The notes beneath the pieces are model-generated. The model was not told the DNA's origin and made no database searches. It saw only the letters and a program-made list of their open reading frames with translations. Made by a program: the position numbers and the translations under genes. A DNA stretch of 38,454 nt from Gemmatimonadales bacterium (GTDB lineage Bacteria; Gemmatimonadota; Glassbacteria; GWA2-58-10): the NCBI GenBank assembly GCA_024278175.1, contig JAJRTS010000076.1, positions 1-38,454 of the forward strand, given 5' to 3'. Below, one piece after another: positions 1 through 38,454 of this stretch (position 1 is the first letter of the stretch; each line of letters opens with the position of its first letter).

Positions 1-978
1 GGTGCTGGGAGCGCGTGGACGGAGATCGCGAGCCAGGATTTTGTGCAGACCTACATGTCTGACGCGGCCAACGCCAACGTCATAGTCGATCCGAAGCTGC
101 GCGGTATCCGCCGCGCTGCGGACGGTGGCCTGGACCCCCGTCTGCTGAGCACGAGCCCGGCGGTGAGCGGCGGCAGTGCGGTTCCGGTGTGCGACGCGTG
201 TTTCAGCGACGTGAGCTACAAGGGCGCTTTCGATAACAAGACGAACTGGCTGGCCGGCTGGACGATGCTCGATGAGCTGGGCTTCCTCGGTGATATCGAG
301 GACGAGACGGTGCCGGTCGATACCACGGCCCTGACCTGCGATCTGAACGATGACGGCAGGAGTTCTATCGCTGACGTGGTGGCCATGATTCTGCTCAGCA
401 GGAGCAACCCGGACGATTCCCGTCTGGATTACAACCGCAGCGGTTCCTATACTATCGCCGATCCGGTGCGCCTGCTCAAGGATATCCACGACGGCACCTG
501 CCCCGCCGGCTCGTTACTGATGCTGGCCTCGGTCGCTTCCGGCTCTGTTTTCGACGTGACACGGATCGAGGGCCTGAGTGTCGATAAGATCGAATTTGTG
601 GAGCAGTACATGGAGCAGATGGAACTGACAGCCGAGGATGCCGCCGCTTTCCGGGTGGCGCTCTACGGCCGGGGCGCACGGGCCGCGCTGCCCAGGGCGT
701 TCGCCCTGAGCCGGAACGCTCCCAACCCGTTCAACCCCAGCACCACGATCAACTATCAGCTGCCCGATGGGCGCAATGAGCTGGTTTCGCTTAAAATCTA
801 CGATATCAGCGGACGGTTGATCGCCACGCTGGTTAACGAAATCAGGGAGTCCGGTACCTACTCGGTGTTCTGGGACGGTACGGACAGCAACGGCAGGCAG
901 GTGTCCAGCGGCGTGTATTTCTATCGGATGGCCGCGGGCGATTTCACCCGGACCCGGAAGATGGTGTTGCTCAAATAA
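1..978 (+). CDS. Secreted dockerin / FlgD-like C-terminal domain protein (5' partial)
   Basis: The reading frame is open from the first base, so this is the C-terminal part (325 codons) of a longer protein. An internal GTG at 43 is possible but has no convincing ribosome site. The visible part has a WLAGWTMLDELG segment, of the kind that closes large secreted proteins in FCB-group bacteria. Next come two dockerin-type calcium loops, at about visible residues 115-170 (DLNDDGRSSIADV and DYNRSGSYTIADP). The last 90 residues form a FlgD-Ig/type IX-like sorting domain with NPFNPSTTI, YDISGRLIATLVNE, WDGTDSNG and SGVYFYRM. Family knowledge says such C-termini direct export or surface attachment. 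The function of the missing N-terminus cannot be seen. No cohesin partner is present in the window. Confidence 0.85.
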   Translation, partial: GAGSAWTEIASQDFVQTYMSDAANANVIVDPKLRGIRRAADGGLDPRLLSTSPAVSGGSAVPVCDACFSDVSYKGAFDNKTNWLAGWTMLDELGFLGDIEDETVPVDTTALTCDLNDDGRSSIADVVAMILLSRSNPDDSRLDYNRSGSYTIADPVRLLKDIHDGTCPAGSLLMLASVASGSVFDVTRIEGLSVDKIEFVEQYMEQMELTAEDAAAFRVALYGRGARAALPRAFALSRNAPNPFNPSTTINYQLPDGRNELVSLKIYDISGRLIATLVNEIRESGTYSVFWDGTDSNGRQVSSGVYFYRMAAGDFTRTRKMVLLK

Positions 979-1311
979 GACTGCCGCGACTCTCCGGCCT
1001 GATTTTTTAGAAAAATGGGACGGGAGGTCTGTTCATTCGCTATTCTCAGGCGATTCAATATCTCCCCGGATAAGATCGTTTGTCTGCGCGAATGGCTGAC
1101 TTCCCGCCCCTGTTTTTATTGCGCCGCAAGGCGCTTTAAGGGAAACTTCCTGGGGTTTGCCGCTGGCCAAGCTTTGCAAGTGACGGGACGCAAGAAGCAA
1201 ATCCTTCCCCCCTCCCCCCCGCACGGAAAAAATCCACCTGACTTGCCCGCGCAATCAACAGGGATTAAATTCAGCGTTCAGGCAACGGCCAATTATCCAA
1301 AGGAGCTTAAT
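979..1311. other. Intergenic region upstream of moxR
   Basis: This 333-base stretch precedes the MoxR gene. It is open in the moxR frame back to 1015, but the translation is low in similarity to anything and crosses C-rich runs at 1207-1220, so I treat it as untranslated. It holds a small GCGCC-GCAA-GGCGC hairpin at 1121-1134 followed by TTTAAG (weak terminator-like). A poor promoter candidate lies at TTGCCC near 1243 with TAAATT 17 bases on. Confidence 0.4.
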
Positions 1312-2318
<1,007 letters not shown>

Positions 2319-2322
<4 letters not shown>

Positions 2323-3221
2323 GTTTGCGCGCGGAGTCCAGAATGTTAGACCCGCTGGTGGTCTCCCGCCTGGAGAACCTGGAGCTGATCGCGCGGCAGG
2401 TGGTGGAGGGTTTTATCACCGGCCTGCACCGCTCGCCCTACCACGGGTTCAGCGTGGAGTTCACCGACCATCGCCCCTACATGCCCGGCGATGAGCGCAA
2501 GAATATCGACTGGAAACTGTTCGCCAAAACCGACCGCTACTATATCAAGCAGTTCGAGGAAGAGACCAACCTCAAGGCTTACCTGCTGATCGATTCCAGC
2601 CGCTCGATGGCGTTCAGGGGCGAGGGTACCCTGGGCAAGAGCCGCTATGCCGCTATGCTGGCGGCCAGCCTGTGCTACCTTCTGCTGCGCCAGCGCGACG
2701 GCGTGGGGCTGGCCCTCTACAGCGACAGGCTTCACGACTACGTGCCTCCGCGCGCCCGCATGAGCCAGTTGGGGCTGCTCAGTGCAAAACTGGATGGGAT
2801 GGAGTGCGAGGGCCTGACCAGCCCGCTGCCGGTTTACCGTGAGCTGGCCGAGCGGATTCATCGCCGCGGCCTGATCGTGGTGCTCTCCGACCTGCTGACC
2901 GCCCCGGAGGACACGCTGCGGGCGCTGAAATATTTCTCCCACCGCAAGCACGAGGTGATAGTCTTCCACATCCTCGACCCCGCCGAACTGGGCCTTCCCG
3001 GCGGCGGCGAAATCCTGTTCCGCGACATGGAAACCGGCGAGAGCCTGCAGACCCACGCCTGGCAGATCAAGCAGGAGTACGACCGCGAGGTGGCCGCGAT
3101 GGTGGCGGCCCTGCGCTCTACGTGCCGGGAGTCGATGATCGACTATCAGCTCGTATCGACCGCCACGCCGTTCGACCGCGCGTTGTATTCGTTTTTGGAA
3201 AAGCGGAAAAGGATGGGCTGA
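2319..3221 (+). CDS. DUF58 domain protein (vWA-like)
   Basis: 300-aa protein of the DUF58 family, the normal genetic partner of MoxR ATPases. The conserved block HRSPYHGFSVEFTDHRPYMPGDE..IDWKLFAKTDR lies at residues 35-75. It is followed by a von Willebrand-A-like fold with a metal-site motif LLIDSSRSM (DxSxS) near residue 90. There is no membrane segment, so it is the short soluble form. The start overlaps the moxR stop (ATGA) with GGAG eight bases upstream. A second start at ATG 2343 (MLDPLVV) also has a GGAG six bases upstream and matches where many relatives begin, so the first eight residues are uncertain. The biological target of MoxR/DUF58 pairs is not known in general and cannot be inferred here. 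Confidence 0.92.
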
Positions 3222-3237
3222 GCCTGGAGGCGGGTCG

Positions 3238-3561
3238 TTACTCCGGGGTCTGGTAATACTCGGGGGCGCCGATAATTTCTATCGCCACCTGGTCGCTTTT
3301 GAGGATGGAGATGTCGCGGCCGTAAACGTCGTGGAAGCGGTAGTTTTCTCCGTCGTACCACACGTTACGCGTATAATAGGAGGTGCTGGCGGCCTGGTCC
3401 ACCACGCGGTAGACCAGGCGGTCCCGCCCGATCATCGGAGTGGGGTTCAACAGACTGCCGCCCGCGCAGCCGCCGATCGCCACGATCAGCACTGCCGCGG
3501 AAAGAACCTTGACCGCCAGAGTAGCCACTGTTTTATAGGTTTTCATGCCGAACAGGCCCAT
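3238..3561 (-). CDS. Small putative lipoprotein, unknown function
   Basis: I do not recognise the mature protein. The N-terminus is a lipoprotein signal: basic n-region (MKTYK), hydrophobic stretch VLSAAVLIVAIGG and a Cys in the lipobox-like sequence IGGC-AGG. The mature part is about 75 residues with a polar, aromatic-rich sequence (SYYTRNVWYDGENYRFHDVYGRDI), so it is probably an outer- or inner-membrane-anchored periplasmic protein. The frame extends to 3630, but ATG 3561 has GGAAGG nine bases upstream. ATG 3546 is also possible. The gene converges on DUF58 with a 16-base gap and is divergent from the aldo/keto reductase. A TATAAT on the minus strand at 3611-3616 could be its -10 element. 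Confidence 0.65.
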   Translation of the reverse strand: MGLFGMKTYKTVATLAVKVLSAAVLIVAIGGCAGGSLLNPTPMIGRDRLVYRVVDQAASTSYYTRNVWYDGENYRFHDVYGRDISILKSDQVAIEIIGAPEYYQTPE

Positions 3562-3961
3562 CACGCGGATCCTTCCCTGGAAAATCGCCTGATAAGATTT
3601 TTGCATCCGTATTATAATTATCGGCATCACGCACGCTTTTTTTAGTTTTTATCTCACTCCTCCAAGGTTCCGCCGTCGCCGCAGGCAGGCAACTGGCCAC
3701 GACGGAATAATTAAGCAGGCAATAGGCACTTAAAATTTGCATATTCTATCGTTCGGACGCAATAGGGGAAGCTGTCGCTGTCGGCCTGAACGATTTCCAA
3801 AATCGATCGAATGAGATAGGTTTGTTTTCTTAATCGCGTTATAATTTGGAATGGGTTGCACCAACCAGGGCAAACGGTACGGGTCGGGTTTGCGAGGTAC
3901 GCGGCTCAACCGCCGGCAGGACACAAGAAAAAATCCAGCGCTGAAAAGCGGGAGGGAGTAG
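3562..3961. other. 400-base divergent intergenic region
   Basis: Upstream of both the lipoprotein (minus) and the aldo/keto reductase (plus). Two perfect -10 hexamers are visible: TATAAT on the minus strand at 3611-3616 and TATAAT on the plus strand at 3840-3845, about 115 bases before the reductase start. Neither has a good TTGACA at the right distance, so both remain weak. Local composition is AT-richer than the flanking genes. No gene, repeat or hairpin of note was seen. Confidence 0.35.
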
Positions 3962-4951
3962 ATGGATAAAACGATCAAAATCACCCGGCGTGAATTTATC
4001 GCCGGTGGCGCGGCGGTGGTGGCCGTGGGGATTTCCGGAGTCAAACTCCATGCGGCCGACAGCCGCTTCCACGTGGTGCCGCCATCGCCGTTGCCCACCC
4101 GCGCGCTGGGCAAAACAGGTGCGCGCCTGCCGATCCTCACGTTCGGTTGCGGCAGCCGCTGGATGATGTACGAGGATGCTCAGGCGGTAGCGGTAATCGA
4201 ACGGGCGCTTGATGGCGGAATTATCTACCTGGACAGCGCGCATGATTACGGCAAGGACGGCCGTAGCGAAAAACTGATCGGCACCCTGATGCCCGCGCGG
4301 CGCAAGGAAGTGCTGATCCAGACCAAGATTTCAGACCGCGATCCGGACTCCTGGTGGCGCACGTTCGAGAATTCGCTCAAGCGACTGAACGTGGATTATG
4401 TGGACACCCTGCTGATCCATCACCTTGGCCACGACGACGATCTGGCGGAAATCGAGCGCAAGGGCGGTGTGCTGGAGCAGCTCTACAGCGCCCGGGAGCA
4501 GAAGCTGGCCCGCTGGATCGGGTTTTCGAGCCACACCGATGGGGCCACTGCGGCCAGGTTCATCCGCAGTCACGATGTCGACACCGTCCAGATGGCGATC
4601 AACGTGGCCACCAACGGGCCGTACGATCTGGGCCATGAGGAGCGCGCCCTGCCGGCGGCGGTGGAGAAGGGAATCGGTATTATCGCCATGAAAGTGATGG
4701 GCCAGGACAGGATTGCAAACAAATACGACGAGTTCGATGCGGCCACCTGCCTGCGCTATTCGCTGAGCCTGCCGGTCAGCACGGCCACGGTGGGAATGCC
4801 CAAGCCGGAGCACCTGGAGCGGAACCTGGCGCTGGTCAGGGAGTTTAAGCCGTTCGCGCCTGATAGAATGGCGGAGCTCAAGGAAAGGGCCAGTGGAGAG
4901 ATCGAAACCTCGTTCCTGGACTTCATGCGCAATCACCACGACACGGCCTGA
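3962..4951 (+). CDS. Tat-exported aldo/keto reductase
   Basis: 329-aa NAD(P)H-dependent oxidoreductase of the aldo/keto reductase superfamily. The catalytic tetrad is visible: D91 and Y96 (LDSAHDYG), K122 (IQTKIS) and H153 (LLIHH). A Tat signal precedes the barrel (TRREFIAGG, then a hydrophobic AAVVAVGISG), so the enzyme is probably folded with its cofactor and exported to the periplasm. The start ATG has GGAGG nearby (GGGAGGGAGTAG). The C-terminus (RYSLSLPVSTATVGMPKPEHLERNL) is the usual cofactor-contact region. It is a single-gene unit ending in a strong terminator. The substrate cannot be read from the sequence; a sugar or polyol is an inference from the neighbouring carbohydrate genes. 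Confidence 0.92.
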   Translation: MDKTIKITRREFIAGGAAVVAVGISGVKLHAADSRFHVVPPSPLPTRALGKTGARLPILTFGCGSRWMMYEDAQAVAVIERALDGGIIYLDSAHDYGKDGRSEKLIGTLMPARRKEVLIQTKISDRDPDSWWRTFENSLKRLNVDYVDTLLIHHLGHDDDLAEIERKGGVLEQLYSAREQKLARWIGFSSHTDGATAARFIRSHDVDTVQMAINVATNGPYDLGHEERALPAAVEKGIGIIAMKVMGQDRIANKYDEFDAATCLRYSLSLPVSTATVGMPKPEHLERNLALVREFKPFAPDRMAELKERASGEIETSFLDFMRNHHDTA

Positions 4952-4981
4952 TTGTCTGTAGTAGAGAGAGAGAGAGAGGCG

Positions 4982-5012
4982 AAGCCCCGGCCAATTCTGG
5001 CCGGGGCTTTTT
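4982..5012 (+). terminator. Rho-independent terminator after aldo/keto reductase
   Basis: 11-bp perfect stem AAGCCCCGGCC / GGCCGGGGCTT with loop AATTCT, running into TTTTT. It lies 30 bases after the reductase stop, behind a short AG microsatellite (4963-4977). Confidence 0.9.
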
Positions 5013-5020
5013 ATGTATCA

Positions 5021-5220
5021 GAGACCTTTGAAAAATGGGGCGGCTGAATTGTGATGAGGAAGTTTTTCAGCTCACTCATTTTTGTGTATCAAAAGGTAAT
5101 TCAGGGGTTGTTAATTGCCACTGCATGATCTGATTAAAGATCTGCCCCTTGATAAAAAGTTTTGGAAAAAGAGAGGGGGAGTGACAATTCTTTCAGCTTT
5201 TTGATTAAATCAAAGGTCTC
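5021..5220. mobile_element. 200-bp MITE-like element with 11-bp perfect terminal inverted repeats
   Basis: The ends are GAGACCTTTGA (5021-5031) and its exact reverse complement TCAAAGGTCTC (5210-5220). The element is flanked on both sides by TATCA (5016-5020 and 5221-5225), which reads as a 5-bp target-site duplication. The interior is AT-rich compared with the neighbours and has no credible gene. The right-hand TATCA contains the stop codon of the adjacent FAD oxidoreductase (TGA on the minus strand, 5223-5225), so insertion occurred exactly at the gene's end without changing the protein. Small size, clean ends and lack of coding capacity fit a miniature inverted-repeat transposable element mobilised in trans. 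The parent transposase family is not identified. Confidence 0.7.
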
Positions 5221-5222
5221 TA

Positions 5223-7121
5223 TCAGGCATACGCCCGCACCTCGAACACCCGGGCCTGGTTCACCCCATTGGTGGCGGTTACCGAAAGCCGCAGCCTGCT
5301 CACCGGCAGCGGGCTGAACTCGTGGACCCGCAGGCGCTGGTAGTTGCCGGTCACCCCGGCCAGCGTGCGCCAGGAGCCATCCACCCGGGCCTCCAGCCGG
5401 TAATCCCTCACAGTTTCCGGCTGCGGCCCCGCGATCATCGAGTCGTTGTAGCTGTCCTGATGGGTCAGCGTCATTTTCCGGTCCAGCCCGGTATCGAAAC
5501 ACAGATGCACGCGCCCTAACCGCACCGGCTCGCCGAAATCCAGCTCAAGCCGGCAGTCCTCCGGCTTGAGCGACACCGAGCGCCACTGGTGGCTGCTGCC
5601 GTGCCTGCTTCTGGCCGTGCCGTCCAGCACGTTCTCCGGCCCGAAAGTGGGCAGGGCGCTGCCCGCGCTCGCCCTGGCCCTGCGCGCCAGGTCGGCGGGG
5701 TCGCGATTGGGCGTACCCAGCAGGTAGGCGTCCTGGCGCAGCAGGGTCTGCTTGATCCGCTCGATATCGTCGCCGCCAAGCTCGCCGGGCAGCCTGGCGG
5801 CGGCCGTGCAGTGCGCGGCCGCCGTGCCGATCCCCTGGCCGATTACCGAGCAAGTGGCCATCACGCGCGTGCTGGCCATCGCCAGATGGGTTGCGCTCAG
5901 GCAGCGGCCGCCCATGAACAGGTTCTTCAGGGTGGATGAATACAGCGAGCGCAGCGGGATGCTGTAGAGGTCGCTCAGCTTGTTGCTGAACCAGAAATCC
6001 TTGCCCTTGTGGTCGATCCCCTCGGGGTAATGATGGTCGATCGGCCAGCCGCCGAACGCCACCTCGTCGTCGAACACCCGGCCGCCGGTCAGGTCGTCCT
6101 GGCGCAGCACGTAGGCTCCTTTCAGGCGGCGGTTCTCACGGCGGGCGGGCAGGAAGCCGAACCAGTCGAGCGCCCAGTTGTCCGCCCCGTGGTCGCCGTG
6201 GTTTTTAAGATGGTCCCAGACTCCCAGCAGCACCTTGAGCAGCTCTTCGCGGATCCGGTCATCGTCCCTGATCGTATCGAGCATCCCGCCCCACTCGATC
6301 CACCAGTAGCCGTATTCGGGGCTGCCGGGGTCTCTGCCCAGCGACTCGTGGGTCGGGTACTTGTGCGCCCAGCCGGGCGCCACAAACGGCACGGGCCGTC
6401 CCATGTCGCGCCCCTGGAACAGCAGGCTGGAGCCCATCGTGTAGGGGGTCGGCTCATCCGGGGCCATCGACTCGCCGAACTCGGCCTTGCCCTCCTGGCC
6501 CCAGCTCCACGGGTTGCCCGCCATGTAGCCCAGGGTGCCGTCGCCCGTGCAATCGGCGAACAGCGCGCCCTCTATCTCAAAACGGGTCTGGGTGGTTAGC
6601 TGGTAGCAACTGATCGAGCGTACCAGGCCGCCCCCGGTGCGCACAGAGTCCATCACGGTGTTGAGCAGCAGGGTGATATTGGGGTGAAATTGCGTTTTCT
6701 CCCAGAGCAGCAGGTCCCACATCGATGCCGAACGCTGGGGGTTACGGACCTGGTTCTCCAGCCTGAGTTCCTCGATAATCCCCGTTTCGCGGGCATCGGG
6801 GAGGTTGTTGTTGGCGCCCACGATATGCATCCGCACCTCGCTGGACGAATTGCCGCCCAGCACCGGCCTGTCCTGCACGAGGATCACCGAGCTACCGCCG
6901 CGCGCCGCGGCGAGCGCGGTGCAGACGCCGGTGGGCCCGCCCCCGACAACCACCAGGTCGGCTGTCAGTTTAGCGTTGTTCGCCTGACGGCCGGCAGCCG
7001 CTCCGTCCCTTTTGAGCTGGGCGTAGGATGGGCGAGCCAGGGTACCGGCCAGCAAGCCCGCTGCCGTAGTTCCGCCCAGGGCGGACTGGAAGAAATCGCG
7101 GCGGTTGGGGGATCTGCTCAT
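5223..7121 (-). CDS. Tat-exported FAD-dependent oxidoreductase with discoidin-like C-terminal domain
   Basis: 632-aa flavoprotein of the FAD_oxidored type. Residues 1-35 are a Tat signal (NRRDFFQSALGG, hydrophobic run, then Ala-rich cleavage region). The dinucleotide-binding motif VVVGGGPTGVCTALAAARGG begins near residue 57. FADCTGDG, conserved in this family, lies near 188, and the GGRCLSATHLAMASTRVMATC block typical of these oxidoreductases is near 410. The last 140 residues (from about VLDGTARSRHG) look like an F5/8 type C (discoidin) carbohydrate-binding fold with VRDYRLEARVDGSWRTLAGVTGN. Start ATG has GGGAG six bases upstream. It is last in a minus-strand cluster, 29 bases after the alpha/beta hydrolase. 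Probably a periplasmic oxidoreductase on a sugar-containing substrate; the substrate is inference. The gene ends inside the target duplication of the neighbouring mobile element. Confidence 0.92.
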   Translation of the reverse strand: MSRSPNRRDFFQSALGGTTAAGLLAGTLARPSYAQLKRDGAAAGRQANNAKLTADLVVVGGGPTGVCTALAAARGGSSVILVQDRPVLGGNSSSEVRMHIVGANNNLPDARETGIIEELRLENQVRNPQRSASMWDLLLWEKTQFHPNITLLLNTVMDSVRTGGGLVRSISCYQLTTQTRFEIEGALFADCTGDGTLGYMAGNPWSWGQEGKAEFGESMAPDEPTPYTMGSSLLFQGRDMGRPVPFVAPGWAHKYPTHESLGRDPGSPEYGYWWIEWGGMLDTIRDDDRIREELLKVLLGVWDHLKNHGDHGADNWALDWFGFLPARRENRRLKGAYVLRQDDLTGGRVFDDEVAFGGWPIDHHYPEGIDHKGKDFWFSNKLSDLYSIPLRSLYSSTLKNLFMGGRCLSATHLAMASTRVMATCSVIGQGIGTAAAHCTAAARLPGELGGDDIERIKQTLLRQDAYLLGTPNRDPADLARRARASAGSALPTFGPENVLDGTARSRHGSSHQWRSVSLKPEDCRLELDFGEPVRLGRVHLCFDTGLDRKMTLTHQDSYNDSMIAGPQPETVRDYRLEARVDGSWRTLAGVTGNYQRLRVHEFSPLPVSRLRLSVTATNGVNQARVFEVRAYA

Positions 7122-7150
7122 TATCTGCTCCCGGAGTCGGTTGAGATGGT

Positions 7151-8029
7151 TTATTTAAGATATTTTTCGAAAAACTGTTCTATCGCGCGGGTGGTAGGGG
7201 CGAAATCGGGCGGAAAGCTATACCAGGTATGTCCCTTACCCGGAGCGCTGTAGAGCTCCGAGGCGATACCAAGGGCCTTGAGCTTACCGACAAACTCCAC
7301 CGACCGGGAGTAGGGAAGGGCCTGGTCGTCCGTGCCGTGCAGCAGGAGCATCGGCGGGTCGCTCTTATCGAGCCAGGTGGCCGGAGTGGCCATCCTGTAG
7401 GTCTCGGGTACTTCCTCTTTCGAGCCGCCGAGAAACGCCGCGACCACAACCGAGTACTCCTCGGGGAACTCGCTGGCCGGATTGAACGCCGCCACGCAGG
7501 ATACCCTGCTGGAGTACCCCGGCCAGCCGCCCGTGCCTTCAAACTCCGCCACACCTGCGCTGGTGCCTGCCAGCAGCGCCAGATGTCCGCCGGCCGAGCC
7601 GCCGCTGACCGCGATCCTGGCCGTGTCCGCTTTGAAATTCTTCGACCCCTTGGCCCTCATCCAGCGGATCGCGCATTTGACGTCCTGGATCTGGGCCGGG
7701 AACGTGGCCTCGCCCGAGAGCCGGTACTCGATACAGGCGCTCACGTAGCCGCGGGTAGCCAGGTACATGGCCTGGCGCGAGAAATGCCCCCGGTGTCCGG
7801 CGCGCCATCCGCCGCCGTGCACGAACACAACCGCCGGAAACGGTCCCTCGCCCCTGGAGGGATGATAGAGATCGAGCTTCAACTCCCGCTCGCCGACTTT
7901 ACCGTAGACAATCCCCGCTTCCATGTACGCCGCGTTTTCGAGATCATCCAGGAAGTCCGCCCGTGAGGCTGATACCCCAAGGCATGTAACCGCAACAGCC
8001 AGCATCGAAAAGAGGAATACGTGTTTCAC
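7151..8029 (-). CDS. Secreted alpha/beta hydrolase (BD-FAE-like esterase)
   Basis: 292-aa serine hydrolase with a cleavable signal peptide (MKHVFLFSMLAVAVTCLGVSASRA, cleavage before DFL). The oxyanion motif HGGGW is at residues 71-75, the nucleophile S145 sits in GGSAGG, the acid is D234 or D235 in HGTDDQALP, and the base is H267 in GKGHTWY. This is the arrangement of BD-FAE/carboxylesterase-like enzymes that deacylate carbohydrates or small esters. Start is GTG with GGGAG seven bases upstream. It lies between the GH13 gene (30-base gap) and the FAD oxidoreductase (29-base gap), so the three are probably one transcript. Extracytoplasmic deacylation of a glycan is an inference from this context. 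Confidence 0.9.
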   Translation of the reverse strand: MKHVFLFSMLAVAVTCLGVSASRADFLDDLENAAYMEAGIVYGKVGERELKLDLYHPSRGEGPFPAVVFVHGGGWRAGHRGHFSRQAMYLATRGYVSACIEYRLSGEATFPAQIQDVKCAIRWMRAKGSKNFKADTARIAVSGGSAGGHLALLAGTSAGVAEFEGTGGWPGYSSRVSCVAAFNPASEFPEEYSVVVAAFLGGSKEEVPETYRMATPATWLDKSDPPMLLLHGTDDQALPYSRSVEFVGKLKALGIASELYSAPGKGHTWYSFPPDFAPTTRAIEQFFEKYLK

Positions 8030-8059
8030 GGTCCGACTCCCTTGAGTTTAAGAAACGCT

Positions 8060-9364
8060 TTAGCCGGCATCACGCATCAGCAGCCACAGGCCGGAGGGCG
8101 GAAGGTCGGTCTCGAATTTTTTGCCTGTTACAAGCTCGGAACGGATTTGCTCACCGACCAGAACCAGCCGGATTTCAGCTCCGCCGGGCAGGGCCTGGCG
8201 CAGGTTGTCCACCACCACGTGCTGGGTATCGGCGCTGCTGCGGTTGATCATCATCAACGCGCCGGGGCCGTTTCTGCCGGCCAGCTTGATCACCCCGGCC
8301 ACATCGCCAGTGCCATCGGCCAGCGTGAACGGATATGCAGGGTATTCACGGCAAAAAATATCGTGGGAGAGCTTGAACTCGTTGACCGCGCGGATAAAAG
8401 CGGTCAGGTCCGCGCCGGTGTCTTCCCAGTCGGCGGGGGTGGTGCGCACCACGTTGGTTTTCTTACGGAAGGCGAATTCGAATCCCAGCGGAATCATCAC
8501 CCCCGTGGCGAACAGGGCCTCGAACAGGTAGCGCTGGCGCACCGCGGCCAGATCGCCCCCCAGCTCCCCGGCCAGCCGGGGCGTGTCGTGGCTCTCGGGA
8601 AAACTGACCGAGGGCGCAAGTTTGCGGCTCTGCTCGTACTGGTCCAGACACCAGCTCTCGCGCCAGTCCCAATACTTGCTGCTGTTGAACACGTAGTCGA
8701 ATCCGCCCTCGGCCAGTTCCAGCACCTGCTCGATAGTGCAGCCCAGGCTCTCGGCGAACCAGCGCGTGCCGGGGGCGATCTCCCGGGCGAGGCCGATCAG
8801 GTGCCGCCAGAGACCGGAGGGTACCTTGTAGGCGGCGTCGCAACGAAACCCGTCCACTCCCAGGCCCATCCAGTATTGAACCACCTGCCACCAGTATTCC
8901 CACAGATGACGGCGGCCGGGGCTGTTCTGGTTGTCGATCTCGGCCAGGTCTCCCCAGAGCGCCACCAGTTTCTTGCCCTCGTATGCCCCCGGGTTTTTTA
9001 TCTTGCCGTTTTTGTCACGTTTGTACCAGTCGGGGTGTTCTTTCACCAGCGGGCTGTCGATAGCGGTGTGGTTGATTACCAGGTCCACCATCACGCGCAG
9101 ACCCAGAGAGTGGGCCCGCTCCACCATCGAGGCGAACTGGCGGGTTGGGCTAAGCTCCGACTTGCAGTCAATAAACAGGGGGTTGAAGCTGAAAAAATCC
9201 TTGACCGCGTAGAGGCTGCCCGAGAAACCGGGACAGGACACCGGGTTGAGGAACACCCAGTTGAAACTCATTGCCGCGGCGCGCTCCAGGTGGGGCGTCC
9301 AGTCGGGGAACGGTCCGGCAAGGCGGGGAAAGAGGTTGTAGATCAGTGCGGGTTGATCTTTCAC
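8060..9364 (-). CDS. GH13 alpha-amylase-family enzyme
   Basis: 434-aa TIM-barrel enzyme of glycoside hydrolase family 13. The four conserved regions are visible: DLVINHT (residues 94-100), GFRCDAAYK with nucleophile D176, FAESLG with acid/base E205, and SHDTPR with D260. A short beta-sandwich C-terminus follows. There is no signal peptide, so this member acts in the cytoplasm, unlike its downstream neighbours. The N-terminus (IYNLFPRLAGPFPDW) and GVDGFRCDAAYKVP resemble the catalytic core of maltosyltransferase/GlgE-like and related GH13 proteins, but it lacks the extra domains of GlgE, so the exact reaction is open. Start is GTG with GAGG five bases upstream. It is followed after 30 bases by the esterase gene. 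Confidence 0.9.
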   Translation of the reverse strand: MKDQPALIYNLFPRLAGPFPDWTPHLERAAAMSFNWVFLNPVSCPGFSGSLYAVKDFFSFNPLFIDCKSELSPTRQFASMVERAHSLGLRVMVDLVINHTAIDSPLVKEHPDWYKRDKNGKIKNPGAYEGKKLVALWGDLAEIDNQNSPGRRHLWEYWWQVVQYWMGLGVDGFRCDAAYKVPSGLWRHLIGLAREIAPGTRWFAESLGCTIEQVLELAEGGFDYVFNSSKYWDWRESWCLDQYEQSRKLAPSVSFPESHDTPRLAGELGGDLAAVRQRYLFEALFATGVMIPLGFEFAFRKKTNVVRTTPADWEDTGADLTAFIRAVNEFKLSHDIFCREYPAYPFTLADGTGDVAGVIKLAGRNGPGALMMINRSSADTQHVVVDNLRQALPGGAEIRLVLVGEQIRSELVTGKKFETDLPPSGLWLLMRDAG

Positions 9365-9505
9365 TCAGACCTCGGGGACGGAATAATCGAACACCGGCCA
9401 CCTGCTGGCGCAGCGGTTGTCTCCGGCTTGAAACGCACACGGACAAGATATCTCAGCGGCTTGTCAATCACAAGCGGTTTCCAGCCCGGACAATGAATGG
9501 TTCGC

Positions 9506-10597
9506 TCATTGCCGGTGCAGGGCGTCCAGGCTGAAATTCGTCAGCAGACGATGCCCCGCGGGAGTGAGATGCATGTCGTAACGGAAATAATACTTCAGCA
9601 GGTCGTGGTCATTGTCCACTTTAAACGTCCGGTATCCGGCCCCGGCCCGGGCGCAAAGGTCGCTCAGCTCGTGGTCCAGTTTCCGGAAATCATAATCTTC
9701 GGGATTGTCCCGGAGCAGTTCTATCGCGCTGAGCTGGTTGTCGCGCCCGGTGATGAACAGCGGTTGAATCCGGATGATTTCCACCCGGGAGGTTACGCCG
9801 CGGGCCTTGCCGATAAACTCCCGGAACTCTCGGCGCGACTGGGCGAACTGCTCGGACCCGGCGTAGGAGCGACGGTGGATCGGCAGGAAAGTCCGCACCA
9901 GGTTCAGCCTGGCTTCCTTGTAGCCGGTGACAGCGGCAAGCTGCCTGGAGAGTCCCAGCTTGTCCAGCGCGCGGCCGATCAGCCGGATCAGGTGGCTTTT
10001 CAGCAGCAGTTCCCGCGAACCGAGTTCCGGCACCACGTTCATCCGCAGCACGCCGGGGGGGCTGACGGCGCCTGCGGCCGAGGACCAGCGGGGGTTACGC
10101 TGCAGGTGGAAATCGTTGTCGTAGACCAGCAGGAGAATGGCCGTGGGCAGCTTGCCGGTGGCGATCGCCAGATCGAGGCGGCTGGTGTAATCGGTAAAAA
10201 AATCTCCGGGCATGCCGAAATTTACGCAACGGATGCCGGATTCATTGATCAACGCGGAGATGCTCTGCCGCGCTTCCACCCCCCAGCCGAACGGGAAGGA
10301 ATCCCCGAACAGCCACAGCGTCGAGTCGATGTCCGCGTTGCCGCCCCAGGTGCCGGAGCGGTAGCCGTGGCCGTTACCCTCGATGCTCACGCTGAATTCG
10401 CGGCCGTACTGCGTGCCCCTGGCGCCGGGGATCAGGAACGTCAGGCCGTCGCGCTTCTCGAACAGGTTGTCGGAAAACCCGCGCGGAGGCTGGGGCGCGA
10501 AAGTCCTGAGTGCAAACTCCAGCGCCAAAAAACCGCCGGCCATCACCAGCAGCGACACCACGGCCAGCAGTAACTGTTGCAGGATAGTCTTCGACAT
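9506..10597 (-). CDS. Membrane-anchored SGNH/GDSL hydrolase-like protein
   Basis: 363-aa protein with one N-terminal membrane helix (LLLAVVSLLVMAGGFLALEFAL) and an SGNH-hydrolase fold. Block I is LFGDSFPFGWGV with nucleophile S100, and the C-terminal acid/base block is YDMHLTPAGH (D341, H343). A central VYDNDF is in the place of block III. Such membrane-anchored SGNH proteins often act on acyl groups of exopolysaccharide or cell-surface sugars; this role is inference. It is the first gene of the minus-strand cluster, with a 141-base gap before the GH13 gene. A 208-bp repeat lies just upstream. AGGA precedes the ATG by a slightly long spacing (about 13 bases). Confidence 0.8.
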   Translation of the reverse strand: MSKTILQQLLLAVVSLLVMAGGFLALEFALRTFAPQPPRGFSDNLFEKRDGLTFLIPGARGTQYGREFSVSIEGNGHGYRSGTWGGNADIDSTLWLFGDSFPFGWGVEARQSISALINESGIRCVNFGMPGDFFTDYTSRLDLAIATGKLPTAILLLVYDNDFHLQRNPRWSSAAGAVSPPGVLRMNVVPELGSRELLLKSHLIRLIGRALDKLGLSRQLAAVTGYKEARLNLVRTFLPIHRRSYAGSEQFAQSRREFREFIGKARGVTSRVEIIRIQPLFITGRDNQLSAIELLRDNPEDYDFRKLDHELSDLCARAGAGYRTFKVDNDHDLLKYYFRYDMHLTPAGHRLLTNFSLDALHRQ

Positions 10598-10678
10598 TTT
10601 TTTACCGATTCCTCAGGTTCAGACATGCGGCCTGGGTTACTTGTCCCGCCGCTCAACCAAAAAAATACTATTGTTACA

Positions 10679-10886
10679 GGGGCGTTGAAATAAAGCGCTC
10701 AACGCCCTCGAATGAAATATTTCGTTTGGTTGGTTGTCAAGGGCAAGGCAAGCCGTTCCTGTTAGTAATCCCGTTATTTATGTTATTTCAAGTAAGTTAC
10801 ATTGCTCGCGCCGGCTTTCGGCCAGCAACAGCGGGGAACGGCCCTTGACAACCTCAATGCCCACACTTTCGTATTTATCAACACGC
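10679..10886 (+). repeat. 208-bp MITE-like repeat, copy A
   Basis: One of two related copies in the window; copy B is at 16447-16654 on the other strand. Both are 208 bp between matching ends. Shared blocks include ATGAAATATTTCG, GGTTGGTTGTCAAGGG and AACGGCCCTTGACAACCT. The ends are GGGGCGTTGAAATA and TATTTATCAACACGC, an imperfect terminal inverted repeat. Inside is a perfect 13-bp subterminal inverted repeat (GGTTGTCAAGGGC at 10732-10744, GCCCTTGACAACC at 10841-10853). Allowing one extra base at each end, the flanks are TTAC and TTAC, a possible 4-bp target duplication. No coding capacity. The rest of the 323-base gap (10598-10678 and 10887-10920) holds nothing recognisable. Confidence 0.8.
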
Positions 10887-10920
10887 TTTACCCGTTCGGC
10901 AGTTATCGAACAGCTTCTCG

Positions 10921-11925
10921 TCAGGTTTCCCTGTTCGCGGTTTCCGCGGACACTGCCCGGCGGTCCAGCCGCGGCAGATCGACCGCTCCGTTTTCGATCA
11001 GCCAGCAGAGGGATTCGCGGATCATCCGGGAGGTGGTGTAGCCGGGATTGTAGCCCAGTACCCGCCGTGCTTTTTCGATGGAGCCGCAGGGGCTGTTACG
11101 GATATGTTCCCAGGTGTCCCGTGCGTCTTGTTCACTCACGTGTTTGCGCCATTCGCTCCATGGCCGGTAGCTCAGGTTGGCCTCGTGGCCGAACCAGCGG
11201 GCAACCATCCGGCTGAGTCCGCGCAGGGACACGGCCTGGGGGCTGACTACGTTGAAACTCTGGCCGATTGCCCCGGCCGGGTTTTCCGCCGCCAGTTGCA
11301 GTCCCTGGGCCACATCGTCTGCGTGCACGTGATGCAGCAGCGCCAGGCCATGGTCAGGCAGAACCAGCTGCTGGCCCCGGCCGAGCTTTTCCCAGACAGC
11401 CGGGTTCAGGTTGCCCGCCGGGTTGATCGGCGGCCAGCCCGGTCCCACGATATGGCCGGGATGCACCGCGCTGGCCGGAAAAGCGCCGCTGCGGGCCGCC
11501 CCGATCAGCACTCGCTCGATCTCGGCCTTGCGCTGTCCGTAAGTGTCGTCGGCGGCGCGGGGATCGTCCTCGACAGTAGGGGCCAGTTGCGTCGGCCCGT
11601 AGACCCACATCGAGCCACAGTAGACATACTGCTGAATTTTCCCGGCCAGGGCTTCAAATAACTGCGGCACGCTGCGTGGGTGGAACAGGATCAGGTCGAT
11701 AATGACATCGGCGCCGATTGCGGCCAACGCGGTGCCGAACGCACCCCGGCCGTCCTCGACCTCGCGGTCGAGCCTGATCATTTCAATCTTTTCCCAGGCC
11801 GGATCAACGGCGTAGGGCCGGCGCTGTCCCCGGCTGAGGGCGGCCACATCGTGCCCGGCCCTCACCAGCCGGGGCAGCAGGTAGGTGCCCACGTGTCCGG
11901 TGGCGCCGATAACCAGAATGTTCAT
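10921..11925 (-). CDS. NAD-dependent epimerase/dehydratase (extended SDR)
   Basis: 334-aa short-chain dehydrogenase/reductase of the extended type. The Rossmann glycine motif GATGHVG is at residues 7-13, acting with ALSRGQRR. The active-site YxxxK is YGQRK near residue 150, and a Ser is available upstream (YCGSMWVYG). A downstream HVHADDVAQGL block is typical of NAD-dependent epimerases and reductases acting on nucleotide sugars or related substrates. Start ATG has GAGGGG seven bases upstream. The gene is a single unit between the 208-bp repeat and the rhomboid gene and shares the minus orientation with both neighbours. The substrate is not determinable from sequence. Confidence 0.9.
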   Translation of the reverse strand: MNILVIGATGHVGTYLLPRLVRAGHDVAALSRGQRRPYAVDPAWEKIEMIRLDREVEDGRGAFGTALAAIGADVIIDLILFHPRSVPQLFEALAGKIQQYVYCGSMWVYGPTQLAPTVEDDPRAADDTYGQRKAEIERVLIGAARSGAFPASAVHPGHIVGPGWPPINPAGNLNPAVWEKLGRGQQLVLPDHGLALLHHVHADDVAQGLQLAAENPAGAIGQSFNVVSPQAVSLRGLSRMVARWFGHEANLSYRPWSEWRKHVSEQDARDTWEHIRNSPCGSIEKARRVLGYNPGYTTSRMIRESLCWLIENGAVDLPRLDRRAVSAETANRET

Positions 11926-12002
11926 CGCACCACCCCTCTGAGTAAATTATTTCTTCTCTTGTACAGACTACCGGCAATGATAAGGAATGAGTGCCACAGC
12001 GG

Positions 12003-12710
12003 TCAAGCCCGGCGAGCGGCTCCCCGCCAGGCTCCCCGCCGTGCCCCGCCGCGACTCTGGAAAAAACGGATCAGCGCCAGCCCGACAATAAACCCGCCGA
12101 TATGCGCATTCCAGGCCACACCGGCCGCCCCGGCGGGAGCGGAGATGCCGTTGAGGACCTGGAGCATGAACCAGAAGCCCAGCACGACCATCGCGGGCAG
12201 CTCGATCACGCGGATAAAAAAGATGATGATTATCAGCGTGCTAACCCTGGCGAACGGGTGCAGGATCAGGTACGCGCCCAGGATTCCACTGACAGCCCCG
12301 CTTGCGCCCACCATCGGGATCAGCGAGCCGGGCGCGCCGATTACCTGGGCCGCCGCAGCGGCGATTCCGCACAGGAGGTAAAAAACGACAAAGCGCAGGT
12401 GGCCCATCGCGTCCTCCACATTGTTGCCGAATATCCAGAGGTAGAGCATGTTGCCGCCCAGGTGCAGCCAGCCCCCGTGGATGAACATAGAGCTGATCAG
12501 CGATACCGCCGGGTTCTGCGGGCCCGGAAAAAACCAGGATGGCAGGTCCGTCACTCGCGCGGGGACCACGCCCAGCAGTTGCACCATGGCCACACTCTGG
12601 TCCGGTGGCAGCAGTTGCTGGTAGAGGTGCACCAGGCAGTTGAGCACGATAATGATGATTGTCATCACCGGCGCGGTCCGGGTGGGGACATTGTCCTTGA
12701 ACGGGATCAT
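12003..12710 (-). CDS. Rhomboid family intramembrane serine protease
   Basis: 235-aa polytopic membrane protease with about six helices. The catalytic Ser is S137 in GASGAVSG, and the paired His is H203 in WNAHIGGF. The HxxxN motif (HLGGN, H83 and N87) that forms the oxyanion site is present, in the usual HGGWLHLGGNMLYLWIFG context. The C-terminus is a basic Arg/Ala/Gly tail (SRGGARRGAWRGAARRA). It cleaves membrane helices of unknown partners. Its ATG overlaps the stop of the upstream histidine kinase (ATGA, 12707-12710), so translation is coupled and the two may act in one signalling route. That pairing is unusual and is an inference from gene order only. Confidence 0.93.
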   Translation of the reverse strand: MIPFKDNVPTRTAPVMTIIIIVLNCLVHLYQQLLPPDQSVAMVQLLGVVPARVTDLPSWFFPGPQNPAVSLISSMFIHGGWLHLGGNMLYLWIFGNNVEDAMGHLRFVVFYLLCGIAAAAAQVIGAPGSLIPMVGASGAVSGILGAYLILHPFARVSTLIIIIFFIRVIELPAMVVLGFWFMLQVLNGISAPAGAAGVAWNAHIGGFIVGLALIRFFQSRGGARRGAWRGAARRA

Positions 12711-14182
12711 CTCCGGTGAGCCTGTGCCTTTTCTTTCCCGCCGCTTTCGGCGCGGGGAAAATAGATCGTGAACCGGGTGCCTTCCCCCGGCGTGCTGGCC
12801 ACCTCGATTGCCGCCCCGCTTTCTTCCAGGGTTTTTTTGACGATAGCCAGTCCGAGCCCCATCCCGTTATCGCGGGTGGTGAAAAACGGGTTGAAGATCC
12901 TGGCCATGGTCGCCTCGTCCATGCCGCGGCCATTATCCTCCATGTGGAGCGCGATCTCGCTCTCGGCCACCGGCTCGGCGGATACCCGCACCTCCCCGCC
13001 ACGCTCCGGCAGGGCTTCAAGCGCGTTGGAGAACAGGTTGAGCAGCACCCGGCCCAGATGCTCCGGGTCCGCTGCCACGGCCGGGAGGCCGTCTGGAATG
13101 TCGAGTTGGAGGCGTGCGCCGGCCCGGGCGAAATCCTCTTCCAGCAGGCCGGACGCCTCGGCGGCGGCGGCGGCCAGAGAGACCGGTTCGCTCTGTGGCC
13201 GGGAGGGCCGGGCGTATTCGAGGAAATCAGCGATAATGCGCTCCAGGCTGCCCACCTCGCGGACCACCCGGTCGATAAAATCGGCTGCCTCGTTGTTATC
13301 CTGCAATTCCTGCCGCGCCAGCGTGGCGAACATTTTCACTCCGCCCAGCGGGTTGCGGAGCTCGTGGGCCACCCCGGCCACCATCATCCGCTGGTTCTCC
13401 TCGCGCTGGGCCAGCCTTTCGCGCATCCGCTCCATGGCCGTGGCCAGGTATTGCAACTCGCGGTTGCCCAGGTCGCCCTCGCCCAGAGGCACTTCCAGCC
13501 TGCCCCGCCCGATTCGCTCGGCCTGGCGCACCAGCCGGTCCACCGGGGTGCTGATCGTGCGGGCGAACAGGAATCCCAGTCCCACGGCCACGGCCGCGCC
13601 GATCAGCACGAACAACATTATCGAGCGGTCGAATCCGCGGATGACATCGAGGTAGCCCGCGCTGGCGTCGGTGACCACCACCGCCACGGCCCGCATCTCA
13701 TCGTCGATCACCGGCGCGAACCCGGATTTGTACCAGCGGCCGTCCTCGCCCCGGAACAGTACGCTGGCCGCAGCCTGCCCCGCCAGGCAGGCCTGGACCT
13801 CGGTGTGCTGGAAGCTCAGGCGCGCATACGATGAGCCCACTCCCACGCCGTCCTCGGTGTCCAAGATACTCAGCCCGTCGGGGCCGAACACGAAGATGCG
13901 TTCCAGTCCGGTGCGGTCCCTGATCTCCAGCAGGCTGGCCCGGTAGCCGCCGTAGCTGCGCCCGCTCTCGTCGCCACGACGGAAGCCGGTGAGGATAAAC
14001 GGGTTAAAGCGGGTGGCGGTGGCCTGGGCCACGGCCACCAGTCGGTGGCCCAGCTCCCGGTCCAGGCTGTCGCGCGCCAGGGTGTGAAACAGGTATCCGC
14101 TGGCCGCCAGCAGCGGGACCACCAGGATAATGAAGATGATGCTCAACTTGGTTCTGATGCTGGTGTGCGCTTTGAGGAACAC
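12707..14182 (-). CDS. Membrane sensor histidine kinase
   Basis: 491-aa two-component sensor. TM1 is at residues 13-34, then an extracytoplasmic sensor of about 150 residues (Cache/dCache-like: RIFVFGPDGLSILDTEDG), TM2 at 187-207 and a HAMP region at 208-260. The HisKA domain has H273 in VAHELRNPLGG. The ATPase domain shows the N box (NLFSNALEAL), G1 (DNGRGM), F box (FNPFFTTR) and G2 (GMGLGLAIVKK), so all catalytic motifs are intact. Start is GTG with AAGGG seven bases upstream. No response regulator is adjacent, so this is an orphan kinase; the next gene, overlapping by four bases, is the rhomboid protease. The H-box sequence is of the kind seen in NtrB/AtoS-like kinases. Confidence 0.93.
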   Translation of the reverse strand: MFLKAHTSIRTKLSIIFIILVVPLLAASGYLFHTLARDSLDRELGHRLVAVAQATATRFNPFILTGFRRGDESGRSYGGYRASLLEIRDRTGLERIFVFGPDGLSILDTEDGVGVGSSYARLSFQHTEVQACLAGQAAASVLFRGEDGRWYKSGFAPVIDDEMRAVAVVVTDASAGYLDVIRGFDRSIMLFVLIGAAVAVGLGFLFARTISTPVDRLVRQAERIGRGRLEVPLGEGDLGNRELQYLATAMERMRERLAQREENQRMMVAGVAHELRNPLGGVKMFATLARQELQDNNEAADFIDRVVREVGSLERIIADFLEYARPSRPQSEPVSLAAAAAEASGLLEEDFARAGARLQLDIPDGLPAVAADPEHLGRVLLNLFSNALEALPERGGEVRVSAEPVAESEIALHMEDNGRGMDEATMARIFNPFFTTRDNGMGLGLAIVKKTLEESGAAIEVASTPGEGTRFTIYFPRAESGGKEKAQAHRR

Positions 14183-14451
14183 GGAAATGCCCTTTTGGGT
14201 AAAGTTGGCCGTATCCGGTACTGATTGAATCTACAAAGCGCTGAGCGAAATGTGAATTGTTTTGACGGTGTACGGGTCCGGGGGGAAGTTCACTGCCGGT
14301 CATTGATGGAAGCTTACGTTATGCCGTGCGCTCTGAAAAAAGTGAAACCATTTTGTGACAACGCGTGTCTTATTGTACAGAAGGAGCTGAACAGGGATGA
14401 TGGGAAAAGAGGTGAAACATGCGCGGACAACTTTCTAACATGGAGGCAACA

Positions 14452-14541
14452 ATGAGCGCACGCGAATATTATCAGCTTATCGGACAGGTGGCGGGCAGCG
14501 TGATGATCTATTTCGCCCTTGTGGGCCTGATGCTGGCCTGA
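14452..14541 (+). CDS. 29-aa membrane microprotein
   Basis: Small gene with a strong GGAGG six bases before its ATG (14441-14445). The predicted peptide starts MSAREYYQLIGQ and continues as a single hydrophobic helix (VAGSVMIYFALVGLMLA) to the C-terminus, so it would sit in the inner membrane with a short soluble N-terminus. Third-position G/C content looks like that of the host genes, which supports translation. Its start overlaps the stop of a longer frame upstream (stop TGA 14453-14455, possible start ATG 14321). That 44-codon frame has four cysteines but atypical codon use. The gene is followed after seven bases by a possible pseudoknot and then a strong terminator. Function unknown. Confidence 0.5.
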   Translation: MSAREYYQLIGQVAGSVMIYFALVGLMLA

Positions 14542-14548
14542 ACACAAT

Positions 14549-14620
14549 CCGGCCCGGCCCGTCGTAAGCAGCGGCGGACCTCCTGAGCACACACCGGGCC
14601 GGTTGAGATAACTCAGGAGG
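14549..14620 (+). ncRNA. Candidate pseudoknot RNA in the 3' region of the microprotein transcript
   Basis: Two perfect 9-bp helices are interleaved. CCGGCCCGG (14549-14557) pairs with CCGGGCCGG (14594-14602). CCTCCTGAG (14579-14587) pairs with CTCAGGAGG (14612-14620). Because the second helix starts in the loop of the first and closes downstream of it, the arrangement is an H-type pseudoknot, or two mutually exclusive hairpins. Connectors are 21, 6 (CACACA) and 9 bases. It lies between the 29-aa gene and a 12-bp-stem terminator. I do not recognise it as a known riboswitch. It could be a structured 3' UTR, a small RNA or a regulatory switch. Confidence 0.4.
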
Positions 14621-14637
14621 GTCTCCTTTCAGCCCTG

Positions 14638-14677
14638 GGGGGCCGCTCATACCGGTGAGCGGCCCCCTGTTTGTTTT
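14638..14677 (+). terminator. Strong terminator after microprotein/pseudoknot unit
   Basis: 12-bp perfect stem GGGGGCCGCTCA / TGAGCGGCCCCC with loop TACCGG, followed by TGTTTGTTTT. It ends the short transcription unit that carries the 29-aa gene. Confidence 0.88.
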
Positions 14678-14709
14678 GCTCTACTTCATCCGTGGAAGCA
14701 ATCTCTGCC

Positions 14710-14789
14710 GGGGGGGGGGGGCAAACCCGGTGTTTGTCCGCGAAAAGAAGCAAATCCCACCCTGCGGCAGACTGCGAGGATTCTTTTCG
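14710..14789. other. Poly-G tract and structured non-coding segment
   Basis: An 11-base G run occupies 14710-14720. Behind it CGAAAAGA (14740-14747) can pair with TCTTTTCG (14782-14789), with ATCC/GGAT nested inside. AGAAGCAAATCC (14745-14756) also occurs at 1193-1204 upstream of moxR. No gene is visible here. The G run could vary in length by slippage. Confidence 0.4.
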
Positions 14790-14835
14790 GGTACTACCGC
14801 TGAGGGGGAGGAGTGAGGTGGTGTAATCTCTTAGA

Positions 14836-14871
14836 GTGGCAAAGGGCGCTTGATAGCGCCCTTTGTTCCAC
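14836..14871 (+). terminator. Hairpin upstream of the toxin-antitoxin pair
   Basis: 10-bp perfect stem CAAAGGGCGC (14840-14849) / GCGCCCTTTG (14856-14865) with loop TTGATA. GTGG/CCAC extends it across a two-base bulge. There is no long T run, so it may be a weak terminator or a leader structure for the following genes. Confidence 0.45.
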
Positions 14872-14920
14872 CTATATTGTTTTAGTACTTATTTTTTATT
14901 TCGATTAAGGTATGCAGCGA

Positions 14921-15214
14921 ATGGTTGACGCGTTTGATGATATTCTGTTCAGTGGTCATGCACTTCGCAGGATGTTTCAGCGTGGAATAATCAGGGAACA
15001 GGTTAAAGGCGTTTTGAGTCACGGGGAAACGATCGCGGATTATCCTGATGATTCACCTTACCCCAGCAGGCTGATACTTGGTTTCGTGGATTCGATGCCG
15101 TTGCATGTAATATTTGCCGAGGATAGAGATTTGAAAACGGGAATCATTGTAACGGCTTACATCCCGGATGTCTCACTATGGGGAGATGATTTTAGACGCA
15201 GGAGAGAAACATGA
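14921..15214 (+). CDS. DUF4258 protein, probable toxin of a type II toxin-antitoxin pair
   Basis: 97-aa protein of the DUF4258 family. The pattern FSGHALRRMFQRGI (His and basic residues in the first helix), then GETIADYPDDSPYPSRLILG, then PLHVIFAEDRD and a C-terminal beta strand, is that of RelE/HigB-like small RNase folds. It overlaps the next gene by four bases (ATGA), and that gene encodes a YgiT-type zinc-finger protein, the usual partner. ATG 14912 is one base after an AAGG. I prefer ATG 14921, which leaves ten bases of spacing. Codon use is AT-richer than in neighbours, consistent with acquisition by transfer. Toxicity is inferred from the family arrangement, not shown. Confidence 0.82.
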   Translation: MVDAFDDILFSGHALRRMFQRGIIREQVKGVLSHGETIADYPDDSPYPSRLILGFVDSMPLHVIFAEDRDLKTGIIVTAYIPDVSLWGDDFRRRRET

Positions 15215-15435
15215 AATGCGTTATCTGCAAGCAGGGTCAAACCCAAAGCGGCAAGGTGACAGTTACGCTTGAGCGCGGGCAGACTACCGTGCTGATCAAG
15301 GACGTGCCTGCACAGGTCTGCGAGAACTGCGGCGAGTACTACCTTGCCGAGGAAGTTTCCGCCCGGCTCCTGGAAACGGCTGAGAGCGCGGTTAAAAAAG
15401 GCGCGGAAGTCGAGATTCTGAGGTATGTAGCCTAA
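15211..15435 (+). CDS. YgiT-type zinc-finger protein, probable antitoxin
   Basis: 74-aa protein with two CxxC knuckles (CVIC near residue 3 and CENC near residue 37) separated by a basic/hydrophobic strand region, followed by YYLAEEVSARLLE. This is the MqsA/YgiT zinc-binding N-terminal domain without the separate DNA-binding HTH domain of full MqsA. Such short forms typically pair with DUF4258 proteins. Its start overlaps the DUF4258 stop, so the two are co-translated. Expected to bind and neutralise the partner; autoregulation is uncertain because no HTH domain is visible. Confidence 0.88.
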   Translation: MKCVICKQGQTQSGKVTVTLERGQTTVLIKDVPAQVCENCGEYYLAEEVSARLLETAESAVKKGAEVEILRYVA

Positions 15436-15552
15436 GCCAATTCAGTAGCGCCCGGCGATGGTGGTGAGCGCCGGCAGGGGCTGCGTTGGCGGTGAGTGGG
15501 AGACGTGGTGGGGTTTTTTTTGCGTTTGTTTTGTCCGCTGAAGCTCGAGAAA

Positions 15553-15588
15553 TAAAAAAAGGGGCGACCCATTGGTCGCCCCTTTTTT
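15553..15588. terminator. Bidirectional terminator between YgiT and AIM24 genes
   Basis: 9-bp stem GGGGCGACC (15561-15569) / GGTCGCCCC (15574-15582) with A-rich bases before and TTTTTT after. It can stop transcripts from both the toxin-antitoxin pair (plus) and the AIM24-family gene (minus), which converge here. Confidence 0.9.
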
Positions 15589-15590
15589 GC

Positions 15591-16379
15591 TCACCTGTCC
15601 CCGAACATATCCCCCAGCCCGCCGAGCACGGACCCCTGGCCGGTCTGTTTGCCACCCGAGCGCGGGGCGGAGGCGATTATCCTGTCGGCCAGGCGGGAGA
15701 ACGGCAGGCTCTGCAGCCAGACCGTGCCCTGGCCCCGTAGCGTGGCCAGAAAAAGCCCCTCGCCCCCGAAAATCATCGACTTGAGGCCCCCGGCCCGCTC
15801 GATATCATAGTCGATCCCCTCGGTGAACCCCACCAGGCAGCCCGTGTCCACCCGGATCACCTGTCCGCTCAGCTCCTTTTTGACCACGGTGCCGCCCGCG
15901 TGCACGAACGCCATCCCGTCGCCCAGCAGCTTCTGCAGGATAAATCCCTCACCGCCGAAAAAGCCGGTGCCCAGCCGCCGGTTGAACGCGATGCTTATCT
16001 TGGTGCCCAGCGCCGCGCAGAGGAACGCATCTTTCTGGCAGTAGAGCCGGCCGCCGTGCGCTCTGAGGTCGACAGGGATAATTTTGCCCGGATACGGCGC
16101 GGCGAACGCCACCCGCTTTTTGCCGTTTCCGCTGTTGGTGAAATGGGTCATGAAGATGCTCTCGCCGGTCAGCACGCGCTTGCCCACGCCCAGCAGCTTG
16201 CCCATGATCGTCTCGTTGGCCTCTGAGCCGTCGCCCATCCGGGCCTCCCAGGTGATCCCGTCCTCCATGTAGTTCATGCTGCCCGCCTCGGCAACCACCA
16301 CCTCGCCGGGGTCCAGCTCCACTTCCACCACCTGCATGTCGTCGCCGATAATCTCGTAATCCACTTCATGGCTGTTCAT
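15591..16379 (-). CDS. AIM24 / TIGR00266 family protein
   Basis: 262-aa protein of the AIM24 (TIGR00266) family, a beta-rich fold found in bacteria and mitochondria without a firmly known function. Characteristic stretches are [26 protein letters not shown] near residue 20, [15 protein letters not shown] near 70, [13 protein letters not shown] near 118, [25 protein letters not shown] near 140 and [29 protein letters not shown] near the end. There is no signal peptide or membrane segment. The C-terminus is a flexible Gly/Ser-rich tail ending [10 protein letters not shown], a motif often seen in this family. AGGAG lies nine bases before the ATG. It is a monocistronic unit with its terminator immediately downstream. 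Confidence 0.92.
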
Positions 16380-16446
16380 CGGAACGTGCTCCTGTCGATT
16401 TAGCGTTGATGCTGGCAGCCGTTGAAATTTGGCTGAGGCTCTAGCA

Positions 16447-16654
16447 GCGTGTTGAAATATACAAAGAAGTGGGAATAAAGGTTGTCAAGGGCCGTTTCCC
16501 GCTGTTGCCGGTCGAAAGTCGGCGGGAGCAATGGAGCTGCTTGGTATAACACAAATAGCAGTATTTGCAAAAGGAGCGGCTTGTTTTACCCTTGACAACC
16601 AACCGAGCGAAATATTTCATCCCAGAGCGTTGAATGTTTTTATTTCAACGCCCC
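16447..16654 (-). repeat. 208-bp MITE-like repeat, copy B (inverted relative to copy A)
   Basis: Reverse-complement relative of 10679-10886 and the same length. Read on the minus strand it starts GGGGCGTTGAAATA and ends TATTTCAACACGC; the ends match as an inverted repeat in 11 of 13 positions. The subterminal inverted repeat is 12 bp here (GGTTGTCAAGGG at 16480-16491, CCCTTGACAACC at 16589-16600). Differences are scattered substitutions and small indels outside the conserved blocks, so the copies are old. A target duplication is not clear. It fills most of the 421-base gap between the AIM24 and rhodanese genes; the remaining bases (16655-16800) show no feature. Confidence 0.8.
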
Positions 16655-16800
16655 TCTAAAAGGAATATATCTATCCAGGCCCGGCAATCAAATCGATTTT
16701 TTTGCAGTGTGTCGCGGCGGAGATCAAAGTTGCCGGATCGCGAATGTCCGCTTAGTTTATGGTGTTATCAGCAACCTGTTCCTTTTTCCGGAGAAATTGA

Positions 16801-17328
16801 ATGAAAACGCGCTGGCTGCTGATCGTCGCTGTTGCCACTTTAGCCGGGGCGGCCGCCTGGCACTTGCGGGCCGGCATGCGGCTCTCCTGGTGGGAGCACA
16901 AGCTGGAGCGCCAGTTCCCCGTGGCCCAGATTGACGCCGATTCGCTGGCGGCGCTGCTTGCCTCCGGCCAGGGGAGCCTGTTGCTGTTCGATACGCGCGC
17001 GCCGCAGGAGTACGCAACGAGCAGGATCAAGGGCGCGCTACAGGTGGACTGGAACATGGATGAAGCACGGTTCAGCCGCCGTTTCGGTGAGATGGTGCGC
17101 GGACGCAACGTGGTGTTCTACTGCTCGATCGGCTACCGCAGCAGTGCGATGTTGCAGGAACTGGGTGATTACCTTGACAGCGCGGGCGTGCTCCAGGCCG
17201 CCAACCTGCGCGGCGGAATATTCCGCTGGTACAACGAGGGCCGCACGGTGGTGGATTCACTCGGCATGCCCACGGACAGTATCCACCCCTACGACGATGA
17301 TTGGGCCCGGCTGGTCAAACAGCGCTGA
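16801..17328 (+). CDS. Membrane-anchored rhodanese-like protein
   Basis: 175-aa protein with an N-terminal membrane/signal segment (RWLLIVAVATLAGAAAWHL) and one rhodanese domain from about residue 40. The domain shows LLLFDTRAPQEYATSRIKGA and the active-site loop VVFYCSIGYRSS with Cys near residue 108, followed by NLRGGIFRWYNEG. An intact Cys suggests sulfurtransferase or persulfide chemistry, facing the periplasm. GGAG is seven bases before the ATG. It is followed after 49 bases by a GNAT gene in the same direction. Confidence 0.9.
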   Translation: MKTRWLLIVAVATLAGAAAWHLRAGMRLSWWEHKLERQFPVAQIDADSLAALLASGQGSLLLFDTRAPQEYATSRIKGALQVDWNMDEARFSRRFGEMVRGRNVVFYCSIGYRSSAMLQELGDYLDSAGVLQAANLRGGIFRWYNEGRTVVDSLGMPTDSIHPYDDDWARLVKQR

Positions 17329-17377
17329 TCGGTTCGGCCCTGCGATGAGAACGTCAATTGATGGAAGAGCACCCACA

Positions 17378-17824
17378 ATGAAAATCCGTAACCTGAAAGT
17401 CGAGGACTTCTTTCTGCTCAACGAGCTGGACTGGGCTCCGCTGCCCACCGAGCGCGACTCGATATACCTGCTGATGGCGCTTGAACAGGCTCCCTGCTCA
17501 TTTGTCGCCCGGGACGATGACGGCGCTTTTCTGGGCGTATTGCTGGCCAGCCGTGGCGCCGCCGGGTACTCGATCTATCTCAACCATCTGCTGGTGCGCG
17601 AGTCGGCCCGCGGACTTGGTCTGGGCGGTAAGCTGCTGGCGGCGCTGGAAGACTACGCCCGCCCGGCCGGCGTCAAACGGATCTGGCTGCTTTGCGAGAG
17701 TGAGACGGTTGACTACTATCAGTCAAAAGGGTATCGGGAAACCTACGAGTTTCTCTCGCCCGCACTGGAGCAATATCTGAACGACACAAAGCAGGTGCGT
17801 ACGCTGGCTAAATGTTTGGAATGA
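17378..17824 (+). CDS. GNAT family N-acetyltransferase
   Basis: 148-aa acetyl-CoA-dependent N-acetyltransferase. The acetyl-CoA loop is visible as RGLGLGGKLLAALE near residue 82, after YLNHLLVRESA (strand 4). Motif B contains LLCESETVDYYQSKGY near 110, with the usual Tyr. Starts further upstream (ATG 17345 in frame) lack a ribosome site, whereas ATG 17378 is preceded by GGAAG at ten bases and begins with the expected first strand (KIRNLKVEDF). It is probably co-transcribed with the rhodanese gene. Substrate unknown. Confidence 0.88.
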   Translation: MKIRNLKVEDFFLLNELDWAPLPTERDSIYLLMALEQAPCSFVARDDDGAFLGVLLASRGAAGYSIYLNHLLVRESARGLGLGGKLLAALEDYARPAGVKRIWLLCESETVDYYQSKGYRETYEFLSPALEQYLNDTKQVRTLAKCLE

Positions 17825-17935
17825 AATGTTTTGCCGGCTATCTTATGACAGAGAAAGACGATATGCGGCTCCTGTGTCGTTCCTGTGGTGAAACGCAATA
17901 AAATCGCTGCCCGCGTTTTTTCTGGCTGATAAAGG

Positions 17936-17963
17936 TTGCGCTATTAAAATATGCAAATATCTT
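17936..17963 (+). promoter_or_regulatory. Candidate promoter for the Gfo/Idh/MocA gene
   Basis: TTGCGC (17936-17941), 16-base spacer and TATCTT (17958-17963) in an AT-rich 228-base gap, about 85 bases before the start codon. Both hexamers deviate from consensus, so this is tentative. Confidence 0.3.
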
Positions 17964-18052
17964 AATGGTTTACGCCAAAATGTGATTGCCAACGTAAAGA
18001 CAGGTTCCCGCAACAATTATCCTTAAACAGTCTCCCACTCAGGAGGGCCTCT

Positions 18053-19351
18053 ATGAGCGCATCCGAACCCGGCAGTGGCACCACCAGACGTGACTTCTTC
18101 AGAAAGAGCTCCCTGGCCGCCGCCGGAGCGCTGGCCGGTTTTTCGATCATCCGCAACAGCTACGGGCAGAATGCCGACGAGATCAAGATCGGCGTAATCG
18201 GCTGCGGCGGCCGCGGCACCGGGGCGGTGGACAACTGCCTGAACTCCTCGCCCAATGTCAAGCTCGTTGCGATGGCCGATCTGTACCAGGACCATCTGGA
18301 TAAAAGCTACAAGAACCTGACCGATCCCAACCGCGAGAGTGGCGCCCTCAAGGGTATCGCCGTGGACAAGGACCAGATGTTCGTCGGCTTTGACGCCTAC
18401 GAGAAACTGCTGGCCACCGATGTCGATCTGGTGATCCTGGCAACCCCTCCCGGCTTCCGGCCACTGATGTTCGAGGCGGCGGTCAAGGCCGGCAAGCACA
18501 TCTTCACCGAGAAGCCGGTAGCGGTGGACCCCGTGGGCATCCGCAGGTTTCTGGCCGCGGGAGAGCTGGCCAAACAGAAAGGGCTGGCCGTGGTGGCAGG
18601 CACCCAGCGCCGCCACGAAAAGGGTTACCTGGAGTTGATGAAGAAGGTCCACGACGGTGAGATCGGTGAGCTGGTGGCGGCCCGTGCTTTCTGGAACAGC
18701 GGCGGCGTCTGGGTCCATCCCCGCCAGCAGGGCTGGGACGATATGGAATACCAGACCCGCAACTGGTATTACTTCTGCTGGCTCTGCGGCGATCATATTA
18801 CCGAGCAGCACGTACACAACCTGGACGTGGTCAACTGGGCGATGGGCGCTCATCCGGTCAAGGCGCTGGCCAACGGTGGCCGTCAGGTGCGCACCGGCAA
18901 GGACTACGGAAACATCTGGGACCACTTCACGATCGATTTCGAGTACGAGAGCGGCGCCCACATGCTCAGCATGTGCCGTCACTGGAAAGACGCCGACCGG
19001 CTGGTTGCCGAATATCTGCAGGGAACAAAGGGCAGCACCGAGACCACCAGCGGCCGCTATATCCTTCGCGGCGACAAGAACTGGCGCTTCCGCGGCGAGG
19101 CGGTCAATCCCTACGTGCAGGAGCACACCGACCTGATCAACTCTATCCGCAGCGGCAACCCGCTCAACGAGGCGGAACACGTGGCCCACTCCACGATGAC
19201 CGCGATCATGGGCCGCGAGTCCGCCTACACGGGGAAGGCGGTAACCTGGGACGAGATCATGGCCAGCGACCTGGACCTCTCTCCCAAGGCCCTGAAGTGG
19301 GGCGATCTGCCGGTGCGGCCGATTCCCATGCCCGGACAGCCCAGGGTCTGA
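18053..19351 (+). CDS. Tat-exported Gfo/Idh/MocA family oxidoreductase
   Basis: 432-aa NAD(P)-dependent oxidoreductase. The Tat signal TTRRDFFRKSSLAAAGALAGF occupies residues 10-30. The Rossmann motif IGVIGCGGRGTGA starts near residue 44, and the family motif FTEKPVAVD (EKP) is near 156. Residues HITEQHVHNLDVVNW in the second domain carry the conserved catalytic His region. AGGAGG lies six bases before the ATG. Exported members are common in Planctomycetes and FCB-group bacteria and probably oxidise sugars or sugar alcohols in the periplasm, carrying tightly held cofactor; that role is inferred. The SUMF1-like lipoprotein follows after about 100 bases and may be co-transcribed. Confidence 0.94.
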   Translation: MSASEPGSGTTRRDFFRKSSLAAAGALAGFSIIRNSYGQNADEIKIGVIGCGGRGTGAVDNCLNSSPNVKLVAMADLYQDHLDKSYKNLTDPNRESGALKGIAVDKDQMFVGFDAYEKLLATDVDLVILATPPGFRPLMFEAAVKAGKHIFTEKPVAVDPVGIRRFLAAGELAKQKGLAVVAGTQRRHEKGYLELMKKVHDGEIGELVAARAFWNSGGVWVHPRQQGWDDMEYQTRNWYYFCWLCGDHITEQHVHNLDVVNWAMGAHPVKALANGGRQVRTGKDYGNIWDHFTIDFEYESGAHMLSMCRHWKDADRLVAEYLQGTKGSTETTSGRYILRGDKNWRFRGEAVNPYVQEHTDLINSIRSGNPLNEAEHVAHSTMTAIMGRESAYTGKAVTWDEIMASDLDLSPKALKWGDLPVRPIPMPGQPRV

Positions 19352-19455
19352 TTAAAACAGGAGCGGATTGCGGAAGCGGAGCAGCGCCCCCACCGGGGTC
19401 GGGTCCGAATCCGTACACGATAACTATCCAGACGGAAGCGGGAAAAGGAAAGCAG

Positions 19456-20475
19456 ATGAACAAGCGGACATTTACCAGGCTGGCCCCGGTGCTGTTGGCC
19501 GGAATGTTTGTCGCCTGCGGCGGAAAAACGGACATCAGCGATCTGCCGCGGGAGAATTTCACCCAGAAAATTCCGGGTACGGATGTCGAGTTCGAGATGA
19601 TCTACGTGCCCGGTGGCGAGTTTACCATGGGCAGCCCGGAGAGCGAGCCTGGCCGCGATCAGGACGAGGGACCGCAGCGCAAGGTCAAGGTCGGCGCTTA
19701 CTGGATCGCCAGCTGCGAGGCTACCTGGGAGCAATACGACCAGTACGCGTTTATCGAGGATCCCAACGTGGTGGACGCGGTTTCGTTGGCCTCGCCCAAG
19801 CTCAATCCCACCTTTGCGCGCAATCTTTACAGCTGGTTCAAGCAGCAGATGGAGTTGTGGCGAAACGAGGAACTGGATGCGATTACCCACCCCAGCCCGT
19901 TTTACGCCGACTACTACCACGGCATGGGCCGCGGCAGCAAGCCGGTTATCGGTGTCAGCAAGCTCAACGCCCGCAAGTTCTGCGATTGGCTGAGCAAGAA
20001 AACCGGCCGCCCCTACCGCCTGCCCACCGAGGCACAGTGGGAGTACGCCGCCCGCGCCGGTTCCAACTCGATGTACTATTTCGGCGATGACCCGGCTCGG
20101 CTGGACGACTACGCCTGGTACGAGGCCAACAGCGACTACGAGACCCAGAAGGTGGGGCTGAAGAAGCCCAACGACTGGGGCTTTCACGATATGCTGGGCA
20201 ACGTCTGGGAGTTCACCTACGATTACTACGACCCGGAGTTTTACAAGAACCTGAGCAATGGCGCAAAGGATCCCCAGGGGCCGGGCTATGGCAAGGGTTT
20301 CAAGGCAGGTCTGCGCGGCGGCAGTTGGGATGATTTCGCCGAGGACCTTCGCGTGGCCAACCGCCTGGAGCAGCAGGACATCTGGAACGAGCGCGATCCC
20401 CAGCGTCCCCGCGGTCCCTGGTGGCTGATCGATGGGATCATGGTCGGGTTCAGGGTGGTGATTCCGGCACAGTAG
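19456..20475 (+). CDS. FGE/SUMF1-domain lipoprotein lacking the catalytic cysteines
   Basis: 339-aa protein. A hydrophobic signal ends in MFVAC-GG, a probable lipoprotein Cys (the -3 residue is Phe, less usual). The rest is a formylglycine-generating-enzyme (SUMF1) fold: MIYVPGGEFTMGS near residue 39, LPTEAQWEYAARAG near 190, GNVWEFTYDYY near 250 and LRGGSWDDFAEDLRVANR near 286. In active FGEs the GGSW segment is followed by two copper-binding cysteines, and here neither is present. It is therefore probably a non-catalytic, possibly ligand-binding or structural member, as many bacterial SUMF1-like proteins are. AAGGA is six bases before ATG. A frame extends upstream inside the Gfo/Idh/MocA gene but is out of register with it. 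The unit ends in a strong terminator. Confidence 0.9.
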   Translation: MNKRTFTRLAPVLLAGMFVACGGKTDISDLPRENFTQKIPGTDVEFEMIYVPGGEFTMGSPESEPGRDQDEGPQRKVKVGAYWIASCEATWEQYDQYAFIEDPNVVDAVSLASPKLNPTFARNLYSWFKQQMELWRNEELDAITHPSPFYADYYHGMGRGSKPVIGVSKLNARKFCDWLSKKTGRPYRLPTEAQWEYAARAGSNSMYYFGDDPARLDDYAWYEANSDYETQKVGLKKPNDWGFHDMLGNVWEFTYDYYDPEFYKNLSNGAKDPQGPGYGKGFKAGLRGGSWDDFAEDLRVANRLEQQDIWNERDPQRPRGPWWLIDGIMVGFRVVIPAQ

Positions 20476-20501
20476 CTTCAGGCTCAAGCTGGAAATAATC
20501 G

Positions 20502-20536
20502 AAAAGGCGCGGCCCCGGCAAGGGGCCGCGCCTTTT
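20502..20536. terminator. Terminator with 15-bp stem, bidirectional
   Basis: Perfect stem AAAAGGCGCGGCCCC (20502-20516) / GGGGCCGCGCCTTTT (20522-20536) with a 5-base loop. It follows the SUMF1-like gene and can also serve the convergent beta-helix gene on the minus strand. Confidence 0.9.
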
Positions 20537-20599
20537 GTGTTGCGAGGGATACCGCACCGCATTACCTGACGGCGTTAAGAAAACGGCGGAGAGAGACGT

Positions 20600-22516
20600 T
20601 TACAGCCCCGGATAGCTCTCCGGGCAGCCGCCGCCGATTATGTCTTCGAGCAGCAGCAGGACGTCGCCGTCCGTAAAGGAACCGTCGCTGTTTCGGTCAA
20701 GCCCCGCGAGGGTTGTGTCGTGGCGGGCCGTGAGCAGCATCCGCAGCACATCGCCCACCCCTGCCCGGCCATCACCGTCCCGGTCGCAGCCGGAGCCCAG
20801 CGCCGCCGCCGGCGGACGGGGGCCGTAGTGGGGAACGGCTGCGCCCCACTCCAGCGCGCCCAGGTCGGGGGCTGAGCCTGTGTAGTTATCGTTGATCCCC
20901 GGAATCAGCAGCCCGGCATCCACCGCGGCCGAGCCGGAGCGAAGGCGCAGGTCGGCGGGCGCACGCTCGGTCAGCGCCGGGTCGGGGAACTCCGGCCCAT
21001 GCGCGAATACGCCCATATCGACCAGCACGGCGTGTTTCATCTGGGTTTTCTCCCTAAGCTCCTGGATCGAGTAGGTTTTAATATCTCCCAGTTTGGCCAG
21101 AAAGCTCGTGCCTTCGGTGCCGATCCCCTCGTAGTCGATACTGGTCGTGCTGTCGGCCTGGTAGAATTCCAGCGCCCGGCCCTCGCCGCTGCCGTAGTTG
21201 CCGAACCGGCCGCCGCCCCGGCCGCCGATAGCCAGGTCGTTGCGCAAATATGCGTAAACCGGATCGTGAATTATCCGCAGCCCGTCGCCCACCTTGACCA
21301 CCGTGTTGTGCAGGATCACATCGCCCTGGCTGTGGCGGCTGAGCTTGAACGGGTTGTCGATAATGTTGTACATCACGTTGCGGATAAAGTAAGTGGGGCC
21401 GCCCAGGCCGGGCTGGCTGGAGAGGCCCATGAAGCAGTTGGTCAGCCGGTTACGCATGATCCGGCAGTTACCCTGGGCGAAATCCGCCTCGATCCCGTCG
21501 TCCAGACCCCGGTAAATGTCGTTGTTGTAGATGTCGATACAGTACTGGTCCGCCACGCCGTTGTCTTCCATCGTGGAGATGCAGTCGCGGTAGCCCGTGA
21601 CCTGGTTGTAGCAGATCACGTTGCCGGGGCCGGTAAGCTGGATCCCCTCGCCCACGTTGTTGCCGCTGGCGCCCATGTTGTCCGCTTCCCAGGTGACGGT
21701 CCCGCTTACCACGTTGTCGGCGATATAGCAGTTTTTCGCTCCCGGCGGCTGCGTGGCGGTAATGCCGTAGGTGGCGTTGACGATGCAGCGCACCACCGCG
21801 CACTCCTCGGCCGAAATCAGGTCCACTTTGCCGTTTACGCTCAGGCCGTCGATAATCACATGCTTGCGGCCTCTGAGCGAGAAGCTGTCGAACACCGCCG
21901 CACTGTCGGGGTGACGGGAGGCCGGGCGGATCACCACGGGGCGCGCCGGAGCGCCATCGGTGTAGGCGAACCCGTAGCCGTAGTTGCCGGGAGCGAGCAG
22001 GATCACATCGCCCGGCTGCTCCCCGGCCGCGATATCGGCGTAGTTCGACGGGCTTGCGGTCTTGACCACCGAGTCGGCGGCGGCGCGGGGAATGGCCCGC
22101 GTGCGCGCTGTAAGTGTGCGTACCTGCCCGCCGCCGTCCGGGTCGCTCAGCGTAACCTCGATCTCGTAGGCGGTGTCTTCCTCCAGATCGAAAATGCTGC
22201 CGGAGAGCTTATCTGTCCAGCTGAACGGGACACTGCTGTCCACGCTCCTGCCGGCGGGTACGCGCCGCAGCGGCATCCCCTGCCGCCACCGGTCGCCGCT
22301 TTCGCGGCGGTAGCGCACCGTGGCGACGGCGTTCAGGTTGTCATCGCCCGTAATCTCCCAGACCACGGCCAGGTTGATGATCGTGGGATAGGGAGAACTG
22401 AGCGCACCGGGGGTCGTATCGTCCTGGGCCGGAGCGGAAGAGGGAATGCAAAATGCCGTGATCAGGACGATAAATATTATCCGCGCAATAATTTTGGCTG
22501 ACGTCGTCGGCAACAC
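20600..22516 (-). CDS. Secreted parallel beta-helix protein with C-terminal dockerin repeats
   Basis: 638-aa exported protein. Signal peptide: basic start, IIARIIFIVLITAFCIPSSAPAQ, cleavage after APAQ. Residues 40-140 form a fibronectin-III-like domain (NAVATVRYRRESGDRWRQGMPL..YEIEVTLSDPDG). From about 150 to 545 there is a right-handed parallel beta-helix, with successive short turns such as HVIIDGLSVNG, NCYIADNVVSG, NVICYNQVTGY, YCIDIYNNDIYRG and CRIMRNRLTN. The C-terminus carries two dockerin-type calcium loops (DRDGDGRAGVGDV and DRNSDGSFTDGDV). Beta-helix proteins of this kind are often polysaccharide lyases or binding proteins; the active site cannot be assigned. Start is GTG with GAGG five bases upstream. 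There is no FlgD-like sorting domain, unlike the protein at the start of the window. Confidence 0.9.
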   Translation of the reverse strand: MLPTTSAKIIARIIFIVLITAFCIPSSAPAQDDTTPGALSSPYPTIINLAVVWEITGDDNLNAVATVRYRRESGDRWRQGMPLRRVPAGRSVDSSVPFSWTDKLSGSIFDLEEDTAYEIEVTLSDPDGGGQVRTLTARTRAIPRAAADSVVKTASPSNYADIAAGEQPGDVILLAPGNYGYGFAYTDGAPARPVVIRPASRHPDSAAVFDSFSLRGRKHVIIDGLSVNGKVDLISAEECAVVRCIVNATYGITATQPPGAKNCYIADNVVSGTVTWEADNMGASGNNVGEGIQLTGPGNVICYNQVTGYRDCISTMEDNGVADQYCIDIYNNDIYRGLDDGIEADFAQGNCRIMRNRLTNCFMGLSSQPGLGGPTYFIRNVMYNIIDNPFKLSRHSQGDVILHNTVVKVGDGLRIIHDPVYAYLRNDLAIGGRGGGRFGNYGSGEGRALEFYQADSTTSIDYEGIGTEGTSFLAKLGDIKTYSIQELREKTQMKHAVLVDMGVFAHGPEFPDPALTERAPADLRLRSGSAAVDAGLLIPGINDNYTGSAPDLGALEWGAAVPHYGPRPPAAALGSGCDRDGDGRAGVGDVLRMLLTARHDTTLAGLDRNSDGSFTDGDVLLLLEDIIGGGCPESYPGL

Positions 22517-22892
22517 GGAAACCTCGGGCGGGAGTGTGGGGAGCGTAGGTCAAGCTACCGAATGATTATATCGTAATATTTTGAAATATACATCTTTGGT
22601 GGAGCAGGTAAAGAAAAAGCAGCCGTCAGGACGTAGTTGCATTTCCAACAGCGGATGATAAATTGAGTTCAAGTGTCTCGATAACGCAGTTCGGATGCAA
22701 CAGGAGAGACCTCCGGGATATATGCAGGAAAGGCGAAGGCCGTTTAATCGTAATGCGCTCAAGCCGGCAACCCCCGGTGAAACATCAGAGGTGAGCGATC
22801 AGTGCAAGGCGATAAATATCCAATGATCTCTTTAACCGTTCGGGTAAAAAACCGAGGCCAGCTCCTTATTACTTTTTCAGGAGACGGAAACC
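22517..22892. other. 376-base divergent intergenic region
   Basis: Lies between the beta-helix gene (minus) and the nitrilase-like gene (plus). Minus-strand TATAAT (plus 22565-22570) could be the -10 of the beta-helix gene, about 50 bases from its start, with no good -35. On the plus strand TTGCAT (22637-22642), 16 bases, TAAATT (22659-22664) is a weak promoter candidate. A 44-codon frame from ATG 22695 lacks a ribosome site. No repeat or clear RNA structure. Confidence 0.3.
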
Positions 22893-23969
22893 ATGCTCAG
22901 CTACAGATTGAAATTATTGCCCGCAATCTTGCTGATTGTCGGGAGCGTGCCGCCTGCGGCCGGTCAGGGAAAGGGCAAGGCCAAAATCGCCGTAATTCAG
23001 GCGGAAGGCTACACAATCCAGGACCCGTTCATGGCGGATTATGATTTTGCCAAGGTCGTGCCGGCCATGGAAGCCCACCTCGACAGGGTGATGGGGCTAT
23101 TTGAAGAAGCCGGACAAAAGGGCGCCGACCTGGTCTGCGGGCCGGAGGATATCCAGCACATCGGGGGCTTTCTCCTTTATCTGAACACGCTTAACCCCAA
23201 TACCGGCGAGATATTGTTCAACTCTCTGGCTGTCCGGGTCCCCGGCCCGCTTACGGGAAGGATCGCGGACATAGCCCGCCGCCATTCGATGTACGTGATC
23301 GCACCGCTTTTCGAGCGCGACGGTGGAGAGGTTTTCAACACATCGGTTGTGTTCGGCAGAAACGGTGAAATTCTGGGGAAACATCGTAAGACCACGCTAC
23401 CCGTCCTGGAAAGCTGGCAGGTCAGTCAAGGGGATGAGTACAAGGTTTTTCAACTTGATTTTGCCAACGTATCAATCGCCACCTGTTATGAAATAATGTA
23501 TCCTGAAATCTCCAGAATTTACGCCCTGAAAGGGGCTGATATCATTTTCAATCCAACGGCGGGTAAGCTCAACGGGCCCGGCCAAAGCCTGACTTCAGGC
23601 TTTCAGTACCTCAGCCGCGCCCGCGATAATTTCGTTTATATCGCTCCGGTGACCCTTGGCTCTGACGGTAACGGGATAATCGATTTCAACGGTCATGTAG
23701 TGGCGGAAGCTGTAGGGGCAAAGAACGCGGTAATCATGGCTGAGATCGATTTCAGCCTCGAACCCGTTCAAGGCGGAACGTGGTGGCCGGCTATCAACGG
23801 TACCGGGAACAAAAGGGCCATGCATTACCTGGGACGGCGGCCCGAACTGTACGGAATTCTGGCCGATCAAAAGCAGCCCATTCTGGAGCGTTACCGGGAT
23901 GAAAAACTTACCACCGGAGACCGGGAAGCGCAGCTCGAAGCGCTGAATAAAGTCGATTACGGCCCCTGA
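22893..23969 (+). CDS. Secreted carbon-nitrogen hydrolase (nitrilase superfamily)
   Basis: 358-aa amidase/nitrilase-superfamily enzyme with a signal peptide (LLPAILLIVGSVPPAAGQ). The Glu-Lys-Cys triad is visible: E85 in VCGPED, K166 in GKHRKTTLP and C198 in IATCYEIMYPE, each in a typical context (the Cys strand ends in a PE that is conserved across the superfamily). Most relatives are cytoplasmic; this one appears exported. AGGAGA lies eight bases before the ATG. It hydrolyses C-N bonds of amides or ureas; the specific substrate is not evident. It stands alone, with the Nudix gene 183 bases downstream. Confidence 0.9.
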   Translation: MLSYRLKLLPAILLIVGSVPPAAGQGKGKAKIAVIQAEGYTIQDPFMADYDFAKVVPAMEAHLDRVMGLFEEAGQKGADLVCGPEDIQHIGGFLLYLNTLNPNTGEILFNSLAVRVPGPLTGRIADIARRHSMYVIAPLFERDGGEVFNTSVVFGRNGEILGKHRKTTLPVLESWQVSQGDEYKVFQLDFANVSIATCYEIMYPEISRIYALKGADIIFNPTAGKLNGPGQSLTSGFQYLSRARDNFVYIAPVTLGSDGNGIIDFNGHVVAEAVGAKNAVIMAEIDFSLEPVQGGTWWPAINGTGNKRAMHYLGRRPELYGILADQKQPILERYRDEKLTTGDREAQLEALNKVDYGP

Positions 23970-24152
23970 ACCACGCGGCGGTTCAGCTTCGCTTTTAGCG
24001 GGACTGCACGGCTTACCGGCAGAGACAGACTCGCGCGCCGGTTTCCTACGGCCACGCAACAGCGCAAGACAGCAACGGTAAAATTCCCGCTGAAAAATCA
24101 AGCTTGTGCTTAAGGACATCGGCAAGGATAAAAAAATAATCCGGAGAGAGAG

Positions 24153-24623
24153 ATGGCTGATTACGTGGGCGAGTTGAGGAAGATTGTGGGCACACGGCTG
24201 TTGTACTTGCCGGGCGTGCGGGCGATTATTGTCAATGGCAAAGAGGAAATCCTGTTGCAGCGGCGCACGGATACGGGTACCTGGGGGCTGCCCTCGGGCA
24301 GCAGCGAGCTGGAAGACACGGCGCTGGGTACACTGGCCCGCGAGGTGGCCGAGGAGACCGCTCTGGAGGTGCTGGAGGCCGAGCCGATGGCGCTTTATTC
24401 AGGCCCCGGCCAGCGGGTGACTTACCCCCACGGCGACATGATCCAGTGTTTTTCGATCGCGTTCGTGGTGCGTAAGTGGGCGGGTGATCCGGTGGCCGAC
24501 GGGGTTGAGGGCAGCGAGCTGGGCTGGTTCGCGCCGGATGAGTTGCCCGCTGACACGGTGGGAATCCACAAAACTACCGTGGCGGATTACGTGACGTGGG
24601 ACGGGAAGTTCATGCTGAGATAA
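24153..24623 (+). CDS. Nudix hydrolase
   Basis: 156-aa Nudix-fold pyrophosphatase. The Nudix box spans residues 49-71 (GSSELED, seven residues, REVAEETALE). The metal-binding REVAEE is intact. The usual first Glu is replaced by Asp (D55) and the last Gly by Ala (A70), both mild changes. The flanking ILLQRRTDTGTWGLPSG and LGWFAPDELP are typical of ADP-ribose/NTP-type members. GGAGAGAGAG directly precedes the ATG. No operon partner is seen. Substrate unknown. Confidence 0.93.
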   Translation: MADYVGELRKIVGTRLLYLPGVRAIIVNGKEEILLQRRTDTGTWGLPSGSSELEDTALGTLAREVAEETALEVLEAEPMALYSGPGQRVTYPHGDMIQCFSIAFVVRKWAGDPVADGVEGSELGWFAPDELPADTVGIHKTTVADYVTWDGKFMLR

Positions 24624-24651
24624 AAAAAGGGCGCTGAATCGGTCAGCGCCC
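24622..24651 (-). terminator. Terminator for the isomerase/MFS unit
   Basis: Stem GGGCGCTGA (24629-24637) / TCAGCGCCC (24643-24651), loop ATCGG. On the minus strand the stem is followed by seven T (A run at 24622-24628 on plus), so it terminates the minus-strand genes that end at 24678. Confidence 0.88.
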
Positions 24652-24677
24652 TGAAAAAATCCTTCCGGACAATTTTG

Positions 24678-25595
24678 CTAGACCGCGAAATTATCACATT
24701 CCACAATTGACTCGAACACCTTGATACTGCCCTCGGGGTTCTTTTTCACCGACGGGCCCAGCTCCAGGCCCAGCGGCCCCTTGTAACCCAGCTCGTAGAT
24801 GGCCTTGAACACGCCGCGGTAGTTGATCTCGCCCGTGCCCGGCTCGTGGCGCCCCGGCACGTCGGCAACCTGGAAGTAGGCGATCTCGTCGTAAAACGTG
24901 CGGATGTTGTCGATCAGGTTGCCCTCGCTGATCTGCTGGTGGTAGATGTCGAACAGAATTTTTATCTGCGGGCTGCCGACCGCTTTCATGATCTCGTAGG
25001 CCTCATCGCTGCGGGACAGAAAGTAGCCCGGGTGGTCGGTCAGGTTGTTCAGCGGCTCCAGCACCAGGGTCAGCCCCGTACCATCGACAATCTCCGCCGC
25101 GCGCTTGAGGCTTTCCACCACCCACGCGCGCTGAAGGCCCCTGTGGGGCTGGTCCATGCCGGGGCCGGTGATAACCGTGCACCACCGGTTGCCCACAATC
25201 TTATTGTAGGTAGCGGCCTTTTTTACCTGCTCCAGGAACGCCGGGCGTTGCTCGGGGTTGACCATCCCGGCCCGGTCCCAGCCGGCGGGATTGGCCACGA
25301 ACACGCCCATGGTCATATTCAGCTTGTCGATCCGTGCGCGAAGTTTCTCGGCGCGGGCGTAGTCCCAGTTCATCAGCCCGTTAAATTCGAACCCGCGGAA
25401 CCCCCACTGGGCATATGCGTCCAGCCGGTCGATCGGGTCCTGGATATGGCCCATCAGGCCCAAGTTAGGGGCGTAGAGCAACTTGAAATCATGTTTTGGC
25501 GCAGCGGCCGCCGCACGGCCGCCGGCCGCCACTGCCGCCGCAATCCCGGCGGTGGCCAGCGCGTTCTTTTTCAGGAAATCCCGTCGGTTTATCAT
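24678..25595 (-). CDS. Tat-exported sugar isomerase-like TIM-barrel protein
   Basis: 305-aa protein of the AP endonuclease family 2 / hydroxypyruvate isomerase-like superfamily. N-terminal Tat signal MINRRDFLKKNALATAG followed by an Ala-rich stretch. The metal-binding barrel residues expected in the family are present: Glu in LVLEPLNN, Asp and His in ILFDIYHQQ, and Glu in LGLELGPS, with QVADVPGRHEPGTGEINY between them. It probably isomerises or epimerises a small sugar outside the cytoplasm (inference). The frame opens at TTG 25604, but that is one base after GGAGG. ATG 25595 leaves ten bases and places RR right at the N-terminus. It is downstream of, and probably co-transcribed with, the MFS transporter. 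Confidence 0.92.
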   Translation of the reverse strand: MINRRDFLKKNALATAGIAAAVAAGGRAAAAAPKHDFKLLYAPNLGLMGHIQDPIDRLDAYAQWGFRGFEFNGLMNWDYARAEKLRARIDKLNMTMGVFVANPAGWDRAGMVNPEQRPAFLEQVKKAATYNKIVGNRWCTVITGPGMDQPHRGLQRAWVVESLKRAAEIVDGTGLTLVLEPLNNLTDHPGYFLSRSDEAYEIMKAVGSPQIKILFDIYHQQISEGNLIDNIRTFYDEIAYFQVADVPGRHEPGTGEINYRGVFKAIYELGYKGPLGLELGPSVKKNPEGSIKVFESIVECDNFAV

Positions 25596-25642
25596 CGTAA
25601 GCAAGCCTCCGTAATTTTATTGAACAGCTTTTGCCGCGCATC

Positions 25643-26773
25643 TTAGCCCAACTGGCCCATCACAACGGCGACACCGGTCAGGATAACGGCGAACACCGCA
25701 GCCACGACCATGCTTTTCTGGATGCTCTTGCCCTTGGAAAGCATGCCCATCCAGGCGGGCAGGATCGTGGCGCCCAGCAGACCGATTGCGAAAATGATGG
25801 CGAACGCGCTGCCCCGCAGTTCAGGCATGACATTGGTAAACGTGACGCCCACGACCGAGGGGAAAATCGGGCCGAACATCAGGCCAGTCACGATTACCGC
25901 GGCTCCGGCCAGCCGGCCGCTTTTTGTGGACGACATGACAAAAATCGAAACGGCGGCCACCGCCGCCAGGATCGTAATCGCCAGTGCACCGTTAGCCGGG
26001 TTGACCACCATCGAGCTCACCAGCCGGGAGACCATCACGGAGATCCAGAAAGCGGACAGTACGCCCGAAGCGCGGCCCTCGGTGTAGCCGATACTGGTCA
26101 GGTAGGTGGTGACCCAGCCGCCCATCGAGGCCTCCAGGCCTATGTAGCAGAACAGCGCCAGCGCGGCCACCAGCACGAACGGGTTGCCCAGCAGGGCGAC
26201 AGCCTGACCCAGGCTGAACCCGGCGGGGCTGAGCTGGGGATAACCGGCGCTCAGACTGAACAGGATCCCGATCAGCACAACAACCGCGATAATGCTGACT
26301 GTTTTCTGCAGACCGATCCGGTTAACCAGGAAGATTGCCAGGAAGGGGGTGAAAAATGCACCGAGGCCGAAAAACATGTTGCCCAGGTTAAGCGCCGCCG
26401 GTGCGTTCTGCCCCTCGAACAGCACTATCGAAAGCAGGGTGTTGCCCACGGTGTTGACGCACATTCCGCCGACACCCAGCAGTACGCAGGCCACCACCGC
26501 AGCGAGGTAGCTGCGCGCCATGCCCAGCATCAGAATCGCCACGCCGGAGAGCAGGAAACCCAGGATGGCGAACGGCTTGTACCCCCAGGCGTCGACCAGT
26601 GGCCCGATCAACAGGACCACGAAGATGCTGGTAAACATCAGGGTGGAAATCAGCCCGCCCACCCTGGCGTCGTCGATCCCCAGTTTTTCGGCCAGCTTGA
26701 TCTTGAGCGCGCCGATCAGCGAAAAAACGATTCCGAGGGAGAATACGGCGAGAATAGCTACCAGTTGAATCAT
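25643..26773 (-). CDS. MFS transporter, sugar permease-like
   Basis: 376-aa integral membrane protein with about 12 hydrophobic segments, major facilitator superfamily. The loop after TM2 contains GPLVDAWGYKP in the place of motif A, and GVGGMCVNTVGNTLLS in the first half recalls the FucP/glucose-galactose (FGHS) branch, as does LNLGNMFFGLGAFFTPFL. GGAGG lies six bases before the ATG. The next gene, 47 bases downstream, is the Tat-exported isomerase-like protein, so a sugar or sugar derivative is the likely solute (inference). Confidence 0.92.
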   Translation of the reverse strand: MIQLVAILAVFSLGIVFSLIGALKIKLAEKLGIDDARVGGLISTLMFTSIFVVLLIGPLVDAWGYKPFAILGFLLSGVAILMLGMARSYLAAVVACVLLGVGGMCVNTVGNTLLSIVLFEGQNAPAALNLGNMFFGLGAFFTPFLAIFLVNRIGLQKTVSIIAVVVLIGILFSLSAGYPQLSPAGFSLGQAVALLGNPFVLVAALALFCYIGLEASMGGWVTTYLTSIGYTEGRASGVLSAFWISVMVSRLVSSMVVNPANGALAITILAAVAAVSIFVMSSTKSGRLAGAAVIVTGLMFGPIFPSVVGVTFTNVMPELRGSAFAIIFAIGLLGATILPAWMGMLSKGKSIQKSMVVAAVFAVILTGVAVVMGQLG

Positions 26774-26970
26774 GGACTGCCTCCGTGGAAGTGGACCTGT
26801 TGACCTGCCGCTGCGGAAAGTATTGAATATTAACGTTCGGTACGATTGAAGCTAATATTTAACTCCCGGGGGCGAACTGACAATAAAAAAACCAGATAAC
26901 CGGCAATCTGCGGCGCTCAGGCTTCCGAAAAGGGCGTATCACATCGCGCGCAGGGACTTTTGCGCAAGCT

Positions 26971-26999
26971 TTGACATCCCCGCCCAATAGGCGTATGAT
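26971..26999 (+). promoter_or_regulatory. Near-consensus sigma-70 promoter for the DMT transporter gene
   Basis: TTGACA (26971-26976), exactly 17 bases, TATGAT (26994-26999). Five of six -10 bases and all -35 bases match the Escherichia coli consensus. The start codon of the transporter is about 45 bases past the expected initiation point. Confidence 0.8.
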
Positions 27000-27050
27000 G
27001 TCTGTTTCCGGTTTGGTTTCGACAAACAACGTACACAACGTGGGGAAGTT

Positions 27051-27911
27051 ATGCCGTTGTATGTCGCCTACCTGGCCCTGGTGGGCAGGGTGCTGCTTAC
27101 CGGCTACGAGCGGATCATTTTCAAACAGGTCGGCACCGGCTCCGGCAGCGCGGAGAGCGTATTCCTGATTTTTACAACCGGAACGCTGTTGCTGGCGCCG
27201 TTCGGTTTGTTGGTGGAATGGCCCGGCGACTGGGGTTTTCTCTGGATTTCCGCGCTGGCCGCGCTGGCCTACACCGTACAGACCGTGTTTTATATCAAGT
27301 CGCTGAGCCAGGGCGAGGCCTCGCTGGTTGCCCCGTTGTATTATTTCAGCGTATTTTTCCTGCTGGTGCTCTCGGTTGTGTTCCTGGGCGAGTCGTTCGG
27401 GGTGGCCAAGCTTGCCGGGCTGGTGCTGCTGGTCTACGGCGCGTCGTTCCTGAACAAGAAGCAGAGTATCCTGCATTCGCTGCATGCTTTGGCCACCGAC
27501 AGGGCCTGCCGGCTGATGATCGTTTCCTCGCTGCTGGTGGCGCTGGGCCGCACTCTGGACACTTTTATGATACGCAGTGTGCATCCGCTGGTCTACGCGC
27601 TGGCGCTGTGTTTCTTTACCGACCTGTATCTGCTCGTCTGGTTGATTATTACCGGCAAGATGAGCTCGGCCAGGGAGATGTTTCGCAGCAGGCTGGGGGC
27701 GGGCATGATCGCCGGGGCGGTTGACTGCTACAGCTACCTGCTGCTGCTGATCGCGATCATGCGGATCGAGGTCAGTGTCGCCGAGCCGGCCAGTATGCTG
27801 GGGATGGTGGTTACCGTGGTGCTGGCCCATTTTCTTTTCGGCGAACGGATCAGGCAGCGGTTGCCGGGAGTGGTGGTGATGTTTTTCGGGGCGTGGCTGC
27901 TGTTTGTCTGA
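27051..27911 (+). CDS. EamA/DMT superfamily transporter
   Basis: 286-aa membrane protein of the drug/metabolite transporter superfamily, with two EamA repeats. Repeat one covers residues 1-135 and contains YTVQTVFYIKSLSQGEASLVAPLYYFSVFFLLVLSVVFLGESFG. Repeat two covers about 150-286 and ends IEVSVAEPASMLGMVVTVVLAHFLFGERI. About ten helices. GGGG-AAGTT precedes the ATG. It is a monocistronic unit with a strong promoter and no partner gene. Substrate unknown; family members export metabolites or sugars. Confidence 0.92.
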   Translation: MPLYVAYLALVGRVLLTGYERIIFKQVGTGSGSAESVFLIFTTGTLLLAPFGLLVEWPGDWGFLWISALAALAYTVQTVFYIKSLSQGEASLVAPLYYFSVFFLLVLSVVFLGESFGVAKLAGLVLLVYGASFLNKKQSILHSLHALATDRACRLMIVSSLLVALGRTLDTFMIRSVHPLVYALALCFFTDLYLLVWLIITGKMSSAREMFRSRLGAGMIAGAVDCYSYLLLLIAIMRIEVSVAEPASMLGMVVTVVLAHFLFGERIRQRLPGVVVMFFGAWLLFV

Positions 27912-28172
27912 AGCGCGCTCAGCCCGAATTATTCATAAAAATATCGTCCGCTTCTTTAACGGTAAGCACTCTACTAACTTATTGCAATATCACCCAAAAC
28001 TCTTTCCGATTCGAAAAATGATCCCACTGAAGAAAAAAAGTGTCGACATTTTTACCTTCGGCTCGCCTGCTTTGTCCGATTGGCTGCGTCATCGGCGGAT
28101 TGCGGTACAGAAGTACAGCGGCACCACCGCTTCCTTGCTCTCGAATAAATCAGGTTTCGTGAATAATCCGGG

Positions 28173-29237
28173 TCAGTACGCCGCCACCCGCTTGTAGGCC
28201 TCCACGATCCGGCTGAAAGTGGCGAAATCCACACTGTCGGGAACCGAGTGATCGGAGGCGAAAATGTAGCCGCCGCCACTTTTGAGAACAGGCACCACCC
28301 GCTCGATCTCCGCGATTATCTCTTCCGGCTTGTCCCACAGCACCGCGTTAAGTCCTCCATGCAGAACCAGCGTATCTCCCCATTGGCGCTTGAGTTCCAA
28401 CGGGTCGACCCCCGCCTTGACCTCCAGCGGATTGAGGCAGTCGATCCCGATATCGTGGAACTCCGGCAGGAACGGGCGGATGTCTCCGCAGGAGTGCAGG
28501 CGCACTTTGACCCCGCGGCTGTGGGCCCATTCCACCGCGCGGCGGTGATAGGGTTTGAGCAAATCGCGGTACATATCCACGGACATGAACTGCCCCAGTT
28601 TGAATCCCAGATCGTCGTACCAGGTCAGCACATCGAACTCATAGCCCGCATCCCACACCATCTCCAGCAGCGCCAGGCTGACTTCGAGGTAATGGCCGAA
28701 CATGTCGCGGCACCACTGGGGGTCCTCGATCAGCGCCACCAGCAGGCGCTCGGTGCCCAGCATCCAGCTATGGGTCACATCGAAACCGAACCAGGCCATG
28801 CCCTCGAACCAGTCGCCACGCCGGCGGCGCAGGCGGTACTCACGCTCGAGTTTTTTCCAGTCGATTCTGTCGCGCGAGGGTGTCATCCGCTGCCGGGCTT
28901 TGTCCCAGGAGTCCTTGTCGGTAACCGTGTAGTCCAGGAATTCCGGTGTGCCGCCATGATGGTTCCACTGCCTGATCGTCACTCCCCACTCGCTGCGGCG
29001 GACAGTGTACTCTTCGGTCTGCTCCAGGATTTCAACAGGGTAGCGCGGGCTGTTGTCGACTAATATCGTATAGGTCCTGTCCAGGGCGAAATAATCCTGC
29101 CAGCACACGCCTTCCGGCAGGCCCTCGGTATGCCAGCGCTCGATTGTACTCTCCCAGGGGAAGTCGTAAAACGGTGCGCGGTCGGCTTCGCGATGCGCAT
29201 AGGTGAGCTCCATCCTCTCCCGCGTAGTCATTTCCAT
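28173..29237 (-). CDS. Uroporphyrinogen decarboxylase-fold protein (URO-D/MtaA-like)
   Basis: 354-aa protein of the URO-D superfamily. The N-terminus MTTRERM..READRAPF matches the family opening. The C-terminal barrel shows VKVRLHSCGDIRPFLPEFHDIGIDCLNPLEVKAGVDP, LHGGLNAVL and GGGYIFASDHSVPDSVDF, which is the pattern of MtaA/CmuA-like members and catabolic paralogues more than of true HemE. The frame reaches back to ATG 29270 without a ribosome site. ATG 29237 has AAGGA eight bases upstream and gives the standard N-terminus. No heme or corrinoid genes adjoin, so haem synthesis is unlikely. Function uncertain. Confidence 0.88.
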   Translation of the reverse strand: MEMTTRERMELTYAHREADRAPFYDFPWESTIERWHTEGLPEGVCWQDYFALDRTYTILVDNSPRYPVEILEQTEEYTVRRSEWGVTIRQWNHHGGTPEFLDYTVTDKDSWDKARQRMTPSRDRIDWKKLEREYRLRRRRGDWFEGMAWFGFDVTHSWMLGTERLLVALIEDPQWCRDMFGHYLEVSLALLEMVWDAGYEFDVLTWYDDLGFKLGQFMSVDMYRDLLKPYHRRAVEWAHSRGVKVRLHSCGDIRPFLPEFHDIGIDCLNPLEVKAGVDPLELKRQWGDTLVLHGGLNAVLWDKPEEIIAEIERVVPVLKSGGGYIFASDHSVPDSVDFATFSRIVEAYKRVAAY

Positions 29238-29378
29238 AATCTTAGTCCTTAAACCGTATGAGTTGTCCATACCACAGGGAATCAGCTTATATTGGAATCC
29301 AATCTTTTGCGCGCAATTTGTCTTCAGTCCGGCCGGGAGCCGACCTCGGCCGATAACGGGGCGAAAGCCGTTTAAAGA

Positions 29379-29405
29379 TCATTTATTGCCTGCTGCAATA
29401 AATGA
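29379..29405. promoter_or_regulatory. Perfect 11-bp AT-rich palindrome, possible operator
   Basis: TCATTTATTGC (29379-29389), five bases CTGCT, GCAATAAATGA (29395-29405). It sits in the 315-base divergent gap between the URO-D gene and the HDOD gene, about 30 bases upstream of the HDOD promoter. It could be a dimeric repressor or activator site. It could instead form a hairpin, but no T run follows. The rest of the gap holds the promoter only. Confidence 0.45.
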
Positions 29406-29435
29406 CATCCTTTTGATTTAATGTCCAGTTATTTG

Positions 29436-29464
29436 TTGAAAAGATACTCAAGGGATGATACAAT
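29436..29464 (+). promoter_or_regulatory. Promoter for the HDOD gene
   Basis: TTGAAA (29436-29441), 17 bases, TACAAT (29459-29464): five of six -10 bases and four of six -35 bases match consensus. Expected initiation near 29471, about 80 bases before the start codon. Confidence 0.6.
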
Positions 29465-29552
29465 CCAACAAGCGGACCGGTATTCAGGAAAAAAACGGAA
29501 AAAATGTAAAATGCGTTCTCCGGCTTAATTTTTGTTGAAGAGTGTGGTGGAG

Positions 29553-30464
29553 ATGAGCGAAAAGGCCAGGCCTTTGGGTGACGGTAACAAAACAAAGCTG
29601 CGGGAATTGCTGCACCTGGTGGACGATTCCGAGATATCTTCTATCAAGAGCACGGTTGCCGAGCTGATCAGGTTGATCAACGATCCCAAATCAAACGCCA
29701 GGGATCTGAAAGAAGTAATCCAGTTGGACCCGCCGCTGACCGCCAAGCTGTTGAAGCTGGCCAATTCGGCGTATTTCTGTTTTCCGAGGGCGATTGGAGA
29801 TATCAAGGAAGCGGTGGTCTGCGTGGGGTTCAACGAGCTCAAGGAACTGGCGCTGAACCAGAAGATCAGCCAGTTGTTCAACCTGGGCGATGCGTTCGCC
29901 GGCTATTCGAGAGCGCTGCTCTGGAAGCACAGCGTTGCGGTGGCTATTTTCGGGAAGCTGCTCTATACCCGGGAGTTGAAGGCGCCGGGTGGCAATGCGT
30001 ACGTCGCGGGTCTGCTGCACGATATCGGAATCATAGTCGAGGACCAGTTTCTGCTCGATACGTTCTTCCGGATTCTCGATGAGTACGGAATAGGAGAGGC
30101 CGATTTCACGGAACTGGAGCAGAAATATCTGGGCTGGAACCACACGGATATCGGCCACGCGATAGCTGTGGACTGGAATTTCCCGGAAGAGACTGCCACG
30201 GCGATCCGCTACCATCACCGGCCCCTGTCGGTCGACGATGAGGCGGCCGAGTTGACCTGCGTACTGCATATCGCCGATTTCGTCTGCCATAATGAAATAA
30301 TAGGCTTCAGTGACGCCGCCAGCAAGGATCCCGCAATATTCCAGAAGTGCCTGGACAGGCTTAACAGGAGCGCCGGCACAAAAATAAACGATGAAAAAAT
30401 CGGGGAGATCCTGGAGGAAGTCCGGGAGAATATCGCCCGGATGGAGAAGACGGGCTGGTTTTGA
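29553..30464 (+). CDS. HDOD domain protein
   Basis: 303-aa cytoplasmic signalling protein with an HDOD domain (residues about 25-225). Characteristic stretches are DPPLTAKLLKLANSAYFCFPRAIGDIKEAVVCVGFNELKELAL and LWKHSVAVAIFGKLL. The GLLHDIGI motif retains the HD residues, and LGWNHTDIGHAIAVDWNFPEE follows. A further HD-like region (AIRYHHRPLS) then a C-terminal helix complete it. HDOD proteins are output or scaffold domains in c-di-GMP, chemotaxis and stress circuits; activity on nucleotides is unproven in most. No GGDEF or receiver domain is attached here. Starts upstream (TTG 29532, GTG 29544) are possible. ATG 29553 is preferred, with AAGAG at ten bases. Confidence 0.88.
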   Translation: MSEKARPLGDGNKTKLRELLHLVDDSEISSIKSTVAELIRLINDPKSNARDLKEVIQLDPPLTAKLLKLANSAYFCFPRAIGDIKEAVVCVGFNELKELALNQKISQLFNLGDAFAGYSRALLWKHSVAVAIFGKLLYTRELKAPGGNAYVAGLLHDIGIIVEDQFLLDTFFRILDEYGIGEADFTELEQKYLGWNHTDIGHAIAVDWNFPEETATAIRYHHRPLSVDDEAAELTCVLHIADFVCHNEIIGFSDAASKDPAIFQKCLDRLNRSAGTKINDEKIGEILEEVRENIARMEKTGWF

Positions 30465-30534
30465 GCGTTAATCAAAAGGATTCCTCGCGGCCTGCCGCGG
30501 TGGTAGTTCGTTTTGACCGATCAGGCAGAAATTT

Positions 30535-30564
30535 AAAAGGGAGAGCCGCAAGGCCCTCCCTTTT
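30535..30564. terminator. Bidirectional terminator between HDOD and URO-D-like genes
   Basis: Stem AAAAGGGAG / CTCCCTTTT with an inner GCC-GCAA-GGC hairpin. A and T tracts lie on both flanks, and the genes on either side converge. Confidence 0.8.
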
Positions 30565-30585
30565 GAACATGGATTATTTGCTAAC

Positions 30586-31656
30586 TCAATTCCGGGTCCA
30601 TTTCTCCGTGTTTTTCAGCAGGGTGCGGGCCTCGTCTTCGCTCTCACACCGGGTGCCGATCAGCAAGCCCCTGGGGCTGATACCCTCCAGCACGCCCTGC
30701 ACGTCGTTGGGGGCCATCCCCTGCAACAGCAGCAGCTTGCCTTTTTCCTGAATCCGGCGGTACATGTCGAACCATTTCGGCGAGCCGGTGCCGGGGTTGC
30801 CCGCGCCGGGCACCCACTGGATACCGCTGAGTCCGGGGATTTCCAGCAGCATGTCCAGGTGCTTGATCGCATCGGGGCCGTCCAGATGGTAGAGGCTGCC
30901 GCCGATGTGATCGATCTCCTGGGTAAGGTGCGGGATGACGAACTCGCCGAACATCTCCGGGCTGAGCATCGCGCAGAAGTCGCACTGCACGTCGCAGCCG
31001 CCGTCGGGGAACCAGACGAACATCCAGTTGGTGGTTCCCTGCTGGTAGCGGGTGATTATCTTGTACATCTCGTCGTATGTTTCCAGCCACAGCTTGTTAA
31101 CTTTGTCCGTGGCCTGCTTAACTTTTTCCGGGGAGTCGATCAGGTCGTAGAGCAGGTCCTGGGTGCCGCGAAGGTGGCAGAGGATGTCGAACACGCTGTT
31201 GATATCTGTCAGCCCGGCAAAATACCTGCCGCGGCCCCGCTCTGCGGCCAGCTCGGCCAGCTCCATCGTGGTTTTCCACCATCCGCCCCGCCTGTCCGCT
31301 TCCAGAGCCAGCACATCGTCGATATTCAGCCTGCCGGGCGGCTCGAACCAGACCGTGTCCTCGTTGATCCGCACCTTGCAGCCCAGGTAGGCCGCAGGTG
31401 TGCCGGGACCCAGATTGATCCACATGTTGGGGATCAGCTCCCCGCCGAAAAAGGTTTTGCGGCAGTGGTCCTCCCACACGTCCACGATCCGTTCGGGGTT
31501 GTCCAGGTTGCGCGACATGTGGAACGGGTCCCACTCATCGCCCGCGGCCCCGTCGCGCGGCGCGCTCACCTGCACAACGCAACGGTCGACCAGCTCACGG
31601 TTCCACCATGCCAGAATCCGCTCCCGAGCCATATCCCAGTCTTGCTTGAACTCCAT
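30586..31656 (-). CDS. URO-D-fold protein, divergent paralogue
   Basis: 356-aa protein distantly of the uroporphyrinogen decarboxylase superfamily. Helical N-terminus MEFKQDWDMARERILAWWNRELVDR, then a barrel with FAGLTDINSVFDILCHLRGTQDLLYDLID and the C-terminal LYHLDGPDAIKHLDMLLEIPGLSGIQWVPGAGNP and LLIGTRCESEDEARTLL. It is clearly different in sequence from the other URO-D-like protein in the window. GAGGG lies seven bases before ATG. It is downstream of, and 81 bases from, an amidohydrolase on the same strand, probably one transcript. No cobamide or haem genes nearby. The reaction is unknown; I infer a catabolic rather than haem-biosynthetic role. Confidence 0.85.
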   Translation of the reverse strand: MEFKQDWDMARERILAWWNRELVDRCVVQVSAPRDGAAGDEWDPFHMSRNLDNPERIVDVWEDHCRKTFFGGELIPNMWINLGPGTPAAYLGCKVRINEDTVWFEPPGRLNIDDVLALEADRRGGWWKTTMELAELAAERGRGRYFAGLTDINSVFDILCHLRGTQDLLYDLIDSPEKVKQATDKVNKLWLETYDEMYKIITRYQQGTTNWMFVWFPDGGCDVQCDFCAMLSPEMFGEFVIPHLTQEIDHIGGSLYHLDGPDAIKHLDMLLEIPGLSGIQWVPGAGNPGTGSPKWFDMYRRIQEKGKLLLLQGMAPNDVQGVLEGISPRGLLIGTRCESEDEARTLLKNTEKWTRN

Positions 31657-31737
31657 TCTCTCGCCCTCTTAAACCCCGGTCAATTCTTGCAGCTTGTCGA
31701 AAACGTGCGTTTCCTGCCGGTCCCGGGCCGATCGGTT

Positions 31738-32802
31738 TCAGCCGTTCCAGTAAAAATTCCAGGCCGTATCGTGGTAAAATTTCTTCAGCGTCTCAGCGCT
31801 CAGGTCCAGCGAGTGGATTTTCCAGCGGCCCTGGCGCGAGGGGTGGCTGGGGTAGTCCCAGTACTCGTCGCGGGTCTCGAAAAAACGCCAGCAGAGGCGA
31901 TACATCTCGAGCTCCGGGTCCATGTCGCTGCCGAACGCGATCCTGTCGGCGAACTCGGTGATCAGCTCGCGGGAGCTCCAGGGCTGACGGCCCAGCTCGT
32001 TGATCCGGGCGCTGACATCACAGTAGAAGTTAGGGTACGTTTCCAGCATCCGGCGCAGTTCGGGGAGGTTCTCGCCGCGGGCCGCGCAGTGGGCCGCCCA
32101 GAAGCGGGTGCCGGGGTGGCGTTTGATCACGTTTTCCTGCTGGGCCAGCACGTCTGCCTTAGTGGGGTGGCGGGACGGGTCGTTGAACGCCCAGTCGGGG
32201 TGGCGGATAAGCTCCTCGTAGCGCTCGTTGAAGCGGTCCAGCGGGATGAAAAAAGCATCGGGGTCGGCGGTGTGGAAGATAAACGGCATGTTCAACTCGC
32301 CGGCCAGCGCATAGACCGGATCCAGCCGCTCGTCGTCGATCCGCCACAGCCCGCCCTCCGGGTTTTTGGCGGTCAGGCCCATGTCCTTCCAGAATTTGAA
32401 TCCCCCCAGGCCTAGGTCGCCCAGGCGTTTCATCCAGTCGAGAAAATGGTCCGGCTTGCCCGTGCGTTCCAGCTCATCGAGATGGTTCCAGATCACGACC
32501 TTGAAGCGGTCGGGATAGGCGCCGCTGAAACGCTTGATATAGCCCGGTACTTCCTCGATCGGCAGCCAGGTAAGCGTAACACAGGCCTCCAGGCCCGCCT
32601 GGTCCATCAGTTTCAGGTACTTCTCGGCGGTCATCCCGTTTACCTCGTCAAGATGCACGTGGGCGTCGACCGCCGGATGTTTCGGCCGCTCGGGGAGGTG
32701 GATTGTCTGCCTGAGCATGGTTCTGGGTTCAAAGTCCTTGAGCAGGAGAGTATCCTCCACCTCGACCTCGTCGTAAGCGCCTTTCAATTCCTGGTCAGCC
32801 AT
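31738..32802 (-). CDS. Amidohydrolase family metal-dependent hydrolase
   Basis: 354-aa TIM-barrel enzyme of the amidohydrolase_2 type. Metal ligands are visible: H48 and H50 (AVDAHVH), H177 (FIFHTADP), H238 (WAAHCA) and D293 (AFGSDMDP). Members hydrolyse or decarboxylate small carboxylic or lactone substrates. AGGAG lies five to six bases before ATG. It is the first gene of a two-gene minus-strand unit with a URO-D-like protein, divergent from the metallo-beta-lactamase-fold gene. The pairing suggests a catabolic step on an aromatic or sugar-lactone compound, which is speculative. Confidence 0.9.
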   Translation of the reverse strand: MADQELKGAYDEVEVEDTLLLKDFEPRTMLRQTIHLPERPKHPAVDAHVHLDEVNGMTAEKYLKLMDQAGLEACVTLTWLPIEEVPGYIKRFSGAYPDRFKVVIWNHLDELERTGKPDHFLDWMKRLGDLGLGGFKFWKDMGLTAKNPEGGLWRIDDERLDPVYALAGELNMPFIFHTADPDAFFIPLDRFNERYEELIRHPDWAFNDPSRHPTKADVLAQQENVIKRHPGTRFWAAHCAARGENLPELRRMLETYPNFYCDVSARINELGRQPWSSRELITEFADRIAFGSDMDPELEMYRLCWRFFETRDEYWDYPSHPSRQGRWKIHSLDLSAETLKKFYHDTAWNFYWNG

Positions 32803-32975
32803 TTTATCTCCTTGCTGCTTGCTAAAGAGAGGAAGTCAAACATATAATAAGCCGATATCCGCTCCGGCGGTTAAGGGCCTGGAAAGTGAAGTGCCGTGGG
32901 GGCACAGCTTGATTGAGAATATAAAAGGGCGCGCTTGCGGCACAACCATTTCGTCAGCCACTGAGGGGGCAACCG

Positions 32976-34058
32976 ATGGATCGACGACATTTTATTTCAT
33001 TGTCCGGCCTTTCGCTGGGCGCGGGGTGCACCGGCGGGGGGGCTTCGCACAACGCTGTCGACAGCGCACGGAAGGCGGCCAGCACCACACAGGGACGATA
33101 CTACCCGGCGGTAACCCACACAAGCCCGCTGGGCCACAAGGTGATCCACGACCGCAGCACCCTGATCGAACAACTGAAGTATGAGAACTGGGATCCGCAG
33201 CGGGATTGGAAAGACGACGCGGATGTCTGGATGGAGCACATCTACAAGTGGGGCCAGTTGGTGGAACCGATCCAGCGGCGGCCCGCCCGAATCCTGGAGA
33301 ACGTTTATCTGCTCGGTCCGGATGACTACCACCAGTGCGTCTACCTCTGGGATACCGGTTCCGGCCTGTTGCTGATAGACCCCAGCTACGAGAGGTTCTC
33401 CCCCCTGGTCAATACCCAGATCAGGCAGTTGGGTTTTAGGCTGGGGGACGTAAAGTGGGTGCTGCTGAGCCACATGCACTGGGACCACAGCCAGTGCGCC
33501 GCCGGGTGGGAGGCGCGCGGTGTGCCGGTGTACATTCACGAGGACGACCGCGGCTACATAACCGGCGAGCTGGACCCCGGGCCCCGCAGCCTGCCGATGA
33601 CCCCGGTTCGGGAGCCGGTGACGTTCACCGCCGGGCAGACGCTCACATTCGGCGCACTTAACCTGCGCGTGATCCACACCCCCGGCCACACCCCCGGCTC
33701 CGCCTGTCACAGTTTCGACTGGGCCGGCACGCCGGGACTGATCAGCGGAGATATCGTGCTCCATTTCGGCCGTCACGCCTGGATGGGCGCCTCCTACTGC
33801 GACTGGCCCCAGTACCTGGCCAGCCTGTGGCGGCTCCACCGTCACCCGGACGCCGCGCGGTGGCAGGCCCTGCTCCCCGGCCACGGCACCGTGGAACTGG
33901 AGGGCGCGCCGGACAGCCTGTGGCAGGTGATGCAGGTGGTCAGCTATATTATGCGTGAGCGCGAGACCGGCAGCGACATCGACTGGGTCGATTCTCACCA
34001 CCTGTTCTGGCAACTCAGGCAGGAGGGAAAACCGGGGCCGGAAGTGCTGAAAGGGTGA
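32976..34058 (+). CDS. Tat-exported lipoprotein metallo-beta-lactamase-fold hydrolase
   Basis: 360-aa protein. The N-terminus MDRRHFISLSGLSLGAGC combines an RRxF Tat motif and a lipobox-like GAG-C, so it is predicted to be a Tat lipoprotein. The metallo-beta-lactamase fold shows HxHxDH as SHMHWDH (H166, H168, D170, H171), H238 in TPGHTPGS, D259 in SGDIV and a His in LLPGHG near 305, so both metal sites are intact. GAGGGGG precedes the ATG by about six to seven bases. The sequence is of the general glyoxalase II/lactonase-like type. Substrate unknown. It faces the amidohydrolase gene divergently across 173 bases. Confidence 0.92.
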   Translation: MDRRHFISLSGLSLGAGCTGGGASHNAVDSARKAASTTQGRYYPAVTHTSPLGHKVIHDRSTLIEQLKYENWDPQRDWKDDADVWMEHIYKWGQLVEPIQRRPARILENVYLLGPDDYHQCVYLWDTGSGLLLIDPSYERFSPLVNTQIRQLGFRLGDVKWVLLSHMHWDHSQCAAGWEARGVPVYIHEDDRGYITGELDPGPRSLPMTPVREPVTFTAGQTLTFGALNLRVIHTPGHTPGSACHSFDWAGTPGLISGDIVLHFGRHAWMGASYCDWPQYLASLWRLHRHPDAARWQALLPGHGTVELEGAPDSLWQVMQVVSYIMRERETGSDIDWVDSHHLFWQLRQEGKPGPEVLKG

Positions 34059-34152
34059 ACTTGTCGATCCGTACACTGCCAGAAATATCCAGCCCCGTGG
34101 CCTCCGCAACCGTTTCCGCCTGCCCCTCTATTATCACAAGCTGGCGCATGAC

Positions 34153-34189
34153 GCCCGCACAGTCGCCCTCGATGGGCGGCTGTGCGGGC
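34153..34189 (+). terminator. 16-bp hairpin in the MBL-cutA gap
   Basis: GCCCGCACAG-T-CGCCC and GGGCG-G-CTGTGCGGGC, pairing continuously through one G-U with loop TCGAT. Only TTGG follows, so it may be a weak terminator or a structured leader for cutA. The remainder of the 335-base gap (34059-34393) has no recognisable gene. Confidence 0.45.
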
Positions 34190-34393
34190 TTGGTTCCTGG
34201 CCGGTCTACCCGGCTCAACTCTCTCCGGATATGCTCTCCAACTCCGCCGGTGTCAAATTAACAATTGCTTTCAATGAATTCCCGCCGCCTTCGGCCAAAG
34301 CGGTATTGCTATCGATGCGCCTAACTATTAGCTTCGATGGACACGATTTGAAACCTGGTCGGAGCACCTGTGGCTATAACGGGAGGAGACCGC

Positions 34394-34729
34394 ATGAGCG
34401 CTCATCCGGACGATAAATATCTTGCCGTTTTTGTCACCGCCGCCAGCCAGGACGATGCTCTCCGGATAGCACGGGCTGTGGTGGAGGAGCGGCTGGCCGC
34501 CTGCGGTAACGTGCTGGGGCAGGTGCGCTCGATATACCGCTGGCAAGGTAAGATAGCGGACGAACAGGAGGTAATGCTGGTCCTCAAGACCCGCTCCGCC
34601 CTGTTCGAGGCCCTTTGCAGGCGGGTGGTCGAGCTGCACGGCTACGAGGTTCCGGAGGTGATCGCCCTGCCTGTAGAGGCCGGTCACGCTCCTTACCTCG
34701 ATTGGATCCGGGAAAATACTTCAAGTTGA
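34394..34729 (+). CDS. cutA: Divalent-cation tolerance protein CutA
   Basis: 111-aa protein of the CutA family, a compact trimeric protein related to PII-like folds. The conserved stretches AVFVTAASQDDALRIARAVVEERLAACGNV, IYRWQGKIADEQEVMLVLKT and HGYEVPEVIALPVEAGHAPYLDWI are all present. The name comes from copper tolerance, but the molecular role is unclear. GGAGG is seven bases before ATG 34394, so this start is preferred over the in-frame ATG 34370. It is followed after 20 bases by purD. Confidence 0.95.
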   Translation: MSAHPDDKYLAVFVTAASQDDALRIARAVVEERLAACGNVLGQVRSIYRWQGKIADEQEVMLVLKTRSALFEALCRRVVELHGYEVPEVIALPVEAGHAPYLDWIRENTSS

Positions 34730-34749
34730 GTCCCACGGAGAAAATTTAG

Positions 34750-36033
34750 ATGAGAGTCCTGATTGTCGGTAACGGGGGGCGCGAGCACGCCCTGCTCTGG
34801 CGGCTTGCCGCCGACAGCCCCGAAAGTGAATTTTTTATCACCCGTGGCAACCCGGGTACCGCGGCCCTGGCGCAGAATGTCGATGTCGGTCCCACGGACG
34901 TGGATGGCGTTGTGCGCGCCGCCGGGGAAATCGGCACCGGCCTGGTGGTTGTCGGGCCCGAGGTGCCGCTGGCCGGGGGCTTGGCCGACAGGCTGATCGC
35001 GGCCGGCCGCGATGTGTTCGGGCCTGTGGCCGGAGCGGCGAAAATCGAAAGCAGCAAGGTCTTCTCCAAGCGGTTAATGCGCGATGCCGGAGTGCCCACC
35101 GCCGCTTTCGAGGTTTTTACCGATCTCGACCCGGCGCTGGCTCATATCGAAAACGGCCCCGAACAGTGCGTGGTCAAGGCCGATGGCCTGGCCGCGGGCA
35201 AGGGCGCGATTGTCTGCCGCGGCAAACAGGAAGCCCGCGACGCCGTGAGAACGATCCTGGCCGAGCGTGTGTTCGGCGCTGCCGGCGCTGCCGTGGTGAT
35301 CGAGGAAATGATGAAGGGCGAGGAGTTGAGCGTGCTGGCCCTGGTCGATGGGAAAAACGTGGTGCCGCTCGTGCCCAGCCAGGATCACAAGGCTGTGGGC
35401 GAGGGCGATACCGGCCCCAATACCGGCGGGATGGGCTGCTATGCCCCGGTGGCAATCGCCACCGGGCTGCTGATGGGTGTGGTGATGCACCGGATCCTGC
35501 AGCCGGTTGTGGCCGAGCTGGCCCGCAGGGGCACGCCTTACAGAGGCTGCCTGTATGCCGGGCTGATGATCTGCGAGGACGGCCCGAAGGTTGTGGAATT
35601 CAACTGCCGTTTCGGCGATCCGGAAACCCAGGTTGTGCTGCCGCTACTGGACGGCAACCTGCTGGAGCTGATGAAAGCTTCCGCCGTGGGTTCGCTCGCC
35701 GGTGTGGAGGTGGGAGCGAAAGATGGCGCCGCGGTATGCGTGGTGATGGCCAGCGGAGGGTATCCGGGCAGCTACGGAAAGGGTAAAGAAATCGGGTTCG
35801 GTTCCGCTCTGGACAGCCGGGAAGATATTATCGTTTTTCACGCCGGAACAGCCGCAAAAGATGAGGCGACTGTCACCTCCGGCGGCAGGGTGCTCGGTGT
35901 TACCGGACTGGATGAAAATGTGGCTGCCGCCGCCGCCAGAGCCTACGAGGGCGTGGACCTGATCTCATTCGAGAACAGCTATTACCGCCGGGATATCGCC
36001 TGGCGCGAGATCGAAAGAGTGAAAAATAAATAG
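34750..36033 (+). CDS. purD: Phosphoribosylamine-glycine ligase
   Basis: 427-aa ATP-grasp enzyme catalysing the second step of purine synthesis (phosphoribosylamine + glycine + ATP to GAR). The N-terminal motif MRVLIVGNGGREHALLWRL, VVGPEVPLAGGLADRL near residue 74, the ATP-grasp lid YRG-type region PSQDHKAVGEGDTGPNTGGMGCYAPV near 215, and FNCRFGDPETQVVLPLL near 285 are diagnostic. Length is normal for PurD. GGAG lies nine bases before ATG. It sits in the plus-strand run cutA-purD-unknown-sugar kinase; other pur genes are not present here. Confidence 0.97.
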   Translation: MRVLIVGNGGREHALLWRLAADSPESEFFITRGNPGTAALAQNVDVGPTDVDGVVRAAGEIGTGLVVVGPEVPLAGGLADRLIAAGRDVFGPVAGAAKIESSKVFSKRLMRDAGVPTAAFEVFTDLDPALAHIENGPEQCVVKADGLAAGKGAIVCRGKQEARDAVRTILAERVFGAAGAAVVIEEMMKGEELSVLALVDGKNVVPLVPSQDHKAVGEGDTGPNTGGMGCYAPVAIATGLLMGVVMHRILQPVVAELARRGTPYRGCLYAGLMICEDGPKVVEFNCRFGDPETQVVLPLLDGNLLELMKASAVGSLAGVEVGAKDGAAVCVVMASGGYPGSYGKGKEIGFGSALDSREDIIVFHAGTAAKDEATVTSGGRVLGVTGLDENVAAAAARAYEGVDLISFENSYYRRDIAWREIERVKNK

Positions 36034-36090
36034 CGGCGGCTCAACTGTTCGCCCCGCAAGCGGGTGAATAAACAGTGGGAGAATCGATCT

Positions 36091-36369
36091 ATGGATCTGC
36101 CGGTTGTCAGGATAAATCAGGCTGGAGATGATATCGGCTGGGGCAAGCTCGGCTCGGTGATGCCCGGCCAGGACGGCTCCAGCGAAATCACGCTGCACGA
36201 CGTGCAGATGGTGGACACGGTCGCCTTCGAGATCGGCGGACCGTTTCGTCTCACTGTCGAGCAGCGTAAATTCGGCGGTTGTATGCCGGTTAACTTTCGC
36301 TCTCTGAGACCCGGTGCGGCTTACGACCGGGTGGTGCTGCGTACCGGAGAGAAACCTGTTACGCAGTAA
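36091..36369 (+). CDS. Unknown small protein (92 aa)
   Basis: I do not recognise this protein. It has no signal peptide, membrane segment or metal motif. The sequence is mixed alpha/beta-like (LPVVRINQAGDDIGWGKLGSV, SEITLHDVQMVDTVAFEIGG, FRLTVEQRKFGGCMPVNF). ATG 36091 has GGGAG nine bases upstream; an in-frame GTG 36064 has no ribosome site. It lies 57 bases after purD and 76 before the kinase gene, all on the same strand, so it is probably co-transcribed with them. Codon use matches the neighbours, which supports a real gene. Confidence 0.65.
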   Translation: MDLPVVRINQAGDDIGWGKLGSVMPGQDGSSEITLHDVQMVDTVAFEIGGPFRLTVEQRKFGGCMPVNFRSLRPGAAYDRVVLRTGEKPVTQ

Positions 36370-36445
36370 AACGGACGGTCAGCCGGACAGGCAACCGCCC
36401 GGCCGCTAAAGTTTTCTTTTACCATGAATTCCGGGGAGATTCCAG

Positions 36446-37891
36446 ATGACTGACAGAGATCAACTGATCACCCGCCTCGGCGACAGGGATCCCGAACTGC
36501 TGCGCATGCTGGATCAGCACTACAATATTGATGTCACCGACAGACTGCTGCGAGTGCTGAAATACCATGCCGAGCGCTTTCCCGGCGACAGAGAGGTTGC
36601 CGTGCTCAAGGCTCCGGGCCGGGTCAACGTGATCGGTGAGCATCTGGACTACAACGGCCTGCCTGTGTTCCCGATGGCGATCGACTATGACATGACGGTT
36701 GTCCTCTCCCGGCGGGACGACCGGAAAGTGGTGGCGGTCAACCCCGAGTTTGACGACCGCGAGTTCGAGATCAGCGCTCAGATTCCCCGCTTCGAAACAG
36801 GAGACTGGGGCAACTATCTCAAGGCCGGCGTCCAGGGGATTGTCGATGAGTTCGGCGGGCCGGAGAAACTCAAGGGGTTCAACGGCTCTTTCCTGGGCTC
36901 GGTCCCGATTGGCTCGGGTCTGTCGAGCAGCAGCACGCTGGTGGTGGCCTCGGCGATAGCGGTGCTGGAATCCTCCGGTATCGGGATGCCTCCGCTGGAA
37001 CTGGCCGACCGCATGGCTAAAGCCGAGTGGTATGTCGGCACCCAGGGAGGCGGTATGGACCACGCGGCCAGCATTCTGAGCGAAAAGGGCAAGGCGCTTA
37101 AAATAGGCTTCTTCCCGCTTTCTGCCACCCCGGTGGCTATCCCGGAAGGGTATACGATCGTGGTGGCCAACTCGATGGTGGTCTCGGCCAAAACCGAGGC
37201 CTCGCGGATCAGGTTCAACCTGCTGCCCGCCGCCTGCCAGATCGCCTGCGCGATGATGGTCAAAACGATGGGCCTGGAAAACGAGGGTATCGAGCGCCTC
37301 GGCGACATCTATTTCAGGTACGGCCGGATCGAAACCCTGCGGGGCCACGAGAAAACGTTCACGCAGGATCGTTACACCAGGCAGGAGGTCGCTGATTTCC
37401 TGGGGCTGTCACTGGAGGAAACCGAGAGCACGTTCTACACCGCACGCTCCGGAGAGCCGCTGCCCGTGCCGGAAGAGGGGCTGCCGATCGCCGCGCGTGC
37501 CCGCCACGTGATCTCCGAGGCGATCCGTGTGGAGGAGAGCGTTAAAGTTATCGAAGCCGGCGACGGCGAGGCGTTCGGACGACGGATGAACGGCTCGTGG
37601 ATCAGTTGCCGCGATGATTTCGGGATTTCCCATCCCAGTCTGGAAAAGCTGGTGGATATCGCCCGCGAGGCCGGTTCCAGCGGCAGCCGTCTTACCGGCG
37701 CGGGCTGGGGAGGTTGTACTGTCCATCTGGTGGCTGACCACAAGGTGGACGCGGTGCTGGAAGCGCTGATGGAAAAATACTACAACGGCGCGATCAGGGA
37801 ATTTCCCGCCGCGGCCGAGCGTTTTACCCAGCGCCCGCAGGACGCCCTGCTGGCCCTGCGACCCTCCGCCGGGGCCAGGGTGCTGTTTTAA
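36446..37891 (+). CDS. GALK2-like galactokinase-family GHMP kinase
   Basis: 481-aa sugar kinase. The galactokinase signature is residues 57-69 (PGRVNVIGEHLDY), the GHMP ATP loop is SVPIGSGLSSSST (152-164), the catalytic Asp region is GGGMDH (D205), and the C-terminal motif is SRLTGAGWGGCTVHLV (from about 412). It is longer than typical bacterial GalK (near 390 aa) and keeps the eukaryote GALK2-type features: IGEHLDYNGLPVFPMAID, ANSMVVSAKTEAS, an insertion with ARHVISEAIRVEE, and a C-terminal ...LLALRPSAGARV. This suggests phosphorylation of galactose or GalNAc-type sugars, to be confirmed. GGGGAG lies seven bases before ATG. Confidence 0.88.
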   Translation: MTDRDQLITRLGDRDPELLRMLDQHYNIDVTDRLLRVLKYHAERFPGDREVAVLKAPGRVNVIGEHLDYNGLPVFPMAIDYDMTVVLSRRDDRKVVAVNPEFDDREFEISAQIPRFETGDWGNYLKAGVQGIVDEFGGPEKLKGFNGSFLGSVPIGSGLSSSSTLVVASAIAVLESSGIGMPPLELADRMAKAEWYVGTQGGGMDHAASILSEKGKALKIGFFPLSATPVAIPEGYTIVVANSMVVSAKTEASRIRFNLLPAACQIACAMMVKTMGLENEGIERLGDIYFRYGRIETLRGHEKTFTQDRYTRQEVADFLGLSLEETESTFYTARSGEPLPVPEEGLPIAARARHVISEAIRVEESVKVIEAGDGEAFGRRMNGSWISCRDDFGISHPSLEKLVDIAREAGSSGSRLTGAGWGGCTVHLVADHKVDAVLEALMEKYYNGAIREFPAAAERFTQRPQDALLALRPSAGARVLF

Positions 37892-37956
37892 AAGCAGAAA
37901 GTGATTTTTTGCCGGACCGCGCAGACTGTTAACCCCACAGCAGTTGAGGTTCTGAC

Positions 37957-38151
37957 ATGTCGTGGCAGGATTTTTTGCAGGATATTGTAAAATTCCTTTC
38001 AGCGCCTCTTCTCTGGCAGGGAGTGGCTGTTGGAGTTATTGTCGCCATGATGATTGGGACCTGGAAGTGGTGGTGCAAGTTGTTGCGCAAGAAGGAAAAG
38101 CCGGGAAAAGTTGAATCTTACAACGTAACCGTTATAACAACTCCATTATGA
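37957..38151 (+). CDS. Small membrane protein, possible anchor of a split TPR gene
   Basis: 64-aa peptide: amphipathic start (MSWQDFLQDIVKFLSAPLLW), one membrane helix (GVAVGVIVAMMIGTWKWW), a basic run (KLLRKKEKPGK) and a short C-terminus ending VITTPL. TGA 38149-38151 lies directly ahead of a TPR-coding frame in the +1 register, which has no good start of its own. A single frameshift at about 38143-38149 would join the two into one membrane-anchored TPR protein. Whether this is a real stop, a mutation or a read error is unknown. Confidence 0.5.
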   Translation: MSWQDFLQDIVKFLSAPLLWQGVAVGVIVAMMIGTWKWWCKLLRKKEKPGKVESYNVTVITTPL

Positions 38152-38170
38152 TTACCAAGATGGCTGGCCC

Positions 38171-38454
38171 GTGGCGCCTCCGGGAGAGAAGAAAGACCTT
38201 TACGAGGAAGCCCGGAAAAAAGCGGCAAAAGGAGATTTTAATAGAGCAATAGCAGATTATACCAAACTACTGGAACAAGAGAAAGACCGAACAAAACGCG
38301 CCGCGGTTGAGCTCCAGATTGGCAATGCATACTACAAAAAGAGAATGTATAACAAAGCATACGAGCACTATGCCGATTCACTCAGGCTGGCCCGGAAAGC
38401 CGGAGATAAGCACGCCGAAGCCTCCGCACTGGGAGCGCAGGCAAATGCATATAC
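38171..38454 (+). CDS. TPR repeat protein (3' partial, start uncertain)
   Basis: The frame 38138-38454 is open to the window end and encodes tetratricopeptide-like repeats: LYEEARKKAAKGDFNRAIADYTKLLEQE, then AAVELQIGNAYYKKRMYNKAYEHYADSLRLARKAG, then a third starting DKHAEASALGAQANAY. There is no ATG at its beginning. GTG 38171 is one possible start but lacks a ribosome site, and an upstream stop (TAA 38135-38137) closes the frame. Codons such as AGA, ATA and AAA are much commoner here than in the preceding genes, suggesting recent transfer. It continues outside the window. Confidence 0.6.
   Translation, partial: MAPPGEKKDLYEEARKKAAKGDFNRAIADYTKLLEQEKDRTKRAAVELQIGNAYYKKRMYNKAYEHYADSLRLARKAGDKHAEASALGAQANAY

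Follow-up and report, generated by a model that had tools for sequence, protein, structure and literature searches.

What kind of genetic unit lies at positions 14321-14677 of a Gemmatimonadales contig? The window, meaning the whole 38,454-nt stretch of DNA that was analyzed, is contig C65 of its assembly, and an initial annotation had proposed at this site an unrecognised small transcription unit, made up of a microprotein, a pseudoknot-capable 3' UTR, and a terminator. Comparative data support that proposal, and we put at roughly 80% the probability that the locus is a microprotein gene of ECF type whose 3' region contains a conserved pseudoknot element. The promoter family, the peptide family, their terminators, and the conserved helices and tail of the RNA element can all be read from sequence comparison. 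A second genome of the genus, G001 (hereafter, the congener), carries the unit in the corresponding position, adjoining the orthologous divergent histidine kinase gene, and the conservation of the unit rests on these two sequences; the unit was not found beside the histidine kinase orthologs of three other genera. The kinase gene itself is preceded by a sigma-70-like promoter, TTCACA-N17-TAGATT, at 14228-14256 (-), which is kept in the congener and recognizable 5' of the ortholog in G002. On the other side, at 14912-15214 (+), lies a gene for a DUF4258 protein, which in the congener is about 3 kb away and not adjacent; the ORF 3' of this gene starts MKCVICKQGQ and, we assume, resembles a YgiT-type zinc-finger antitoxin.

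The 29-aa ORF with a GGAGG leader is present at 14452-14541 (+), with its Shine-Dalgarno sequence at 14442-14446, and encodes MSAREYYQLIGQVAGSVMIYFALVGLMLA, a predicted single-helix membrane microprotein. The leader is kept as GGAGGCA in the congener, and GGAG- or GGAGG-like sites occur at the same place in relatives. Homologs were first found with a profile built from the window and G001 sequences, which picked out short ORFs from further genera in the bacterial family; these homologs, of 29-31 aa, are present in G001, G002, G003, and G004, together with a second copy in G000, and there are several paralogs per genome. Their loci share one anatomy, namely a promoter, a Shine-Dalgarno sequence, a peptide of 29-31 aa containing a single hydrophobic stretch, and a terminator. 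In an alignment of nine members (29-31 columns), Tyr20 is invariant while being encoded by synonymous codons, and Phe21 and Glu5 are nearly invariant. Hydropathy maxima of 1.6-2.4 over 18 residues predict one hydrophobic helix in every member. Across eight members of 29-30 aa, differences at the three codon positions number 417/247/394, the second position changing least, and the ortholog pair L100/L101 has a dN of 0.20 and a dS of 0.82. When the nine-member profile was run over 395 genomes of the phylum, strong matches were confined to this bacterial family, with one member added (G002 C69, E 7.5e-7). By homology and codon pattern, the peptide belongs to a previously undescribed microprotein family whose members have 29-31 aa and a single helix.

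The promoter is shared as well. At 14337-14372 (+), an A-rich stretch is followed by a -35 element TGAAACC (14343-14349), a 17-nt spacer, and a -10 element GTCTTA (14367-14372), and transcription of the microprotein gene would start near 14379. With a -35 of TGAAAC or similar, a spacing of 16-18 nt, and a GTC-type -10, the site is assigned by consensus to the ECF sigma class, and this TGAAACC-N17-GTCTTA is the sole site of its kind in the window. TGAAACC-N17 or 18-GTC recurs 53-82 nt 5' of the start codon in the first eight family genes compared, a ninth gene (L118) has a TGAAACC-type promoter too (nine of nine), and the tenth member, L155, has the near-match TGGAACC-N17-GTC. A stricter regulon scan of six genomes of the bacterial family, using the pattern with a GTCWWA -10, returned 21 sites, versus 2 for the reversed control. 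Most genes 3' of these sites encode small membrane peptides, which are 29-45 aa long and usually carry Y-F in the helix; the same promoter type also precedes DUF4097 protein genes and orthologous outer membrane efflux (OEP/TolC-like) genes in G000 and G001. Two of the sites, L109 and L124, are probably chance matches. Tandem arrangements were also seen: two near-identical ECF-type promoters 78 bp apart (L130; G001 C55, 9379 and 9457, -) lie 5' of a DUF4097 gene, and at L133 (G004 C143, 4438 and 4765, +) each promoter is paired with a separate ORF for a small membrane peptide (40 aa in one case, 45 aa in the other). SigW-type regulons offer a useful comparison, the SigW consensus being TGAAAC-N16,17-CGTA (PMC2375139). 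The -35 TGAAAC, the spacing, and a GT-containing -10 are held in common, whereas the -10 here is GTC(T/A)(T/A)A, microproteins are the commonest targets, and no sigma factor gene was found beside the promoter sites examined. A 44-codon four-cysteine frame also exists in the window, with its start upstream of the promoter. As a gene, this frame is refuted by its overlap with the promoter and by its different sequence in the congener, where it runs on into the microprotein.

What sets this copy of the gene apart is its 3' UTR. The perfect 12-bp terminator stem described in the initial annotation was confirmed as part of an intrinsic terminator at 14636-14677 (+), in which 14638-14649 pairs with 14656-14667 ahead of a T-rich tail, and its 23-nt core is identical in the congener. 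Among other family genes in which a terminator was recognised (none was for L122), it lies 15-38 nt 3' of the stop codon; in the window and its G001 ortholog the pseudoknot element comes in between and stretches the distance to 94-95 nt. Within the family, a conserved 3' UTR capable of forming a pseudoknot is a gain of one copy in a single genus. No Rfam family matched the unit above its gathering score. On the opposite strand of the terminator hairpin (14625-14669, -), the best sub-threshold match, to M23, scored 30.2 bits, where the gathering score is 41.2, and recurs weakly in the congener.

Both interleaved 9-bp helices that had been noted are exact. P1 joins 14549-14557 to 14594-14602 (+; CCGGCCCGG/CCGGGCCGG), and P2, which would form a pseudoknot with it, joins 14579-14587 to 14612-14620 (+; CCTCCTGAG/CTCAGGAGG); an inner hairpin, P1a, pairs 14559-14565 with 14571-14577 (+). 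In the congener, all nine P1 pairs are unchanged, with both arms identical, and eight of the nine P2 pairs are kept, one U-A having become U-G and the end pair being lost. P1a remains paired despite one two-sided and two one-sided changes. Identity between the two genomes is 100% in the P1 arms and the P2 5' arm, 78% in the P2 3' arm, 93% in the tail (taken over 14621-14634), 88% in the terminator, 77% in the ORF, and 54% in the leader, falling to 43% and 33% in loops L1 and L2. Counting all pair cells in the two sequences, 98.6% are paired, versus at most 53% with the partners slid, and in the pseudoknot region the real alignment outperforms its column-shuffled versions in folding (z -4.9). 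Both helices are kept, with little covariation. With two sequences and a P1 that never varies, conservation of the pseudoknot rests on conserved strands rather than on compensatory change; the pair-count shuffle control is uninformative at this sample size, and covariation is not claimed. Run over 298 genomes of the phylum, the RNA model R1 gave only the two known strong matches, the rest being at chance level. Pattern scans for the pseudoknot gave two apparently unrelated matches in the genome collection, none in plasmids and phages, and, with a loose pattern, 10 stretches in viral contigs that are raw pattern matches. Stop-codon readthrough aided by the downstream pseudoknot was considered and rejected; the extension ends after one codon in the congener.

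The possible function of the element turns on the tail that follows it. P2 includes an AGGAGG strand that had been suggested as a ribosome site to be hidden or exposed, and this reading is rejected, since no ATG or GTG lies at a usable distance after it in either genome. What is conserved beside AGGAGG is instead an anti-Shine-Dalgarno-like strand, UCUCCUUUCAGCC (14622-14634, +), identical in the congener, complementary to SD-like sequence, and a candidate seed. AGGAGG is able to pair with CCUCCUGAG, in P2, or with the adjacent UCUCCU; with AGGAGG engaged in P2, the knot would leave UCUCCUUUCAGCC free for base pairing. With P2 formed, the whole tail is predicted to be unpaired in the congener; in the window sequence, the part predicted to be unpaired begins at the fifth base. 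The 3' end may either be stabilised or give rise to an ECF-dependent sRNA that would pair with Shine-Dalgarno regions. Together with a stabilised 3' end, an sRNA is the likeliest role that we can name for the 3' UTR, and we propose it tentatively, at clearly less than even odds. CcaF1 and CcsR of Rhodobacter are stress-controlled sRNAs linked to a 3' UTR or a small ORF. The small ORF, the stress-type control, and a C/U-rich, SD-complementary strand in the 3' UTR are points of likeness; here, unlike there, the strands are held by a two-stem pseudoknot, and the sRNA is a candidate. The element may instead be a stabiliser only, with P1, P2, and the GC-rich terminator as a barrier to 3' exonucleases and no sRNA acting in trans; its placement between stop codon and terminator would suit this. 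A search for conserved sites complementary to the tail yielded one shared candidate, GGCTGAAAGGGGA, which in both genomes lies 5' of the same sugar isomerase-like gene (near position 1500 of the reverse strand in L051 and L056) and is complementary with one G-U. This site overlaps the gene's SD region and also encodes the end of the upstream gene, so its conservation is explainable by coding constraint. The lack of a convincing conserved target fits a stabiliser; however, a stabiliser has no need of a single-stranded tail identical in both genomes, and we regard this explanation as a serious one that nevertheless falls somewhat short of an even chance.

As for the peptide, the proposed sequence of events is that a monocistronic gene would be transcribed from the ECF-type promoter by a sigma factor responding to envelope stress, and that its product would be inserted in the cytoplasmic membrane, where the conserved Tyr-Phe face of the helix may bind a membrane complex. 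In doing so, it might serve a transporter as an accessory of the AcrZ type. Several small proteins with a single helix, AcrZ among them, are accessories of membrane transporters (PMC7267776), and AcrZ is, like our peptide, a small one-helix membrane protein. The promoter type is common to outer membrane efflux channel genes, and from this shared promoter type binding to an RND transporter may be envisaged. By contrast with AcrZ, the microprotein is shorter and has several paralogs per genome, and searches of Pfam, NCBIfam, and PDB sequences gave it no match, in the AcrZ family or any other. An accessory role is a real possibility on which we would not bet at evens. A different function would be that of a stress-induced, membrane-active peptide of the TisB or Fst sort, i.e., the type I toxin-antitoxin kind, with the structured 3' UTR controlling translation or stability. 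Its size, single helix, structured mRNA, and multiple paralogs are consistent with such a toxin; yet no antisense RNA gene was found, the UTRs of most paralogs are short and simple, and the promoter is common to channel and DUF4097 genes, which suggests an envelope programme. We consider a toxin unlikely.

Whether the knot forms at all must also be weighed, for P1 could fold by itself as an ordinary hairpin, the complementarity in P2 being a chance inverted repeat. Apart from P1 and P2, no two perfect helices of at least 9 bp within a span of up to 100 nt interleave on the + strand of the window, and at least one such pair arose in 9.5% of 200 whole-window dinucleotide shuffles, so the window sequence by itself is suggestive and does not settle the matter; in local 95-nt shuffles, the pair appeared in 0 of 3000. 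Computed energies for P2 alone are -15.7 kcal/mol (window) and -12.2 (congener), to which the remaining fold contributes -31.8 and -29.1 kcal/mol, respectively. Once each sum has been reduced by a pseudoknot penalty, which we assume to be about 8 kcal/mol, the knot comes out slightly ahead of the nested fold of the window (-36.3); in the congener it roughly equals the nested fold (-34.8) and is not clearly better, and nested folds of similar energy there leave room for doubt. It is conservation that decides in favor of a real element, both helices having stayed in position as the loops around them drifted, and we regard a chance repeat as quite unlikely.

Finally, it is very improbable that the ORF is untranslated and the unit a noncoding RNA, a reading that draws on the window/G001 pair (changes of 8/7/6 by codon position, dN 0.31 and dS 0.25, versus about 0.15-0.18 and about 0.8 for three neighbouring genes, with no amino-acid conservation beyond chance in a permutation test and no purifying selection on the peptide beyond the nucleotide level within that pair) but is opposed by a peptide family that spans genera with a coding-type codon pattern and by an ORF whose conserved RNA fold is no better than column shuffles. 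An early interpretation of the peptide as noncoding, taken from the statistics of that pair, was overturned by the cross-genus family.

The microprotein family with its shared promoter, which was absent from the initial annotation, is the stronger finding relative to the RNA element. Proteins as small as these, with some 30 residues, are difficult to detect and even more difficult to assign, and a promoter, peptide, and terminator that recur together across genera of one bacterial family provide a testable regulon with a clear residue motif (E5, Y20, F21). That one copy carries an additional pseudoknot offers a natural comparison of the same type of gene with and without an RNA element. In its boldest form, and here we are doubtful, the ECF-type regulon would consist chiefly of single-helix microproteins (29-45 aa, mostly with the Y-F motif) acting as undescribed envelope-stress effectors, one gene of which may be dual-function, encoding both a peptide and a pseudoknot-switched anti-Shine-Dalgarno sRNA.
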